Source: Haliea alexandrii
GTDB lineage: Bacteria > Pseudomonadota > Gammaproteobacteria > Pseudomonadales > Halieaceae
Reading direction: 5' to 3'
NCBI RefSeq assembly: GCF_003719295.1
Contig: NZ_RFLW01000003.1
Coordinates: 186,001-250,000 of the forward strand
Length of the DNA: 64,000 bases
Shown here: positions 1 to 64,000 of the stretch, one piece after another
Position numbering within the stretch: the stretch's first letter is position 1
How the letters are laid out: each line of letters starts with the position of its first letter
Notes under the pieces: model-generated
Databases searched by the model: none
The model's input: the letters and a program-made list of their open reading frames with translations, nothing else
Told to the model about the DNA's origin: nothing
Program-made: the position numbers and the translations under genes

Positions 1-1
1 G

Positions 2-793
2 TTGTCGATGCGCTACATGGCCAGCACCCTGCACATTTCCATGCGCCGCGGCGTATGGGTGTTTCCCAAGTACATCAACGGCAAGCCCGGTGACAAGAAC
101 ATGCTCCCGGCCTGGGTGCCGCGCAAGATCCAGCACTGGCTGATGAGCCGCGTGGTGAAGCAGCAGATTGGCAATCCCCGCGACTACGGCCTGCCACAGC
201 CCACCTACCAGCCCTGGGAAGCCCATGGCACGGTCTCGGGCGAATTCCTGCAGCGTGCCGGCTCGGGTGACATCAATGCGCGCCCGGGCATTGAGCGCCT
301 GGAAGGGAACACCGTGCACTTTACTGACGGCAGCAGCGATGAATTCGACGTGATCGTCTGGTGCACCGGCTACAAGATCAGCTTTCCCTTCTTTGACCAG
401 CCTCAGTTCACGGCCAGCGAGGACAACCAGCCACCGCGCCTGTTCAAGCGGATGCTGATACCCGGGGTACCCAACCTGATCTATATGGGCCTGGCGCAGT
501 CGCTACCCACCCTGGTCAATTTTGCGGAGCAACAGGCGCGCTGGGTTGTGCCCTATTTGAAAGGTGACTACGCCCCGCCCTCCGAAAATGAGATGGAGGC
601 CATGATTGCTGCGGATGAAGCCTTCTATCTGCGGGACTACTACCCCAGCCCACGGCACACTATTCAGCTGCACTTTGATCATTACGTGGGACGGCTGGAC
701 AAGGAAATAGAGGCCGGCATGAAACGGCGTCAGAGTGGCCAGCCGCCGGCGACGCTGGTGGGCGCCGCTGCGGAAAAGGCGCGCGCGGCATGA
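2..793 (+). CDS. Flavin-containing monooxygenase, C-terminal part (5' end outside window)
   Basis: The last 263 residues of a class B flavoprotein monooxygenase of the FMO/Baeyer-Villiger superfamily, which uses NADPH, FAD and O2 to insert one oxygen into a ketone or onto a soft nucleophile. The N-terminal FAD-binding GxGxxG lies left of the window. What can be seen is VWCTGY near visible residue 120, the FMO 'ATGY'-type hinge motif, followed by an aromatic-rich C-terminal segment (IPGVPNLIYMG) usual in bacterial and plant-type FMOs. The frame is open to the first base, so the first visible codon is not a start. The stop overlaps the ATG of the downstream hydrolase by 4 bp, so the two are probably translationally coupled. 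Substrate cannot be read from the sequence. Confidence 0.88.
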   Translation: MSMRYMASTLHISMRRGVWVFPKYINGKPGDKNMLPAWVPRKIQHWLMSRVVKQQIGNPRDYGLPQPTYQPWEAHGTVSGEFLQRAGSGDINARPGIERLEGNTVHFTDGSSDEFDVIVWCTGYKISFPFFDQPQFTASEDNQPPRLFKRMLIPGVPNLIYMGLAQSLPTLVNFAEQQARWVVPYLKGDYAPPSENEMEAMIAADEAFYLRDYYPSPRHTIQLHFDHYVGRLDKEIEAGMKRRQSGQPPATLVGAAAEKARAA

Positions 794-1692
794 GCACCTT
801 CACGCGCAGCGACCTGACATTCAACAGCGGGGACGACAGCTGCGCTGCCTGGTTCTATCGCCCCGACACGACCGGCCCGGTGCCCGGGGTGGTGATGGCG
901 CACGGTTTTACCGCCGTGCGCGACCAGCGCCTGGACGCCTACGCCGAGGCCTTCGCTGCGGCGGGTATGGCGGTATTGCTGTTTGACTACCGCCATTTCG
1001 GTGCCAGCGCCGGCGAGCCGCGGCAGCTGCTCAGTGTCAAACACCAGTTACAGGATTGGGATATGGCGGTGGCCACGCTGCGCCAGCAACCGGGCATAGA
1101 TCCGGAGAGAATCGGGCTGTGGGGCACCTCGTTCGGCGGCGCCCACGTACAGGCAGTGGCCGCCCGCGACCACCGCATCGCTGCCGTGGTCGCACAGATA
1201 CCCTTCTGCTGGGCCGAAAAGCCACAGCAGAAAGTGCCCCTGCAGAAAACCCTCGGGCTACTCTACGCGGCGCTGAAGGACAGTCTGCGCGGCGCCTTCG
1301 GGCTCTCGCCGCACTACATTCAGGCCATCGGCGACCCCGACGACGATGCCGCCATGACCTCGCCCGGCGCCGCCGCCGGCATCGCCAGCATCACGCCAGC
1401 GGACTCAGGCTGGCGCAACCGTGTGGCGGCGCGGTTTGTGTTTCAACTGGCAAGCTACAAGCCGGGGAAGCAGGCGGGGAACATTCGCTGCCCAATACAT
1501 TACACCATCGCGGCACGCGACGCGTTCATCTCACCTGCGACCATTCGCGAGGCCGCGGCGCTGGCCCCCAATGCGGAGATTGCCAGTTACGACTGCGGGC
1601 ACTTCGGCGTGTATGTGGAACCCCTGTTCAGCGAGGTTGCCCGCGACGAAACGGCCTTCCTCTTGCAACACCTCGCCCTGCAGAGGACCTGA
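790..1692 (+). CDS. Alpha/beta hydrolase (dienelactone hydrolase/peptidase S9-like)
   Basis: A 300-residue soluble serine hydrolase. The nucleophile elbow G-T-S-F-G-G places Ser114. Asp244 (ARDAF) and His271 (CGHFG) complete a plausible triad, and HGF near residue 38 forms the oxyanion-hole loop. No signal peptide is seen, so it should be cytoplasmic. Its ATG overlaps the stop of the upstream flavin monooxygenase. A monooxygenase that makes an ester or lactone followed by a hydrolase that opens it is a familiar catabolic pairing, so ester or lactone hydrolysis is the best inference. Downstream it faces the ammonium transporter gene end-to-end, separated by a strong hairpin. Confidence 0.85.
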   Translation: MSTFTRSDLTFNSGDDSCAAWFYRPDTTGPVPGVVMAHGFTAVRDQRLDAYAEAFAAAGMAVLLFDYRHFGASAGEPRQLLSVKHQLQDWDMAVATLRQQPGIDPERIGLWGTSFGGAHVQAVAARDHRIAAVVAQIPFCWAEKPQQKVPLQKTLGLLYAALKDSLRGAFGLSPHYIQAIGDPDDDAAMTSPGAAAGIASITPADSGWRNRVAARFVFQLASYKPGKQAGNIRCPIHYTIAARDAFISPATIREAAALAPNAEIASYDCGHFGVYVEPLFSEVARDETAFLLQHLALQRT

Positions 1693-1700
1693 TGCTTGCG

Positions 1701-1736
1701 CCAGCCCGACTGCGACAAGCACCGCAGTCGGGCTGG
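1701..1736. terminator. Hairpin between convergent genes
   Basis: A perfect 14-bp GC-rich stem (CCAGCCCGACTGCG and its complement) with an 8-nt loop lies exactly in the gap between the convergent hydrolase and ammonium transporter genes. There is no long T tract on either side, so it may act as a bidirectional transcript-end or mRNA-stabilising hairpin rather than a textbook intrinsic terminator. Confidence 0.6.
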
Positions 1737-1743
1737 AGCTCAG

Positions 1744-3054
1744 CTACAGATCGTAGCCGCGTTCGTCATGCAACACCAGATCGAGGCCCACGGTCTCCTG
1801 CTCCGCGTCAACCCGCAGGCCAATAACCCGGTCCACGAGCTTGAACAGGATATAACTCACAATCGCCGTGTAGGCGAACGTTGCCACAACGCCGGTGGCC
1901 TGCACCGCCAACTGGCCGCCAATGGAGCTGATGCCCTCGGAGAAACCGTTGCCGCTGAATATACCGAGGTTGGGCGAACAGAAAACACCCGCCAGCAACG
2001 TACCCAGAATGCCACCCACCCCGTGTACGGGGAATACGTCGAGGCTGTCGTCAATTTTCAGCCGGTTCTTCAGGGTGAGAGTTGCGTAATAACAAATGAC
2101 ACCGGCACTGAGGCCGATGACCACCGCAGCGGCCGGGCCGACCGAACCCGAAGCCGGCGTGATAGTACCGAGGCCCGCCACCATACCGGTGACGATGCCC
2201 AGCACCGAAGGCTTGCCGTGGCGGATCCACTCCATGGTCATCCACGCCAGTGAGCCACAGGCGGCCGACAAATGGGTCACCAGCATCGCCATGGCGGCGC
2301 TGCCGTCGGCGGCCACCGCGGAACCGGCATTGAAGCCGAACCAGCCTACCCAGAGCATGCCTGCACCGGTCACGGTCATGGTCAGGTTGTGCGGCGGCAT
2401 GGCAACACTGCCAAAACCACGACGCGGCCCCAACATCAGCGCGGCAACCAGCGCTGCCACCGCCGCCGTGATATGCACCACGGTACCACCGGCGAAATCC
2501 TGCAATCCCATGGCACCGAGCCAGCCGCCGCCCCACACCCAGTGGCAAACCGGCGCGTAAACCAGCAGCATCCACGCGGCGCTGAACACCAGCATGGCAG
2601 AAAACCGTATGCGTTCCGCAAAGGCGCCGACGATCAACGCGGGGGTAATCACCGCAAAGGTCATCTGGAACATGACAAAAAGCGACTCGGGGATATCACC
2701 CGAGGTCCCGCCGATGGATACGCCGGCCAGGAAAAGGTTCCCCAGGTCGCCAAGCCATGGACCCTGCTCCACGCCGGATGAGCCAAACGCCAGTGAATAA
2801 CCGGCGACGAACCAGAGCAGCGACATCAAGGCCGTGAGCGCAAAGCACTGCATCAAAACAGACAGCACGTTGCGCACCCGCACCAGGCCACCGTAGAACA
2901 GCGACAGCCCGGGGAGCGTCATGAACAGAACCAGCGCCGTGGCCGTCAACATCCACGCGGTGTTGGCAGCGCTGATGTCCGCCGCCCAGGCGGACTGGGT
3001 CGGCAGCAGGAACGGAAAAACCACAAGCGGAAACCGCAGAAGAGATCGCATCAT
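1744..3054 (-). CDS. amt: Ammonium transporter (Amt/MEP/Rh family)
   Basis: A 436-residue inner-membrane ammonium channel. A cleavable N-terminal signal (about residues 1-24, ending SAWA-AD) precedes eleven hydrophobic helices. Family hallmarks visible include MTLPGLSLFYGGLVR near the first helix, DFAGGTVVHITAA in the middle and FPVHGVGGILGTLL near the end, which carries the pore-lining His of the twin-His pair. Length is typical for bacterial AmtB. No PII gene (glnK) lies beside it in the window, unlike the usual glnK-amtB pair. Two adjacent ATG codons are possible starts; the outer one is used here. It lies about 100 bp downstream of the Coq4-like gene on the same strand and may be transcribed separately. 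Confidence 0.95.
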   Translation of the reverse strand: MMRSLLRFPLVVFPFLLPTQSAWAADISAANTAWMLTATALVLFMTLPGLSLFYGGLVRVRNVLSVLMQCFALTALMSLLWFVAGYSLAFGSSGVEQGPWLGDLGNLFLAGVSIGGTSGDIPESLFVMFQMTFAVITPALIVGAFAERIRFSAMLVFSAAWMLLVYAPVCHWVWGGGWLGAMGLQDFAGGTVVHITAAVAALVAALMLGPRRGFGSVAMPPHNLTMTVTGAGMLWVGWFGFNAGSAVAADGSAAMAMLVTHLSAACGSLAWMTMEWIRHGKPSVLGIVTGMVAGLGTITPASGSVGPAAAVVIGLSAGVICYYATLTLKNRLKIDDSLDVFPVHGVGGILGTLLAGVFCSPNLGIFSGNGFSEGISSIGGQLAVQATGVVATFAYTAIVSYILFKLVDRVIGLRVDAEQETVGLDLVLHDERGYDL

Positions 3055-3154
3055 CGTTATTATCGCAGCAGGGAGGGCGCGGGATTATTGCACAACGGCG
3101 GCGCGCAACAAACTGCACACGGTGGTTCACCGCGCGCAGCGCCGCCGCGGTGCT

Positions 3155-3988
3155 CTACGCGGCGTCGAAGTACTCCCCCAGCGACCACATGGTATCTTCG
3201 AACTCGGGACCGTGTACCACGCCGAAGTGCTCGCGTACGTCTTCGAGCGGCCACTCGAACATGTCCTCATAGCGGGGCATGAACAGGGGTGTGTTCAATG
3301 CCTCCCCGATACGATTGCCCTCCCCCAGCGCCTTGTACAATGACGGCAGCAGGTGCGGATAATGGCAGCCGAAACGCGACATGCCGGTTGCCACCAACAG
3401 GGTGGAGACCACCGACAGGTGCTCGCCCAGCTCCTGCCCCAGTGCCTTGAGCAGGTTGGTTGTGCGCGCGGCGATCAGGGCAAATTCTCCCAGCGGGTCG
3501 TAACGGTAGCCTATCACCAGATGCTCTATATCGTGGGTCTGGCTGTGACGGCGGTGGAAGTAGTCGTAATCCGTGGCCGTGCTTTCGAAGGGCAGGAAGT
3601 CAGCCTGCAGACCCTGCTCGGCCAGCATTTTCTGATACTCGCGGCCCAGCGTGCCTTCGGGCAGCTCTGCGAGTGCCTGCAAATCATGAGGGATGAGGAA
3701 GCGCGCTTCAAACCAGGCATCGAGCACACTGTCACGTGCCCGGGCCTCTTTGAACAGGCGATTGATCTCGTCGACATCGTCCAGCTCGCGGAAAATATCA
3801 ATGATCTCCAGCGGCCCACCGTAATGATCCATATCCGGACCGTTACGGCGCAGCGACTCCACCGCCACCCAGTGCCGCAGACGCGGGTGGTTGAGGTATT
3901 TGGAGGTGCTGCTGAGCATGGTTGTGGTGCCGAGCCGGCGCGGGTCCAGCAGGCGTTGATTGGCGGTGTAACTCGGTACGTCGGTCAT
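3155..3988 (-). CDS. Coq4 family protein (ubiquinone biosynthesis)
   Basis: A 277-residue homologue of Coq4, the mitochondrial protein recently linked to C1 decarboxylation/hydroxylation of the ubiquinone ring and to organising the CoQ complex. The diagnostic metal-binding signature HDxxHx11E is exact: HDIEH, eleven residues, then the Glu of GEFAL. Bacterial Coq4-like proteins are scattered, are usually not in ubi operons, and some lie in other oxidative clusters, so its role here is open. The ATG has a good AGGGA ribosome site 6 bp upstream. It sits 120 bp downstream of the AraC regulator on the same strand, which may control it. Confidence 0.82.
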   Translation of the reverse strand: MTDVPSYTANQRLLDPRRLGTTTMLSSTSKYLNHPRLRHWVAVESLRRNGPDMDHYGGPLEIIDIFRELDDVDEINRLFKEARARDSVLDAWFEARFLIPHDLQALAELPEGTLGREYQKMLAEQGLQADFLPFESTATDYDYFHRRHSQTHDIEHLVIGYRYDPLGEFALIAARTTNLLKALGQELGEHLSVVSTLLVATGMSRFGCHYPHLLPSLYKALGEGNRIGEALNTPLFMPRYEDMFEWPLEDVREHFGVVHGPEFEDTMWSLGEYFDAA

Positions 3989-4108
3989 GCGAATTCCCTG
4001 AAGGTGCTGCTGTTGTCGTTATTGCCCCCATTGAAGAACAGCGTGCGGCGATGTGGAATGGAGGATAAGCTGGAGAGGCTGCACTATTTCCTGCACTACG
4101 GCACAGAT

Positions 4109-5245
4109 TCAGCGGTTGTTGCCCCCGCGCAGCTGAGATGGCGACCATCCCGTCAATTGCTTGAAACGGCGCGAAAAGAACATCGGGTCGTCATACCCCA
4201 CTTCCGCGGCGATGACCTTGATCGGCCATTCAGTACCCTGCAACAGTTCGCGCGCGCGTCCCATCCGCAGCTGGTCCCGCCAGCGCATGATGTTCTCACC
4301 CATCTGGCTTTTGAACAGGGCCGTGAGTGTAGAGGGCGCGGCACCCGCTGCCCTGGCAACCTGCTCCACGGTGGTCTTTTCCTGATAGTGGGCCAACAGG
4401 AAATCCCGCGCCGCCAGGACACGACGGTCAAGGCGGGTGGTATCATCGCGGGGCACCAGTTCCTCGCGCAGCAGGAGCATGTGCTCGAGCAGATTAAGGT
4501 GCAAGGCCCTGCCCTGCCGGCCGCCCGCGTGCGCAATATCGATAATGCGGCGAAACGATTCCGCAAAATAACCCGCGATACGCGGCTCGGAAACCTGCAG
4601 CGGTTGCGGCGGCGAGACACTGTCGGCCTCCAGCAACCACGGCATCCAGCGCTGCGGCGGAAAGAACGCGCTGCTGAACACACTGCAACTGCCCGCGCCG
4701 GAAATGCGCTGTAGCACGACGTCGGACTCCGGCGGCAACAGCAACAGGGCCGGGCCACTACTCCCGAGAACAATATCCCCACCGGCGTGCAGCAGACGAC
4801 ACGCGCCGCGCTCGGCGAAGAGCAGTAGCCAGGAGTCTGGTGGGCTGAACAGCGGGCGAGGGTATTCCTGGGCGGGCGTAGCCGGCAGCTCAATGTGACT
4901 GCTCACAACCTGGTGTGCGGTGAGAAAACGCTGGTAGAGATGCGACCAGATACGATGCTGGAAATCACGGGCAAGCACCGGCTCGGCCTGCCAGTCCAGA
5001 GTATCAAGGGTCAGGCCCAGCTCGGCCAGGGTGGCGTCCAGCAACTCACGGCGCGCCGACTGATCCAGCTGGTCTATGCTGATCATTTCCGTTACCGGCA
5101 GGGTGAGTGTATCACCCAGCTGATCAACAAACTGACGCGTTTCCTCGACGAAAGCGAGCTCGGCATCCTCCGACAGCAGGGCAGCCACCAGGGCACGGGC
5201 GAGTGACACCAGTGCGTCGGGCGCGATACCAGCATCATCCGTCAC
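4109..5245 (-). CDS. AraC-family transcriptional regulator
   Basis: A 378-residue activator-type regulator. The C-terminal ~100 residues hold the double helix-turn-helix (VEQVARAAGAAPSTLTALFK, then IKVIAAEVGYDDPMFFSRRFK) ending in the usual W-S-P-S-Q-L-R. The N-terminal ~270 residues are an unassigned effector domain containing a cupin-like stretch (RPLFSPPDSWLLLF). Translation probably starts at GTG 5245, with AGGAGG about 11 bp upstream; no in-frame ATG precedes the conserved region. It diverges from the amidohydrolase gene at 5438, so autoregulation together with control of that operon, or of the Coq4/amt genes downstream, is plausible. Confidence 0.9.
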   Translation of the reverse strand: MTDDAGIAPDALVSLARALVAALLSEDAELAFVEETRQFVDQLGDTLTLPVTEMISIDQLDQSARRELLDATLAELGLTLDTLDWQAEPVLARDFQHRIWSHLYQRFLTAHQVVSSHIELPATPAQEYPRPLFSPPDSWLLLFAERGACRLLHAGGDIVLGSSGPALLLLPPESDVVLQRISGAGSCSVFSSAFFPPQRWMPWLLEADSVSPPQPLQVSEPRIAGYFAESFRRIIDIAHAGGRQGRALHLNLLEHMLLLREELVPRDDTTRLDRRVLAARDFLLAHYQEKTTVEQVARAAGAAPSTLTALFKSQMGENIMRWRDQLRMGRARELLQGTEWPIKVIAAEVGYDDPMFFSRRFKQLTGWSPSQLRGGNNR

Positions 5246-5437
5246 GGGGGTTTGATCCTCCTGCCATTGTCAACACTCATCCTAACCCGCGCCCACGCCG
5301 CAGGCGAGGGGAACCCGCATCGGCCCGGATCGTGCAATCACCGAGATCAGGGCAATCGTCCATGTAGTCTGGGCTATTTGATATGGTCGCCGCGATGCGC
5401 GCAGCCTACAGTTTTCAGTCCCCAAGGAGGCGCTTGT

Positions 5438-7138
5438 ATGTACCAGCTGAAAATAACCAACGCCCTCGTCTGCGACGGCAGCGGCAGCCCCGCATATCAC
5501 GGCGATGTTGCCGTGCAAGACGGCAAGATCATGGCCGTGGGCACACGACTGGACGGCGACGCCGCCACAGTCATTGATGCGCAGGGCCGCGCCCTCGCCC
5601 CCGGCTTCATCGATTCTCACACCCATTTTGATGCACAGATCACCTGGGACGGGTTGGCCACGCCGTCCCTGGAACATGGCGTGACTACCGTGATCAACGG
5701 CAACTGCTCGCTGACCATGGCGCCGGTGCGCGCCGAGCATCGCGCATTCGTGGGCGCCGTGTTCCGCCAGATCGAGGAAATGCCCGCAGCCGCGTTTGAC
5801 GCCGGCATGCAATGGAACTGGGAGACCTTCGCAGAGTACCTCGCCACCTTTCGGGATAACCTGGGTATCAATGTGGCCACACTGGCCGGCCACAGCATGC
5901 TGCGCCTGTGGGTGATGGGTGATGCGGCGCGTGAACGCTGCGCCAGCACCGAGGAAATCGAAGGCATGCAGCAGCTGTTGCGCCAATGCCTGGACGCAGG
6001 TGCCATCGGCCTCAGCACAAGCTGGGTGGACATCGACCACGAACATCGACCGGTACCCTGCCGCCTGGCCGCACCGGAAGAACTGGATGCACTGTGCGCG
6101 GTGCTCGGTGAATATGGCGCCGTCATGCAAGTTGTGCCGGAATTCTGGGACCCGGACTTGTTATGTACCCGAATTGACATTCTGGGCGATTTATCGCGGC
6201 GCCACAGCATCACCGTAACGTTCTCGCCGCTGTTCGACTCCAACGCCACCCCCGACCTGGTACCCCGGGCGCTGGACCGGGTGCGCTTGCAGGTGGCAAA
6301 CGGCGCGCGGGTGGTACCACAAATGCAAACCCGGCCGATTGACGTCAGTTTCGAGTTTGATGTGCCCACTTCGGTTTTCAGCTCGCGCCCCACGTGGTGG
6401 GCGACCATCCTGAAACCCGCCGGGGAAACGCTGCGCGACTTCCAGGACCCCGATGTACGGCGACAACTGGTAGATGAGGCCTACAATGGCATGCACCCGA
6501 TCGCCATGGAGGTGCATTTCCCGGACTTTCTGGTCAGCCGCTGCCACCTGCCTGCCAACAAGGCACTGGAGGGCAGGCGCCTCAAGGATATCGCCGAGGA
6601 GCGCGGTTGCGACCCGGTGGAGCTGATGCTCGACCTCGCCGTAGAGGAACAGCTGCGAACACGCTTTACCGCGGTCTCCGTGGGCCATGACAATATTGCG
6701 CGCATCTCGGGGCCGATCAGTGACCCGCTGGTACAGATCGGCTCGGGCGATGGCGGCGCCCACGTCACCCGCTTTGCCACCTACGGCGACACCGGGTATC
6801 TGTTCAGCCGTTTCGTGCGCGAAGCCGGCGCGCTGACCCTGGCACAGGCCGTGTACAAGCTGACCGGCCAGATCGCGGACAATTGGGGGCTCAGTGATCG
6901 TGGACGCATACGCCCCGGGCTGGCTGCCGACCTGGTGCTCTTTGATCCCGAACGCATTGACCGCGGTCCGGAAATCGCCGTTGAGGACCTGCCGGGAGAA
7001 GGCTACCGCTACCTGCGACACGCGATTGGTGTAGAGCAGGTCTTTGTCAACGGCGTCACGACCTACGCGGCTGCGGGCGGTTACACCCAGGCCCGTCCCG
7101 GCCAGCTGGTCGCCGGACGCCGCCGGGTTGCGGCTTGA
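5438..7138 (+). CDS. N-acyl-D-amino-acid deacylase-type amidohydrolase
   Basis: A 566-residue metal-dependent amidohydrolase of the D-aminoacylase group (amidohydrolase superfamily, TIM barrel), expected to hydrolyse an amide bond such as that of N-acyl-D-amino acids. Visible signatures are GFIDSHTHFD (metal-binding HxH) near residue 60, NGNCSL, GDGGAHVTRFATYGD (the conserved metal/catalytic Asp region), and a C-terminal RGRIRPGLAADLVLFD closing the small beta domain. The ATG at 5438 is chosen because a strong AAGGAGG lies 7 bp upstream; an open extension to 5252 has no family similarity. Many homologues are misannotated and the true substrate is unknown. Two small genes follow in the same direction. 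Confidence 0.88.
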   Translation: MYQLKITNALVCDGSGSPAYHGDVAVQDGKIMAVGTRLDGDAATVIDAQGRALAPGFIDSHTHFDAQITWDGLATPSLEHGVTTVINGNCSLTMAPVRAEHRAFVGAVFRQIEEMPAAAFDAGMQWNWETFAEYLATFRDNLGINVATLAGHSMLRLWVMGDAARERCASTEEIEGMQQLLRQCLDAGAIGLSTSWVDIDHEHRPVPCRLAAPEELDALCAVLGEYGAVMQVVPEFWDPDLLCTRIDILGDLSRRHSITVTFSPLFDSNATPDLVPRALDRVRLQVANGARVVPQMQTRPIDVSFEFDVPTSVFSSRPTWWATILKPAGETLRDFQDPDVRRQLVDEAYNGMHPIAMEVHFPDFLVSRCHLPANKALEGRRLKDIAEERGCDPVELMLDLAVEEQLRTRFTAVSVGHDNIARISGPISDPLVQIGSGDGGAHVTRFATYGDTGYLFSRFVREAGALTLAQAVYKLTGQIADNWGLSDRGRIRPGLAADLVLFDPERIDRGPEIAVEDLPGEGYRYLRHAIGVEQVFVNGVTTYAAAGGYTQARPGQLVAGRRRVAA

Positions 7139-7158
7139 AACGCCCCAGGAGCGCAAAC

Positions 7159-7368
7159 ATGCATACAACCATCACACCCGTAAGACCGTGGACCTACCCC
7201 CGTGAAGGCGAGGACCTGCAGAGCATTGCGCGCCGCGAATTTCCCGAGCGCCCGCTGGAAGAGGCTGTCGCCGATTTGCAAAGCTGGAACCTCTATCTGG
7301 TGTTTCGACCCGCGCCTGCCATGCTGACCTGTTCCGATATCGTCTTTACCGGCCCGCCCGCTGCGTGA
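7159..7368 (+). CDS. Small LysM-like protein
   Basis: A 69-residue protein resembling a solitary LysM-type domain: residues about 13-60 show the pattern 'GEDLQSIARREFP ... LQSWNLYL ... SDIVFTGPP', like the small LysM/tail-X-like proteins with no export signal. LysM domains bind N-acetylglucosamine-containing polymers when exported, but no signal peptide is present here, so a cytoplasmic scaffold role is as likely. The ATG at 7159 follows AGGAGCGC. The gene begins 20 bp after the amidohydrolase and its stop overlaps the start of the next small gene (GTGA), so the three genes appear to form one operon. Confidence 0.6.
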   Translation: MHTTITPVRPWTYPREGEDLQSIARREFPERPLEEAVADLQSWNLYLVFRPAPAMLTCSDIVFTGPPAA

Positions 7369-7595
7369 GTGATACGCTCGCCCGCGTGCGCGCCGTGCAA
7401 CTCACGCCCACCCACGACGGCGAGGCCGCTTGTGCAGTACAGCTGGAGTTTCCCGGCGGCGGCCGTTCCGTGGTGCAGCTGGACAGCGCCGGACTGGCGC
7501 GCGTCATGGCAGAGGCAGGCTTGACTGACCTGTCTGGCCTGGTGGGGCGCCCGTGGACCGTGCTGCTTGCCGCACAGGAACCGGCCCAGCACTGA
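7365..7595 (+). CDS. Small hypothetical protein, translationally coupled
   Basis: A 76-residue protein I do not recognise. It starts at a GTG that overlaps the stop of the LysM-like gene by 4 bp. It has alternating charged and hydrophobic residues and no membrane segment, Cys pair or signal peptide. The sequence looks like a compact beta-hairpin plus helix (RVRAVQLTPTHDGEAAC, then LDSAGLARVMAEAGL). Its conservation with the amidohydrolase and the LysM-like gene would be the main test of whether it is real. Confidence 0.55.
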   Translation: MSDTLARVRAVQLTPTHDGEAACAVQLEFPGGGRSVVQLDSAGLARVMAEAGLTDLSGLVGRPWTVLLAAQEPAQH

Positions 7596-7667
7596 GCAGG
7601 GCTACAGCGCAACCCTTCCAGGGCGCAGCGACGCTTCTCGCAGTCGACGCCCCCTCTCACAGTATCT

Positions 7668-7694
7668 CCGTGTTCACGGCGACCGTGTTCACGG
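7668..7694. promoter_or_regulatory. Tandem palindromic operator upstream of the BVMO promoter
   Basis: The 12-bp palindrome CCGTGTTCACGG occurs twice, at 7668-7679 and 7683-7694, on a 15-bp period, and ends 25 bp before the predicted -35 element. Two identical dyads so close together and just upstream of a promoter suggest an activator or a cooperative regulator. Confidence 0.5.
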
Positions 7695-7719
7695 CAGCCA
7701 ATAACATGTCGCGGGCAAC

Positions 7720-7747
7720 TTGATTGTTTGCATCTAGCAAGTATACT
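7720..7747 (+). promoter_or_regulatory. Predicted sigma-70 promoter of the Baeyer-Villiger monooxygenase gene
   Basis: TTGATT (7720-7725), a 16-bp spacer and TATACT (7742-7747). The transcript would carry a leader of about 135 nt before the ATG at 7891; I see no recognisable riboswitch in it. Confidence 0.5.
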
Positions 7748-7890
7748 AATCCGGCGCGCGCCAGGGCAGACTGACGCCCGCGGCGCGCCCGTCAGGCCAA
7801 CCACTGTTAACCGTGACGGGGCACTGGCGGCAGCGCGGAATAACCGGCTACATTGAGCGCTATTATTTTTATAAAATGAGGAACACAGCT

Positions 7891-9519
7891 ATGAGCACCC
7901 AGCAGCAACCTGATTTCGACGCCATTGCGGTTGGTGCCGGCTTTGCCGGTCTCGCACTGATTCACTATCTGCGGGAGGCAGGCCTCTCCATTCGCGTCTT
8001 TGATCGCGCCTCCGACATTGGCGGCACCTGGACCTGGAACCGCTATCCCGGCGCCATGACCGACAGCGAAAGCTATTACTACTGTCTCACGTTTTCCAAG
8101 GAGCTACTGCAGGAGTGGTCGTGGACGCGCCGCTACCCCGACTGGAAGGAAACACACGATTACATGCGCTTCGTGGCGGACAAGTGTGACATGTGGCCAA
8201 ACATCCAGCTCAACACCGAAATCGTCGAAGCCGCCTACCAGAAAGACAGCGGCCTCTGGCAAGTGACCACCGGCAGCGGAGACACTTTCACCTGCAAGTA
8301 CTTCATCAGCGGGATGGGCATGATTTCCGAACCCGTGATTCCAAAAATCAAGGGTATGGACAGCTTCAAGGGCCCGCTTTTCCACTCTTCACGCTGGCCT
8401 GAAGGGCTCGATTATGCCGGTAAGCGCGTGGGCATCATCGGCGCCGGTGCTACCACGGTGCAGATGCTCCCGGTCATGGCGCAAACCGCGAAGAGCGTAA
8501 CCGTGTTCCACCGCACACCCAACTTCATTCTTCCGGCCATGCAACGCCCGATGACCCCGGAGTGGGAGAAGGAGATCAAGGACAACTACGATGAAATAGT
8601 GGCCAAGTGCCGCAACCACATTTTCGGTATGGCTTTCGACACCGCAGAGGGTCGCCTGGCCGTGGAAACCTCCGCAGAAGAGCGTGAGCGGATATTCGAG
8701 GAAAAGTGGACCGGCAGCTTCCGCTGGGTATTCGAAACCTTCGAGGACCTGCTGGGCAGTGCAGACGCCAACCTGTGGGCCTCCGAATTCATCATCAAGA
8801 AGATGCGGGAACGCATAGAAGACCCGGAAGTTGCCGATATCCTGGTGCCGAAACCTGGCGAATACCCGCTGTTTGCCAAGCGCCCTCCGCTGGACCATGG
8901 CTACCTCGAAGCTTACAGCCGCGACAACGTGCACCTGGTCGATATTGCCGAGCGCGAACCTATCGTCGAAATCACGGAAACCGGTATCACGACAAGTCAG
9001 GGTCACCACGAGTTCGACATCATTGTGCTGGCCACGGGCTTCAAGGCCTATACCGGTGCGCTGGAAGCCTTCCCCATCCGCGGCGAGAGCGGCCAGACCC
9101 TGCGTGAGAAGTGGCAGAAGGTATCAAAATCGATCATGGGCGTGTGCGTCGCTGACTTCCCCAACATGTTTGTGGTCACCGGGCCCCAGGCGCCGTTTGC
9201 CAACCTGCCCACCTCTATCGAGCAGAACGCCATCTGGATCAAGGACTGCATCGAGAAAATGGAGAAGGACGGCTACGACGTCTTTGAGCCCCGTGCCGAC
9301 GCCGAGGATGCCTGGACCGCGCACACCGCGGAAGTCCACGAGCAGACCCTGATGGCCCAGGGCGACAAGGTCAACTCCTGGATGATGGGCGCCAACCTGG
9401 AGGACAAGGCTCCGCGGGTGCTGATCTACTTCGGTGGTGCCAACGTCTACTACGACAAGATGCGTGAGTCCGTCGACGCCGGCTTCCCGGAACTGGAGTT
9501 CCGCAAGCGCGTTGCCTGA
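7891..9519 (+). CDS. Baeyer-Villiger monooxygenase (type I, NADPH, FAD)
   Basis: A 542-residue flavoprotein that converts ketones to esters or lactones. GAGFAGL near residue 16 binds FAD, and GIIGAGATTVQ near 180 binds NADPH. Between them is the exact type I fingerprint FxGxxxHxxxWP: F159, G161, H165, W169, P170. ATGFKAYTGA near 385 is the second hinge motif. Length and order fit the cyclohexanone/phenylacetone monooxygenase branch. The ATG at 7891 is preceded by TGAGGA; an open frame extends 26 codons further upstream but carries no conserved sequence. It is monocistronic, between its own promoter and a strong terminator. Substrate (cyclic, aryl or steroid ketone) is not determinable. Confidence 0.94.
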   Translation: MSTQQQPDFDAIAVGAGFAGLALIHYLREAGLSIRVFDRASDIGGTWTWNRYPGAMTDSESYYYCLTFSKELLQEWSWTRRYPDWKETHDYMRFVADKCDMWPNIQLNTEIVEAAYQKDSGLWQVTTGSGDTFTCKYFISGMGMISEPVIPKIKGMDSFKGPLFHSSRWPEGLDYAGKRVGIIGAGATTVQMLPVMAQTAKSVTVFHRTPNFILPAMQRPMTPEWEKEIKDNYDEIVAKCRNHIFGMAFDTAEGRLAVETSAEERERIFEEKWTGSFRWVFETFEDLLGSADANLWASEFIIKKMRERIEDPEVADILVPKPGEYPLFAKRPPLDHGYLEAYSRDNVHLVDIAEREPIVEITETGITTSQGHHEFDIIVLATGFKAYTGALEAFPIRGESGQTLREKWQKVSKSIMGVCVADFPNMFVVTGPQAPFANLPTSIEQNAIWIKDCIEKMEKDGYDVFEPRADAEDAWTAHTAEVHEQTLMAQGDKVNSWMMGANLEDKAPRVLIYFGGANVYYDKMRESVDAGFPELEFRKRVA

Positions 9520-9580
9520 TACCTGAACCGGCGGGCCGCGTGCCCGCCCTCGCCTTCTGCGCATCCTTCGCGCCGCCTCG

Positions 9581-9605
9581 ACCCCCGCCTGCCGCGGGGG
9601 TTTTT
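9581..9605 (+). terminator. Rho-independent terminator after the BVMO gene
   Basis: A perfect 8-bp stem ACCCCCGC/GCGGGGGT with a 5-nt loop runs directly into TTTTT (9601-9605), a textbook intrinsic terminator 62 bp after the monooxygenase stop. Confidence 0.9.
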
Positions 9606-9929
9606 CGTTGACCCTGAGCCGCTTCGGGGCCGATCCGGCCTTGGCCAGCCGCATTTTTCTCACCACCTTTAGCGATGTGCTCGGCATGGCCTGATGCTGT
9701 TTCTCGCAACACTGCTGTTGATGTAGCAAGTCATCAAAATAAAATTCGCCGATGGAATTCGACTTGCAGCGAGCGCGCCCACGCGCCATGATCGGTCCGG
9801 TAAATGAGCCACTGCACCACCATGGAGGGATGGCAGGCTAAACCAGGGGGAGCCTCCGGCATCGTGCACGTAGCAACGTAGACGGCGCCGTACTGGGATA
9901 AAAATCAACCCGATTAATCTGCGAACGTA
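9606..9929. other. Intergenic stretch before the HD-GYP gene
   Basis: No convincing gene. It contains the dyad ACGGCGCCGT (9882-9891) and a weak stem AGGCT/AGCCT in the 70 bases before it. A cyclic-di-GMP riboswitch was considered because of the downstream gene but the consensus is not met. Confidence 0.5.
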
Positions 9930-11162
9930 ATGATAGAAGTCGTTAAAGTAATGGTTGCCGACCTGAAGCCGGGCATGTACGTCTCGGGCCTTGATCGGCC
10001 ATGGCTGGAAACCCCGTTTATCCTGCAGGGCTTTCGCATCACCTCGGAAGAGGACATTCGAGGGCTGCGACGCCACTGTCAGTACGTCTTCGTCGACATC
10101 GAAAAAAGCCGACACATCGACTACGCCCTGCAGCGCAAACGGCGCGTGCAGCGGCCGCGCCTCTCGCGGGAGGCCATGTTTCCCACGCGGCGCCTGGTCA
10201 ACTACACGGATAGCGCCGAGTGGGCAGAGGAATACCCGCGCGCGGAGGATGCCGTACAGCAGCTTTCACAAGGGCTGGAGGAGGTGTTCCAGAACGCGCG
10301 TGATGGTGCCGCAGTCGATGTGGTGCGCGTAAAGCGCTCCGTTGAGCCGATGATCGACAGTATCTCGCGCAATCCGGACGCCTGCATCTGGCTGGCCCGT
10401 CTCAAAGAACAGGACAAGTACACCTACCAGCACTCTCTCGGCGCGTCCATCTGGGGCGTAGCGCTGGGTCGCCAGTTGGGCCTGCCGCGCTCCGACCTGC
10501 GCTCGCTGGCTATAGGGGGCCTGCTGTTCGACGTTGGCAAACTGCGTGTGGACCCGGCGCTGTTACACAGCGACCACGTACTCAATAATGAGGAGCTCAA
10601 CGCGCTGCGCGAGCACGTGCGCCATGGCGTGGATATGATGGCCGAAACCGGCCTCATGAATACGGACGTGTTGGCCATGGTGGCGCATCATCATGAACGC
10701 CACAATGGTTCCGGCTACCCGCAAGGCCTTGCCGGCGACGACATTCCGATATTCGCCCGCATCGCAGGCATCGTGGATTGCTACGATGCGATCACCAGTC
10801 ATCGCAGCTACGCCCGCGCAACGTCCCCTTCCGCCGCTATCAAGATGCTGTACGACGTGAAGGACATCGATTTCCAGGCGGAATTGGTAGAAGAGTTTAT
10901 CCAGGCGGTTGGCATCTATCCCGCCGGCACACTCATCGAGCTAAGCTCCGGTGAAGTGGCTGTCGTGGTTGCTGAGTACCGCACCCGCCGCTTGCGCCCG
11001 CGCATCATGGTGGTGCTGGATGCCGACAAGCAACCCCTGAACAGCATACGCATGGTGGACCTGCTGCATGAAACCGAAGATAGCCGCGGGCAACCCCTGG
11101 ATATTGTCAACAGCCTGGAGCCTGGCGCGTATGGCATCGACATGAACAGCATTCACCTCTAG
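9930..11162 (+). CDS. HD-GYP domain protein with substituted HD motif (DUF3391 N-terminus)
   Basis: A 410-residue cytoplasmic protein of the HD-GYP class, which hydrolyses cyclic-di-GMP. The first ~120 residues match the DUF3391 region that often precedes such domains ([16 protein letters not shown]). The HD-GYP domain spans about 145-330: QHS at 163-165, then LLFDVGK where the active-site HD is Phe200-Asp201 instead of His-Asp, REHVRHG near 231, and [12 protein letters not shown] at 253-264 with GYP intact. Loss of the metal-ligand His suggests weakened or absent catalysis, or a changed metal site. The next gene, an EAL protein, starts 10 bp later, so the pair is one operon. Confidence 0.88.
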
Positions 11163-11172
11163 CGGGCCTGTT

Positions 11173-12459
11173 GTGACATCTACGCCACCTGTCGTTGAGA
11201 GACACGTGTTCGTCGCCGCATTGGACGCGGCGATTGCGCTGTCCGGTGAGCACGGGGAAAACGCCGGGCTGCTGCTCGTGGACCTTAGCAACCTGCGCGT
11301 TATCAACCACCGCCACGGCTATGTCATTGGCGACCATCTCCTGCTGGAGGCCTACACACAGTTGCAGGGCCTCAGCAAACTGCCCGACAACGTCTACCGG
11401 ATATCCAACAAGACCTACGCCTTCCTGCTGCCCCGACTTGCAAACCCGGCCTTTATCGCCCTGGCGGTGAACCGTGTGCAGCGCACGCTTGAGGAGTCGC
11501 TCAATATCGACGATGACATCCTGCCGGTAGAATTGCGCCTGGGCCTCGCAGTTACCCGAGCGACAGCACAAGGTGCGCTCGCGATGCTGGCGCGTGCCGA
11601 GAACAGCCTGGCACAGACACGTCAGGGCAAGTTGCTGCAAATTGACGAAGCGATTCAGGAGCCCATCGCAAACCAGACAAGCATGCCCCTGGAGCAACGC
11701 TTTGCAGAGGCGCTTTACGACAACGCCTTTGAGTTGTATTTCCAGCCCAAGATAGACCTGCGCAGCGGCAAGGTCTTCGGCGCCGAGGCACTGATCCGCT
11801 GGCAGCTTCCCGACCACGGTTTCGTACCACCGGAGGAGCTGGTCGCGCTGGCCTATGCGTCCGGGCGCAGCTACGAACTGACCCGCTGGGTGGTGAACCG
11901 CGCCCTGCGCTACCAACGTGAGTGGCGGAATGATTTTTCGCTTCCACTGGCCATCAACCTGTCCGCGGACCTCGTCAGCAACCCCGACCTGCCCAACATG
12001 ATGCAGAGTGCACTCGCCATCTGGGGGGCGGACCCTGCCACGATCACGGTGGAAATCACCGAGGGCGCCGTGATCGAAGACAAGGAAGCAGGGTTCGACA
12101 ACCTGGCACAGCTGCGAGAGCTCGGCCTCGGGCTGTCGATTGACGACTTCGGCACCGGCTTTTCATCGCTATCGTATTTCAAGGAAATTCCGGCGACCGA
12201 AATCAAAATTGACCGCTCCTTTGTCATACGCCTGTTGGAAGATACCCAGGATCAGAACCTGGTACGGATCATTATTGATATTGGTCATCTCTTCGGCCTC
12301 GATGTGGTTGCAGAAGGCGTGGAAGACGAAGCGACACTGGAGATGCTGCGTGCGCTCGGCTGCGATATTGTGCAAGGGTATTTATATGCACGCCCGATGC
12401 CAGAGGCAGAGCTCAGGGTCTGGCTCAAAGGGCGTGAAATCCTCTCCGGGAATCCCTAG
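11173..12459 (+). CDS. EAL cyclic-di-GMP phosphodiesterase with degenerate GGDEF domain
   Basis: A 428-residue cytoplasmic GGDEF-EAL protein. The GGDEF half (about 1-170) has SNKTY at residues 78-82 where the signature belongs, so it cannot make cyclic-di-GMP. The EAL half retains the catalytic set: EAL 205-207 in AEALIRW, the Asn of INLSA, the Glu of VEITE, the DDFGTG loop, the Lys of IKIDRSF, the Glu of AEGVED and the Gln of VQGYLYARP. It is therefore predicted to degrade cyclic-di-GMP to pGpG. The start is GTG 11173, ten bases after the HD-GYP-like gene. No transmembrane or sensory domain is present, so the upstream partner may be its regulator. Confidence 0.92.
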
Positions 12460-12556
12460 GCCGGCCACTTTCACAGCACTGGTACATTTCTGCCGGTAGC
12501 GATTTCCGCTAGACTGGACACCTGTTCTTATCGTTGGGCCGTGGAGGCCGTGCACC

Positions 12557-13471
12557 ATGGCCGGAAGCAGCCTGCTCGCGCTGATCGATGACATCGCCAC
12601 GATCCTGGACGATGTTTCCCTGATGACCAAAACGGCGACCAAAAAGACCGCCGGGGTGCTGGGAGACGACCTCGCGCTGAATGCGCAACAGGTGGCCGGT
12701 GTTCGCCCCGCACGTGAATTGCCCGTGGTGTGGGCCGTGGCCAAGGGATCACTGCTCAACAAGACCATTCTCGTGCCTGCCGCAGTGGCAATCAGCTATT
12801 TCGCGCCGTGGCTGATTACGCCGCTACTGATGCTCGGCGGTGCATTCCTCTGTTTAGAGGGCTTTGAAAAAATTGCGCACCGCTTTCTGCACCGCAATGA
12901 GCAAGAGGCGCACGCGCAAGCCCTGCGCGCCGCCCTGAAAGATCCGCAGGTTGACTTGCGCGCGGTTGAACAAAAGAAGATCAAAGGCGCGATTCGCACC
13001 GACTTCATTCTGTCCGCAGAAATCATTGCGATTACCCTGGGAACGGTCGCTGCCGAGGCCATCGGCATGCAATTCCTGGTGCTCTCTGTCGTCGCCATCA
13101 TGATAACGGTTGGTGTATACGGGCTTGTAGCCGGCATCGTCAAACTGGATGACGGCGGCCTGTATTTAAGTGGACGCGAGAGCGCGCTGGCGCAAAAAGC
13201 CGGCCTCGGCATTCTCTGGCTCGCACCTCACCTGATGCGCACACTCTCGGTACTCGGCACCATCGCCATGTTCCTGGTTGGCGGCGGCATTCTCACGCAC
13301 GGGCTGCCGCCGGTGCACGCCGCCATCATGGCGTACACAGAGGGCTTTACCGGTGCTGCTCAGGTGCTTGCAGGCACCCTGGCTGACGGTTGCTTCGGCC
13401 TGCTTGCCGGCGCCGTGCTGGTAGCGACGATCACCCCCTTGCAGGCTCTGTGGACGAAATTGTTCCGTTGA
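12557..13471 (+). CDS. DUF808 family inner-membrane protein (YedI-like)
   Basis: A 304-residue integral membrane protein of the DUF808 family, the relative of E. coli YedI, function unknown. It begins with the family's conserved MAGSSLLALIDDIATILDDV, which precedes the first membrane segment at about residues 70-95. Four or five further hydrophobic helices follow (about 150-200, 225-260, 285-300). A polar stretch with EKIAHRFLH and KIKGAIRTDFILSAEI is typical. The start is clear, with GGAGG upstream of the ATG. It is followed by the EamA transporter gene 46 bp later on the same strand; no functional link is known. Confidence 0.88.
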   Translation: MAGSSLLALIDDIATILDDVSLMTKTATKKTAGVLGDDLALNAQQVAGVRPARELPVVWAVAKGSLLNKTILVPAAVAISYFAPWLITPLLMLGGAFLCLEGFEKIAHRFLHRNEQEAHAQALRAALKDPQVDLRAVEQKKIKGAIRTDFILSAEIIAITLGTVAAEAIGMQFLVLSVVAIMITVGVYGLVAGIVKLDDGGLYLSGRESALAQKAGLGILWLAPHLMRTLSVLGTIAMFLVGGGILTHGLPPVHAAIMAYTEGFTGAAQVLAGTLADGCFGLLAGAVLVATITPLQALWTKLFR

Positions 13472-13517
13472 ACGCTCAGACCTGCTTCTTTCCCATGACT
13501 TGGGTAACGATCTCTGC

Positions 13518-14390
13518 ATGAATACGCGATTTGCCGCACTGGTACTTTTCTTCAGCTCAGCTGGGTGGGGCCTGACCTGGCTGCCAATCAAGGCACTCAG
13601 CGACCAGGGCCTGGACGGCTTGCACCTGGTGTTCATCGCATTCGGTGCAGGTGCCCTGCTGTTGCTGCCATGGCTCTATCGGCAACGCCGTCAATGGCAA
13701 CACAAGTTGCAACTGATGGCACTGGTTGCACTGGCCGGCGGCTTTGCCAATGCCTCTTTCCAGACGGCCATCTATCACGGCGACGTTATCCGCGTGATGA
13801 TTCTCTTCTATTTGTTACCGGTGTGGAGTGTTCTGGGCGGACGTCTGTTCCTCGGTGAGCGAGTGGATGCCGTGCGCCTGCTCGCCGTTGTGCTGTGTTT
13901 GTCCGGCGCATTCATCATACTGGATGTCGCGCATACCTCATGGAGCGGCGTCACCTGGATCGACCTGCTCGCGCTGGGCTCCGGCATGGGGCTTGCCGCC
14001 ACCAACATCCTGTTTCGCTTCACCCAGGACATACCGGTGATGAGCAAGGTCGCCGCCATGTTCATCGGCTGTACCGCCATGATCGGCATTTCTTCCCTGT
14101 TTGTTGTGTCCGCGGCCAGCCTGCCATTACCTCAGGCAGCGCTCTGGGCGGTAGTCTATGGCGGCCTCTGGCTGACGCTGATTACCATCGGGACGCAGTG
14201 GGGCGTCACTCAAATGGATGCCGGGCGATCTTCCATTATCATCGTTGCCGAGCTCGTGGTCGCGGTGGCATCCACTGCAATCATCATGCAAACACAACTA
14301 CAGTTGTTTGAAATCGTTGGTGGCGTCATGGTGCTGGTAGCCGCCATGCTGGAGGGATCGCGCAGCGAGGAACCAGTGCCGACCGTCTAG
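13518..14390 (+). CDS. EamA/DMT-family transporter
   Basis: A 290-residue inner-membrane protein with ten hydrophobic segments arranged as two EamA repeats, the drug/metabolite transporter fold (RhaT/YdcZ/YddG type). The first repeat opens with FFSSAGWGLTWLPIKAL; the second starts near residue 150 (IDLLALGSGMGLAATNILFRF). Such proteins usually export amino acids, nucleosides or toxic metabolites; the substrate cannot be assigned. ATG 13518 is preferred over a TTG six codons upstream. It converges on the periplasmic binding protein gene, with a hairpin overlapping the stop codon. Confidence 0.85.
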   Translation: MNTRFAALVLFFSSAGWGLTWLPIKALSDQGLDGLHLVFIAFGAGALLLLPWLYRQRRQWQHKLQLMALVALAGGFANASFQTAIYHGDVIRVMILFYLLPVWSVLGGRLFLGERVDAVRLLAVVLCLSGAFIILDVAHTSWSGVTWIDLLALGSGMGLAATNILFRFTQDIPVMSKVAAMFIGCTAMIGISSLFVVSAASLPLPQAALWAVVYGGLWLTLITIGTQWGVTQMDAGRSSIIIVAELVVAVASTAIIMQTQLQLFEIVGGVMVLVAAMLEGSRSEEPVPTV

Positions 14391-14401
14391 CCGGCACTGG
14401 T
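14372..14401. terminator. Hairpin between convergent genes, overlapping a stop codon
   Basis: A perfect 10-bp stem ACCAGTGCCG/CGGCACTGGT with a 10-nt loop that includes the TAG stop of the EamA gene. It lies between convergent transcription units; there is no T tract. Confidence 0.5.
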
Positions 14402-14411
14402 GCGTACGACT

Positions 14412-15485
14412 CTACAGCGTATCCTCCGCCGCCATGCGTACAAACTGGTGGTCAAAACGCATCTTCACATTAGCCTCGTTGCCCCAGATAGAACCGTCCG
14501 GCAATTCAATGCCAATTACATCGGGGGACGCCGCGCCCGCACCCAGCAAACCGTGCTTGAAGGTGAACTGCGTCACGAAGTCCATGGTCTCACGCACGCG
14601 CGTCGTGGTCAGGTAGTCCAGCTTGTCCTGCGGTGTCTTGAACATGTGGGTGGCGGCCAACTGCATCTCATACCCTTCAAGGTCCGTGCCCGAATTCTCG
14701 CCCATATAGGTTTTCGCGGCGATTGCTTGGGGTGTATCACCCAGCATGATCGCCACGGTCTCGAACCAGGCGCCGGTGACGGCCTTACCGAGTTCAGGGT
14801 ATTTCTTCAGTGTTTCCGAATTGACACCCATGACGTCAAGGATCTCACCGGGAATCTGGCTGGAATCAAACACCTTTACCGCATTGGGTTCCTGCATGGC
14901 CATGTGTAGCTGCGGGTTCCAGAGAGTAACAGCCTGCACCTCGCTGTTCTTGAACGTGGTGGCGATATCGGCGTCCGATGTGTTGATCAGCGTGACGTCG
15001 CGCTCGCTGAGACCAGCCATCTCCAGAGCGCGAGCAAGGGCGTAGTGGGATACGGAGAGTTCCAGTAAATAAACCTCCATACCCTTGATGTCCTGCATGC
15101 TGTCGCGCCCCTTAAGCACAACCGCATCATTGCCGTTGGAAAAATCGCCCGTAATCAACGCCGTGGTATCAATGCCGGAAGCAGAAGGGATTGTCAGCAT
15201 GTCCATGTTGGTCATGGTTGCGCCGTCGAACTCACCTACCGTGTACATGTTGATGGCCTCGATATAGTCATTGATCTGCACGAGATCCACTTCAATACCG
15301 TACTTCTTTGCCCACTTGTCCATGATGCCGGCCTCGTCCATATAGGCCCAGGGCATGAACCCTACGTAGATCGACCACGCGAGGGAAAACTGTGTGCGTC
15401 GCTCCTCGGCTTGTGCCCATCCTGCCGTGAGGCAGAGCGTGGCCGTTAACAGCGGTACAGCGATTGAGCGATAGATTCGTTTCAT
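14412..15485 (-). CDS. Periplasmic substrate-binding protein, urea-carboxylase-region (NMT1/SsuA-like) type
   Basis: A 357-residue periplasmic binding protein with a clear signal peptide (MKRIYRSIAVPLLTATL, cleaved after WAQA). It closely resembles the NMT1-like binding proteins found beside urea carboxylase, many of which are now known as guanidine carboxylases: AWSIYVGFMPW, INDYIEAINMYTVG, GATMTNMDMLTIP, ALITGDFSNGNDAVVLKG and FDSSQIPGEILD are the resemblances. That assignment is from memory of the family. The start at 15485 is set by AGGAG 7 bp upstream. It is the last gene of a four-gene operon, and no matching permease, ATPase or carboxylase is in the window, so either the partners are elsewhere or it has been recruited to another system. 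Confidence 0.85.
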   Translation of the reverse strand: MKRIYRSIAVPLLTATLCLTAGWAQAEERRTQFSLAWSIYVGFMPWAYMDEAGIMDKWAKKYGIEVDLVQINDYIEAINMYTVGEFDGATMTNMDMLTIPSASGIDTTALITGDFSNGNDAVVLKGRDSMQDIKGMEVYLLELSVSHYALARALEMAGLSERDVTLINTSDADIATTFKNSEVQAVTLWNPQLHMAMQEPNAVKVFDSSQIPGEILDVMGVNSETLKKYPELGKAVTGAWFETVAIMLGDTPQAIAAKTYMGENSGTDLEGYEMQLAATHMFKTPQDKLDYLTTTRVRETMDFVTQFTFKHGLLGAGAASPDVIGIELPDGSIWGNEANVKMRFDHQFVRMAAEDTL

Positions 15486-15520
15486 GGTCGATCTCCTGGA
15501 GGGGATGTGTACAACAAAAA

Positions 15521-16090
15521 TCAAGCGCCGCTGGCAGACGGAAATGCCACCATGCGGGTGCTCGCGTAGTAATTGGGTATGCCGGCCTCTGCCCAGGCAT
15601 CAAACGCGATAAACCTCCCGGGCCACGCCACCGCACGGAACGGCCAGTCCCGGGCTACCCAGGCAACCACCTCATCCTCAATCCGGGAGGCCTCATCTGC
15701 AGGCAGGGTTGCGTGTGTCCAGAGGTAGGCTTCTGCATCGTGATCCTGGCTCGCCGTCGGATACAGATACAGGCAGCCCAGGCAGTCGCTGTAATCGTGG
15801 GTGAGGAGGTGATAAGCAAACGAACGTTGCGCCAAAAATTCTTGCTCATGCCAGATAAGGTCGGCACGATCCTCTTCCAGGCGCATGGTTTCTGCCGGCC
15901 AGCTGTCTGCGGGGCCAAAAAGATGCTGTATGTGACGTCGGCTGGCCATAACCGCGGCATAGTCCAGCGTCACCCACTCCGGTCCTGCCGGCACCAGCAT
16001 CGCCTGGGTGCCTCTCCAGCACTCAGGGGGCCTGTAGGCTGCCAACGCCAATGGCAAAAAACCCCCGGCGCGTGTGCTGTAGCCGGTCAT
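15521..16090 (-). CDS. GNAT-like N-acetyltransferase family protein
   Basis: A 189-residue protein resembling a widespread group annotated as GNAT acetyltransferases: ASRRHIQHLFGPADSWP, WHEQEFLAQRSFAYHLL, LGCLYLYP and EDEVVAWVARDWPF recur in that group. The acetyl-CoA loop (Q/RxxGxG/A) is not obvious, so activity is uncertain. ATG 16090 overlaps the stop of the preceding gene by 4 bp (ATGA); a longer frame to 16141 would run into the upstream gene and has no support. The binding protein follows after about 35 bp. Its place between an oxygenase and a nitrogen-compound binding protein suggests it modifies an amine or guanidine compound, which is inference only. Confidence 0.65.
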   Translation of the reverse strand: MTGYSTRAGGFLPLALAAYRPPECWRGTQAMLVPAGPEWVTLDYAAVMASRRHIQHLFGPADSWPAETMRLEEDRADLIWHEQEFLAQRSFAYHLLTHDYSDCLGCLYLYPTASQDHDAEAYLWTHATLPADEASRIEDEVVAWVARDWPFRAVAWPGRFIAFDAWAEAGIPNYYASTRMVAFPSASGA

Positions 16091-17028
16091 ACGAGAACCT
16101 CCGCATAGCGCCGGAGGGTGGCTGACTCGCGCGCAAACCAATTCTCGGATGCCTGATTTGCAGGGGTTTTGATGGAAAAGCTGCGCTGTGATTCAATCAC
16201 ATCAACCGCGTAACGTCGCAGGCACCGCCGTCCATTGTGGTAAAACTCATGCTCAAGCTCGTCACTGCCCTGCACCCAGGAAAACTCTCCGGGTTCCAGA
16301 AGTGGCTGCCCTCTGCGCTCGGGGATTGTGCTGTGAACCACCGTGTAGCCATCGGCGACAGAACCGGCAGCAACCGAGGTCTCGAAATCGAGTAGTGCGC
16401 GCAGCGTCTTCGTATCACCCACCGCATTTGCCGCCAGCTCCTGCAACGTTGCCGCGCCTGCGGTAACACCGGCTGACCGACCCAACACCTGTGCCGCATG
16501 GTCGCCGCAAATGATCAATCCGCCGCCACGCGGTGACCACTGGCCACTATTCTCGTCGTATTCCTGCAACAGCTGCAAACCCAAAAGTGGCCCGGGTGCC
16601 GACGGCTGCAGCCGCCAGTCTTCAACATAGGCGCCGCTGGGAGCAAACTCGATCATGCAGTTGCCGATTCTTTTCAACTGAGCGGGTTCGGGCCAACGAT
16701 CAGTCACCTGCAATGAGTCTCCAGGGTGCCACACCATCGCTTCACCGCTCCATGCACAGGATGCCAGCCAGCCCTCGTAGCCTGCTCGGCCAACGATTTC
16801 GAGCTCGTTGTACTCATTTAAAGGTGCGGCACGCACTTGATCTTCCAACCGCGGCAGACGCAAGTCGATGGTGAAGTTCCGACTCTGAAACCAGTACACA
16901 ATGGTTTGCTCGTCCGACTGTCCGTTGGCAAAGCTGATGCAGCGTCGGCGGAAGCAGCCCAACATCCAGTCCGGTACGCCGCCGGCGGGTTCCCGCGGGT
17001 ATTTTTCAAGCAACTCTGCCAGCGTCAT
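16087..17028 (-). CDS. Uncharacterised protein, paralogue of the protein at 47333-48070
   Basis: A 313-residue soluble protein whose function I do not know. By eye it aligns along its length with the 245-residue protein encoded at 47333-48070. Shared landmarks in the same order are YWFQSRNFTIDLRLP / YWLQTGDWHADLSIG, a G-Y/F-x-G turn after an 'L/E-I-V/W-L' strand, NCMIEFAPSGAYVEDWRL / GRMRFEGDIVHERGVL, a short 'GLIICGDHA / TVLLVQGSYF' strand, and LLDFETSVAAG / FVDFELSLGCI followed by HSTIP/HSTLP. The pattern suggests a beta-rich, lipocalin-like barrel. It carries a C-terminal extension of ~70 residues that the other copy lacks. It overlaps both neighbours by 4 bp within the oxygenase operon. 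Confidence 0.7.
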   Translation of the reverse strand: MTLAELLEKYPREPAGGVPDWMLGCFRRRCISFANGQSDEQTIVYWFQSRNFTIDLRLPRLEDQVRAAPLNEYNELEIVGRAGYEGWLASCAWSGEAMVWHPGDSLQVTDRWPEPAQLKRIGNCMIEFAPSGAYVEDWRLQPSAPGPLLGLQLLQEYDENSGQWSPRGGGLIICGDHAAQVLGRSAGVTAGAATLQELAANAVGDTKTLRALLDFETSVAAGSVADGYTVVHSTIPERRGQPLLEPGEFSWVQGSDELEHEFYHNGRRCLRRYAVDVIESQRSFSIKTPANQASENWFARESATLRRYAEVLV

Positions 17029-18068
17029 GATTGCGCTGGCACTTTGGGACCAAAGCTGGACAGGCCGAGGCTACCCTTGGGTAACACAAGCTCACCGGTC
17101 TCAAGACGCCGCTTCAGGTAGTCAAAGGTCTGTGCGGTTTGTGCAAACAGGTGTTCACCGCAAATTTGCGGCGCGTAACGCGGGGGGCTCCCTGCATGCA
17201 CCAGCTCCGGCAGGGGCTTGATCTCCACATCATAATCGACGTTGCAGAACATGGGGAACGCATAGCGCTCTTCAGCCACTTTACGCACCCGGTGTGCTGT
17301 GGCGACAAACGCGCCGTTGCTGAGTATCTCCAGCATGTCTCCGATATTGATGACAAATGCATTCTCAAGCAGCGGCACGTCGATCCATTGCCCCGCCCCG
17401 TTCATGACTTCCAGACCCGGCGCCGTGGGCAGTAGAATAGTGAAACACTCATAGTCTGTATGAGCACCGATACCAGCCGCTGCAGAGTCGGGGCGTGGAT
17501 CATGGGGATAGTGAATGAGGCGCAGTTGCGTCGGGGGCCGCGTCACCAGGCGGGTGAAGCGGTCTTCCGGCAGTCCAAGTGCCAGAGCAAATCCGCGGAA
17601 AAGGCGATTGCCCAGCTCGAAAGCAACGTTGTAATACGCCTGCACGTCGGACTTGAACCCGGGCATGTCTGGCCACTGGTTTGGTCCCAACATCGGGCGT
17701 TCGTAACGGGGTTCGAGCATGTCGAAGTTGAGGTCGTAGGCTTCCTTGCGATCGGGCACCGCCGTGCCGTAAAGCTGTTCCTCTCCTTCCGGTACATAAC
17801 CACTGTGATTGCGGGACTGTCCGATATAACTCGCCATCTTGACGGCCCGGCTCTGGGCGAAGAACTCGGCCGCTCGCTGGCGGAAACGCTGAATTATTTC
17901 AGGGGCGATTCCGTGGCCCGTTATGTACAGAAAGCCGGCAGCGCGCGCGGCCATGCCGAGTTCCTGTGCTGCTTGCATGCGGCTGTTTGCGCTGGCAGAA
18001 CTCAAGCCCGCGATGTTCACAACCGGTAGCGACTGAAATGCTTGATGGGTGTTCGGTGTCACCGACAT
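17025..18068 (-). CDS. Fe(II)/2-oxoglutarate-dependent oxygenase, isopenicillin N synthase-like
   Basis: A 347-residue non-heme iron oxygenase of the IPNS/2OG-Fe(II) superfamily. The facial triad is His203 and Asp205 (GAHTDYE) with His259 (TAHRV); the cosubstrate-binding Arg lies in EERYAFP. The N-terminal DIOX_N segment (VVNIAGLSSASANSRM, GFLYITGHGI) and the C-terminal CGEHLFAQTAQTFDYLK region match the common bacterial subfamily. ATG 18068 with GAGG 8 bp upstream is preferred to a GTG at 18092. First gene of a four-gene operon ending with the urea/guanidine-type binding protein, so oxidation of a nitrogen-rich small molecule such as an amino acid, polyamine or guanidino compound is a reasonable guess. 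Confidence 0.88.
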   Translation of the reverse strand: MSVTPNTHQAFQSLPVVNIAGLSSASANSRMQAAQELGMAARAAGFLYITGHGIAPEIIQRFRQRAAEFFAQSRAVKMASYIGQSRNHSGYVPEGEEQLYGTAVPDRKEAYDLNFDMLEPRYERPMLGPNQWPDMPGFKSDVQAYYNVAFELGNRLFRGFALALGLPEDRFTRLVTRPPTQLRLIHYPHDPRPDSAAAGIGAHTDYECFTILLPTAPGLEVMNGAGQWIDVPLLENAFVINIGDMLEILSNGAFVATAHRVRKVAEERYAFPMFCNVDYDVEIKPLPELVHAGSPPRYAPQICGEHLFAQTAQTFDYLKRRLETGELVLPKGSLGLSSFGPKVPAQS

Positions 18069-18447
18069 AGAGACAACCTCGCCTGTCCACAAAAGTCATC
18101 TGGTCGTCCAGACACGGTCAGCGGCGGGTGGGCCGTCCGGGTCGTCCCGGAACTCGCGGTAGTCGGACAACAGCCTGCGAAGCCCGATCCGTGGAAAATA
18201 CATTGCGAGTTTTATGCCAATCTACTGAAATTGCGCCAGAAGCACTGAAAATGCAGAGGTTTACCCCGCTCTACCTAGTTTTCACCCGCAGCCTGCTCTC
18301 GATCGGCACTGATTCAGCGCATCAAATTCGTGCGGCGCGCAATGACAGGTGCACAAGCATGGTGCGTGACCCAACGCGTGTGTTTCCTCGTGTGGCCAGC
18401 AATGGCGTGAAGCAGAAATAAAACAAACTCTGGAACGCCGGAAACAC
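18069..18447. other. Intergenic region between divergent operons
   Basis: About 380 bp without a supportable gene between the oxygenase operon and the polyamine transporter genes. I looked for guanidine riboswitch signatures on the oxygenase side and saw none. Confidence 0.5.
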
Positions 18448-18477
18448 TTGATCAAATTGCAAAGACCGGTAGATACT
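18448..18477 (+). promoter_or_regulatory. Possible promoter of the polyamine transporter operon
   Basis: TTGATC (18448-18453), 18 bp, GATACT (18472-18477), about 30 bp before the ATG at 18508. The -35 is part of the palindrome TTGATCAA. Leader length is short but workable. Confidence 0.35.
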
Positions 18478-18507
18478 CGAACAACCCCACCTTCCGGAGC
18501 ATCAAAC

Positions 18508-19593
18508 ATGAAAGGCAAGACACTGGGCGCCGCCTGCCTGTTCGCCCTTGCGACAGCAGTCACAGCAGCTGACGAGGTTCGTGTTTACAACTGGTCCGAC
18601 TACATTGACGAGGAGCTCCTGGCCAAGTTCGAGGAAGAGACCGGGCTGAAACTCATTTACGATGTCTTCGACTCGAACGAAGTACTGGAAACCAAAATGT
18701 TGGCCGGCGGATCGGGGTACGACGTGGTCGTTCCGTCGGGTACATTTCTGCAACGCCAGATTGCCGTGGGCGCCTTCCAGAAACTGGACCCGACAAAACT
18801 GACCAACAGAGCGAACCTGTGGGACGTTATCGAAAAGCGCACGGCACGCTACGACCCCGGTAACGAATACTCTGTGAATTACATGTGGGGAACCACAGGC
18901 TTGGGCGTGAATGTCAAAAGAGTTGCAGAGGTACTCGGTGAGGACACCCCCATCAACTCGCTGGATCTCATTTTCAAGCCGGAAAACATGGCGCGACTCG
19001 CCTCCTGTGGCGTGCACTTTCTGGATGCGCCCGCCGAGGTGATTCCCGCTGCGCTCGCCTATATTGGCGAAGACCCGGACAGCCATGACCCGGAAGTGAT
19101 CGCCAAGGTCGAACCACTGCTGATGGCGGTTCGGCCCCATGTGCAGAAGTTCCACAGTTCCGAATATATCAATGCACTCGCCAATGGCGACATATGCGTT
19201 GCCTTTGGCTGGTCTGGCGACATTCTCCAGGCTCGCGACCGTGCCGCAGAAGCTGATGCCGGCGTAGAGATCGTCTATCACGCCCCCAGCGAAGGCGCCC
19301 TGATGTGGTTCGACCAGATGGCGATTCCCGTGGACGCCCCCAACCCGGAGGGCGCGCACACATTCCTCAACTTCATCATGGACGCAGAGAACATGGCGCA
19401 GGCCTCCAACTACGTGTTCTATGCCAATGGCAATCTTGCCAGCCAGGCGTTCCTCGTGCCCGACGTGATAGACGATACCGCTATATACCCCGATGCCGAG
19501 ACGCTGGAGAACCTCTACATCACGACGCCCTACCCTGCCAAGGTACAGCGGACGGTCACGCGCCTGTGGACCCGGGTCAAGTCGGGCACTTGA
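18508..19593 (+). CDS. potF: Polyamine (putrescine/spermidine) periplasmic binding protein
   Basis: A 361-residue PotD/PotF-type binding protein. The signal peptide MKGKTLGAACLFALATA is cleaved after VTAA, and the mature protein begins with the family hallmark VRVYNWSDYIDEELLAKFEEETG. Further typical sequences are YDVVVPSGTFLQRQI, NYMWGTTGLGVNVKRV and EGALMWFDQMAIP; the aromatic and acidic residues in these segments bind the diamine. GGAG lies 9 bp before the ATG. Binding protein, ATPase and two permeases follow in the canonical potFGHI order, so a complete importer is present. It diverges from the oxygenase operon, and co-regulation of amine uptake and oxidation is possible. Confidence 0.93.
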   Translation: MKGKTLGAACLFALATAVTAADEVRVYNWSDYIDEELLAKFEEETGLKLIYDVFDSNEVLETKMLAGGSGYDVVVPSGTFLQRQIAVGAFQKLDPTKLTNRANLWDVIEKRTARYDPGNEYSVNYMWGTTGLGVNVKRVAEVLGEDTPINSLDLIFKPENMARLASCGVHFLDAPAEVIPAALAYIGEDPDSHDPEVIAKVEPLLMAVRPHVQKFHSSEYINALANGDICVAFGWSGDILQARDRAAEADAGVEIVYHAPSEGALMWFDQMAIPVDAPNPEGAHTFLNFIMDAENMAQASNYVFYANGNLASQAFLVPDVIDDTAIYPDAETLENLYITTPYPAKVQRTVTRLWTRVKSGT

Positions 19594-19656
19594 TCAGGCC
19601 ATGCACGCCGGCACGTAGCAACGCGCCGGCTTCTGCCATTCGCTGACGAGGGCACC

Positions 19657-20784
19657 GTGCCACAAACCGTTTTTGCACCCTGGGACGATCCAACCGCGAA
19701 ACCTCTGATCCGGTTCAGCAACGTTACCAAGCAATTCGGCGATTTCACGGCCGTACGCAACCTGACGCTCGACATTTACGAGCACGAGTTTTTTGCGCTG
19801 CTGGGCCCTTCCGGCTGCGGCAAGACCACCATGATGCGCATGCTCGCGGGGTTTGAGGATCCCAGCTCTGGGCAGATAGAACTGGCGGGGCAGGATATTG
19901 TGCCCGTCCCTCCCAACAAGCGCGCCGTGAATATGATGTTCCAGTCCTACGCTCTGTTTCCGCACCTCAACGTGTGGGACAACATTGCCTTCGGCCTGCG
20001 CCGCGCGGCAATGCCGAAGGACGCACTTCGCGCGCGTGTCGAAGAAATGCTCAAGCTCACCCGGCTGGAGCGCTTCGCACGGCGCAAACCGCACCAGATT
20101 TCGGGTGGCCAGCGCCAGCGTGTGGCGCTGGCAAGAAGTTTGGCGAAAGCGCCCAGACTGCTACTGCTTGATGAACCCATGGGCGCGCTGGACAAAAAGC
20201 TGCGCCAGGACACCCAGTTCGAGCTGATGGATATCCAGGAAAAAACCGGCACAACCTTCGTCATCGTCACTCATGACCAGGAGGAAGCCATGACGGTGGC
20301 GAGCCGCGTTGCGGTGATGGACGAAGGCGAGCTGATTCAAGTGGCGACCCCTTCGGCGATTTACGAGGCACCCAATTGCGTTTACGTCGCTGACTTCATC
20401 GGTGATGTGAACATCATCGAAGGTGCCGTGCACCCCTGCGGCCCCACCTGTTACAAGCTGCACTGGGCCGAGAGTTTTGCACCGCTTGTGGCGTCGTCGG
20501 AACAGCCCTTCGCTACCGCCCAGAAGGCCTTTTTGGCCATCCGGCCCGAGAAGATGCATATTTCAGCTGAGCCACCTGCGGGGGCGGAGAACACCATTCA
20601 GGGCAGGGTTCATGATATCGCCTACCTGGGTAATATCAGCACCTACCATGTTGAGGTGGCCGGGGGGCGTATGCTGAAAGCGCAAGCCGCCAATACACGA
20701 CGTATCGAGAACCGGGGATTTACCTGGGATGACCAGGTCTGGCTGTCCTGGGCGTCAAATGCCGGCGTTTTACTGGAAGCGTGA
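19657..20784 (+). CDS. potG: Polyamine ABC transporter ATP-binding protein
   Basis: A 375-residue ATPase of the PotA/PotG group. Walker A GPSGCGKTT is near residue 50, the signature SGGQRQRVALARS near 150, Walker B LLLLDEPMGALD near 170 and the switch His in VTHDQEEAM near 205. The C-terminal ~110 residues form the TOBE/OB-fold regulatory domain (IRPEKMHIS). The start is GTG at 19657. It couples ATP hydrolysis to the PotH/PotI channel at the inner face of the membrane. Its stop overlaps the potH start by 4 bp. Confidence 0.95.
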   Translation: MPQTVFAPWDDPTAKPLIRFSNVTKQFGDFTAVRNLTLDIYEHEFFALLGPSGCGKTTMMRMLAGFEDPSSGQIELAGQDIVPVPPNKRAVNMMFQSYALFPHLNVWDNIAFGLRRAAMPKDALRARVEEMLKLTRLERFARRKPHQISGGQRQRVALARSLAKAPRLLLLDEPMGALDKKLRQDTQFELMDIQEKTGTTFVIVTHDQEEAMTVASRVAVMDEGELIQVATPSAIYEAPNCVYVADFIGDVNIIEGAVHPCGPTCYKLHWAESFAPLVASSEQPFATAQKAFLAIRPEKMHISAEPPAGAENTIQGRVHDIAYLGNISTYHVEVAGGRMLKAQAANTRRIENRGFTWDDQVWLSWASNAGVLLEA

Positions 20785-21665
20785 TGAAGAGAGTCGTTGT
20801 CGCCCTCATCCCTTACCTGTGGCTCCTCGGCCTGTTCCTCGTGCCTTTTGCCATTGTGCTCAAGATATCACTCTCCGACGTGGCCATGGCCCGCCCACCC
20901 TACCTGCCCCAGTTCAGCTGGAGCGAAGGGATAAGTACCTTCCTGTCGCAACTGGACTTTGAGAATTTCACGTTTCTCACTACGGATGACCTGTACTGGA
21001 AGGCCTATCTCTCCAGCCTGCAGATTGCCGCTACTTCCACTCTACTCACGCTGCTGATTGGCTATCCCATTGCCTACGCCATGGCGCGCGCGCCAGAGCA
21101 ATGGCGCGCCATCCTCATGATGTTGGTGATTCTGCCCTTCTGGACCAGTTTCCTGATCAGAGTGTATTCCTGGATGGGCATTCTCAGCCAGGAAGGCTAT
21201 CTCAACCAATTGCTGTTGGGCCTGGGCGTGATCAGCGAACCGTTGATTATCCTCAATACGAAAATTGCCGTGTATATCGGTATTGTCTACACCTATATCC
21301 CGTTCATGATTCTGCCCATTTACGCCGCCCTGCACCGACTCGACAATTCACTGATAGAGGCCGCCGAGGACCTTGGCTGTTCCCGCGCCAAAGCGTTCTG
21401 GCTGGTCACCGTGCCCTTGTCACGCAATGGCATCATCGCCGGCTGCTTTCTGGTATTCATTCCCACGCTGGGAGAATTCGTGATCCCCTCACTGTTGGGC
21501 GGCTCGGGCACCTTGATGATCGGCAAAGTGCTGTGGGAGGAATTCTTCAATAACCGTGACTGGCCAGTGGCTTCCGCCGTTGCTGTGGTGCTTGTGCTGA
21601 TCCTGATCATTCCGATTGTGCTGTTTCAGCAAAACCAGCAGAAACAGCAGGAAGCAGAGAACTGA
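20781..21665 (+). CDS. potH: Polyamine ABC transporter permease, PotH/PotB type
   Basis: A 294-residue inner-membrane permease with six predicted helices. The ATPase-docking EAA loop is visible as EAAEDLGCSRAKAFWLVTVPL near residue 192. The N-terminal periplasmic loop between helices 1 and 2 is long, as in PotB/PotH. ATGA overlap with the ATPase gene and a one-base overlap with potI point to coupled translation and a fixed subunit ratio. Confidence 0.95.
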   Translation: MMKRVVVALIPYLWLLGLFLVPFAIVLKISLSDVAMARPPYLPQFSWSEGISTFLSQLDFENFTFLTTDDLYWKAYLSSLQIAATSTLLTLLIGYPIAYAMARAPEQWRAILMMLVILPFWTSFLIRVYSWMGILSQEGYLNQLLLGLGVISEPLIILNTKIAVYIGIVYTYIPFMILPIYAALHRLDNSLIEAAEDLGCSRAKAFWLVTVPLSRNGIIAGCFLVFIPTLGEFVIPSLLGGSGTLMIGKVLWEEFFNNRDWPVASAVAVVLVLILIIPIVLFQQNQQKQQEAEN

Positions 21666-22483
21666 TGCGCCTGAGCGGATTCAACATCACCTCACTGACT
21701 CTGGGCTTCGCCTTTCTGTACTTACCCATGGTCATACTGGTGGTGTACAGCTTCAATGAGAGCCGCCTGGTCACCGTGTGGACCGGCTTCTCCACCCGGT
21801 GGTATGGAGAGCTGCTGAACAACCAGGCGTTTCTGGATGCCGCGTGGGTAACCTTCAAAGTCGCCGCCTTATCTTCCACCCTTGCCACTGTACTCGGAAC
21901 CCTCGCGGCATACGCACTGGTACGGGGCGGACGCTTTGCGGGTAGAACCCTGTTCTCCGGCATGATTTACGCGCCTTTGGTGATGCCGGAGGTGATCACA
22001 GGTTTGTCGCTGTTGTTACTGTTTATCGGTATCGGGCTGGAACGCGGCGTATTGACGATTGTGCTCGCCCACACCACGTTTTCCATGTGCTACGTGTCGG
22101 TAGTCGTCTCCTCCCGCCTGGTGACTTTTGATCGTTCACTGGAAGAGGCCGCGCTGGACCTGGGCTGCTCACCCTGGAGCGCCTTCCGTCTCGTGACCTT
22201 ACCGATTATCGCACCTGCGGTGATCTCGGGGTGGCTACTCGCCTTCACTCTGTCGCTGGACGACCTGGTGATCGCATCCTTCACTACCGGTCCATCCGCG
22301 ACCACACTCCCCATCAAGATTTTTTCCGCGGTGCGCCTCGGCGTCAGCCCGGAGATCAATGCGCTCTCCACGCTCATGATTGCCATCGTCACGCTGGGCG
22401 TCATTGTCGCGTCGCTGATATCCAAACAGAAGTTTGTACAACAGCAGCAACGGGAAAGGCAGATTGACAATCGCACGCGCTGA
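21665..22483 (+). CDS. potI: Polyamine ABC transporter permease, PotI/PotC type
   Basis: A 272-residue six-helix permease, partner of the PotH-type subunit. Typical opening MRLSGFNITSLTLGFAFLYLP, EAA loop EEAALDLGCSPWSAFRLVTLP near 160, and the C-terminal conserved SLDDLVIASFTTGPSATTLP. Its ATG shares its A with the last base of the potH stop (TGATG). It ends the operon; the next ABC genes, 115-145 bp downstream, belong to a different exporter type. Confidence 0.95.
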   Translation: MRLSGFNITSLTLGFAFLYLPMVILVVYSFNESRLVTVWTGFSTRWYGELLNNQAFLDAAWVTFKVAALSSTLATVLGTLAAYALVRGGRFAGRTLFSGMIYAPLVMPEVITGLSLLLLFIGIGLERGVLTIVLAHTTFSMCYVSVVVSSRLVTFDRSLEEAALDLGCSPWSAFRLVTLPIIAPAVISGWLLAFTLSLDDLVIASFTTGPSATTLPIKIFSAVRLGVSPEINALSTLMIAIVTLGVIVASLISKQKFVQQQQRERQIDNRTR

Positions 22484-22627
22484 CCCGGCGACTCACGTAC
22501 CACTGTCAGTTAATTATTTGCACGGCATTAGTGCGTTCACATTTTTCGGGCTAACATGGTGCTCGACGCCCTCTGATGGGCCAGCAAACAAACCACCGTG
22601 CTTTCCCAAACCCCAGAACCGAACGCC

Positions 22628-23356
22628 ATGTGCCAAACAGGGAACAAAGAGCCGCTAAAGGCTTTCACTACCCGAGGGCTGACAAAAGTCTATGGGGAGG
22701 GAGCGGCGCAAGTGCACGCCCTGCGCGGCGTTGATGTAGAAATTCCGGCCGGCGAACTGGTCGTATTGCTGGGACCCTCCGGCAGCGGCAAGTCTACGCT
22801 ACTGAATATTCTCGGTGGACTTGATCGGGCCAGCCAGGGAAGCGTTCTGTTTCAGGAACAGAACCTCGCGGGAATGACAGACGTGGAGCTAACCCGTTAC
22901 CGTCGGGATCACGTGGGTTTTGTGTTTCAGTTTTATAACCTGATGCCGAGCCTGACGGCCTACGAGAATATCGAGCTGGTCACCGAAATTGCTGCCGACC
23001 CGATGAGCCCCGCCAGGGCCCTGGAACTGGTGGGCCTGGGCGAGCGCGGCGACAGTTTCCCGAGCCAGCTCTCCGGCGGTGAGCAACAGCGCGTGGCAAT
23101 CGCGCGCGCAGTGGCAAAGCAACCCACTGTGCTGTTTTGCGATGAGCCCACCGGTGCCCTGGACAGTACCACTGGGCGCGCCGTGCTCCAGGTTCTGAAA
23201 AGCGTCAATGAGACACTGGGGGCGACCGTATTGATTGTCACACATGCCGCGGCCACAGCTGACATGGCCGACCGGGTTATCCATTTTGCGGACGGCCGGA
23301 TCCGGGAGGTTCGCGTCAACAGAAACAAACGTGACCCGCAGGACATAGAATGGTAG
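22628..23356 (+). CDS. ABC exporter ATP-binding protein (LolD/MacB-type)
   Basis: An ATPase of about 242 residues of the MacB/LolD/DevA group that works with FtsX-like permeases. Walker [18 protein letters not shown]-loop [17 protein letters not shown], signature [13 protein letters not shown] and Walker [13 protein letters not shown] are all intact. ATG 22628 is used; a GTG at 22598 in the same frame is possible, and neither has a strong ribosome site. The permease gene starts 8 bp after its stop and an HlyD-type adaptor follows, giving a tripartite mechanotransmission-type exporter rather than an importer. Confidence 0.92.
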
Positions 23357-23363
23357 CGCCCGC

Positions 23364-25727
23364 ATGAGCCCGCTGGATCGCAAGCTGCTCAGGGATCTCT
23401 GGAGGATCAAGGGACAGGCAACGGCGATAGGCGCGGTAATCGCTGTGGGCGTGCTGTTGCTGGTGATGATGTCGGGGTTGATAACGTCACTGGACGAGAC
23501 TCGCCGTGCTTACTACGAACGCTACCGGCTGGCCGACATCTTCGCTCCGGTCAAACGTGCGCCCCAGCACCTGCTGGCGGAATTGGCGGCCATCCCAGGT
23601 GTCAATACCGTAGAGGGGCGCATTACGGGTCACGCGCTTATCAACCTCCCCGGACTGGATATCCCGTTGCGGGCCCAGGCGGTCTCCACCCCGGATTTTC
23701 ACACACCACGCCTCAACGACTTCTACCTGAGCGCCGGGCGCGCGCCCAGCCGGGAGCGGCTTGATGAAGTGATGTTGCTTAAAGGTTTCGCCGAAGCGCA
23801 CGGGTTGCAGCCGGGGGCTGTACTTGACGTGACGATGAATGGGGCAAGACACACACTGCGTATCGTGGGCCTGGCACAAGCGCCGGAGTTTTTGTACACC
23901 ACCGCGCCCGGCGAGCTGATGTCGGATGATGCCCGCTATGCTGTGATCTGGATGAACACGCAATCCCTCGCTGCAGCCTACGATCTGGACGGGGCTTTTA
24001 ACGAGGCACTGCTGTCCATTGGGCGCGACAGTCAACCCCAGGAAATCCTGAATGCTGTGGATCGTCTGCTTGATCCCTATGGCGGATTCGGCGCCTATGG
24101 CCTGGAGGACCATACATCCAATCGTTTTATTAGCGAAGAAATCGCTGGGCTGCGTGCGACAGGCTCCGCAGTGCCCCCGATTTTCCTCGCGGTCGCTGCA
24201 TTCCTGCTCTATATCGTTGTGTCGCGCATGGTAGAGGCCGAGCGAGGGCAAATCGGCCTGATAAAGGCGTTTGGCTACACCAACCTCGAAACAGGACTGC
24301 ACTATTTCAAACTGATACTGGCCATCGCTGCGGGCGGCGCGATTGTGGGTTGTCTGCTGGGCATTTTGGCCGGCCGGGCACTGGTTGACGTCTACCTGCT
24401 GTATTTCAAGTTTCCCTTTCTGATTTTTCAGCTTGAGCCCGGATCATTCATCACTGGCTTCACCGTGAGCGTGGGCGCGGCCTCTGCCGGCGGTTTACTG
24501 GTGCTACGCCGCGTTTTCCGGCTGACACCCGCCTCGGCCATGCAGCCCCCCGCCCCGCCTCACTACAAACAGCTCGGCAAAATGGCACGCTCCATACAAT
24601 CCGCGCTTGACCAGCCAAGCAGGATGGTGGTGCGGCGCCTGACCCGCCAGCCTGGCCGCATGGCGGGCGCCATCGCCGGTATCGCCGCGGGTATGGGGCT
24701 CTCGGTCGCCATGGTAGGCATCATGAGCGGCTTCAACGAAGCCATTGATCTGACGTTCAATGTGGTAGACCAGAGCGATCTGAGCGTCACATTCAATGAG
24801 CCACTGTCCACCACTAGCCTGGGCAACCTGCGCAACATACCGGGCGTGATGGATGCACAGTCCATTCGCACTGTGTCTGCGGTATTGCGCTACGGTCGCA
24901 ACAGGCACCTCGGCGCCATCAGTGGTTTGCCGCCCAACTCGAGGCTCTATCGAGCCGTAGACCGCTCGATGGGCACGATTCACCTACCGACTGGCGGTAT
25001 AATCCTGGCAGAGCCTCTGGCCCGAATCCTCAACGCCCGAGTGGGTGACGTGCTGACCATTGCGGTACGCGAAAGCAGACGACCAACACTGGAGGTGCCC
25101 GTTGCCGGCATTGCACAAACGCTACTCGGGGCGCCGGCTTATATGGATCTTGATTCACTCAACCGTGCCCTCGGAGAACCTAACCGCATGTCCGGTGCCT
25201 ATTTGCGTATCGACAGCGCGCAGCAGAGTACGGTGTACCGCACACTCAAGGATATGCCCACCGTCGCGGGTGTCAGCCTCAAGCGGGATGCAAGAAACGC
25301 GCTACAGGAGCAGATGGATATGGGGGCAGGTGCAATGCGCTATATCATGCTGGCCGTTGCAGGCATCATCACTTTTGGTATCGTCTACAACGCCGCGCGC
25401 ATCGCCTACGCAGAGCGTGCGCGAGATCTGGCCAGCCTGAGTGTGATCGGATTCACCCGCAGCGAAGTCGCCTTCGTGCTCTTGGGCGAACTTGCGGTGG
25501 TCACTTTGGTTGCCCTGCCCGCAGGGTCTGTGCTCGGCTACTACCTCTCATTTGCCGTCGCAGCCGGGTTCAGTACCGACCTCTACCAGATCCCTGCACA
25601 GGTTCCCGCAGCCGGCTATGGCGCAGCGGCGCTTGCCGTTCTAGCAGCAGCAAGCCTCTCGGGCTGGCTGGTAAAACGGGACATTGATGGCAGCGATATC
25701 GTATCCGCGCTCAAAGCACGAGAGTAG
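23364..25727 (+). CDS. ABC transporter permease with two FtsX domains
   Basis: A 787-residue inner-membrane protein with duplicated topology. An N-terminal helix (about 18-40) and a large periplasmic MacB_PCD-like domain (40-255) are followed by three helices forming a first FtsX domain (265-390), then a further helix and periplasmic domain (about 430-655), and three C-terminal helices forming the second FtsX domain (660-780). This length fits the double-FtsX permeases that act as a single polypeptide. With the preceding ATPase and the following HlyD adaptor it would move lipids, peptides or a glycolipid from inner membrane or periplasm across the outer membrane, the last step needing a TolC-type channel not seen here. 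Confidence 0.9.
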   Translation: MSPLDRKLLRDLWRIKGQATAIGAVIAVGVLLLVMMSGLITSLDETRRAYYERYRLADIFAPVKRAPQHLLAELAAIPGVNTVEGRITGHALINLPGLDIPLRAQAVSTPDFHTPRLNDFYLSAGRAPSRERLDEVMLLKGFAEAHGLQPGAVLDVTMNGARHTLRIVGLAQAPEFLYTTAPGELMSDDARYAVIWMNTQSLAAAYDLDGAFNEALLSIGRDSQPQEILNAVDRLLDPYGGFGAYGLEDHTSNRFISEEIAGLRATGSAVPPIFLAVAAFLLYIVVSRMVEAERGQIGLIKAFGYTNLETGLHYFKLILAIAAGGAIVGCLLGILAGRALVDVYLLYFKFPFLIFQLEPGSFITGFTVSVGAASAGGLLVLRRVFRLTPASAMQPPAPPHYKQLGKMARSIQSALDQPSRMVVRRLTRQPGRMAGAIAGIAAGMGLSVAMVGIMSGFNEAIDLTFNVVDQSDLSVTFNEPLSTTSLGNLRNIPGVMDAQSIRTVSAVLRYGRNRHLGAISGLPPNSRLYRAVDRSMGTIHLPTGGIILAEPLARILNARVGDVLTIAVRESRRPTLEVPVAGIAQTLLGAPAYMDLDSLNRALGEPNRMSGAYLRIDSAQQSTVYRTLKDMPTVAGVSLKRDARNALQEQMDMGAGAMRYIMLAVAGIITFGIVYNAARIAYAERARDLASLSVIGFTRSEVAFVLLGELAVVTLVALPAGSVLGYYLSFAVAAGFSTDLYQIPAQVPAAGYGAAALAVLAAASLSGWLVKRDIDGSDIVSALKARE

Positions 25728-25731
25728 CCCC

Positions 25732-26961
25732 ATGACCAGAAAACACGCCAGAACCGTGATCAGCCTGTCAACAGCCACCGTGGTAATTCTGGCGCTGGGA
25801 TTTGCCTTCTGGCCACGCCCCACCATGGTGGATATGGGTGAAGTCACGCGAGGCACCATGCGGGTGACGATCAATGAGGAAGGCCGCACCCGAGTGCACG
25901 ATGCCTACATACTCTCAACGCCGCTGGCCGGCCGCCTGCAACGTGTGGAAGTACTGCCGGGGGATGCGGTCGTTCACAACCAGACCGTCGTCGCGCAAAT
26001 GCTACCGAGTAACCCCGACTCACTCAATATCCGCACGCGAGAACAGGCACGGACCGAAGTCACCGCAGCGGAGGCAGCATTGCGGCTTGCGCGCGCCGAA
26101 TTGAACAAGGCTGTTGCCGACAGCGACCTCGCCAAGACCGATCTGCAGCGCATTCGGCGTTTACGCGGCGAGGCCATGGTGAGCGAAGCCGACCTGGATC
26201 GCGCCGTGCGCGAGGCGCGCACCGCCGAGGCGCAGCTGGGCACAGCTGAAGCCACCATCGCAATGCGCGAGGCGCAACTTGCCAACGCGCGCGCAAGCCT
26301 CATCAGCTTCCACGACAAAGACGCTCCGCAGAACGCCGTGGTCACAGCACGAGAGACAATTCCGCTGTATGCGCCGGCAACCGGCCGTGTCTTGCGCGTG
26401 TTGCAGGAAAGCGAAACCACCCTGCCGGCAGGCACTGCCATTCTGGAAATAGGCAATATTGAGAACGATCTTGAGGTGGTTGTTGAATTGCTGTCTACAG
26501 ATGCCGTGAAAGTATCACCCGGAGACCGCGTCATCCTTGAGGACTGGGGTGGGCCAACAACGCTGAACGGGGTGGTCGACCGTGTCGATCCTCTGGGTTT
26601 CACCAAGTTCTCCGCACTCGGCGTGGAAGAGCAACGTGTCAACACCATCATTCGCTTCACGGACCCGACTGAAGCGCGACAAGCCCTCGGGCACGGCTAC
26701 CGTGTGGAGGCACGCATCATTATCTGGGAAAACAACGCCGCGCTGATCGTACCGGCGAGTGCGCTGTTCCGCAACGGTTCGGACTGGGCCGTATTCAAGG
26801 TCAGCAATGGCAAAACGCGACTGACGCCAGTCACTATCGGCCGTAATAATGGCATCATCGCTGAGGTGTTGGGTGGGCTTGAAGCCGGTGACGGGATTGT
26901 GCTCTACCCTGCATCAGGGCTCACGAACAACACCAGGGTCGTGCAGAGGCATGCGGGCTAA
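25732..26961 (+). CDS. HlyD/RND-type periplasmic adaptor protein
   Basis: A 409-residue membrane-fusion protein anchored by one N-terminal helix (ARTVISLSTATVVILALGFAFW). A biotinyl-lipoyl half (STPLAGRLQRVEVLPGDAV) leads into a long alpha-hairpin rich in Ala/Arg/Glu (about 105-210), the second lipoyl half (APATGRVLRVLQESETTLPAG), and beta-barrel and membrane-proximal domains. It completes the ABC/FtsX exporter, bridging it to an outer-membrane channel. ATG 25732 falls just after the permease stop; the frame remains open upstream into the permease gene without similarity. Confidence 0.9.
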   Translation: MTRKHARTVISLSTATVVILALGFAFWPRPTMVDMGEVTRGTMRVTINEEGRTRVHDAYILSTPLAGRLQRVEVLPGDAVVHNQTVVAQMLPSNPDSLNIRTREQARTEVTAAEAALRLARAELNKAVADSDLAKTDLQRIRRLRGEAMVSEADLDRAVREARTAEAQLGTAEATIAMREAQLANARASLISFHDKDAPQNAVVTARETIPLYAPATGRVLRVLQESETTLPAGTAILEIGNIENDLEVVVELLSTDAVKVSPGDRVILEDWGGPTTLNGVVDRVDPLGFTKFSALGVEEQRVNTIIRFTDPTEARQALGHGYRVEARIIIWENNAALIVPASALFRNGSDWAVFKVSNGKTRLTPVTIGRNNGIIAEVLGGLEAGDGIVLYPASGLTNNTRVVQRHAG

Positions 26962-27078
26962 ACGGCGAGCAATGCCCGAGAACACCGCACTCTGCAGGCC
27001 CAAACGCCGCTACAGCTTACGCGCCTGCCTGGCGTCCTTTGCGCCTGCCGCGGGATCGGAGTGTGGTAACGTTACCGG

Positions 27079-28701
27079 ATGAGAACACGATTCCCCGTCA
27101 TTTCAAGCACTGTCCTGTTGCTCACTCTGTGCATTGTTAGCAGCGCACCATCTGCATTTGCACAGGACACTGAAGCCCTGCGCATGGAGGTCGAACGCCT
27201 GAGCGAAGCGAGCCGCGCCGGTGAGCCAGGCCCACTGCGACACATGACGGAAATTGGCACGCTCTACGGCACGCACCACTATCAATTCCTCTGGTTCGCC
27301 GACGGACCGCTCGCCGCCCTCCGCAACGATCTGGCGAAAGAAATTGCACGCTCCAGCGAGCATGGTCTCCCCCTCAATCGCTATCACTACGCGGATATCA
27401 CCTCAGGCACGGTACCAGAGCCGATGCTGGAGCTGCTCCTTACCGATGCCTTCCTGTCACAGGTACAGGACCGCTATCGCGGTGCCGTCGAGGAAATGGA
27501 TGACGAGTGGTACCTTGAACGAGAGTCCATTGATCCCGTTACCGTGCTACACGCCCTGCTTGAAAAAGGTGGCAACCTCGAGAGCATGCTGCACGCACTG
27601 TGGCCGCAAACCCCTGAATACTGGGCGCTGGTGGAAAAGCGGGCCACACTCGCAGCGGCAGAAGACACCAACAGCCAACCCGTAGAGCCGGGCCCTGCCC
27701 TCAAGCACGGCGCGACCGGGGCGCGCGTGGAGCAGCTACAGGCACGGCTATTGGGGCCAGGCGCACACTCCGGTAGGTTTGACGAGTCCTTGCAACAGTC
27801 GGTTGCCACTTTCCAGCGCGCGGCGGGGCTGGAGGCCGATGGCATCGTCGGCGCCGCCACGCTGCAAGTTCTTAATGCAACGCGTTTCTCCTGGATTGAG
27901 CGCCTGGATGCCAATCTCGAACGCTGGCGATGGCTTCCAAAACACACGCCATCCACGTACATCCGAGTAAATATCGCGGCATTTCAGATGCGCGTCATTG
28001 AGAACAATATCGAAGCACTGGCCATGGACATCATTGTTGGCCGGCCGTATCGCGAAACCCCCATCTTCACGGAGGAAATGCAGTATCTGGTGTTTTTTCC
28101 TTACTGGAATGTGCCTTACAGCATTGCCGTGAAAGACAAGCTGCCGCTGTTACGCCAGGATCCGGCACCACTGGCAGCCGCAGGATACCAGGCGCGACTG
28201 GCAGGCAGCGAAGCATTTGTCCCGGTGAGTGACGTCGACTGGCAAAACGTGCGACCCGGACAGTTCAGCTTACGCCAGCTCCCCGGCGACAAGAATGCAC
28301 TGGGGAAAGTGAAATTCATGTTGCCCAATCAGCACAGTGTGTATTTACACGACACGCCAGACAAAGCCCTGTTTAAAAAGACGGAGCGCACATTCTCCTC
28401 CGGCTGCATCCGCTTAGCCGAGCCACGCAAGCTGATCGAATGGGTGCTGAAACACGACGAGAGCCGTTACCTACCCGAGATGGACCGGTTGTTCGAATCC
28501 GGCGAGACCGTCACCGCTTACCTGAAAGAACCCGTACCGGTGTACCTCGTTTACTTCACCGCATTCGCGGTAGGAAATGACGTGGTATTCCGCCGCGATG
28601 TGTATGCGAGAGACCAGCGCATTATCGATCAGCTGAAGGCGAGCGACCGCACACAGCGCAACACACAGGCGACTACTGCGGGCTTGCCAGCAACGCACTG
28701 A
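27079..28701 (+). CDS. L,D-transpeptidase, YcbB/LdtD type, with peptidoglycan-binding domain
   Basis: A 540-residue periplasmic enzyme with signal peptide (TVLLLTLCIVSSAPSAFAQ). An N-terminal scaffold domain (about 30-200) is followed by a PG_binding_1 domain near 212-270 (HGATGARVEQLQARL, DGIVGAATLQVLN) and a YkuD catalytic domain at 285-480. The catalytic Cys is in TFSSGCIRL, preceded by the YLHDTP strand. Such enzymes form 3-3 cross-links or modify peptidoglycan, conferring stress and beta-lactam tolerance. The last 29 bp of the gene overlap the end of the convergent SDR gene. Confidence 0.9.
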   Translation: MRTRFPVISSTVLLLTLCIVSSAPSAFAQDTEALRMEVERLSEASRAGEPGPLRHMTEIGTLYGTHHYQFLWFADGPLAALRNDLAKEIARSSEHGLPLNRYHYADITSGTVPEPMLELLLTDAFLSQVQDRYRGAVEEMDDEWYLERESIDPVTVLHALLEKGGNLESMLHALWPQTPEYWALVEKRATLAAAEDTNSQPVEPGPALKHGATGARVEQLQARLLGPGAHSGRFDESLQQSVATFQRAAGLEADGIVGAATLQVLNATRFSWIERLDANLERWRWLPKHTPSTYIRVNIAAFQMRVIENNIEALAMDIIVGRPYRETPIFTEEMQYLVFFPYWNVPYSIAVKDKLPLLRQDPAPLAAAGYQARLAGSEAFVPVSDVDWQNVRPGQFSLRQLPGDKNALGKVKFMLPNQHSVYLHDTPDKALFKKTERTFSSGCIRLAEPRKLIEWVLKHDESRYLPEMDRLFESGETVTAYLKEPVPVYLVYFTAFAVGNDVVFRRDVYARDQRIIDQLKASDRTQRNTQATTAGLPATH

Positions 28702-29449
28702 CCGCGCCGTCTACCGGCAACACCACGCCGTTAATGTAACTGGCGAGGTCGGAGGCGAGAAAAACCGCCGCGTCGGCAATTTCGTCAGCCCTGCCCATGC
28801 GCCCCTGTGGCTGGGCGTCGTTGTAGCCCGCCACCCCACCGGGTTTGGTATCCAGCCAGCTGCGCATCCCCGGTGTATCCATCGCACCAGGCGAAATCGT
28901 ATTTGCGCGAATACCCTGCTTACCGTACTCCGCCGCGACACTGCGCATAAGGCTGATTACACCCGCTTTCGCTGCGCCATACACGGCGAGGCCTGAAACC
29001 GCGCCCAAACCGGCCCCGGAGGTTGTGGAAACAATGGCTCCACAGCCCTGTGGGAGCATGACCCGCAGGGCCGCCATGGTTCCAAAGTAAACGGAGTCGA
29101 GGTTCAGCGCCATTAGGCGCCGGTATTCTGCAGTATCGATCTCAAGCATTGGCATGGGGAACGATCCGCCGCAGTTATTGAACATGACATCCAGCCGACC
29201 GTAGCGATCACAAGCCAGAGCGACCACGCCGTCGACCTGCACGGGATCGGTGACGTCTGCCACACACTCGATACCTATTCCCTGTGCGGCCTGAATTGTC
29301 TCGACCGTCGACCGCGCTGCGCTCGAATCAATATCGCAGACGACGACGGACGCGCCCAGTTCGCCAAACCGCAGCGCGCTTGCACGCCCGATACCGCTGC
29401 CCGCTCCCGTGACGATCACGCTCTTGCCTTTGTAGTCCAATGTTTGCAT
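28673..29449 (-). CDS. Short-chain dehydrogenase/reductase (classical SDR)
   Basis: A 258-residue NAD(P)-dependent oxidoreductase. Cofactor loop TGAGSGIGRA near residue 14, NNCGG in place of the usual NNAG near 90, active-site Ser in STTSGAG, and YxxxK as YGAAK near 156. The Asp ending the second strand (CDIDS) favours NAD(H). Its start lies 4 bp after the TetR gene stop, so regulator and dehydrogenase form one operon, divergent from the DUF1214-SDR-sulfotransferase unit. An alcohol or ketone oxidation in a shared hydrophobic-substrate pathway is likely. Confidence 0.9.
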   Translation of the reverse strand: MQTLDYKGKSVIVTGAGSGIGRASALRFGELGASVVVCDIDSSAARSTVETIQAAQGIGIECVADVTDPVQVDGVVALACDRYGRLDVMFNNCGGSFPMPMLEIDTAEYRRLMALNLDSVYFGTMAALRVMLPQGCGAIVSTTSGAGLGAVSGLAVYGAAKAGVISLMRSVAAEYGKQGIRANTISPGAMDTPGMRSWLDTKPGGVAGYNDAQPQGRMGRADEIADAAVFLASDLASYINGVVLPVDGAVSALLASPQ

Positions 29450-29453
29450 TGCC

Positions 29454-30101
29454 TTATCCCTCGGGGAGCTGATGGTTCAGGCGTTCAATCAGCCGATCAA
29501 TCTCTGCCAGAAGAAACGCCTTGTTGTAATAAGAAGGGTTATAGAGCGCCAGCGAGGCGATACCGATAGTGGCCGTAAATACTTCATAACCGCGTTGCCT
29601 TGCGTCAAGCGTTGCGCTGACTTCGCCGGTCTGCATGGCGTACGCGATATCCGCCGCAAAATACTCAATCGCGCGTTCGAAACGCTGTGCCTGGCGTTCG
29701 CGCAACGTACCCTGCACCGCAGCCATACTCCAGAACACCAGGCGTACCTTCCACTCATTGCGAATGACGGGTGTCACGGGTAGCGTGGCGGCAATGCGCT
29801 GACGTAATGCGACCATACCACTGTGTCCACGAATTGCCCTGTCAACACGTTGCTCGTAGCGTCTGTTAATGCAATCCAGCGCGCCACTGATCAGTTCATC
29901 CTTGTTCTCGAAATAGTGCTCAACCACGCCCTTTGAATAACCACTACGATGTGCGATTTCTCGAATGGTTGCGGCTTCCATTCCACCTTCGGCAATGAGA
30001 GCGGCAGCGATAGAACTCAACTCATACCGTCTGGCGCCATGATCAACGTGCTTAGGCATGCTGCGCGTACTCGCGCGCCACAGCGTGATGGAGCTGTTCA
30101 C
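29454..30101 (-). CDS. TetR-family transcriptional regulator
   Basis: A repressor of up to 215 residues. The N-terminal helix-turn-helix is clear (ATIREIAHRSGYSKGVVEHYFENKDELI); the rest is an all-helical ligand pocket of BetI-like type. The start may be GTG 30101 or ATG 30059; the latter removes 14 residues before the DNA-binding domain and neither has a strong ribosome site. It shares an intergenic region with the DUF1214 gene, where a 16-bp dyad sits between predicted -35 and -10 elements, so it most likely represses both divergent units until a lipophilic ligand binds. Confidence 0.9.
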   Translation of the reverse strand: MNSSITLWRASTRSMPKHVDHGARRYELSSIAAALIAEGGMEAATIREIAHRSGYSKGVVEHYFENKDELISGALDCINRRYEQRVDRAIRGHSGMVALRQRIAATLPVTPVIRNEWKVRLVFWSMAAVQGTLRERQAQRFERAIEYFAADIAYAMQTGEVSATLDARQRGYEVFTATIGIASLALYNPSYYNKAFLLAEIDRLIERLNHQLPEG

Positions 30102-30184
30102 TCATTTCCATTCACACCGGGCTCCTGAGCCTGTTTGGATACCATATGAAATCTTCTCCGGGCGAAATCTCGAGGCAATCCGCA

Positions 30185-30214
30185 TTGATTTTTATAGGAC
30201 ACTTGTCCTACTAT
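30185..30214 (+). promoter_or_regulatory. Promoter with embedded TetR-type operator
   Basis: TTGATT (30185-30190) and TACTAT (30209-30214), spaced 18 bp, flank the inverted repeat TAGGACA-CT-TGTCCTA (30195-30210). The dyad fills the spacer, the classic position for repression, between the TetR gene and the DUF1214 operon. Confidence 0.6.
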
Positions 30215-30256
30215 AAACGCAAAACCGAAGCGCAATCCAGTAGCAGGTAGCAATCA

Positions 30257-31453
30257 ATGTTTGGAGATCACCCGAAAGATGCAGAACTGAAGGCAACGTG
30301 GGATGCCTTTTGCGACAAACTCAAGGAATCATCCGACCTGGTCTTCAGGGACACAACGCCTGCCAGTGAAATTGATCGCGCCAAGGGTTTGCGCCTTCTG
30401 GCGCGCAATATCTCCCTTGGCCTGCAGTTCAATCTGGACAACTGTGATGCAGACTTTCCGGAAATCATGCACTACTTCGACCCCATTCGTAAGCAGGGTG
30501 GTGACAATACCGACGCCTATTACTCGGGGGCGCCTATCAACGGCAAAAATACCTACCGCGTGACGGGTAAGCGAGGCACCGCCAGGTTCTTCGCCATCAC
30601 TGTATTGGAAAATGGCAACACTCCTTGGGGCGGCGGTGTTACCGGCAATCTTATCGATAGTGATGTCCTCGTCGACAAAGAAGGTAACTTCGAAGTGACC
30701 GTGAGCCCGGAGCCCGACCCCGGTAACCGCGGCAACTGGATACAAACCACACCGAATGCCTGGCGCATCACCTTCCGCCAATTCTTCGCCGATTGGGAGA
30801 ATGAGGAGCCGATGAAGGCACGCATCGATCGCATCAACGAACTGGAGCATGACCCCATGCTTTCAGCCGCGGATGTCGCCAGGGGCCTGGGCGGTGCCGC
30901 GGATTGGGTGCGCAGTTCTACCGCGTATTGGGCGGGAATGCTTGACAAATGGAAGACGCAACCGAATACGTTCCTGTCCTACGGGCAGCTGGAGGACAAC
31001 AAGATCGATTTCACGCCGGGCGGCGCACCGCTGATTAGCTATTGGTTCCTGCCCAGAGATGAGGCAATCGTCGTACGCGTCCGCCCACCCGAGGCAGACT
31101 ATTGGGCCGTAGAGTTTGGCAATTACTGGTGGGAGACCATGGACTACCGGAACCGGTTAAGTAACACGAACTGCCACTATGCCCATATGGAGGACGACGG
31201 TGAGTTGATACTGGTGATTGCGCACGAAGATACAGGGCACCCCAACTGGCTTGACCCTTCCGGTCACGAGGAAGGTTACGTCACCGTACGCTGGATTGGC
31301 GCTGATCACTACCCGGTACCAGCAGCAACGCAAATGAAACTGCAGGATCTGGACACCTATCTTCCCAAAGGGGGAAAACGCCTGACGAGGGCCGAGCGGA
31401 AAGAACAGATCGCCGAGCGTCGACGCGGTGTGCTGAACCGCTTTGGTTTCTGA
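30257..31453 (+). CDS. DUF1214 domain-containing protein
   Basis: A 398-residue soluble protein of the DUF1214 family. The diagnostic C-terminal domain contains LISYWFLPRDEAIVVRVRPP and YWAVEFGNYWWETMDYRNR, then HPNWLDPSGHEEGYVTVRW. Biochemical function is unknown; in environmental proteobacteria such genes recur beside SDRs, sulfotransferases, acyl-CoA enzymes and P450s in degradation clusters for steroids, terpenes or other lipophilic substrates. No signal peptide is visible. First gene of the operon under the TAGGACA dyad; followed by an SDR after 53 bp. Confidence 0.87.
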   Translation: MFGDHPKDAELKATWDAFCDKLKESSDLVFRDTTPASEIDRAKGLRLLARNISLGLQFNLDNCDADFPEIMHYFDPIRKQGGDNTDAYYSGAPINGKNTYRVTGKRGTARFFAITVLENGNTPWGGGVTGNLIDSDVLVDKEGNFEVTVSPEPDPGNRGNWIQTTPNAWRITFRQFFADWENEEPMKARIDRINELEHDPMLSAADVARGLGGAADWVRSSTAYWAGMLDKWKTQPNTFLSYGQLEDNKIDFTPGGAPLISYWFLPRDEAIVVRVRPPEADYWAVEFGNYWWETMDYRNRLSNTNCHYAHMEDDGELILVIAHEDTGHPNWLDPSGHEEGYVTVRWIGADHYPVPAATQMKLQDLDTYLPKGGKRLTRAERKEQIAERRRGVLNRFGF

Positions 31454-31506
31454 ACTTGCGCGCGCTGACGCACACGCACATCCGCAACTGAACAGGGAAT
31501 GAAGAC

Positions 31507-32340
31507 ATGGATCTGGGACTCAAGGGTAAAACAGCAATCATTACCGGCGGCAGCGGCGGTATCGGCCAGGGCATGGTACTGGCGTTTGCGCGCTCGGGAA
31601 TCAATGTCGTCAGTGCATCCCGCGACGTAAAGAGTGGTGAGAAACTGGCTGCAAAAGCACAAGAGCTCGGCTACGAGGGCCGGGTATTGGCGGTTGGCAC
31701 CGACGTCACAGACCGCGCCTCGGTAGATGCCATGGTGAACCTTTGCCACGAGGTGTTCGGGCCGGTGGATATTCTGGTCAATAACGCCGGCGGTGCCTCG
31801 CGCCCCACCGAGTTCGTCAACCTCAGCGATGAGAGCAGAAGTTTCGAGATCAGGCTCAACATCGATGGCGTGGTGAACTGCACGCTGGCGGTCGCGGACG
31901 ACATGTTGAGCCGCAAGTCAGGCTCCATCGTCAATATCTCGTCGAACTCCTCACTGCTCGGTGAAGCAGCCGCGCAATTAGTGCATTACGGCAGCGTAAA
32001 GGGCTTCGTCAACTCCTTCACCAAAACGCTGGCCTGGGAGTGGGCATCCAAGGGTGTTCGCGTGAACAATATCTGCCCGGGCTGGATCGTCCCGGAGACA
32101 GAAGATGACATTGGTGAAGGCAGTTTTTGGCGCAAGTTCGGTTTTGACATCATGGGCAAGCCCGACGAAATGCAGAAGGCGCTGAAGGATGGCACACTGT
32201 TCAACATGAGCGGCTTGCCGACACCGCGTCTGGGTCGGCCCGAAGACATCGCCAACTGCGCCATGTTCCTGTCCTCCGAATGCGCCGGCTACATCACGGG
32301 ACAGATGCTCAGTGTAAGCGGCGGCGCATACATGCCCTGA
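31507..32340 (+). CDS. Short-chain dehydrogenase/reductase
   Basis: A 277-residue classical SDR. TGGSGGIGQG is near residue 15, NNAGG near 93, the catalytic Ser in NISSNSS, and Y-G-S-V-K as the YxxxK motif near 161. It carries an insertion (EDDIGEGSFWRKFGFDIMGKPDEMQ) before the C-terminal RLGRPEDIANCAMFLSS, typical of SDRs for bulky substrates. It sits between the DUF1214 and sulfotransferase genes in one operon, so it probably acts on the same lipophilic alcohol or ketone. Confidence 0.92.
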   Translation: MDLGLKGKTAIITGGSGGIGQGMVLAFARSGINVVSASRDVKSGEKLAAKAQELGYEGRVLAVGTDVTDRASVDAMVNLCHEVFGPVDILVNNAGGASRPTEFVNLSDESRSFEIRLNIDGVVNCTLAVADDMLSRKSGSIVNISSNSSLLGEAAAQLVHYGSVKGFVNSFTKTLAWEWASKGVRVNNICPGWIVPETEDDIGEGSFWRKFGFDIMGKPDEMQKALKDGTLFNMSGLPTPRLGRPEDIANCAMFLSSECAGYITGQMLSVSGGAYMP

Positions 32341-32380
32341 TCACCTCAATCAACAGAACGGATCAACGGAGAGTAAGATA

Positions 32381-33640
32381 TTGGGCGAAGACGTGCACTG
32401 GACACCACCTGCAAGGCCGGCGTGGTTGCAGCAATTTAATGCCGAAGCCGCGGGCATGGATATTCAGCACCTGGTGCCGCTTGATGCCGACGAACTCGTC
32501 GCCACCGCACAGCGTGTCACCGGCTTTACTGACTTTGGCGGTAATGAATGGCGCGAGCCATTCGAGGTGCTCCTGCAGTCACTCAACACCGAGGCGGAGT
32601 TACACCCCTTTGGGCGCCTGATGACTCGCTCGGACATACTCATCTGGCTGCAAGCACTGCTGGGCATTCAGGCAGCGTTCAACGAACACCCTGAAATTGC
32701 TGACGAAGTCATAGATCGACCGGTGATTATCGCGGGGTCTCCGCGCTCTGGCACCTCCATCCTTTTCGAGCTCATGGCCCAAGACGCGCAGTTCGGCTCG
32801 CCCCGGCACTGGGAAATGATGTTCCCCTATCCCCCCCCCGAGGCGGCAACCTACGAGACTGACCCGAGGATAGAGCGCTGTCAGCACCTGGTGACTCAGT
32901 ACAACCGCGTAACGCCAACCTATGCCACCATGCACGAAATGGACGCACGACTGCCCAATGAGTGCGTGATCGCGCAAGCCTGCAGCTTTGTCAGTGAATA
33001 CATTCCCTTTCTCTTTCAGATCCCCAGCTATATCAATTACCTGTACGGCCAGGGGAACTGGGAATATTCCTATCGCACCTACAAGAGGCTGTTGCAACTG
33101 CTGCAGTGGCGCAATCCGCGCAAACACTGGTTACTCAAGGCTCCTTCGCATCTGAATTTCCTGCCCGTGCTGTTCCAGGTGTTTCCCGATGCGCATGTCA
33201 TCCTCACGCATCGGGACCCGCTGAAGGCGCAGGCCTCGGTGACCAACCTGGCTGGCACGTTCTTCTGGATGCGCAGCGACAAACCGCTGGACGTGGTCGC
33301 CTTCGAAGGGCTCCTGAACCCCAGGGCCATGGCTGCGAACCTGGACCGGATCATCGACTGGCTGGAATCCGACACTATCCCAAAATCCCAGTGCCATAAT
33401 TCACTGTACGCCACCCTGGTTGAGCAGCCCCTCAACGCACTTGCAGAGGTGTATGCTCAACTGGGGTTTGAATTGACCACGGAAACCGGCGATGCCATGC
33501 AGGATTACCTGCAAGCCAAGCCCAAGGCGAAATTTGGGCGGCACGAGTATAGCGTTGGCGATAGTGAGGACATTGCGCGCAAACGCCGCTATTTTGCACG
33601 CTACCAGCGCTATTTTAACGTCCCCGATGAGCCCATCTAG
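32381..33640 (+). CDS. Sulfotransferase family protein
   Basis: A 419-residue member of the bacterial sulfotransferase_3 group. The 5'-phosphosulfate loop is seen in VIIAGSPRSGTSILFELM near residue 115, and the 3'-phosphate region in HVILTHRDPLKAQASV near 275. Family members transfer sulfate from PAPS or, in many of these environmental clusters, have unproven activity. The best start is TTG 32381, with GGAGAG 8 bp upstream. It is the third gene of the DUF1214-SDR operon. Sulfation of a hydroxylated sterol-like or terpenoid substrate is a reasonable but unproven idea. Confidence 0.88.
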   Translation: MGEDVHWTPPARPAWLQQFNAEAAGMDIQHLVPLDADELVATAQRVTGFTDFGGNEWREPFEVLLQSLNTEAELHPFGRLMTRSDILIWLQALLGIQAAFNEHPEIADEVIDRPVIIAGSPRSGTSILFELMAQDAQFGSPRHWEMMFPYPPPEAATYETDPRIERCQHLVTQYNRVTPTYATMHEMDARLPNECVIAQACSFVSEYIPFLFQIPSYINYLYGQGNWEYSYRTYKRLLQLLQWRNPRKHWLLKAPSHLNFLPVLFQVFPDAHVILTHRDPLKAQASVTNLAGTFFWMRSDKPLDVVAFEGLLNPRAMAANLDRIIDWLESDTIPKSQCHNSLYATLVEQPLNALAEVYAQLGFELTTETGDAMQDYLQAKPKAKFGRHEYSVGDSEDIARKRRYFARYQRYFNVPDEPI

Positions 33641-33658
33641 GCCACAGTGATAAAGCGC

Positions 33659-34771
33659 TTAGTGATGATCCGCCTGTATCTCGACCAGCCGCAGCAAGTC
33701 ACCGATCGCAAAAGTATAGTCTGCCAGGTGCAGGGTGCTGGACCCCAAAACTGCCTGTATCAGCTGGGGCGTAAACGGGGTTGATCGCCCGGGTGCGGTG
33801 TCGACACCCAGAAATCCGTCGGCCTCGCAGGACATGCTGTATAGCCCTGGATAGCCAATCCAGTTCGTTTCCACACCTTCCGGGAACGGAATGCCCTCTT
33901 CGTCATTATAGATGGCATTTGCCGCAATACCCGGCTCGCCCGCCAGAACCGATGGATTCACACAAGGCCGGGGAGACGATGGCAGCGGCCGCTCTCCTCC
34001 TGCCGCAACGCTATCGAAGGCGACGATGCAGGCTGTGTCTGTGGCGTGGTTGCACAGGGGAAGGTTCTGGAACGTGCCGCCAACAAGTTCGCCTGCGGGC
34101 ACGTCAAGCGCACCGGTCGGCCCCACCACGAGAGCGGAGATAAGCCGCGAGCGCAGCGCCGCATCGTTTTCGAATCGATTTTCCAGTAGGCGCAGCAGAA
34201 CATGGGAGCCCTGCGAATGCCCCATGAGCACAAAGTTGCGCGCCGGGTTCTCCAGCAGGTACTGGTCAAACGCCTCCTCGATATCGGCATACCCCAACGC
34301 AAAATACTCACTGTCAAACGCCTTCTCTACACCATAGCTTCCAATGGTCATTTGCCGGTATTTCGGTGCATACACATTACAGAGTTCGGTGAAGCGTGCC
34401 GCCTGGTTGTAGAGCGGGCGCAGCATGAGCGTGTCATCGGAGAGATCCAGCGTATTGCCCGGTTCTTCCCTCAAGTCGACCGTAGGATACACGTAGAAGC
34501 AATCAAACGGGGTATCGACCACGGGTTCGTGTTGAAACACGGCCCTGTTGCCATCCTCGTAAACATACGTGATTGTCTGGTCGAGTTCCAGACAACGGTC
34601 TTGTGCAATACCCGGCTTGCAGAGCCACAGCGCCTCATCTGCATAGGGCCCCGGCTCGAAGACTGCGTCGTTGCCATCCGTGCACGCAGCGAGCAGCAGA
34701 AGTGCCGACACCGTTAACACGCGGTGATGGAATGAATACACGTGGGGCAATTGCTGCAAGCTGTCAGACAT
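33659..34771 (-). CDS. DUF3089 alpha/beta-hydrolase-like lipoprotein
   Basis: A 370-residue predicted lipoprotein of the DUF3089 family. The lipobox LLLAAC lies after an 18-residue leader and hydrophobic stretch. The fold is alpha/beta hydrolase: PFDCFYVYPT (family signature) near 85, nucleophile elbow GHSQGS near residue 183, and a C-terminal His in LHLADY. It contains several Cys residues that probably form disulfides, fitting a periplasmic or outer-membrane location. Family members are mostly uncharacterised, probably esterases. It converges on the sulfotransferase gene with only 18 bp between stops. Confidence 0.83.
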   Translation of the reverse strand: MSDSLQQLPHVYSFHHRVLTVSALLLLAACTDGNDAVFEPGPYADEALWLCKPGIAQDRCLELDQTITYVYEDGNRAVFQHEPVVDTPFDCFYVYPTVDLREEPGNTLDLSDDTLMLRPLYNQAARFTELCNVYAPKYRQMTIGSYGVEKAFDSEYFALGYADIEEAFDQYLLENPARNFVLMGHSQGSHVLLRLLENRFENDAALRSRLISALVVGPTGALDVPAGELVGGTFQNLPLCNHATDTACIVAFDSVAAGGERPLPSSPRPCVNPSVLAGEPGIAANAIYNDEEGIPFPEGVETNWIGYPGLYSMSCEADGFLGVDTAPGRSTPFTPQLIQAVLGSSTLHLADYTFAIGDLLRLVEIQADHH

Positions 34772-35100
34772 GGTGAGGCGCCCAGTATTTTTTCGGAGGG
34801 AAGACGGTCATTCGATGGCTCATCCACACCATGAATCATCAAGTGACCAACGGCGTATGCTAGCAGAATTACGTAAGAGGCGTGAACGAGTCGCGTGCAA
34901 AGCGTATGCCAGTAGCTGTGCCGCGTATGCTATCAGTTCGATAGAGCGTTTATCGCAGTCAGTTCTGGCCCTTACGCTGTGTCGTGCTACTTTAGAAGCA
35001 AGCATTACGCGCGATAGGTAGCCCGAATACCAGGTGGATTCAGCTGCGCAGCGTAAACCCCTCTCACTTGCGGTCTGACAACAGATCCGGGAGTAGTCAA
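34772..35100. other. Intergenic region before the diguanylate cyclase gene
   Basis: About 330 bp between divergent genes. No gene, repeat or clear promoter that I can support. Confidence 0.4.
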
Positions 35101-36117
35101 ATGGAATTGCTACAACGCGTGCTTGACGGCAGCCTGATGCCCCACGGCCATTGTCTGCTCTGGCGGTGGGATCTGCTGTTTCTTCACGTGGGGGGCGACA
35201 CACTCACCACGCTTGCCTACTTCGCCATTCCGGCAATACTGATCAAATTGGTGAGAAAACGCGAGGATCTGGCCTTCGACCGCGTATTCCTCATGTTTGC
35301 CGCCTTCATTTTCCTCTGTGGCTTAACGCACCTGATCTCACTCATCAATATCTGGCATGGTTACTACTTTATTGAAGGTCTGGCCAAAATATCGACTGGC
35401 GTAGTATCGGCTCTCACCGCTATCGTCGCCTGGCGTTTGCTGCCCATTGCAATCACCATTCCCAGCCGCGCACGCCTCGTCGCGGCCAATGAAGAACTAC
35501 GGGTAGCGCGAGAGGACATACTTGAGGCAAATATCAGACTGGAAGAAAAGGTAAAAGAACGTACCGCTCAGCTGGAAGCACTCGCGGTTGCTGACCCTTT
35601 GACCGGTACGTATCGCCGCAGCTACGCACTGGATACACTTCGGGAGGAGTTGAAACGCGCTCAGCGGTATGACATGCCCTTGACCGTGGCAATGATTGAT
35701 ATCGATGACTTCAAGACAGTCAATGATACCCACGGCCATTTGGCAGGTGACGATGTATTGCGCGGAGTGGGCGCACTGTTGAATGCTTTGAGTCGCGATT
35801 CCGACACCATTGGGCGCTTCGGTGGCGAAGAGTTCATCATCGTCATGCCTGAGTGTGATGAGACCCAGGGGCTTCTCGCCGTTGAACGTTTCATCACCAC
35901 CCTTGGCGAACATGATTTTACGTTGGCGTCCGGGGAGGTACTGCACGTAACCTGCAGCGCAGGTACGGCGCAAGCTGATAGAGGCGTTACTGAAGCAGAG
36001 CTTGTGGGTCTCGCAGACAAGGCGCTGTATAAGGCAAAAAAAGATGGCAAGAATCGTGTAGCCAGCTCAGACGGCCGCCTATCAGGCGCGGCTGATTCTT
36101 CTGGACGCTCAGATTAA
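35101..36117 (+). CDS. Diguanylate cyclase with ethylene-receptor-like membrane sensor domain
   Basis: A 338-residue inner-membrane protein. Residues about 20-120 form three helices that match the ethylene-binding domain of plant ETR1 and of cyanobacterial SynEtr1. All seven residues I know as critical in ETR1 (D25, Y32, I35, P36, I62, C65, H69) have counterparts: D33, Y40, I43, P44, I70, C73, H77, with the Cys/His in LCGLTHL that would bind Cu(I). A coiled coil (about 130-165) leads to a GGDEF domain with an intact GGEEF active site and an RxxD inhibitory site (RDSD) five residues before it. Predicted output is cyclic-di-GMP synthesis under control of the sensor; the ligand is unproven. ATG 35101 has GGGAG 8 bp upstream. 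Confidence 0.9.
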   Translation: MELLQRVLDGSLMPHGHCLLWRWDLLFLHVGGDTLTTLAYFAIPAILIKLVRKREDLAFDRVFLMFAAFIFLCGLTHLISLINIWHGYYFIEGLAKISTGVVSALTAIVAWRLLPIAITIPSRARLVAANEELRVAREDILEANIRLEEKVKERTAQLEALAVADPLTGTYRRSYALDTLREELKRAQRYDMPLTVAMIDIDDFKTVNDTHGHLAGDDVLRGVGALLNALSRDSDTIGRFGGEEFIIVMPECDETQGLLAVERFITTLGEHDFTLASGEVLHVTCSAGTAQADRGVTEAELVGLADKALYKAKKDGKNRVASSDGRLSGAADSSGRSD

Positions 36118-36278
36118 TGCACGACGATATGATAGCCACCGTCGAGTTTTAAACCATTCAACCTCACACGTCTCTTTACCGCGCTACGTCAAAACAGCTG
36201 CATCAAAAACGTCCGGTATCGACAGGGCCGGAATGACCGCGCCAACATTGTCTCTACGCACGGGGTAGAGCTTTGCAC

Positions 36279-36306
36279 TTGAATTTGTTATCCAATTGGA
36301 TATATT
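36279..36306 (+). promoter_or_regulatory. Promoter with TATCC-N4-GGATA operator, copy 1
   Basis: TTGAAT (36279-36284) and TATATT (36301-36306), 16 bp apart, enclose the perfect palindrome TATCCAATTGGATA (36289-36302), which overlaps the -10. It lies about 80 bp before the arylsulfatase ATG. The same half-sites recur at 39914 and 44510. Confidence 0.65.
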
Positions 36307-36385
36307 GGTGTCCTGTCAATCACATAACACCGCCTGTGCCGCTCGCACAGCCGCGAAAACGACAGTAAGGAGCTCTCAGGCACTC

Positions 36386-37720
36386 ATGCTACACATCTGT
36401 CGAAGACTCACAGCACTCTGTGTGCTGGGCATTGCAGCGCAGGTTGCGGCTAATGAGGCGCCGCCCAATATCATTGTTATTCTTGCGGACGATATGGGCG
36501 CTGCGGACTGGAGCCGAGGTGGCTCACAGTTCATTGCCACCCCCCAGTTGGACGCGCTGGCCAATGACGGCGTTATGCTGACGGACTTCCACGCCAGCGC
36601 CAGTGTCTGCACGCCTTCGAGGGCAGGCCTGTTAACCGGCCGATACCCGGCGCGGGTGGGGCTTGCCCAGGGGGTCATTCAACCCTGGTCCGAGTATGGT
36701 ATTCCCAAGGCCGAGATCACCATTGCCGAAATCTTGCGTGACGCGGGGTACGCGACGGCGATGATCGGTAAATGGCACCTCGGTACCGTACCGGAAGCAC
36801 ACCCCCTCGAGCATGGCTTTGACCATTATCTGGGTGTGCCCTACTCGAACGATATGCAGCCCTTCCCGCTGCTCCGGGATAGGACCGTGATACAGGCCGA
36901 CGCTGATCAAACACAGCTCACCCGGGTCTACACAGAAGCCGTCACCGATTTCATAGCCCGGCAGACCGCGCAAGAAAAACCGTTCTTTGTATATTTGGCC
37001 CACACGTTCCCGCATATACCACTTTTTGCGAGCGAATCGTTCAAGGGGCAGTCAAAGGCGGGACGTTACGGCGACACCATAGAGGAAATCGACTGGAGCC
37101 TGGGACAAATTCGCGCGGCTGTTGCCGCAGCTGGTGTCACCGACAACACGCTTATCGTATTCACCAGTGACAACGGCCCCTGGTTCCAGGGTGACAGTGG
37201 CCGCCGCGGACGCAAAGGCGACGGTTATGACGGCGCCTTTCGTGTCCCGTTCATCGCTGCACTACCCGGCACACTGCCGGCCAATGTCGTAAGTTCAGCC
37301 ATGACTATGAACATTGATCTCCTTCCCACACTGGCCGCTTTGGCGGGTGCAGAACTGCCGGATAGCCGGACAATCGACGGGAAAAATATTGTCCCGGTGC
37401 TGCAGGGTGGCAACATCTCGCCACACCAGTCACTGGCGTTTTTCATCAACAACGAAATAGCGGCCATACGCACAGAACGCTGGCGCTACGTTGTACGCGG
37501 CTACTACATGTCGTTCCTCGTGCCCTTCGAGCAATTTGGTGCGGCTATGCTATTTGACCTCGACACACACGGACAGGAGCTTTATGACGTGGCCGAAGAT
37601 CAGCCTGATACCGTTGCCATGATGCACAGGGAACTTGCCGCGCTGCGTAGGGAGCTCGAGGGGCTGCCACAACAGGTAACGCCCTACCCCAGGCCAGCTG
37701 AAAAGCAGGACGCACCGTGA
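36386..37720 (+). CDS. Arylsulfatase (sulfatase family S1)
   Basis: A 444-residue sulfatase with a signal peptide (LCVLGIAAQVAAN), so periplasmic. The N-terminal metal site is PNIIVILADDMG. The active-site signature C-T-P-S-R-A-G-L-L-T-G near residue 75 contains the Cys that an anaerobic or FGE-type maturase converts to formylglycine. KWHLGT and TSDNGPW are the other substrate and metal motifs. It hydrolyses sulfate esters of a carbohydrate or steroid. ATG 36386 is chosen for the signal peptide and AAGGAG upstream. It overlaps the GH3 gene by 4 bp, so desulfation and glycoside cleavage are coupled. Confidence 0.92.
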   Translation: MLHICRRLTALCVLGIAAQVAANEAPPNIIVILADDMGAADWSRGGSQFIATPQLDALANDGVMLTDFHASASVCTPSRAGLLTGRYPARVGLAQGVIQPWSEYGIPKAEITIAEILRDAGYATAMIGKWHLGTVPEAHPLEHGFDHYLGVPYSNDMQPFPLLRDRTVIQADADQTQLTRVYTEAVTDFIARQTAQEKPFFVYLAHTFPHIPLFASESFKGQSKAGRYGDTIEEIDWSLGQIRAAVAAAGVTDNTLIVFTSDNGPWFQGDSGRRGRKGDGYDGAFRVPFIAALPGTLPANVVSSAMTMNIDLLPTLAALAGAELPDSRTIDGKNIVPVLQGGNISPHQSLAFFINNEIAAIRTERWRYVVRGYYMSFLVPFEQFGAAMLFDLDTHGQELYDVAEDQPDTVAMMHRELAALRRELEGLPQQVTPYPRPAEKQDAP

Positions 37721-39867
37721 GCTCCCAGCATCAATCACAGAACAATAGCCTTGCGGCACGGGTAGAGGCGCAGATCGAGGCCGCGCTCAGCGATGCCAGC
37801 CTCGAAGAAAAGGTCGCCATGATGAGCGGGCATGGTTTTTTTGCCGCCTTTGTTGAGGACGACCGGGTGTGGGGCGCAAGACCGTATCGCGCCGGTGGCG
37901 GCTGCGAGCGCCTGGAGCTGCCCTTTTTCGGTTTTTCTGACGGCCCACGCGGTGTCGCCCGGGGTGAATCAACCTGCTTCCCGGTAGCGATGGCCCGGGG
38001 TGCAAGCTTCGATACCGATCTGGAGTACCGCATCGGTGAAGCGATGTCGCTGGAGCTCAGAGCACAGGACTGTAATCTCTCCGGGGCGGTCTGTGTCAAC
38101 CTCTTGCGTCATCCTGCCTGGGGCCGCGCACAGGAAACCTACGGAGAAGACAGCCATCACCTGGGCGAGATGGGTGCCGCGCTGGCGGCCGGCTTGCAGG
38201 TGCACAACGTCGCCGCGACCGTAAAGCATTTTGCGCTCAACTCCATTGAAAATTCGCGCTTCTATGTTGATGTGCGCGTCTCACAGCGCGTGCTGCACGA
38301 ACTCTATCTGCCGCATTTCAAACGTATTATTGATGCCGGCTGCCAAACGGTCATGAGCGCCTACAACAAGCTCAATGGCGAATACTGCGGCCAAAACCGT
38401 GAGTTACTGACCGATATCCTGCGCAAGGATTGGGGCTTCAAGGGTGTCGTACACTCGGACTGGATCATGGGTGTCTACCAACCCTACGGTGCGGAGGCCG
38501 GGCTGGATATAGAGAATCCCGAGCCGGTGCATTTCGGACAAAAACTGGTTGACGCGGTCAACGATGGTCATATCTCGCCGCGGGTGATCGATCAGGCCTG
38601 CGCTCGCATCATGCGTGTGTTGTGGACAAACCAGCAAGCAGAAGACCCCCGGGATCACTATCCACTATCACTGGTGGCCTGTGAGGCGCACCGACAATTG
38701 GCGTTGGAGGCTGCACAAAAGTCGGCGGTGCTGTTGAAGAACACGCACACACTCCTGCCGCTACAAGCCATCCGTAAAATTGCCGTGTTGGGGCAACTCG
38801 CTGTAGTCAAAAATACGGGCGACAAGGGTTCCTCGCGCGTGCGCGCACCCTACGTTGTTACTCCGCTTGCAGGCTTGCAGGAGCGTTTTGGTGAATCCAA
38901 CGTACACTTTGCGGGTAGCGAGTCCAACCTCGATACGGCGGTACACAACATCGGCGATGTCGATCTGGTGTTGATCGTTGCCGGCTATACGGCCGATGAA
39001 GAAGGTGAATATATTCCGGGTGACATCAACCTGGGGCAAGAGGCACCGAGTGCTGATGAACTGGATGCGCGAGCAGAGGCAGCCGGCGATGCCGATACCC
39101 AGGAAGATACAAAGCCCCAGCATACACAGAGTGCGCGAGGTGGAGACCGCATTGATCTCGGTCTTCCCGCCGCGCAAATCGCACTGATCAAAGCTTGCAC
39201 CGCTCGACACAACAATGTGCTCGTGGTGATACAGGCAGGTTCCGCAGTACTGGTCGACGATTGGATAGATGACGCAGCAGGACTCTTGCACGTATTTTAC
39301 GCCGGTATGGAGGGTGGCAAGGCACTTGCGCAGATCATTGCGGGTGATGTAAACCCCTCCGGTCACCTGCCGTTTACCGTCGCCCGAAAGGCCGAGGATT
39401 ACCCGTTCTTTGATCGAGAGGCCGCAGTGATGGAATATGACCTCTGGCACGGCTACGGCAAATTTCAAGCGCAGAACCTGCAGCCACGCTTCCCCTTCGG
39501 CTTTGGTTTGTCTTACACGCAGTTCGAGTATCGAGCGCTCAAGGCGCGGACGGACTCACGCGGCGATATTACGGTGCAGGTGTCGGTTCGCAATACGGGG
39601 CAGGTGGCCGGGGCATCGGTTGTGCAGGTCTACATAAGCCCACCCAACGCTGTTGTCAAACGCTGGCCGCGCCTACTCAAAGCCTTCCAGCGTGTGGAGC
39701 TCGCAGCCAACGAGCAACAGACCGTGCACCTGAGTATCCGCCGCGAATCGCTCGACTACTGGGACGAAAAGCCTGGCAGCTGGCGCTTCGAGGCAGGTCG
39801 CTACGCTATCGAAGTTGGTCAATCGAGTGACCCGGATACCTTGATCAGCTGTGAGCTTGAGCTTTGA
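37717..39867 (+). CDS. Glycoside hydrolase family 3 beta-glycosidase
   Basis: A 716-residue GH3 enzyme. The TIM-barrel domain (about 60-300) contains NLLRHPAWGRAQETYGED, TVKHFALNS and the nucleophile Asp in VVHSDWIMG. The (alpha/beta)6 domain (330-570) carries an acidic insertion of ~40 residues after EGEYIPGDINLGQE, and a C-terminal fibronectin-III-like domain (VSVRNTGQVAGASVVQVYIS) closes the protein. There is no signal peptide, so it is probably cytoplasmic, unlike the sulfatase. Start GTG 37717 overlaps the sulfatase stop. It removes a non-reducing beta-linked sugar; specificity is not readable. Confidence 0.93.
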   Translation: MSSQHQSQNNSLAARVEAQIEAALSDASLEEKVAMMSGHGFFAAFVEDDRVWGARPYRAGGGCERLELPFFGFSDGPRGVARGESTCFPVAMARGASFDTDLEYRIGEAMSLELRAQDCNLSGAVCVNLLRHPAWGRAQETYGEDSHHLGEMGAALAAGLQVHNVAATVKHFALNSIENSRFYVDVRVSQRVLHELYLPHFKRIIDAGCQTVMSAYNKLNGEYCGQNRELLTDILRKDWGFKGVVHSDWIMGVYQPYGAEAGLDIENPEPVHFGQKLVDAVNDGHISPRVIDQACARIMRVLWTNQQAEDPRDHYPLSLVACEAHRQLALEAAQKSAVLLKNTHTLLPLQAIRKIAVLGQLAVVKNTGDKGSSRVRAPYVVTPLAGLQERFGESNVHFAGSESNLDTAVHNIGDVDLVLIVAGYTADEEGEYIPGDINLGQEAPSADELDARAEAAGDADTQEDTKPQHTQSARGGDRIDLGLPAAQIALIKACTARHNNVLVVIQAGSAVLVDDWIDDAAGLLHVFYAGMEGGKALAQIIAGDVNPSGHLPFTVARKAEDYPFFDREAAVMEYDLWHGYGKFQAQNLQPRFPFGFGLSYTQFEYRALKARTDSRGDITVQVSVRNTGQVAGASVVQVYISPPNAVVKRWPRLLKAFQRVELAANEQQTVHLSIRRESLDYWDEKPGSWRFEAGRYAIEVGQSSDPDTLISCELEL

Positions 39868-39913
39868 CGTACCGTAGCGACAACGAAAACACGCCCTTTT
39901 TTTCGGGCAATAC

Positions 39914-39927
39914 TATCCATACGGATA
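39914..39927. promoter_or_regulatory. TATCC-N4-GGATA operator, copy 2
   Basis: TATCCATACGGATA, 70 bp before the TonB receptor ATG, in the gap after the GH3 gene. Same half-sites and same spacing as copies 1 and 3. Flanking promoter elements are not clear. Confidence 0.6.
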
Positions 39928-39996
39928 TCGATCGCTGGACAAGCGCCAGCATACCCAGTGCTGTAAATCACAGCCTAAACCAGTGAGGTCAAAATA

Positions 39997-42333
39997 ATGC
40001 ATATACTCAGGCCACCCCTGTCCTTTACTCCGGCGCTACTCGTCGTTGCGGTCCAGGCCGTACTTGGGCCCATGGCGTTCGCACAAACCGGTACATCTTC
40101 TGGCGTACTCGAAGTGGTTACCGTGACCGCGCAGCGTGTAGAGCAGGACTTGCAAGACGTGCCCATTTCAATCACCGCTGTGAGCGGCGATGACATGCAG
40201 ATTCGGCAGATCGACAGTTTTGATCAGCTGCAGTACGTATTGCCCGGCATCACCTTTAACGCGGGGCTTAATGCCAGGCAATCGGCGACATCCATTCGTG
40301 GCATCGGCACCGGGCTGTTTAACATCGGCATCGAAGCCAGCACCGCCGTGGCCATTGACGGTGTCATTCTGGGGCGTGAAGGTGCGGGCATTTTCGACTT
40401 TGCGGACATAGAACGCGTGGAGGTTTTGCGCGGCCCGCAGGGAACACTGTTCGGTAAAAACGCATCGGCAGGCGTCATTTCCTTGGTGACCAAGGGACCC
40501 ACGGATGAGTTTGAAGGCACCGTGCGCGCTTCCTACGGTTCCTTCGATGAGATCAACCTGTACGCTGCTGTGTCGGGACCACTCTCCGACAGCGTCTCCG
40601 GCCGCATCTCTACCTACTCGAACAAACGCGATGGTTACGTCGATAACGTGTTCGTTGATGCGCCGCAAAGCGAATTGAACGAGCGCGATGAAATGGGCGT
40701 GCGCGGTAAACTGCGTTTTGACTGGGGCGATGCGGGCGAGCTGTTACTCAGCGCTGACTTTCAGCGCCGCGACGAGGCATCGGGCGCGCTCACCTACCGC
40801 GCCACCTCGCAGGGTGGCCCCGGCACCGGCCTGTTGGGCGTTGGCGTACCCGTTTCGGGCCCTGTCAGTGAGTCTCTGGGCATCGTACCCGGGCCCAACA
40901 ATCTGGATATCGGTTCTGAAGGGGTTTTCAGCAGCGAAATGGAATCCTGGGGGGCGAGCGCCGAGTACACTCGCGCCTTGGGCGAGTTCGACCTGGTATC
41001 GCTCACTGCCTATCGCGAGTGGGATTCCGATGACAGCAACGACGCTGACCTTATTCCCCAACCATTTCTAGAAATCAACTCCGGGTCACTCCAGCAAGAG
41101 CAGTTCAGCCAGGAGTTTCGGCTTGTTTCACCCAGGAATAGCCCGCTGACCTACACGCTCGGTGCGTATTTCTTCTCCCAGGAGATGTCCCAGACAAACA
41201 CGCAATTTGGCACCGCTGGCCTGGATCTCCTGGGCGCCCTGCCCGCGGGTTTACGCTTGGGCACCGACTTTGCATCGTCCTTCGACGAGACCAACATGGC
41301 GATCTTCGGCCAGGGTGAATACGCGCTGACTGACAAGCTCTCACTGATCGCCGGGACAAGGGTCCTCTATTCAGAGGTAGAAGGTGATCAGCTGAAGACC
41401 GTTACCCCGGGTGCCGTGGGACCTTTTGCCGGTCAGAACGTGTCTGCAGGCCTTGAGTCTGCAAGTGAAGACGACACGGCCGTGGTGTGGCGACTCGGGC
41501 TTCAGTATCTTGTGGACAACGAGACCAACCTCTTTGCAACACTCACCCGAGGCTACAAATCTGCGGGGATTGTACAGGGGCTGACGATCAACCCCATCGC
41601 AGGTAATCAGCTGCCGACAGTCGATGCAGAGATTCCCGCACAGTTTGAATTGGGACTGCGACACCGCTCACCCGATGGCCGCCTCACAACCAACGTTACC
41701 GCGTTCTACACGCAAATTGACGACTTCCAGGCCCAGACACTGATTCCGGATGAATCGGGTCTGTCGGTATTTACCGTTGCCAACGCGGGCGAGGCGGAAA
41801 GCTATGGCTTCGAAGCTGAACTGACCTGGGTGCCATTCAATGCACTCACCTTGTCGTCAGCCGTTGCCTATACCAAGGCGGAGTTTGATGATTTCCCGCT
41901 GGCGCCCTGCTACACCTTGCAGACGGCGGCAGAGGGTTGCGTCACAGTCGACGGACGTTCAGTACAGGACCTGGCAGGACAGCCACTGGCCAACGCACCT
42001 GAATGGGTGGTGAACGCCCTGGCGCGGTACGACTTCACGGTGGCATCGCACGCGAGCTTTATACAGCTGGGTGCGCAGTATCGGGACGAAGTACAGTCAA
42101 GTATCACCAACGACCCCAACACGATTATTGATGATCGTATTCTGGTGGATGCACAACTGGGCACGAGTCTGATGGAGGGTGACTTGTCCCTGAGTCTTTT
42201 CGTCAGAAACCTATTGGAGGAGGAATTCCCGGAGGCGATTACCGGCATGCCCTTTGATACCGGCGGCTATGCACAGTTTCGCACATTGGAGTCTGAACGC
42301 ACCGTAGGGGCGACCGTGCAGTATAGCTTCTAG
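39997..42333 (+). CDS. TonB-dependent outer-membrane receptor
   Basis: A 778-residue outer-membrane transporter with signal peptide (cleaved after MAFA). Plug domain at about 45-165 (VTVTAQRVEQDLQDVPISITAVSG; IERVEVLRGPQGTLFGKNASAGVI), followed by a 22-strand barrel ending in a C-terminal Phe (GATVQYSF) as required by the Bam machinery. It belongs to the large CirA/FecA-like group expanded in marine gammaproteobacteria for uptake of oligosaccharides, sterols or siderophores. Its own copy of the TATCC-N4-GGATA operator and its position after sulfatase and GH3 genes suggest it imports their glycoside substrate. Confidence 0.94.
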   Translation: MHILRPPLSFTPALLVVAVQAVLGPMAFAQTGTSSGVLEVVTVTAQRVEQDLQDVPISITAVSGDDMQIRQIDSFDQLQYVLPGITFNAGLNARQSATSIRGIGTGLFNIGIEASTAVAIDGVILGREGAGIFDFADIERVEVLRGPQGTLFGKNASAGVISLVTKGPTDEFEGTVRASYGSFDEINLYAAVSGPLSDSVSGRISTYSNKRDGYVDNVFVDAPQSELNERDEMGVRGKLRFDWGDAGELLLSADFQRRDEASGALTYRATSQGGPGTGLLGVGVPVSGPVSESLGIVPGPNNLDIGSEGVFSSEMESWGASAEYTRALGEFDLVSLTAYREWDSDDSNDADLIPQPFLEINSGSLQQEQFSQEFRLVSPRNSPLTYTLGAYFFSQEMSQTNTQFGTAGLDLLGALPAGLRLGTDFASSFDETNMAIFGQGEYALTDKLSLIAGTRVLYSEVEGDQLKTVTPGAVGPFAGQNVSAGLESASEDDTAVVWRLGLQYLVDNETNLFATLTRGYKSAGIVQGLTINPIAGNQLPTVDAEIPAQFELGLRHRSPDGRLTTNVTAFYTQIDDFQAQTLIPDESGLSVFTVANAGEAESYGFEAELTWVPFNALTLSSAVAYTKAEFDDFPLAPCYTLQTAAEGCVTVDGRSVQDLAGQPLANAPEWVVNALARYDFTVASHASFIQLGAQYRDEVQSSITNDPNTIIDDRILVDAQLGTSLMEGDLSLSLFVRNLLEEEFPEAITGMPFDTGGYAQFRTLESERTVGATVQYSF

Positions 42334-42371
42334 AAAGAGGGGAACAGGGCGGCCTGCTCGCGCAGGTCGTC

Positions 42372-42989
42372 CTAACGCGACAACAGAATATCCAACACCG
42401 TCTCGCAGTAGGCTTCCACGGTCTCATCATCGATGGTGATACCGTAAATTTCACGCGCCTCAGGCGCCAGCGTGAACAGGGCCTGGCACGCTGCTGAAAC
42501 AATATAGAGCAGGAAAACAGGGTTGTGCTTGGGTAGCACGCCGTTTTTCACGAGCGCCTGGGTCATCACGTCCACAGACTCGTGCTGCTTTTTGATGAAA
42601 TGCTCCGTCGCCCAGCACAGCTGCTCTCCATCCTGGATAGAGGTTTGCACCATGATCCGGGCGTGGTCCGGGTGCTCTGCGCAATAGCGGATGTAGCGCC
42701 GCAGCCAGGCAATGTACATTTCCCTGTCGCCCGCCATCAGCTTTTCACGCGATGCATCGTCGAAAGCCATCTTCCGTGCCATACGGTCGAAGAGAAAGCG
42801 GACGGCTTCTTTCCAGAGGTTGTCCTTGGATTCAAAGTGATAACGAATGACCGCGTGGTTACAGCCAGCCAGTTCGGCTATGTCACGCACGTTGGCTCCC
42901 TTGAAACCCTCGCGCGAAAACACCTCAAGAGCAGCCGCGAGAAGGCGGTCTTTCTGAGAACCTGTTTGAGAGTCCAAAACGGCGGGCAT
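42372..42989 (-). CDS. TetR-family transcriptional regulator
   Basis: A 205-residue regulator with a clear N-terminal HTH (NVRDIAELAGCNHAVIRYHFESKDNLWKEA). The C-terminal domain (about 90-200) resembles the CerR/AefR-like type. It lies between the TonB receptor and the GPH transporter genes, so it is the natural candidate for the protein that binds the three TATCC-N4-GGATA sites, although I see no copy of that dyad in front of its own gene. The C-terminal end is convergent with the TonB receptor gene, with 38 bp between them. Confidence 0.92.
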   Translation of the reverse strand: MPAVLDSQTGSQKDRLLAAALEVFSREGFKGANVRDIAELAGCNHAVIRYHFESKDNLWKEAVRFLFDRMARKMAFDDASREKLMAGDREMYIAWLRRYIRYCAEHPDHARIMVQTSIQDGEQLCWATEHFIKKQHESVDVMTQALVKNGVLPKHNPVFLLYIVSAACQALFTLAPEAREIYGITIDDETVEAYCETVLDILLSR

Positions 42990-43094
42990 AAACGTTTCCG
43001 ATTGAGTCAGTAGATATCAGCGATTGCCGCTGCAGATGTTCGCGGCGGCGCCGGGGTTGCGGCTGTCATGATACGCTGAATCAGTGCACTCGCT

Positions 43095-44477
43095 CTAGCG
43101 TTGCGGGAGTTGGTCGCGTACACGCAGCTGGTCTTTGATTCTTGTGTGCTCGGCAGCATCCAGAGGGTAACGAAAGAGTACCACCAGGGTTAAGAGCGCC
43201 CCCAGAGCGGGAATAAGCGACATAATACTCTTCAGGCCCAGTAAAGTGCCCTCACTTTGCGCCACATTGGGTACGAAGCCCACGCCATCCAGTAATACGC
43301 CCAGAATGAACGCGTTCAGACCCAGCGCTGATTTTTGCGCAAAGCTGGCAAAACCGAATACCTTTGCTTCGTGATTCTCGCCGCTTATCCAGCGGTCATA
43401 TTCCACTGTGTCGGGCAGCATTGACCAGAACATCACCGCAAACGAGGAGGTACCGAGCCCGATAAATGCAAGAGAAGCGTAAACGGCAAGCGTGTTCTGC
43501 ATGGGCAAGGCAAAGAACAGCAGGCAACCGAACAAGGTAATACCCGCCCCCAGCATCCACGCCTGACGTTTTGACCGGCGCACCGAGTACCAGGCCCAAA
43601 GTGGCGCGCACAGGATAAGAATAGAGGGACCGATTATCAGCGCAAGCCCCGCAGCGGCTTCATTACCCACCGCGTACTTGAACCAGTAAATAATCGTCTT
43701 GCTCAGCATGGCCAAACAGAGGCTGGCGAGCGTAATGCACAGAAACACGCGTACCAGCGGCCCGTTACGGCGCAGCATGGCGATTGCGGTACGAAAATCG
43801 TCGGCGATACCTCCCTGAACAGGCGATGCCTCAGCGATAGCTTGCTCGCGAGTGCCCGCAAAACACACCCACATTGCCGTTGTCGCCGCCACCGCCATCA
43901 AAACAGCTGCCAACAGCCAGCCCTGCCCGGGATCGCCAGACCACTCTGTAAAACGGGCGACGATACTCGGCGTTGCCATAGCCGTTGTGAGCCCACCAAT
44001 GGCGGCTGCCTGCATGCGTGTACCTGCCAGCCGGGACCGCGATGCACTGTCCAGCGCAACCCGCACCGACAGTGACGAATACGGTATCGCGTAGAGCGTA
44101 TAGAGCGTTCGGAAAATCAGATGCGTAGCCAGTGCATAGGCAATCAAGGGTCCCGCGGAGAGCGTCGAAGGCACGTAGAACATCGCGCAGAAAGCCAGGG
44201 CAAGGAAAGGCGGCGTTAGCAGCAAGTAAGGGCGGTAACGACCCATGGAGGTCTGGGTTCGGTCGGCGAGTCCCGCGATGAGTACGTCGGTGATCGCGTC
44301 CCAGAGCGACGCGATCAATATGGTAACGCCTGCCCACCACGCCGGTATGCCCAGGATATCGGTGTAGAAAAAGAACAGGAATAGACCCACGCCCTGCCAA
44401 TAGACGTTCAGGCCGAGGTCGCCGACGGCGTAGCTCACGCGTGTGCCGAAAGACAGTGTGGACGATGCAGGAGACAT
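43095..44477 (-). CDS. GPH-family sugar/cation symporter (MFS, MelB-like)
   Basis: A 460-residue inner-membrane transporter with 12 helices of the glycoside-pentoside-hexuronide group. Family sequences visible are SYAVGDLGLNVYWQG near the N-terminus, the helix 2-3 loop DAITDVLIAGLADRTQTSMGRYRPYLL with the MelB-type cation-site Asp and the GRYRP motif, and the central EYDRWISGENHEAKVFGFASF. ATG 44477 is chosen because a TTG at 44516 would put the coding start inside the operator at 44510-44523. It should carry the released sugar or glycoside across the inner membrane by H+ or Na+ symport. Confidence 0.92.
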   Translation of the reverse strand: MSPASSTLSFGTRVSYAVGDLGLNVYWQGVGLFLFFFYTDILGIPAWWAGVTILIASLWDAITDVLIAGLADRTQTSMGRYRPYLLLTPPFLALAFCAMFYVPSTLSAGPLIAYALATHLIFRTLYTLYAIPYSSLSVRVALDSASRSRLAGTRMQAAAIGGLTTAMATPSIVARFTEWSGDPGQGWLLAAVLMAVAATTAMWVCFAGTREQAIAEASPVQGGIADDFRTAIAMLRRNGPLVRVFLCITLASLCLAMLSKTIIYWFKYAVGNEAAAGLALIIGPSILILCAPLWAWYSVRRSKRQAWMLGAGITLFGCLLFFALPMQNTLAVYASLAFIGLGTSSFAVMFWSMLPDTVEYDRWISGENHEAKVFGFASFAQKSALGLNAFILGVLLDGVGFVPNVAQSEGTLLGLKSIMSLIPALGALLTLVVLFRYPLDAAEHTRIKDQLRVRDQLPQR

Positions 44478-44509
44478 TAGCGCGCTCGGTTGCGTTAGCT
44501 TATTGTGTT

Positions 44510-44523
44510 TATCCAAGCGGATA
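44510..44523 (-). promoter_or_regulatory. TATCC-N4-GGATA operator, copy 3
   Basis: TATCCAAGCGGATA on the plus strand, 33 bp before the GPH transporter start. Third copy of the pattern, in the expected place to control the minus-strand gene. Confidence 0.6.
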
Positions 44524-44607
44524 GACTAGAACAGAACCTTCATCCGAGGCAACACTTCGTCACCTGTGTGGCGTCAAGAAACCTGCGCGAACCACCAGAA
44601 AAGATTG

Positions 44608-46116
44608 CTAGAACAACACCGCATTCAACCACATATGCGTGACAATCGAGGCCACGTAGCCACAGGCAATGACGGGCGTCCAGCGCAAGTGCGACATAAG
44701 CGTGTAGTATCCTCGGGCCTGACCCATCAGCGCGACACCCGCAGCAGAGCCAACCGACAGCATCGAGCCGCCGACCCCTGCCGTGAGCGTCACCAGCAGC
44801 CACTGCCCGTGAGACATGTCAGGCTCCATGGAGAGTACCGCAAACATGACTGGAATATTATCGACAACGGCCGAAATAACACCGACCGCAACGTTGGCGC
44901 CGGTGGTGCTCCAATCTGTGTAGAGAACCTGAGAGACTTCGGACAAATAGCCGATATAGCCGAGGCCGCCAACGCAAAGTACTACACCGTAGAAAAACAA
45001 GAGCGTGTCCCACTCGGTTCGCGCCATCGGGTTGAACACGTCAAACGGCACTGCGTTGTCGAGCCTGTCCAGCAAACGGGTGTTCTGCTGGGCTTCAGCC
45101 CACCGCCGCTCTTTGGCAACACCGCGCTTGAAGCTGAGACGCAGGTAGTATCCCAGCAGCTGTAAATAGGCGAGCCCCATCATCATGCCGACCACTGCCG
45201 GCAGGTGCAGAAAATTGTGGCCCAGCACTGCGGTTGTGATGGTCAGTAGAAACAAGGCTACGGTACGCCGGGCGCCGCGCTTCATGATCACAGGTTCCAT
45301 GGCGTCTTGCGGCGGTTCACGGGGAATGGCGAAGCTCATAATCACGGCCGGCACCAGGAAATTGACGGCGGACGGAATGAACAGCCTGAAGAACTCGGTG
45401 AACTCAATCATGCCCTTTTGCCACACCATGAGTGTGGTAATGTCGCCAAAAGGCGAAAAGGCGCCACCCGCGTTGGCCGCAATGACAATGTTAATACACC
45501 CCAGGCTGATGAACCGCGGGCTTTTTTCCCCCACCTTCAGCAGAACGGCACACATCAACAAGGCCGTGGTGAGATTGTCTGCAACGGGCGATATGAAGAA
45601 CGCCAACACGCCCGTAATCCAGAAAAGACTCAGGTAACTGAAGCCCTTGCTGACCAGAAAGCTTCGCAGGGCATCGAACAGTTGGCGCTCCTCCATCGCG
45701 TTGATGTAGGTCATTGCCACCAGCAGGAACAGCAGTAGTTCGGAGTATTCCAGCAGGTTGTGCTCCAGAGCGGCATTGGCGCTTTCCGTATCGCCCTGAA
45801 GCGCCGCAAAACCGGCTACGAGGAACCAGATGAGACCCGCAGCGAGCAGCACCGGCTTACACTTGCGCAAGTGGAGCTTCTCTTCGAACAACACAAAAAG
45901 GTAGGCCACCGTGAAAATCGCCAGAGCCAGGTAGCCTACGGGGTGCCGTGTAAACACCACGCTATCGGCCTGGGCCACACTGGCAAAGGTGCTACTCGGG
46001 GACAGGACGAGGGCCAACAGGCTGATCGCCAACACTCGGCTCCCGCAGTTGCATGCCATAGCCCACCGGGCACGCGCCCCGGCAAGTCGACTGCGTAAAT
46101 GACTCAGTTCCATCAT
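44608..46116 (-). CDS. nhaD: NhaD-type Na+/H+ antiporter
   Basis: A 502-residue inner-membrane protein of the ion-transporter (IT) superfamily. After a signal-like first helix (VLAISLLALVLSPSSTFAS) come about 12 further helices. NhaD hallmarks are SPVADNLTTALLMCAVL near 190, NIVIAANAGGAFSPFGDITTLMVWQKG near 220 and GSAAGVALMGQARGYYT near the end. It exchanges Na+ or Li+ for H+, a common trait of marine and halophilic proteobacteria. It diverges from the universal stress protein gene across 305 bp. Two adjacent ATGs are possible starts. Confidence 0.92.
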   Translation of the reverse strand: MMELSHLRSRLAGARARWAMACNCGSRVLAISLLALVLSPSSTFASVAQADSVVFTRHPVGYLALAIFTVAYLFVLFEEKLHLRKCKPVLLAAGLIWFLVAGFAALQGDTESANAALEHNLLEYSELLLFLLVAMTYINAMEERQLFDALRSFLVSKGFSYLSLFWITGVLAFFISPVADNLTTALLMCAVLLKVGEKSPRFISLGCINIVIAANAGGAFSPFGDITTLMVWQKGMIEFTEFFRLFIPSAVNFLVPAVIMSFAIPREPPQDAMEPVIMKRGARRTVALFLLTITTAVLGHNFLHLPAVVGMMMGLAYLQLLGYYLRLSFKRGVAKERRWAEAQQNTRLLDRLDNAVPFDVFNPMARTEWDTLLFFYGVVLCVGGLGYIGYLSEVSQVLYTDWSTTGANVAVGVISAVVDNIPVMFAVLSMEPDMSHGQWLLVTLTAGVGGSMLSVGSAAGVALMGQARGYYTLMSHLRWTPVIACGYVASIVTHMWLNAVLF

Positions 46117-46202
46117 GGTTCCAGACTCGAATACCGTGTACGAAAGGGCCAGGCCCGAGGTGCGCGCATCTGAACACAGTCAATGCCTGTTTCAATTGAC
46201 CT

Positions 46203-46227
46203 ATGTCGCCAAAACGACATTTTTTTG
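46203..46227 (+). promoter_or_regulatory. Inverted repeat plus T-tract between divergent nhaD and usp
   Basis: ATGTCG-CCAAAA-CGACAT (46203-46220) followed by a run of T. In form it resembles a small intrinsic terminator, but no plus-strand gene precedes it; an operator or attenuator in the leader of the stress protein gene, or an operator for nhaD, fits better. TTGACC lies just before it (46196-46201). The rest of the 305-bp intergenic region shows nothing I can name. Confidence 0.4.
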
Positions 46228-46421
46228 GGGTATATTGATGACAGGTGTCTCTGCCTGTGCGACAACAGGGAGGCTTTGCGAGTGCACACTATGTCGGCCC
46301 ACAAACGCTCCAACCGAGGTGGGAGAAAAAGCACCGTAAAATGGTCACAAAGCATGGATGAAAGCCCCGAGCGTGGGGATCATGGCCCGAACACACCCTA
46401 TCGGAGAAAGCGAGGTTTTGG

Positions 46422-47234
46422 ATGAGCACCACTCACTATCTTGTCGTATACGACCCCACCCAGGAACAACAGCCTGCCCTGTCGCGCATGGTCGCGATCG
46501 CTGAGAATACGGACACGGAGCTGCGAGTTTACTGTTGCATTCACGGCGATCTGCCGCGCGGTGACGGTCAGGACGCCGAAATCGAAAAGCGCATCGCCGG
46601 ACAGCAGCAGGTGTTGACGGCAGCCGTTGCCCCCCTGCGTGAGAAGGGAATACCCGTTGCCATTGAGGTGGAGTGGGACAAGGACTGGTATCGCGCCGTC
46701 GTCAATGCCGCCGAGCGGCACAAGGTGGATGGCGTGGTGAAGTCCTCCCACCGGCACTCTACCGCTCAGCGCCGCCTGAAGCGGACCTCGGACTGGACGC
46801 TCATACGTGAGTGCAGTTGCCCGGTTCTGCTGGTCAAGGGCGATGGCAGCAATCAAGCCGATATCATCCTCGCCGCCCTGGATACTCGCGGCGATCAGGA
46901 CGCCTATCGCACGCTGAACCAGAAAATACTGGACATGTGCCGCGAGTTCTTCGAGCAGACTGACACCGAAGTTCATTACATCAGCGCCTACAAAGACCTC
47001 GCGAACCGGCCGGACCGGGGCTCATTGATCCGCGCTTGCGACGTGCCAGCTGAGCGAGTGCATATCGTGATGGATGAGCCACACGATGCCATTATCAAAA
47101 CCGCCCGCGAAATCAATGCGGGAATGGTGGTAATGGGCACGTCGGCGCGCTCGGGCCTGTCGGCGATGTTAAACAACAACGCAGCCGAGAAAGTTCTTGA
47201 CGAGCTGGAGTGTGACTTGCTGGTCATGCCGTAG
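46422..47234 (+). CDS. Universal stress protein, tandem-domain (UspE-like)
   Basis: A 270-residue protein with two USP domains. The second domain (about 140-270) keeps the ATP-binding pattern MGTSARSGLSAMLNNNAAEKVLDELECDLLVM, a variant of G-x2-G-x9-G(S/T). The first (about 1-135) has VDGVVKSSHRHSTAQRRLKRTSDWTLIRECSCPVLLV, the UspE-type arrangement. It probably supports survival under starvation, oxidative or respiratory stress. GAGG lies 8 bp before the ATG. A strong terminator hairpin follows, so it is monocistronic. Confidence 0.92.
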   Translation: MSTTHYLVVYDPTQEQQPALSRMVAIAENTDTELRVYCCIHGDLPRGDGQDAEIEKRIAGQQQVLTAAVAPLREKGIPVAIEVEWDKDWYRAVVNAAERHKVDGVVKSSHRHSTAQRRLKRTSDWTLIRECSCPVLLVKGDGSNQADIILAALDTRGDQDAYRTLNQKILDMCREFFEQTDTEVHYISAYKDLANRPDRGSLIRACDVPAERVHIVMDEPHDAIIKTAREINAGMVVMGTSARSGLSAMLNNNAAEKVLDELECDLLVMP

Positions 47235-47244
47235 CTTGATCGGC

Positions 47245-47285
47245 AGGCGAGGCCAGTAAACGTTGTATCACGGCTGGTCTCGCCT
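47245..47285 (+). terminator. Terminator hairpin after the universal stress protein gene
   Basis: A 12-bp stem AGGCGAGGCCAG/CTGGTCTCGCCT with one G-U pair and a 17-nt loop, followed by CCTTGTTTC. It lies 10 bp after the stress protein stop and may also serve the convergent minus-strand operon. Confidence 0.6.
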
Positions 47286-47332
47286 CCTTGTTTCAGGCGC
47301 TTTTCATAAACCAGGTTGCGTGTCTGGCCAAC

Positions 47333-48070
47333 TCAGTGGGCGGTCGGTGCCGCAGGTTTGAAAAGTGTGTTCTCGCGCCAGGGTAAAGTGGAATGCGAAA
47401 TGCTCCAGCCCACAGCCTGGATGCAACCTAATGACAGCTCGAAATCGACAAAGCGTTCCAAATCGTCCCGGTTAGCCACCCCCGCGCAGAGACGTCGGTG
47501 AATAGCCAACAGTCGGATTGGCGCTGTCTGACGTTCACGCAAATACATGAAATAACTGCCCTGAACCAACAACACGGTCGCGATGCCGCGCACGGCGTCA
47601 ACGCCTTGCAGGACGAAACTGCTCCCCTGCTCGCTTCCGGGCAGTCGTTCCCAACATTCGTAGAGCGGGTCCAGCACGCCCCTTTCATGCACGATATCAC
47701 CCTCGAATCGCATTCTTCCAATGTCAGGCGTGTTTCGAAGTGAGGAATCATGTTGTCGATCCCATTGACACAGATCCTCATTCAGCCGGGTAATACCACA
47801 GAAACCCTGCTGATGAAGGCCCAGCCACTTTAACTGGCTCACGCTGCAGGCCGTGACACTGTCGATCCCTGTAAAATCCGGTCGCCCTTGCCCAATGCTC
47901 AAGTCCGCGTGCCAGTCGCCGGTCTGCAACCAGTATCGATTCGTCACCTCGTCCCTGTTGCCTTCGCTGTCTATCCAGACCTTGCGCTTCCACACACCGA
48001 GGTAGCTTTTCGTGACACCGGGGTCGTTGAAGCGGGGAACCCGCCCCTCTTCTGATTGCGGCATCCTCAT
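47333..48070 (-). CDS. Uncharacterised protein, paralogue of the protein at 16087-17028
   Basis: A 245-residue soluble protein of unknown function, without signal peptide or membrane segments and rich in Trp and Arg. It shares ordered landmarks with the 313-residue protein at 16087-17028: YWLQTGDWHADL, QQGFCGIT, DIGRMRFEGDIVHERG, FVDFELSLG and HSTLPWREN. As I remember this family, members keep the core 'WLQ...ADLR...QGFAG...DIGRMRFEG' and are called hypothetical. ATG 48070 overlaps the creatininase stop by one base (TGATG), so it is cotranslated with that hydrolase as the last gene of the Rieske operon. A carrier or small-ligand-binding role is possible, but that is a guess. Confidence 0.75.
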   Translation of the reverse strand: MRMPQSEEGRVPRFNDPGVTKSYLGVWKRKVWIDSEGNRDEVTNRYWLQTGDWHADLSIGQGRPDFTGIDSVTACSVSQLKWLGLHQQGFCGITRLNEDLCQWDRQHDSSLRNTPDIGRMRFEGDIVHERGVLDPLYECWERLPGSEQGSSFVLQGVDAVRGIATVLLVQGSYFMYLRERQTAPIRLLAIHRRLCAGVANRDDLERFVDFELSLGCIQAVGWSISHSTLPWRENTLFKPAAPTAH

Positions 48071-48852
48071 CACGGGCGCTCCATCTCTGACTGTAATGCC
48101 GCGCTGATCTTCTCCACATACTCATCGAACAACAGCTTACCCTTCTCGGCACTCGCGCCTTTGGCTTGCGAGAGAACCCCGGAGGGAGGAATCTGGGTCA
48201 GGTTGTAGGGGAATACGTCAAACGCCGGGAAATCCGCTGGTGGATCATTCGGGATCTTGTCGAGTCTTACCAGGTGGGGGTGAAGGTGCAGGCTCATGGA
48301 GGTCTCCATAACAGCCGCATGTTCAAGCGCGTAACCAGGAAACCCACCCGGAAACACTTTCTTCAGTGTTTCCTCGGAGGTGAAGTCCCAATATTCCAGA
48401 CGTACAACCCTGACATCGGTAATGCCGTCGCGGCGAGCCTCCGTCAATGCGAGGTCTATCCCCTCAGTAAGAAACATCATGTTCTCATAGTGACCATCAA
48501 TCACTGCAATACGCTTGACACCATGGCGAACAAACTCCAGCAATACATCGCGTAATAACAATGACAACGTGTGGCCTTCGAGACTGGTTGTGCCACAGAA
48601 ATGGTTACCTCCGCCCATTCGTGGCTGCGACTTGTAGCCGTAGTTGAAAGGCGGAGCGACGATAGCACGAATTCGGTCAGCAATGGCTTTGGAGATTGCG
48701 AGGGGTACCAGGTGGTCTGTCCCCATGGGCAAGTGTGGACCGTGTTGCTCCAGGGCGCCCACCGGCAGTAAAACGAACGGATTTTCGCGCTGAATACTGG
48801 CCTGGTACTCGACCCAGGTGAGCTCTGCCATCAGATTGGTTTCTATTGTCAT
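48070..48852 (-). CDS. Creatininase-family amidohydrolase
   Basis: A 260-residue enzyme of the creatinine amidohydrolase family, binuclear metal hydrolases that open cyclic or linear amides (creatinine, FAPy, 3-dehydro-scyllo-inosose, mycofactocin precursor). Metal ligands are visible in GALEQHGPHLPMGTDHL near residue 30, then GNHFCGTTSLEGHT and VIDGHYEN, with a further Glu in AAVMETS. ATG 48852 is preferred because the longer frame overlaps the preceding SDR gene. Same operon as the Rieske oxygenase and SDR, so amide hydrolysis after oxidative attack on a nitrogen compound is likely. Confidence 0.9.
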   Translation of the reverse strand: MTIETNLMAELTWVEYQASIQRENPFVLLPVGALEQHGPHLPMGTDHLVPLAISKAIADRIRAIVAPPFNYGYKSQPRMGGGNHFCGTTSLEGHTLSLLLRDVLLEFVRHGVKRIAVIDGHYENMMFLTEGIDLALTEARRDGITDVRVVRLEYWDFTSEETLKKVFPGGFPGYALEHAAVMETSMSLHLHPHLVRLDKIPNDPPADFPAFDVFPYNLTQIPPSGVLSQAKGASAEKGKLLFDEYVEKISAALQSEMERP

Positions 48853-48886
48853 GCAGGGATTCTCTCTTGTGGCATACGTTGCGTCA

Positions 48887-49609
48887 TCAGCGCATTGCGG
48901 CGCCGCCATCAACGCCATAACACTGCCCGGTTACGAAGCTGGCACCGGAGCTGGCCAGAAAGCAGGCAACGCCTGCAACTTCCGCTGCTTGCCCTATTCG
49001 GCCCAACGGGTTTTCGCATTCGAGCGCCTGTTGGGCCGCCGTCATTGCGGAAAAGTTGATCAGTGGCGTGTCAATCGGCCCCGGGGCAACAGCATTCACC
49101 CGCGCGCGGCTGCCGAGCTCTCGTGCCAACGAACGCGTAATAGCAATGACCGCGCCCTTGGTGCCACTGTACGCAGCGGCGCCGGCGCGCCCGAGGAAGC
49201 CCAGCTCTGAGGCGACATTGATGACTCTCAGGGCATCGTCACCAGCATCATCTGTCAATGATTTCACAACCTCCCGGCTCATCAGCAGAAGTCCGCGCAC
49301 ATTAACCTGATACATACGGTCCAGGCTGTCGGCTTTCAACTCGCTGAGCGCTTCATCGATCTCAATACCCGCCGAATTCACCAGCAGATTAATTCCGCCA
49401 AGCTGACTTTTCGCTTGCTCGATTGCAGACACTATGGCCGCCTCATCCGCCAGGTCTGCCTGCACCATCGGAAAGCCAGCGTTCGTTGCGCCCTGCAGAT
49501 CAATGCCGACGACACTGATGCCTGCGGCCACGAACTCGGTTGCAATGGCCTTGCCTATGCCACTCGCCGCGCCTGTAACCACAGCACATCTGTGCGCATA
49601 GGTCAGCAT
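48887..49609 (-). CDS. Short-chain dehydrogenase/reductase
   Basis: A 240-residue classical SDR. TGAASGIGKA is near residue 14, the Asp-containing second strand GIDLQG suggests NAD(H), NSAG is near 80, the active-site Ser is in INVASELG, and YSGTK near 146 is the YxxxK motif. The C-terminal GQCYGVDGGAAM is typical. ATG 49609 overlaps the end of the Rieske gene by 7 bp. It lies between the Rieske oxygenase and the creatininase and probably oxidises an alcohol or cis-diol product of the oxygenase. Confidence 0.93.
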   Translation of the reverse strand: MLTYAHRCAVVTGAASGIGKAIATEFVAAGISVVGIDLQGATNAGFPMVQADLADEAAIVSAIEQAKSQLGGINLLVNSAGIEIDEALSELKADSLDRMYQVNVRGLLLMSREVVKSLTDDAGDDALRVINVASELGFLGRAGAAAYSGTKGAVIAITRSLARELGSRARVNAVAPGPIDTPLINFSAMTAAQQALECENPLGRIGQAAEVAGVACFLASSGASFVTGQCYGVDGGAAMR

Positions 49610-50904
49610 TGAGCAGACTCTTGTTGACTCCGCTCCACTCCCTTCAAGGCCGCGCGTGTGGGATACACACCCTGAACCCGTGCCGCCAGGTAGCGCTGAA
49701 TCAGCCACACCGGTTCTTCTAAAACACAAAGCCTCCCACGTACTGACTTGCTGGACGCCAGGCCACGCTGGACCGCCGTATTTACCTGCATATCCTGCGA
49801 GTGGAAATCCGAGAGCATTCTGGTTTCGCTGGAGAGAAGCTCGTCGATGTTATCGTGCGCGAAGTTTTCTTTAGTGATGAGCGTCATGGTTTCCACACGA
49901 CAGCGGTTGGCACTGATGGGGAAGAGACGGTACCAGAGCACGCGGTCCCGCATAGTCAGAAACAGGAAGCACGGAAACCCCAGAAAGAGCCCCCACTCCA
50001 GTTGCTGGTCAACGCTCAGGTTGGGAATCAGTTTAAAGCCCCTGGGTTCTGCGCCAGACGCCAATTCATCCTGCACTTCCTGCACGGCCTTCGGGTTAAA
50101 CGGCAAGTGGCAGTGGATAAACCCGGGTTTCTCCGCCTCGGTCCAGGTTGTGCGAGCGGGCATCGTTCGCTGCAATGTGTCGTGGTGAGCCCCCATGTGG
50201 TGATAGGACTCCATCCAGTTCTCGATCATGACTTTCCAGTTGAACTCGCACTCCCAGTCCAGTTTGATAGCCACTTCAAGCTCGGCTACGTTCCAGGGGC
50301 CTATCACCTCCTGCAATTCGGCATACTGTTCGGCTAGCGCAGGGGCGCTGCCATTGAGGTTCACGAAGACAAACCCCTCCCAAACCTCTGAGCGGAAAGG
50401 CGACAACCCCCAGTCACTGATGCTGAAATTGTCTGAGGCCTGCATCTCCGGCGCCGCCCGCAACTTGCCATCAAGTTCAAATGACCACGCGTGGTAGGGG
50501 CAACTGAACCGCTTTGTTGTGCCTTCGCGTGGGTTTTCGAAGCACTCGTGCATGATGTCAGCCGCCCGGTGAGGGCAGATCCGGGACAGAACACGAATGC
50601 TCATATCGGATTGGCGCACGACCATCAATGGCTCTGACAACAGATCGAGCGCCACATAGCTGCCGGGCGCTTTGATTTGCGAGACATGCGCGACGCACAT
50701 CCACCCAGTGGCCAGTGTATTTGCGCGCTCGAACTGGAAATACTCTTCGCTCGTGTAGGCCGCTTGAGGCAGCGTTTTCGCCCGGGTCAGCGGTAGCTGC
50801 GCACACGCCATAAGGTCACTGTTGATCTCATCAATCCCGGTGGTAGCCGCCTCGTGTGCTGTGCCAATGCTGTCCGCCGCACGAGTAGTAATACCTGTAC
50901 TCAT
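49603..50904 (-). CDS. Rieske non-heme iron oxygenase, large (alpha) subunit
   Basis: A 433-residue oxygenase. The Rieske 2Fe-2S ligands are C-P-H (near residue 91) and C-P-Y-H (near 114). The catalytic domain has the bridging Asn/Asp region ENWMESYHHMGAHHDTL, giving two of the Fe(II) His ligands. The N-terminal part (TSEEYFQFERANTLATGWMCVAHVSQI) is typical of the CntA/GbcA/stachydrine-demethylase-like branch of single-component alpha subunits. No beta subunit, ferredoxin or reductase gene is in the window, so electron transfer must come from elsewhere. ATG 50904 is preferred to an upstream TTG. First gene of a four-gene operon divergent from a LysR regulator. Hydroxylation or N-demethylation of an organic amine is the best guess. 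Confidence 0.9.
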   Translation of the reverse strand: MSTGITTRAADSIGTAHEAATTGIDEINSDLMACAQLPLTRAKTLPQAAYTSEEYFQFERANTLATGWMCVAHVSQIKAPGSYVALDLLSEPLMVVRQSDMSIRVLSRICPHRAADIMHECFENPREGTTKRFSCPYHAWSFELDGKLRAAPEMQASDNFSISDWGLSPFRSEVWEGFVFVNLNGSAPALAEQYAELQEVIGPWNVAELEVAIKLDWECEFNWKVMIENWMESYHHMGAHHDTLQRTMPARTTWTEAEKPGFIHCHLPFNPKAVQEVQDELASGAEPRGFKLIPNLSVDQQLEWGLFLGFPCFLFLTMRDRVLWYRLFPISANRCRVETMTLITKENFAHDNIDELLSSETRMLSDFHSQDMQVNTAVQRGLASSKSVRGRLCVLEEPVWLIQRYLAARVQGVYPTRAALKGVERSQQESAQC

Positions 50905-50941
50905 ATTTGCCTGCCTAAAAGTCAACGATCAAGGTAGGATT

Positions 50942-50955
50942 CCTGTATTTACAGG
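50942..50955 (-). promoter_or_regulatory. Inverted repeat upstream of the Rieske operon
   Basis: CCTGTA-TT-TACAGG, a perfect dyad 38 bp before the Rieske oxygenase ATG in the LysR/Rieske intergenic region. A candidate LysR activation-site half, or an operator near the -10 of the operon. Confidence 0.45.
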
Positions 50956-51011
50956 GGAAGGATCAATTGAACACTGAGTAGATGGGGAGATGAATAACGA
51001 ATAATGAAGTG

Positions 51012-51035
51012 TTACATTCGTTTTTTTCAATGTAA
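51012..51035 (+). promoter_or_regulatory. Inverted repeat upstream of the LysR gene
   Basis: Perfect 7-bp arms TTACATT (51012-51018) and AATGTAA (51029-51035) around a T-rich 10-nt centre, 12 bp before the LysR ATG. LysR proteins often bind a dyad of the T-N11-A type near their own promoter and repress themselves. Confidence 0.5.
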
Positions 51036-51047
51036 TGGTGAGTAGCG

Positions 51048-51956
51048 ATGCGACGAATGGATAACATGGATTTGCGGTTGCTTCGGATCTTCGCCACTCT
51101 GGTGGAAGCGGGCAGCTTCACCGAGGCACAGGCTGAACTGAATATTTCACAGCCAACGCTCAGCACGCATCTATCAACACTGGAGCAACGACTGGGCAAC
51201 CGCCTGTGCGATCGTGGCCGCAAGGGCTTCCGATTGACCCCTTTCGGTAGCAAAACCTACAGCGCCGCCAAAAAACTGTTCGCAGATATTGAGGCGTTCA
51301 ACGAAACCATGGGGCAACAATCGCTTCCGCAAAAACGTTTGAGGCTGGGCATCATCGATGGGGTGGTAACCAATGCGTGTCTTGGACTGCAACGGGCGCT
51401 AGAGGCATTCCCCGCTACGCACGGTGATATTTTCATCAGCCTGGAGCTGGGTACCCCTGAAGAGCTGGCCGCCGCCATAGCAGACGACCGCATGGACCTG
51501 GCAGTCGGCCCGTTCACGTCAAAACTGGACCAGATCCTCTACACGCCCATACACCAGGAACTGCATGCCCTGTACTGTGGAAAGGGAAATGAGCTGTTTG
51601 GCGTTGAGCAGGACAAAATCACGCGCAAGATGCTGGATGCAGCGCGTTTCAGCGTGAGGGGATATCGCAAGCTTGACGATATTTATCGGGTGGGCCACCC
51701 AAGGGCAAGTGCACAGGTATCTCGCACCGAAGCACAACTCATGATGATCCTGTCAGGCAGGTATATAGGTTTTCTGCCGTGTCACGCGGCAGAGCCCTGG
51801 GTGGAACGACATTTGTTGAGACCATTGAAGATGGGGGCCCACAGTTTTTCGTCACAACATTACATCGCTTACAAAGAACAGAATTTCGACCATCCGCAAA
51901 TTCAGGATATGGCAAAGATCATCAAAGGGGAGGCCCTGTGTGCGGCGAACGGCTGA
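51048..51956 (+). CDS. LysR-family transcriptional regulator
   Basis: A 302-residue LTTR. The N-terminal HTH is clear (MDLRLLRIFATLVEAGSFTEAQAELNISQPTLSTHLSTLEQRLG), followed by a substrate-binding domain from about residue 95 (KRLRLGIIDGVVTN). It is transcribed away from the Rieske-SDR-creatininase operon, the classic arrangement for a regulator that activates the neighbouring operon when its substrate binds. Two short dyads lie in the 143-bp gap. Confidence 0.94.
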   Translation: MRRMDNMDLRLLRIFATLVEAGSFTEAQAELNISQPTLSTHLSTLEQRLGNRLCDRGRKGFRLTPFGSKTYSAAKKLFADIEAFNETMGQQSLPQKRLRLGIIDGVVTNACLGLQRALEAFPATHGDIFISLELGTPEELAAAIADDRMDLAVGPFTSKLDQILYTPIHQELHALYCGKGNELFGVEQDKITRKMLDAARFSVRGYRKLDDIYRVGHPRASAQVSRTEAQLMMILSGRYIGFLPCHAAEPWVERHLLRPLKMGAHSFSSQHYIAYKEQNFDHPQIQDMAKIIKGEALCAANG

Positions 51957-52129
51957 ACGCTGCCACCTGCACAACAGCCATAAGACTGGGCAGCGCCAGC
52001 GCAATAGGTGGGTCGTGCACGCAACTGTTGTTCCGAACAGGCTTCGAACGCGCTAGGAGCCCGCGCTCATGCTCAAGTCACGCTCAACCGAAAAACGCCG
52101 GTGCATAGTGGCAGACGGTCGGTGTGCGG

Positions 52130-53090
52130 CGTAGAAAAAACGCCAAGACTCGAGCGTTCAACCCGGGACTACCCACAGACGGTCACGCCGCCCGCTGGCG
52201 CACCCAATGTCGAGGTCATTCTCCTCGACGATCTTGGCTTTGGCCAACCCGGCACCTACGGCGGGCCGATCCCGACGCCCACGCGCGCGGCGCTACTGGC
52301 GGTGCGCAACCACTACCAGAGCGGCTTCGGCACTATCAGCGAACTGTCCACCGGATATCCCGGCTACAACAGCGTCTGGCCCTGCTCGTCGGGAACCATC
52401 GCGCAATTTATGAAAGATCACGGGTATTCCACTGCTGCGTTTGGTCAGTGACACAACACGCCAGACGGGGAAACCTTGGCCTTCCGCCCGAAAACACCGG
52501 CCTGACACCGCGACCGAAGGCGATCGAGGCCTGGGACACGGTCAGCACAGATGCCAGACGGCTCTAAGCCCGGCGACAGAACGTTTTCGTGGGCTTGCTT
52601 GCCCAGTCCGGGCATGAGATCGGCAGGCCCGTCCACGAAAATCACTATCCTGTGCGTGGGGCCTGGGAGGGGCTTTGCCCTTCCAGTGAATGAAGCGTGC
52701 ACCCTCTCACTTTGGTGGCACAGGCAACGGCATGATCGTCAGCTGGCACGCGCGAAGTCCGCACACAAGCGGTACCCGCCCGCAATTCCGCCATGTGGTT
52801 GATATCGCACCGACGCTTCTGGAGGCAACAAACCCCAATCGAGGCACCGGGCACACGCCAGACTCAATACTTTGGAACCAGGGGCCACCGCGCGCTCTAC
52901 CACGATGGCTGAGTCGCGGCCTCATTCCATGGCGCGACCTCGGTACTCACCGCTTCTGTCGACTTCGACAACAGGGAGTGGGGACGCTGTACCATCGAGG
53001 AAGATTTTCCCCACGCCCACCATCTTGCGGCGGAGAAGACGGAGAAGCTCGCAGAATCACAAATGTCACTGTACAGCGCACCCCCGCAAT
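52130..53090 (+). pseudogene. Decayed arylsulfatase gene
   Basis: Fragments of one sulfatase gene are recognisable in order. 52160-52448 encodes APNVEVILLDDLGFG, then GGPIPTPT joined directly to RAALL, then FGTISELSTGYPGYNSVWP and STAAFGQ. An in-frame deletion between IPTPT and RAALL removes the segment that holds the catalytic Cys. A TGA replaces the expected Trp before HNTPD (52449). Most of the middle is missing or unreadable. 52690-52830 encodes SHFGGTGNGMIVSW and FRHVVDIAPTLLEATN. After a frame change, 52865-53090 encodes YFGTRGHRALYHDG, a second TGA where Trp is expected (52910), and DFDNREWGRCTIEEDFPHAHHLAAEKTEKLAE. It is therefore inactive. The intact sulfatase at 36386 is only a distant relative of it. 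Confidence 0.8.
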
Positions 53091-53270
53091 GCAGTAGTGG
53101 GTGCTTAAACGACTGAAAATCAGTAGACGAACATGTCGGCCTGAAGCATGGAGTTTCATTGACAACCAAACCACACCAGGTCAAAAGTCGACCGTGACTT
53201 CACGGCATCGAACCTCTACACTGATAATCACACAAGTAACCCATTACGTATATCCACACGGAGAAACGTT

Positions 53271-54911
53271 ATGGCGAGAGTGACGCCCGATGCTCTGTTC
53301 GAATTGTCGGGAGATATACCTTGTGTCCGTGACTGGCTTCCCGCTCAAATCGAACAACATAAAATTCGCTGGCATTTTGTTGCAGTAACCGCGGCCTGTT
53401 ACGCTATCGCTGCGCTAGTTGTGCTCGGATTGTACGCATCACGAAACGACCTCCCCTTCATGTACCTCGCGGCGGGGATTTACTGGGCCGGTCTCTTGCT
53501 TACCTCCAGGCGTGAATGGTTGGCGATCGTACCTTCGATCTTTTTCATTCAGCTACTAATGGATCTGATGGTATACGGCGCACCAATCGCAGCAGCGCTC
53601 GTCTTCGCCCTGTCAAAAACACTTGAGGGTCTTTGTGGTGCCGTGTTGCTTCGATATCTTTGCTCACACACGCAAACAGCTCTAACACGCACCACCTACT
53701 TTGTACTTATAGCGGGGGCATTGTTACCGTCGATTTTTGCAATTCCACCGGCTCTTGTGAGTCTTTCCAGCACGATTGACCCACTAACGTCAGGCTGGGC
53801 GGAGTCGGCTCTTGTACAGGCCTCCGGTACAATCATCGTGACGCCTGCCGCTGTTTCAGCGTGGCTTTTCTTGTCGGGACGAGTCTCGCTTACGAGGAAA
53901 AAAGCGGAAGCCATTACCTTGGCGTTAATCATCGTAGGCGTTTCCTCTGCTGTATTTCTCTTCGAACTCTCAACACATCCGGCCAGCATCTATCTGGTAA
54001 CGCCTGGATTGTTCTGGTCGGCAGCTAGATTTGGGTCTATCGGTGCAGCAACGTGCAACATTGTAGTGGCGGCGTTTGCCAGCGCAGGGGTTGTAAATGA
54101 AACTGCGCAAATTTTCGCCGCCTCATCGCATGAGTTTTCAGTTGGCCTTTGCCTGTACCTTTTGATCAACACCGCCACAAGCATCATTATCGGTGCGACT
54201 GCCGATGACAGAAATTCCCGCATTAACGAAATCGAGCGGGGGCGGAGGCAGATCAGAGAGCTTGCGGTACGCCAGAATCGGAAAGAGGACGAGTTCCGCG
54301 CCGCTACCGCCAGGCTGGTTCACGATAGCCTCGGGCAAACGCTTGCACTCGCACGAATCAAACTTGACCTTCTGGGGGCGCGTATGGAGGTTGAGCAATC
54401 AGACGATCGCATGCTCATTGAACTGAAGGAAATTCTGGATGAAGCCATAAGGATTTCCCGGTCGATAACTGCAAACGTCGCGTCATCCGTGCACGAGGGT
54501 GGTGACTTTCAGGCGGCGCTGCAACAACTACTCTCTGACTTGATGTCGGACCATCAGATCGACACCACATTCGAGTGTGATCAATCGCCGGAACTTGACA
54601 AGTCTCGCGCCTCCAGCCTGTTTCGTTGCACAAGGGAATTACTCGTCAATGTCGTCAAGCACGCAGAGGCATCGAGGGTAAAACTATCCATCGCGCACGG
54701 AATGAACGCTTTGCGGATAAAAATCCGGGACGACGGACGTGGGATCAAAGTCGACCCGTTCCATCATCGCGGAAAAGCTCCGGGATACGGGCTGTATAGT
54801 TGCGGATACACCCTTGAAGACCTTGGAGGCTCGCTGGAGGTACGTACCCCGAACGAAGGCGGCACGGAGGTCATAATGGAAATTCCAATAGTAAAAGAGG
54901 CCCTCACATGA
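53271..54911 (+). CDS. MASE1-domain sensor histidine kinase (NarX/UhpB-like HisKA_3)
   Basis: A 546-residue inner-membrane kinase. About residues 35-315 hold eight or so helices of the MASE1 type (RNDLPFMYLAAGIYWAGLL; VQASGTIIVTPAAVSAWL; PGLFWSAARFG). A short coiled coil (about 320-345) leads to the HisKA_3 dimerisation helix with phospho-acceptor His351 in LVHDSLGQTLALARIKL. The HATPase_c follows from about 440 (RELLVNVVKHAEA N-box; DDGRGI; GYGLYSCGYTLEDLGG). The ligand is unknown. GGAG lies 7 bp before the ATG. The gene overlaps the NarL-type regulator by 4 bp (ATGA), so the pair is a cognate two-component system. Confidence 0.93.
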   Translation: MARVTPDALFELSGDIPCVRDWLPAQIEQHKIRWHFVAVTAACYAIAALVVLGLYASRNDLPFMYLAAGIYWAGLLLTSRREWLAIVPSIFFIQLLMDLMVYGAPIAAALVFALSKTLEGLCGAVLLRYLCSHTQTALTRTTYFVLIAGALLPSIFAIPPALVSLSSTIDPLTSGWAESALVQASGTIIVTPAAVSAWLFLSGRVSLTRKKAEAITLALIIVGVSSAVFLFELSTHPASIYLVTPGLFWSAARFGSIGAATCNIVVAAFASAGVVNETAQIFAASSHEFSVGLCLYLLINTATSIIIGATADDRNSRINEIERGRRQIRELAVRQNRKEDEFRAATARLVHDSLGQTLALARIKLDLLGARMEVEQSDDRMLIELKEILDEAIRISRSITANVASSVHEGGDFQAALQQLLSDLMSDHQIDTTFECDQSPELDKSRASSLFRCTRELLVNVVKHAEASRVKLSIAHGMNALRIKIRDDGRGIKVDPFHHRGKAPGYGLYSCGYTLEDLGGSLEVRTPNEGGTEVIMEIPIVKEALT

Positions 54912-55528
54912 AAGATATCACCATTGTGGTTGCCGAGGACCACGAGATGCTACGTAGCGCAATTGTGGCCTATCTTAGCTCAATCAACGGTTTCAACGTG
55001 GTTGCCGAGGCCGCAGACGGGGATGCCGCTATTGCCGAAACACGACGTACCAAGCCGGATGTACTGGTACTTGACCTTCAACTACCCAAGAAACACGGTT
55101 TAATCGCGATCAAGGAAACACAACGTATGACACCCAAACCGGCGGTCGTTGTCGTGTCCATGCACTCGCAGACCCACTTCGTAAGGCAAGCTTTCGAAGC
55201 GGGCGCGCTTGGCTATCTACTCAAGGAAGCGGCCGTGGATGAACTCGGAGACGCTATTCAGACTGTTCTCTCGGGTAAGGCATTCACTTGCAGACGACTC
55301 AAAGCCAAGCTCTCACCTCAAGATGCACGAGCCGCACTCAGCATCCGCGAAGAGCAGGTTCTGCGGCTCATTGGCCTGGGACGCTCCACACGGGAAATCG
55401 CAACGCAACTACACCTGAGCGTCAAGACAATCGAATCACACAGAAAGCACATTATGGATAAACTCGAACTTTACTCTGTTGCGGAACTGACCCGGTACTG
55501 CCTCCAGACGGAACTGATCGATAGCTGA
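54908..55528 (+). CDS. NarL/FixJ-type response regulator
   Basis: A 206-residue DNA-binding response regulator. The REC domain (1-120) has the acidic pocket near residues 10-12, phospho-acceptor Asp56 in VLDLQLPKKHG, and Lys in LLKEA. The LuxR-type HTH lies at about 140-200 (LSIREEQVLRLIGLGRSTREIATQLHLSVKTIESHRKHIMDKL). It is translated with the MASE1 kinase. Targets are not identifiable from the window; the large hybrid protein gene downstream is a possible one. Confidence 0.95.
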   Translation: MKDITIVVAEDHEMLRSAIVAYLSSINGFNVVAEAADGDAAIAETRRTKPDVLVLDLQLPKKHGLIAIKETQRMTPKPAVVVVSMHSQTHFVRQAFEAGALGYLLKEAAVDELGDAIQTVLSGKAFTCRRLKAKLSPQDARAALSIREEQVLRLIGLGRSTREIATQLHLSVKTIESHRKHIMDKLELYSVAELTRYCLQTELIDS

Positions 55529-56020
55529 CAAGCAGTTGCTAATCTTCAACACCATTGAGTAGTCTATTTCAGGGAATCCCTGATAGCGAGCAAAGACAAC
55601 CCGGCCTACTCTAGGGAAGTTAGGTCCGCGCCCTCTATGGAATCATGACCGCTCAAAGCTAGACATGGCGTCAACAGGAGCAAACTTCGTGAACTTTTTC
55701 GTACATATAACGGACACTCCACTGCGCCACGGTGGTCGCGTTTAGGTCTGGAAGCGATATTTCCCAGGAACAGCGTTCTCACCAGCCTCTCTTTGCGAGA
55801 CAAATCAAAGCCGGCAGCGCTACATCTTTTCCGAATCATAGCTCACTCGCGGCGACACATCAGAAGCGCGATTGTCTGACACCCGCAGTAATCTCGCGGC
55901 CGCCAGCCAGATTGATCGACGGTTAACAAAGACACAGGGCGTCAAACTCTCCCCGTTTTCAGCAAGCAAACGAGCCTGCCGAATCGACCGTTCCTCAGTG
56001 GGCCCATATAACTACCAAAG
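55529..56020. other. Intergenic region before the hybrid kinase gene
   Basis: About 490 bp without a supportable gene. It contains a compact hairpin TCAGGG-AAT-CCCTGA (55569-55583) about 40 bp after the response regulator stop, lacking a T tract. Nothing else recognisable. Confidence 0.45.
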
Positions 56021-59000
56021 GTGACTAGGTTGTCTAACCCGAGTAGTACGAAGCAAGATTCACGGAACAATGGATTAAAGGACAACAGCACGGGACATGT
56101 ACCTGAATCGTTCTATGTGCTCGACGATGACCAACTCGTTGGACAAACTCTCGCTCGCCTGGTCGAATCTAACGGAATGGTGGCACGCGTCTTTACGGAC
56201 ACGACGAGGTTTTTTCACACCCTGGAATCGGAATCGCCAGACTACATCGCGATAGACTTGTTCATGCCTGACATGGATGGCCTGGAGGTCATCCGCAAGC
56301 TCGCAAATCTGCACTGCAAAGCCAGAATAATTATCGCAAGCGGCGCCAACGACCGGGTCGTACACGCTGCTTCGCTGGCAGCTGAGGAGCAGGGCTTGCA
56401 GCTTGCCGGCGAGCTCGCAAAACCCTATGACATCACAAGCCTTCGTTATCTACTTGAGGTATCGGATCACCAATATCAGACTCGAACTACGAAACAAACA
56501 CATCAAGCAGATACAGTGAGTCTTCGAGATATCGAAACAGCCATCCACAGTGGACAGCTGGTTCTTCATTACCAGCCAAAAATCGATTGTAGGTCAAGAG
56601 ATATCAGAGGCTTCGAGACGCTTGTCCGCTGGAATCATCCGAGCCTGGGACTTTTAGGGCCCGATCGCTTCCTACCCTTTGTGGAAGACTCCGAACTCAT
56701 GGAGCCCCTGACGCATTATGTCTTCTCCACCGCTCTCTCGTGGTACGCGGATAACGCTGCCGTATGGGATCAGTGTGGCGACGACGTCCACATCTCCGTA
56801 AATATATCCGCGAGGAGCCTGCGCAACGCTAACTTTTCTGAGACCCTCTTCCACTATTGCGCCAAAGCAAAGGTTCCTACCTCTCGTGTGGTTCTGGAAC
56901 TCACGGAAACAAGTGCCATGGATGAGCCGACAATTTCCCTTGAGCTGTTGACACGATTGCGCATGAGGGGCTTCCTGCTGTCGATCGATGATTTCGGTAC
57001 GGGGTACTCTTCGTTGGCACAGCTTGTCAGATTACCCTTCTCGGAGATCAAGATCGACCGCTCCTTCGTGAATAATTCGATGCGTTCCCGGGAATCAAGG
57101 ACTGCCGTACGCTCCATCGTTGAGCTAGGAAAAAGTCTGGGCATGCAGACAACAGCGGAGGGAATCGAAGACGCGGCGACACTGGCGTTCGTGACTGCCA
57201 TCGGCTGCGACGTCGCACAAGGGTTCCACATTGCCAAGCCCATGGCCGAAAACGAGATATTAGCATGGATAGCTGAACGAGCTAGTCGTGACATGCATGA
57301 ACCCCGCAAGGACGTCGAGGACCATAGTAATGCGCGTGCCACGCGAAGTTTGTCAACATTCGGGAACCCGAACTTCTTTGACATCGCGCCTTTGAGTCGG
57401 CTCGAGAGTCACTCACCAGCCACCGATTTTTTGCCACAGTCGAAATACGACAGGGTAAGTAGCTGTACGAGATTTGAAGACGAGGACGATGTGAGCTGGC
57501 TGGACGGCCGACTGAAAAGCATTGTCGACAGCATGAACACGTCCTTCCTCATAACCAACCCCAGCCTGCAAGTCACATTTGTAAACCAGGATTTCATTCG
57601 GCTCATCGGAAATACAGAGTCGCCCTTCGCTGGCAAACAACTGGCGGAGGTCATCCCGTTAAACCCGGTTTGTCGGCTCCTGAACAACCTAAAAGCCTGC
57701 AGAGAAGACGGCTCCTCCATTGAATTTGAGGAATACCTCGAGCCGCTTTCAATTTGGGTCAGCGGAGAGGCTCATAAGATTCTGGGTGGGTTCGCCATAT
57801 ACTTCCGCGACACGACGCAAGCGCATGCGAGCACGCAAAACCTGCGGCTGCTCGAGGCCGCAGCATCACGCATAAATGACGTGTTGCTTATTACTGACTG
57901 TAATACAATTGAAGCGCCAGCGGGACCAAGAATTGTCTATGTAAACGAGGCCTTCGTCCGCATCACCGGCTACAAGCGAGAAGAGGTACTGGGCAAGACT
58001 CCCAGAATTTTACAGGGCGCACTATCAGACCGGAAAGAACTCGATCGAATCAGACGAGCCCTGGAAACATTCACGCCGATACGCAGCGAGATCATCAACT
58101 ATACGAAATCCGGCGATCCACTCTGGTTTGAGCTGGACATAGTACCTCTCACCGGCGAGAGCGGAAGATACTCGCATTTCGTATCGGTGCAGCGTGACAT
58201 AACGCAACGCAAGGAGGCAGAGGAACGGCTTCGCAAAAGCGAAGAGCGCTTTCAATTTCTCGCCTCGGCAACGCAGGACATGGTGCGTGACTGGGACATC
58301 GCATCGGACACTATCCGGTGGAACGCGAAAGGAGAGCGCCTGATGTCCCTCGATAGCGGCGGCACAAGCCGCCTCAATGACTGGACAAACATCATTCACC
58401 CCGTAGACCGACAGAGAGTTCAATCCAGCCTGAAGGCATTTCTAGCCGGTAATGAATCGATTTGGGAATGCGAGTACCGATTGGTAGAAGCAGAAGGCGT
58501 TTGCGTATCTATCGTTGATCGGGGCTACGCTGTCCGTGGGCACGATGCGGAACCGATACGTGTGTTGAATAGCATGATGGACGTCACCGATCGCAACGAA
58601 CTCGCGGCTCACCTACACCGCTCACAAAAACTGGAGGCCGTTGGTCAGCTTACCGGTGGAGTCGCCCACGACTTCAACAATCTCCTGACAGTAATTCTGG
58701 GGAACGCTGAGCTTCTGGTAGAAAAATTGCAAGAACAGGATAGCAATGGGCTGCACTCACTGGCGAACATGATCGTCACTGCCGCACACAGTGGTAACGA
58801 GATGATTAAGCGGCTGCTGGCCTTTTCTCGCAAACAGCCTCTAGAGCCACAGCCTGTTGACGTGAACGCTTTGATCGCTGACTTTGCCATGCTCCTGCGT
58901 CGTTCAATTCAGGAAAATATCGAATTCAAGGTCGTTGAGGGCGGCGATCTTCAACTAGCCTACGCGGATACAGCACAGTTGGAAGCGTCGCTACTAAATC

Positions 59001-59779
59001 TTGTCATCAACGCGAGAGATGCTATCTGCGGTGACGGCACCATAACCGTAGAGACATCAAATATCGTTATCAAAGCAACTAAACGACACACTCAAAACGA
59101 CGTTGCCCCATACACCTTCGTCAAAATTTCGATTAAGGACACTGGAAGTGGTATGTCTGAATACGTGCGCAACCGAGCCTTAGAACCATTCTTCACAACC
59201 AAAGGTGCCAAGCGGGGCAGCGGGCTCGGCCTGAGCATGGTGTATGGATTCATCAAGCAGTCAGGTGGTCACATTCGTATCCTCTCGCAAAAAGGAAGAG
59301 GCACAACAGTAAACCTGTATCTGCCCATCGCGCCGAAAACCTATACCGCGCAGAAGTCAATTCAGGAAACCACGCTACCCGTTTCCGCCTCTCATGAACA
59401 TATTCTGGTTGTCGAGGATGACGATCTCGTCAGGACGCACGCCGTAAGCGTTATCTCCTCGATGGGATACAGCGTGCATACCGCGAAATCAGTGAACGAG
59501 GCTCTTGAGGCGCTTGCCATGCGATCTGATATTGACCTGCTATTCACGGATCTGATACTCCCCGGCGGGATTCAGGGCGACCGACTTGCTGAAATTGCGC
59601 TGCGCCAGAAACCGACGATCAAGGTGCTTTTGACGTCTGGATATCTTGGCGCCGGACACAACTCCCCCGGTCCTTCTACATCGGCGTTTCACGTACTGGC
59701 AAAGCCGTACGGTCGTCGTGAGCTGGAGCGAAAATTGCGCCATGTTCTTCACCCCGCTGAAGCCGCCTGTCACACGTAG
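56021..59779 (+). CDS. Hybrid REC-EAL-PAS(3)-histidine kinase-REC protein
   Basis: A 1252-residue soluble signalling protein joining two systems. REC1 at about 30-150 with Asp79; EAL at about 170-415 with ETL (199-201) but all catalytic positions kept (NISAR, ELTE, DDFGTG, KIDRSF, AEGIED, AQGFHIAKP); three PAS domains at about 485-600, 612-740 (NEAFVRITGYKREEVLG) and 745-870; HisKA with His883 in GGVAHDFNNLL; HATPase_c about 990-1110 (NLVINARDAI, GSGLGLSMVYG); REC2 about 1130-1240 with Asp1177. The start is uncertain: GTG 56021, or TTG 56030, which has AAGGTG at better spacing. EAL plus HWE-like/NtrB-like kinase in one chain is uncommon. It could link a phosphorelay to cyclic-di-GMP breakdown; the next gene's REC protein may be a partner. 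Confidence 0.92.
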   Translation: MTRLSNPSSTKQDSRNNGLKDNSTGHVPESFYVLDDDQLVGQTLARLVESNGMVARVFTDTTRFFHTLESESPDYIAIDLFMPDMDGLEVIRKLANLHCKARIIIASGANDRVVHAASLAAEEQGLQLAGELAKPYDITSLRYLLEVSDHQYQTRTTKQTHQADTVSLRDIETAIHSGQLVLHYQPKIDCRSRDIRGFETLVRWNHPSLGLLGPDRFLPFVEDSELMEPLTHYVFSTALSWYADNAAVWDQCGDDVHISVNISARSLRNANFSETLFHYCAKAKVPTSRVVLELTETSAMDEPTISLELLTRLRMRGFLLSIDDFGTGYSSLAQLVRLPFSEIKIDRSFVNNSMRSRESRTAVRSIVELGKSLGMQTTAEGIEDAATLAFVTAIGCDVAQGFHIAKPMAENEILAWIAERASRDMHEPRKDVEDHSNARATRSLSTFGNPNFFDIAPLSRLESHSPATDFLPQSKYDRVSSCTRFEDEDDVSWLDGRLKSIVDSMNTSFLITNPSLQVTFVNQDFIRLIGNTESPFAGKQLAEVIPLNPVCRLLNNLKACREDGSSIEFEEYLEPLSIWVSGEAHKILGGFAIYFRDTTQAHASTQNLRLLEAAASRINDVLLITDCNTIEAPAGPRIVYVNEAFVRITGYKREEVLGKTPRILQGALSDRKELDRIRRALETFTPIRSEIINYTKSGDPLWFELDIVPLTGESGRYSHFVSVQRDITQRKEAEERLRKSEERFQFLASATQDMVRDWDIASDTIRWNAKGERLMSLDSGGTSRLNDWTNIIHPVDRQRVQSSLKAFLAGNESIWECEYRLVEAEGVCVSIVDRGYAVRGHDAEPIRVLNSMMDVTDRNELAAHLHRSQKLEAVGQLTGGVAHDFNNLLTVILGNAELLVEKLQEQDSNGLHSLANMIVTAAHSGNEMIKRLLAFSRKQPLEPQPVDVNALIADFAMLLRRSIQENIEFKVVEGGDLQLAYADTAQLEASLLNLVINARDAICGDGTITVETSNIVIKATKRHTQNDVAPYTFVKISIKDTGSGMSEYVRNRALEPFFTTKGAKRGSGLGLSMVYGFIKQSGGHIRILSQKGRGTTVNLYLPIAPKTYTAQKSIQETTLPVSASHEHILVVEDDDLVRTHAVSVISSMGYSVHTAKSVNEALEALAMRSDIDLLFTDLILPGGIQGDRLAEIALRQKPTIKVLLTSGYLGAGHNSPGPSTSAFHVLAKPYGRRELERKLRHVLHPAEAACHT

Positions 59780-59839
59780 GCAAGAAAAGACCCACCGCCA
59801 AACATGATTTGGAAATAAAATATTCAGGATGCGGATACC

Positions 59840-60985
59840 ATGAAAGGAAAGCTACTCTTTGTAGACGACGAGGAAAGCATACTCGCGTTCCATCGGAATG
59901 TGTTTGCATCTGAGCACGAGGTCTTCACGTCGTCCAGCGCGGCGGCAGCACTGGAGTTACTCAGTCGCGACAATACTTTTTCTGTCGTTATCACTGACCT
60001 GAGAATGCCCGGACTGGACGGAATCTCCTTCCTGAAACAGGTGAAGCAGCTTGCGCCGAATTCGGTCCGCATCTTGCTAACAGGCTTTGCAAGCAAAGAC
60101 ACCACAATCGCAGCGGTCAATGAAGGAGATGTGTTCAGGATTCTCACCAAACCTATCACGCTCGTGGAATTGAAGCGTGTAATGCAGCAGGCAATCCAGA
60201 AGTTTCAAATCAAGAAAGCTGAAGAGCTTCTTCTGGAACAGACTATGCGTGGGAGCGTTGGAATGCTGGTGGACATTCTGGGGATGGCCAATCCGGTGGT
60301 CTTTGGTCGGGCGGCGGAGCGACATAGAATGGCAGCCCAGATCTGCGAAGAGCTCGGCGTGAGCGATAGATGGCCCACCGAAACCGCGGCCCTACTTGGG
60401 AATATTGGCATGTTATCCATGCCTCAGGAAGTGATTAACCGGGTCACGCAGGGCATTGCCCTTTCTGAAAGTGATATGGGGCATGTACGAAGCCAGGTAA
60501 ACGTTGGGGCGAGGCTTGTGAACCAAATACCCCGGCTCGAGCCCGTAGCCGAGGCGATAGCGCTTCAATACAAGAATTATGATGGTTCCGGAGATCCTGA
60601 CGAACATCGCATAGCTGGCGATGCTATTCCCTTCGGCGCGAGAGTGCTTCGAGTTATCAATGAGTATGAGAATCTTGTTACATTAGGTTATGCGACGGAT
60701 AGAGTTTGGGAGACACTCCGAGAAAGAATACGCTTTTTTGATAAAGGCGTACTTGCAGCACTTGAAAAGTTTGCAGGTCCGGATGGAATTGACAAGACCA
60801 TAGTGAAAGTCAGTCTCCGTTCGCTGGAGGAAGGCTATACACTCGCGCAGGACATATATAATACCGATAGCGTGCTGGTCGTCCGGGAAGGCGTGGTCAT
60901 TTCGGAGTATCTGCTAAAGCGGCTCCGCAATTTTGCGGACGAAGGGCTGATTTCGAGCGACGTCGTTGTGCGACTTGAAGCCTGA
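59840..60985 (+). CDS. RpfG-like response regulator with degenerate HD-GYP domain
   Basis: A 381-residue protein. REC at 1-125 with phospho-acceptor Asp53 (VVITDLRMPG) and Lys in LTKPI. The following region is laid out like the RpfG HD-GYP domain, but LLHDIGK has become LLGNIGM (Gly187-Asn188 in place of HD) and the HHExxDGSGYP segment reads LQYKNYDGSGDPD. Most metal ligands are therefore gone and phosphodiesterase activity is not expected. The extra C-terminal ~90 residues (SLRSLEEGYTLAQDIYN...VVREGVVIS) resemble the tail of RpfG-like HD proteins. It lies 60 bp after the hybrid kinase and is a plausible phosphorelay target with a binding or scaffold role. Confidence 0.88.
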   Translation: MKGKLLFVDDEESILAFHRNVFASEHEVFTSSSAAAALELLSRDNTFSVVITDLRMPGLDGISFLKQVKQLAPNSVRILLTGFASKDTTIAAVNEGDVFRILTKPITLVELKRVMQQAIQKFQIKKAEELLLEQTMRGSVGMLVDILGMANPVVFGRAAERHRMAAQICEELGVSDRWPTETAALLGNIGMLSMPQEVINRVTQGIALSESDMGHVRSQVNVGARLVNQIPRLEPVAEAIALQYKNYDGSGDPDEHRIAGDAIPFGARVLRVINEYENLVTLGYATDRVWETLRERIRFFDKGVLAALEKFAGPDGIDKTIVKVSLRSLEEGYTLAQDIYNTDSVLVVREGVVISEYLLKRLRNFADEGLISSDVVVRLEA

Positions 60986-61094
60986 TCTGGCCCGCCTCAA
61001 ATCCTCCAGACCACAGTAGCGTCGCGGTCAGCGAGCATGTAAGCCGGTTTTCAGGCCTCAACTTCGCCACACTCTTGACTGTAGCAAAAACCCG

Positions 61095-61763
61095 TCAGCT
61101 CAATGACTCGTGTTGGCAACATGAGGGGCAAATGCTGTGGGTGACTGGTGCTGCATCCGCCACAAAATCGTGAAGCGGCACCCAGCTTTCAGGTTGCGTC
61201 GATTCAGATGCTCCTACCCTCACCTTTCGACACCAGGCACAAATGGGTAATAGAGACTGCACTGATTCCATCTCCAATCGAAAACGACGAACTTCCAGTT
61301 GTGCCACCACAGCATCACGCAACACCGCGAGAGCACAACGCTGCGCATCGGTCAGCGTGCGTGGGACACGATCAATGACGCACAGCGTACCAAGCGTGGA
61401 GCCCGTTGACATCTCCAGTGGCGCTCCAGCATAAAAGCGAATACCCGGGTTGTTGACTACAAGCGGGTTATCCTGAAAACGTTCATCTTTGGTCGCATCC
61501 TCAACGATCAGTAAATCGCTCCTATCGAAGGCATGAGCGCAAAAAGCCTGCTCACGCGGCGTTTCAGTTGCCGTGAGCCCGACTCGAGACTTGAACCATT
61601 GACGAGAGTCATCCACCAAACTAATCAGACTGATAGGCGCCTCGCAGATCGTTGCGGCTACCTCCGTTAAGCTATCAAACGCTTTTTCCGAAGCAGTGTC
61701 CATAATCCGATACAAGAGCAAATCGCCAAGACGTTTTTTTTCTTTCTCTGAGTTCACTCGCAT
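61095..61763 (-). CDS. GAF-domain protein with C-terminal zinc-finger-like tail
   Basis: A 222-residue cytoplasmic protein. Residues about 20-165 form a GAF domain of the type commonly seen in front of GGDEF or histidine kinase modules (RLGDLLLYRIMDTASEKAFDSLTEVAATIC; ISLVDDSRQWFKSRVG; REQAFCAHA; GTLCVIDRVPR). The tail has ICAWCRKVR and, 35 residues later, SICPSCCQ, a Cys4 pattern like that on small GAF/PAS stand-alone regulators. There is no output domain. AGGAGGG is close to the ATG. It is transcribed against the preceding regulator gene and could be a stand-alone sensor for the neighbouring signalling proteins. Confidence 0.85.
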   Translation of the reverse strand: MRVNSEKEKKRLGDLLLYRIMDTASEKAFDSLTEVAATICEAPISLISLVDDSRQWFKSRVGLTATETPREQAFCAHAFDRSDLLIVEDATKDERFQDNPLVVNNPGIRFYAGAPLEMSTGSTLGTLCVIDRVPRTLTDAQRCALAVLRDAVVAQLEVRRFRLEMESVQSLLPICAWCRKVRVGASESTQPESWVPLHDFVADAAPVTHSICPSCCQHESLS

Positions 61764-62113
61764 ATCCCTCCTGTTTTTGATTTTACAGGCTCTGACTGTC
61801 TTCGTGGCTAAAAAGCAGGATCATTTATTTGACGCTATAAACCCAGCTCGTCACACAGCGCGTTTGTGTCTGGCCCTGACAACACAAATATTGACAAGCG
61901 TTGTAGACCTACCTGGCGTCTTTTTAGTCAACTCACCCGTTCAAGGCTATTCTTGGTAATCCTGCCTATTGAAGCATCGCGCCCCGTGCCTATGATGAAG
62001 TCAAAGTCACTTGCTAATGCAGCCTGAACCAGCAGTAAAGACTAAACCAGTATTTCCGAACGTTTCACCCAGAGGATAACGCATAAAGCGCACTTTTATC
62101 ACTTTCGCAGGGA
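61764..62113. other. Intergenic region upstream of the DUF3604 relic
   Basis: About 350 bp with no gene I can support. Base composition is relatively A/T-rich. Confidence 0.4.
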
Positions 62114-62410
62114 ATGGTTGCATGCCTTGCCTCTCCCATAGCCTACGCCGCTGATTCGTCTGGCACTCTGTGTTTGGGGGCCCCGAAAGGAAGACGGTCG
62201 ACAATGTCTTCAGCCACCAGTCCGGTTACTCACCTTACGTTGGCCGCAATTTCCAAACATTCCCTTTTTTTGAGGATCCACATCTACACACCTCGCTCTC
62301 CATGACTGCGCGCGCTTTAAGCGCCAGGCTGACACCAGCAGATGCCTACCGCTTCGCCCGTGGCGAAGAGGTCATTGCCTCCATGGGGCAAGGCACCAAA
62401 CTGCCACGCC
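62114..62410 (+). pseudogene. Truncated remnant of a DUF3604 family gene
   Basis: The 62170-62405 frame encodes VDNVFSHQSGYSPYVGRNF, FEDPHLHTSLSMTARAL, then TPADAYRFARGEEV and KLPRPR. This matches the N-terminal end of DUF3604 proteins, exported metal-dependent phosphoesterase-like proteins with the motif GDTHLHTSYS-D-A near a PYVGxNxPT stretch. A possible signal-peptide piece (ACLASPIAYAADS) lies upstream in another frame (62114-62160), so at least one frameshift exists. Similarity ends after KLPRP, and the remaining ~500 residues of a full gene are absent. The family call rests on memory of the motif. Confidence 0.65.
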
Positions 62411-62629
62411 CACGCTTACGTCAGCGTAGTAGGGGACAAACTGTTGATTGCTATAATTCAGCCTTGAATCTGGCAACTTGTAATTCGCTTGCATCGCACT
62501 GAGTGATAAACCTCATAAACCACAACGTACGCATCAATGTCCTATAGCTCAAAGCCGGTAAACGGGTGCTGCCGATGTTGCACTGCGCTAGACTGAAGTC
62601 ACCGTTTGAGCATAAGTAGGTAGGCCACC
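62411..62629. other. Intergenic region
   Basis: About 220 bp between the DUF3604 remnant and the methyltransferase gene; nothing recognisable. Confidence 0.4.
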
Positions 62630-63346
62630 ATGTGGAACGAGCGATACAACACCCAAGACTATATTTACGGTGAGGAGCCTAACACCTTCCTGGCGGCAAA
62701 TTTTCAGATAATCCCCAAAGGCAAAGTATTATGCCTCGCTGAGGGCGAGGGCCGGAATGCAGTGTTCCTCGCCCGGCAGGGCTACGAGGTCACCGCTGTG
62801 GACCAGTCCGATGTTGGCCTTGAAAAGGCGAAAAGATTGGCTACTAAACACGGCGTGCACATTCACTGCATCCACGCCGACCTGGAACATTTTGATCTTG
62901 GCACTAACCAATGGGATGGAATAGTTTCCTTTTTCTGCCATGTACCACGCCAGCTTCGCGAAAGCCTGCACCGCAATGTAACTAAAGCACTGAAGCGCGG
63001 TGGCATTTTTCTGCTCGAGGCTTACACAGCAAAGCAACTGGACTACGGCACTGGAGGCCCGCCCGTTGCGGAACTGATGATGAGTAAGGCAGCCCTGGAA
63101 CAAGAACTAGCAGGGCTGCAGTTCGATTATCTTGAAGAACTTGAACGGGACGTCATCGAAGGAAGCCACCACACGGGACGCGGCGCCGTGGTTCAGGCGA
63201 TCGCGGTGAATCCCCTGCGACGCTATCAGGTATCAAGCAACCGCGGTTCGGCCACGCACAAGCTGCGTTATGTGGAATCGGGTGGCGGAGAACGTGACGC
63301 CAACTGCACCCTTTGCAAACCCGCCATCGCACCACGAGAAGACTAA
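62630..63346 (+). CDS. Class I SAM-dependent methyltransferase (TehB-like)
   Basis: A 238-residue protein with an N-terminal MWNERYNTQDYIYGEEPNTFL, the usual start of the TehB/thiol-methyltransferase-like group. Motif I is VLCLAEGEGRNAVFLA near residue 33-50, the acidic strand-2 end is VDQSD near 63, and motif IV is DGIVSFFCHVP near 105. The C-terminal ~40 residues carry a Cys pair (CTLCKPAI) in a polar tail, which is unusual for this group. Targets may be tellurite, thiols or other small electrophiles. No operon partner is seen; it converges on the acyl-CoA synthetase gene. Confidence 0.88.
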   Translation: MWNERYNTQDYIYGEEPNTFLAANFQIIPKGKVLCLAEGEGRNAVFLARQGYEVTAVDQSDVGLEKAKRLATKHGVHIHCIHADLEHFDLGTNQWDGIVSFFCHVPRQLRESLHRNVTKALKRGGIFLLEAYTAKQLDYGTGGPPVAELMMSKAALEQELAGLQFDYLEELERDVIEGSHHTGRGAVVQAIAVNPLRRYQVSSNRGSATHKLRYVESGGGERDANCTLCKPAIAPRED

Positions 63347-63514
63347 CAGGTGGATGCGGATGCCCATTCCCTTTGGGAAGACGGCTCGCCCTCAGGAGAA
63401 CGAGTGATGGAAATATAACGATTCTGCGAGGAAAGAACGGCCGCTAACAACATCTCCCGGCAGAGTTATGTGCAGCGAAATCTGCATGTTTATCCGGGTT
63501 CTCCGTCAGTGCAT

Positions 63515-64000
63515 CTAATCTATAGAGGGCATACTCTCTGCCATTTGTCGAAGCTCGGTTTTCGTGACCTTGTCCATTGTTCCTCTCGGTAAAGCATCGA
63601 TAAGGTAGACCGCGCGCGGTGCCTTGAAATCTGCCAACTTCTCTTTACAGTGCTCAAGAATCCTGGATTTCAATTCTTCTTGTTGTGCTTCCGAATCCAC
63701 ACTTGCCTCTATGAATGCGACGGATACCATATCCAGCATCGAATGATGCTTGGCAACCACAGCCACATCTGACACACCCGGCACCTCTCGAACGCAATTT
63801 TCCACCTCCAAAGCAGAAACATTTTCTCCGCCGACTTTCAGGACGTCTTTGTCACGATCGCAAAAGAAAAAGTTGCCTTCGGGCCCCAAACGCACCCAGT
63901 CGCCTGTTTTGAACCAGCCGTTTTTCGTGAAGGCTTTCTCGTTAGCTTCTTCGTTGTCGAAGTATTCCAGAAAGATCGTCACGCCTCGTGTGCCGTGGAC
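63515..64000 (-). CDS. Acyl-CoA synthetase (AMP-binding), C-terminal part (5' end outside window)
   Basis: The C-terminal ~160 residues of an ANL-superfamily adenylate-forming enzyme; the frame runs open through 64000. Motif A8 (GWFKTGDWVRLG, then DRDKDVLKVGGENVSALEVE) and the A10 catalytic Lys region (PRGTMDKVTKTELR) are intact. These are the hinge and C-domain that rotate between adenylation and thioester formation. The N-terminal P-loop and substrate pocket lie beyond the window, so chain-length or aromatic specificity cannot be stated. It is in the opposite direction to the methyltransferase gene. Confidence 0.9.
   Translation of the reverse strand, partial: VHGTRGVTIFLEYFDNEEANEKAFTKNGWFKTGDWVRLGPEGNFFFCDRDKDVLKVGGENVSALEVENCVREVPGVSDVAVVAKHHSMLDMVSVAFIEASVDSEAQQEELKSRILEHCKEKLADFKAPRAVYLIDALPRGTMDKVTKTELRQMAESMPSID

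Follow-up and report, generated by a model that had tools for sequence, protein, structure and literature searches.

A candidate TetR regulon marked by TATCC-N4-GGATA dyads at a predicted sulfated-glycoside utilisation locus of Haliea alexandrii

Three copies of the inverted repeat TATCC-N4-GGATA occur within 8,235 bp of a Haliea alexandrii contig (NZ_RFLW01000003.1), one before each unit of a small gene cluster, and raise the question of whether they define one regulon and which protein would bind them. The window, meaning the whole stretch of DNA that was analysed, is 64,000 nt long (positions 186,001 to 250,000 of the contig), and the coordinates below refer to it. A preliminary description of the window had read the copies as one regulon, with the TetR-family protein encoded in the cluster as the candidate binder.

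The cluster contains five genes, with those for a sulfatase, a glycoside hydrolase family 3 (GH3) protein and a TonB-dependent receptor on the plus strand and those for a GPH-family symporter and a TetR-family regulator on the minus strand, where GPH is upstream of tetR. The sulfatase (36386..37720, plus strand; PF00884, 198.1 bits; the ATG at 36386 is assumed as start) has a Cys-x-Pro-x-Arg motif that was read by eye, and its gene overlaps by four bases that of the GH3 protein (37717..39867, plus strand), which matches PF00933, PF01915 and PF14310 above cut-off. The TonB-dependent receptor (39997..42333, plus strand) matches PF00593 (141.4 bits) and PF07715 (67.7 bits), and the symporter (43095..44477, minus strand; the ATG at 44477 is assumed) matches TIGR00792 (288.1 bits, cut-off 231.35) and PF13347. 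A TonB receptor, a glycoside hydrolase, a sulfatase and a symporter are thereby found together, the combination by which a sulfated-glycoside utilisation locus is recognised. The enzyme families suggest a sulfated glycoside as substrate. The nearest solved chains (human arylsulfatase A and steryl-sulfatase for the sulfatase, a putative beta-glucosidase for the GH3 protein, and the melibiose carrier among symporters) do not fix the substrate, and the best NCBIfam match of the GH3 protein, an arabinopyranosidase, falls far below its cut-off. The sulfatase-modifying (FGE) family is represented elsewhere in the genome and at 8 of the 46 related loci described below. An ORF that by eye resembles a sulfotransferase lies at 32381-33640, 3 kb upstream of the sulfatase gene.

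A pattern scan of the window found three exact TATCC-N4-GGATA dyads and no others (no strand assigned): copy 1, TATCCAATTGGATA (36289..36302), is 5' of sulfatase-GH3, copy 2, TATCCATACGGATA (39914..39927), is 5' of the TonB receptor gene, and copy 3, TATCCAAGCGGATA (44510..44523), is 5' of GPH-tetR. The preliminary description had called these palindromes identical; its coordinates and half-sites stand, and ten fixed bases are common to all three, but the four central bases vary. In a mechanically made ORF list, the sulfatase and GPH genes begin at TTG codons inside the dyads. The likely starts are the ATG codons at 36386 (sulfatase), 39997 (TonB receptor) and 44477 (GPH), and all three dyads are therefore intergenic, as had been proposed.

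Dinucleotide shuffles of the window (n=100) gave no exact TATCC-N4-GGATA. The probability of at least three dyads in 8,235 bp is 1.2e-8 if the rate is taken from outside the cluster and 1.9e-7 if it is taken from all five genome sites, both values being post hoc because the pattern was derived from these same sites; recurrence in relatives is the cleaner test. Copy 1 was said to sit between a -35 and a -10 element, and the promoter scan bears this out: it is flanked by TTGAAT (36279-36284) and TATATT (36301-36306), overlaps the latter, and is thus overlapped by the promoter-like match TTGAAT-16-TATATT (36279..36306, plus strand; 9 of 12 consensus bases). This match is weak when taken alone, since the scan returned 3 promoter-like sites versus 3.8 in shuffles. 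Copies 2 and 3 have no good promoter match. A terminator scan (11 versus 7.5 in shuffles) was set aside as evidence. On the minus strand, GPH (44477-43095) is followed by tetR (42989-42372) after a gap of 105 bp, so a transcript from a promoter at copy 3 could include tetR. Copy 3 could then serve both genes, which would answer the point that tetR lacks a copy of its own, and a separate tetR promoter may lie in the 105-bp gap.

The preliminary description held that a pattern common across the genome, or common inside genes, would speak against a regulon, and the genome (3,961,381 bases, 12 contigs) was scanned accordingly. The exact pattern proved rare, with five dyads versus one for the pattern read backwards, and the three copies in the cluster are the sole intergenic ones. 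The two others lie inside ORFs whose names come from reading their translations, one resembling a hybrid histidine kinase (L001) and one of 810 aa resembling a Tn3-type transposase (L005). Both lack the purine-NN-pyrimidine centre that all three cluster dyads share. When one mismatch was allowed, 75 sites were found (the five exact ones included) versus 19 for the control, so only the exact pattern is specific.

The proposed binder is encoded at 42372..42989 on the minus strand. Its N-terminal helix-turn-helix domain scores above the curated cut-off (PF00440, 43.5 bits versus 24), which places it in the TetR/AcrR family, and its AlphaFold model (mean pLDDT 93.6) has the all-helical two-domain TetR fold, with RutR as the best Foldseek match (3loc_C, E 2.7e-8, TM 0.74). 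The recognition helix spans residues 45-52 in the model and is immediately preceded by N44; codons 44-52 correspond to 42834..42860 (minus strand), with helix limits taken from the model and alignment and coordinates computed from the gene start.

Relatives were collected by scanning named genomes with six aligned TetRs, which yielded 62 loci. In 46 of them (L053-L098) the relative extends over most of TetR at 31-52% identity, and the other 16 (L099-L114) are distant. Pseudohaliea rubra and Halioglobus sp., labelled Halieaceae, are among the genomes with a collected locus. Each locus was counted once in totals for the 46. Every 5-mer inverted repeat with a spacer of 0-12 was then counted, free of any chosen pattern, in 47 sources (window positions 32001-53000 and L053-L098, with the 16 distant loci outside the count). 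TATCC-N4-GGATA ranks first, being present in 20 of the 47 sources, the window included, where 0.47 were expected. The exact dyad thus recurs in 19 of the 46 relatives' loci (29 sites, window excluded) and is absent from 27; L056, L057, L060 and L062 are near relatives, and these locus counts are thus not independent. TATCC/GGATA pairs occur 29 times at spacer 4 versus 5 times at the twelve other spacers combined, and a small set of control loci around remoter TetRs (L012-L035; 24 loci, 83 kb) has no exact dyad. Lack of conservation at related loci was another outcome named as contrary to a regulon, and this comparison, together with the rarity of the dyad in the genome, supports the original reading.

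The sites also have a consistent placement. Twenty-seven of the 29 lie at most 300 bp from where a called ORF begins (in three cases the called start is uncertain and the site falls as much as 25 bp inside it), and the remaining two (L072, L078) are inside called ORFs. Of those 27, 24 are at TetR, TonB, GPH, GH3, sulfatase or variant-set genes and three are at other genes (L059, L067, L076), where all genes of relatives are script-chosen ORFs called with no gene finder, a procedure that missed the GPH ORF at L056 and L057. The purine-NN-pyrimidine centre is present in 23 of the 29. Genes clustering with the window's proteins are frequent at L053-L098 (GH3 at 34 of 46 loci, TonB at 26, GPH at 25 and sulfatase at 25). 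L053 has one exact dyad for each of the three units, as in the window, and the GPH-TetR order with a dyad before GPH is found there and at L094.

The genome that holds L094 contains ten exact dyads, one being at L094 itself. Five others, on other contigs, were inspected: three are at set genes, namely TonB/sulfatase/GH3 (L125), sulfatase (L126) and TetR/GPH/GH3 (L127), and two, L128 (5012) and L129 (5330), lie away from set genes and are not explained by the regulon. By eye, the L129 dyad is near LacI-type and TonB-type ORFs. The genome of L091 likewise has a further exact dyad away from set genes, L130 (6067).

Several other features of these loci were recorded. At L065 (5433-8585) and L074 (4420-7515) a GH106-type protein (family search run on L065 only) and another type of TonB receptor replace GH3 and sulfatase; in the divergent gap, L065 keeps an exact dyad and L074 has a one-mismatch site. 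A second exact dyad, TCTCC-AAGT-GGAGA, precedes the TonB gene at L056 (11976), L057 (11986), L060 (11963) and L062 (7826), and in three of these four near relatives it follows the TATCC site by 42-45 bp; it is perhaps a weaker second operator. The stronger runners-up in the repeat count were rejected as rival operators. TTATC-N6, TCCAA-N0, ATTAT-N8 and ATCCA-N2 look like the TATCC dyad in a shifted register, and the ATTAT-N8 sites, which were located, fall at such dyads in 6 of 6 cases. GAATC-N7 is inside the tetR gene in 8 of 9 cases and inside a GPH ORF in the ninth, and all 8 CATCT-N5 sites are inside called ORFs.

In 140 genomes of the family Halieaceae, five besides that of H. alexandrii encode a TetR of at least 41% identity and the next best match is 30%; of the seven other genomes of the genus, one has a partial TetR match of 31% and the remaining six gave none at E 1e-15. 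Eight of 390 genomes of the order, this one included, match at E 1e-40. Among the collected loci, L053 from Alkalicaulis satelles has the nearest TetR (52%), sulfatase (66%) and GH3 (60%), L070 has the nearest TonB receptor, and for GPH the loci L056 and L053 tie. The cluster is likely an accessory set moving between lineages, a reading for which the gene trees are of TetR only.

The half-site was compared with the start of the recognition helix in 52 TetR rows. TATCC is present at 21 of the 29 loci with N44 versus 4 of the 23 without it. In all five rows with S-H-A (Hyphomonas, Henriciella), CATCC-N4-GGATG directly precedes the TonB gene, falling within the called start region in the case of L097, and an imperfect CATCC copy lies between GPH and tetR; CATCC-N4-GGATG is otherwise found in 2 of 47 rows, both times inside ORFs. 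Both T-H-S rows have an intergenic CGTCC dyad, flanked by GPH and an esterase gene. In L077, the R-H-S row, two one-mismatch CGTCC relatives lie just upstream of tetR and the sole exact copy is inside a gene. CGTCC is seen in 4 of 49 other rows, three of them with the copy inside ORFs. None of these dyads occurs in the nine E-H-S rows (Phenylobacterium), which share an imperfect CC/GGG dyad in the GH3-tetR interval. Exceptions are present on both sides: L079 and L095 (N-H-A) have TAACC-N4-GGTTA instead of TATCC, the N44 rows L080 and L087 have no dyad within one mismatch, and T44 rows have TATCC in 3 of 5 cases. At L127 an S-H-G TetR (S44) is beside TATCC, and residue 44 alone therefore does not set the half-site; the same genome also encodes the N-H-A TetR of L094. 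On these alignments, the half-site goes with the TetR clade and helix, with exceptions; residue 44 by itself does not account for it. These differences between clades, and the recurrence of the dyad beside TetR relatives, favour the cluster TetR as the probable binder. P-values computed for N44 and for S46 were given no weight: they take no account of relatedness, the N44 test omitted the five T44 rows, and the S46 test omitted the nine E-H-S rows and included L077.

The 16 distant TetRs were found partly through a helix-3 peptide pattern, and all 16 have N-H at the start of helix 3. An exact dyad is present at only 5 of these 16 loci, and N-H is therefore not sufficient. In four of the distant loci (L103 9901, L106 3862, L107 9907 and L109 9907; Caulobacter, Sphingorhabdus, Sphingomonadaceae), TTATCC-N4-GGATAA precedes the TetR match by 50-100 bp. 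The neighbours there are short-chain dehydrogenase, phosphotransferase and acyl-CoA-type genes: the same operator accompanies another gene set. A broader proposal is that a mobile sulfatase/GH3/TonB/GPH set is under the control of one TetR subfamily across Alpha- and Gammaproteobacteria, and that the operator of this subfamily changed in step with the helix-start residues (N-H-G/A with TATCC, S-H-A with CATCC, T-H-S with CGTCC). The result would be a natural recognition code, to which the distant N-H-A group (L103, L106, L107, L109) would also conform. We consider this proposal possible but rather doubtful, its odds being lowered because the S-H-G TetR of L127 adjoins TATCC, because L079 and L095 have TAACC with N-H-A, and because the exact CGTCC of L077 sits inside a gene.

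The three dyads are very probably operators of the TetR protein at 42372-42989, which would repress all three units until a substrate or product lifts the repression. A TetR dimer would place one recognition helix on each TATCC half-site and block the adjoining promoters, so that sulfatase-GH3, the TonB receptor and GPH-tetR would be held low together and tetR would limit its own expression through copy 3. The inducer would be the substrate itself or one of its breakdown products, an aglycone or a sugar; once it had entered the TetR pocket, the ligand-bound dimer would leave the DNA and all five genes would be expressed. The receptor and symporter would then import the compound, and the sulfatase and GH3 protein would degrade it.

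One-mismatch sites are common in the genome (75, as above) and the genome-wide P is post hoc, but the shuffles, the inverted-repeat ranking, the spacer control and the recurrence in relatives together speak against chance or a composition effect, to which we give next to no credence; chance had been judged unlikely from the outset. The dyads might instead form one regulon whose binder is encoded elsewhere, with the local TetR sensing something else. The exact dyad of L129, near a LacI-type gene by eye and not a TetR gene, and the TATCC dyads beside the distant TetR group (L103, L106, L107, L109) would fit such an arrangement, but the loci were picked by TetR alone and the dyad still ranked first, the half-site varies with the TetR clade, and this genome has no intergenic exact dyad outside the cluster; we regard a binder elsewhere as improbable.

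Activation by the bound TetR, or action in both directions according to site position, is marginally less probable again. TetR-type activators exist, and only copy 1 has a clear position relative to a promoter, no good match being present at copies 2 and 3. Against this, the candidate promoter at copy 1 has its -10 overlapped by the dyad, as is typical of repressor sites, and most characterised TetR family members are repressors. Repression by the TetR protein of the cluster is thus the reading we favour.

Regulators of known kind were compared with this protein. PsrA-type operators, GAAAC-N4-GTTTC, likewise consist of two 5-base half-sites with a 4-base spacer, but PsrA-type regulators have other half-site letters and another gene set, and the identification of the TetR protein as PsrA was ruled out (NF053516, 32 bits versus a cut-off of 300). 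RutR, the pyrimidine regulator, supplies the nearest solved structures by sequence as well as by fold; its operator differs from the TATCC dyad, its gene set is unrelated to that of the cluster, and identity with RutR was ruled out (TIGR03613, 61.2 bits versus a cut-off of 368). Marine TonB-receptor/CAZyme/sulfatase utilisation loci also have a TonB receptor, glycoside hydrolase, sulfatase and inner-membrane transporter adjoining, whereas the cluster is a small set with one GH3 and with TetR as its local regulator; such marine loci usually have other regulator types.

For the control logic, GusR/UidR of Escherichia coli offers a precedent: the available text of PMC9881133 describes a TetR-type repressor over a glycosidase (uidA) and a GPH symporter (uidB), lifted by a glycoside, which is the same logic as proposed here with partly the same gene kinds. 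The likeness of GusR to the cluster TetR covers the DNA-binding part only (BLASTP, 33% over 57 residues; profile match, 70 columns). Unlike the cluster, the E. coli uid stretch fetched has no TonB receptor and no sulfatase, and in its 5,001 bases there is no dyad within one mismatch and there are 2 with two mismatches versus 1.34 expected. With no homology over the ligand-binding domain and no shared operator, identity with GusR/UidR was ruled out, and GusR is a precedent for the logic and not a close homologue. Six variants of the operator string were absent from 5.39 million open-access papers, nor was the gene set with its regulator in such text as was available from the open-access papers searched; the available text of PMC13273656 concerns an IclR-type regulator, and that paper was rejected as an account of this system. 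TetR proteins that control catabolic genes through dyad operators are a known kind, and this operator-regulator pair is one not found in the open-access papers searched.

Since the candidate regulator of this TonB/sulfatase/glycosidase set is a TetR and not one of the regulators common for sugars, its inducer may be something less like a sugar, for example an aglycone. The analysis yields regulator, operator and gene set together for a family in dozens of genomes (46 loci), so that the regulon can be traced by its DNA pattern and its inducer is open to screening, and the parallel change of helix and half-site makes the family a natural data set on DNA choice by TetR proteins.
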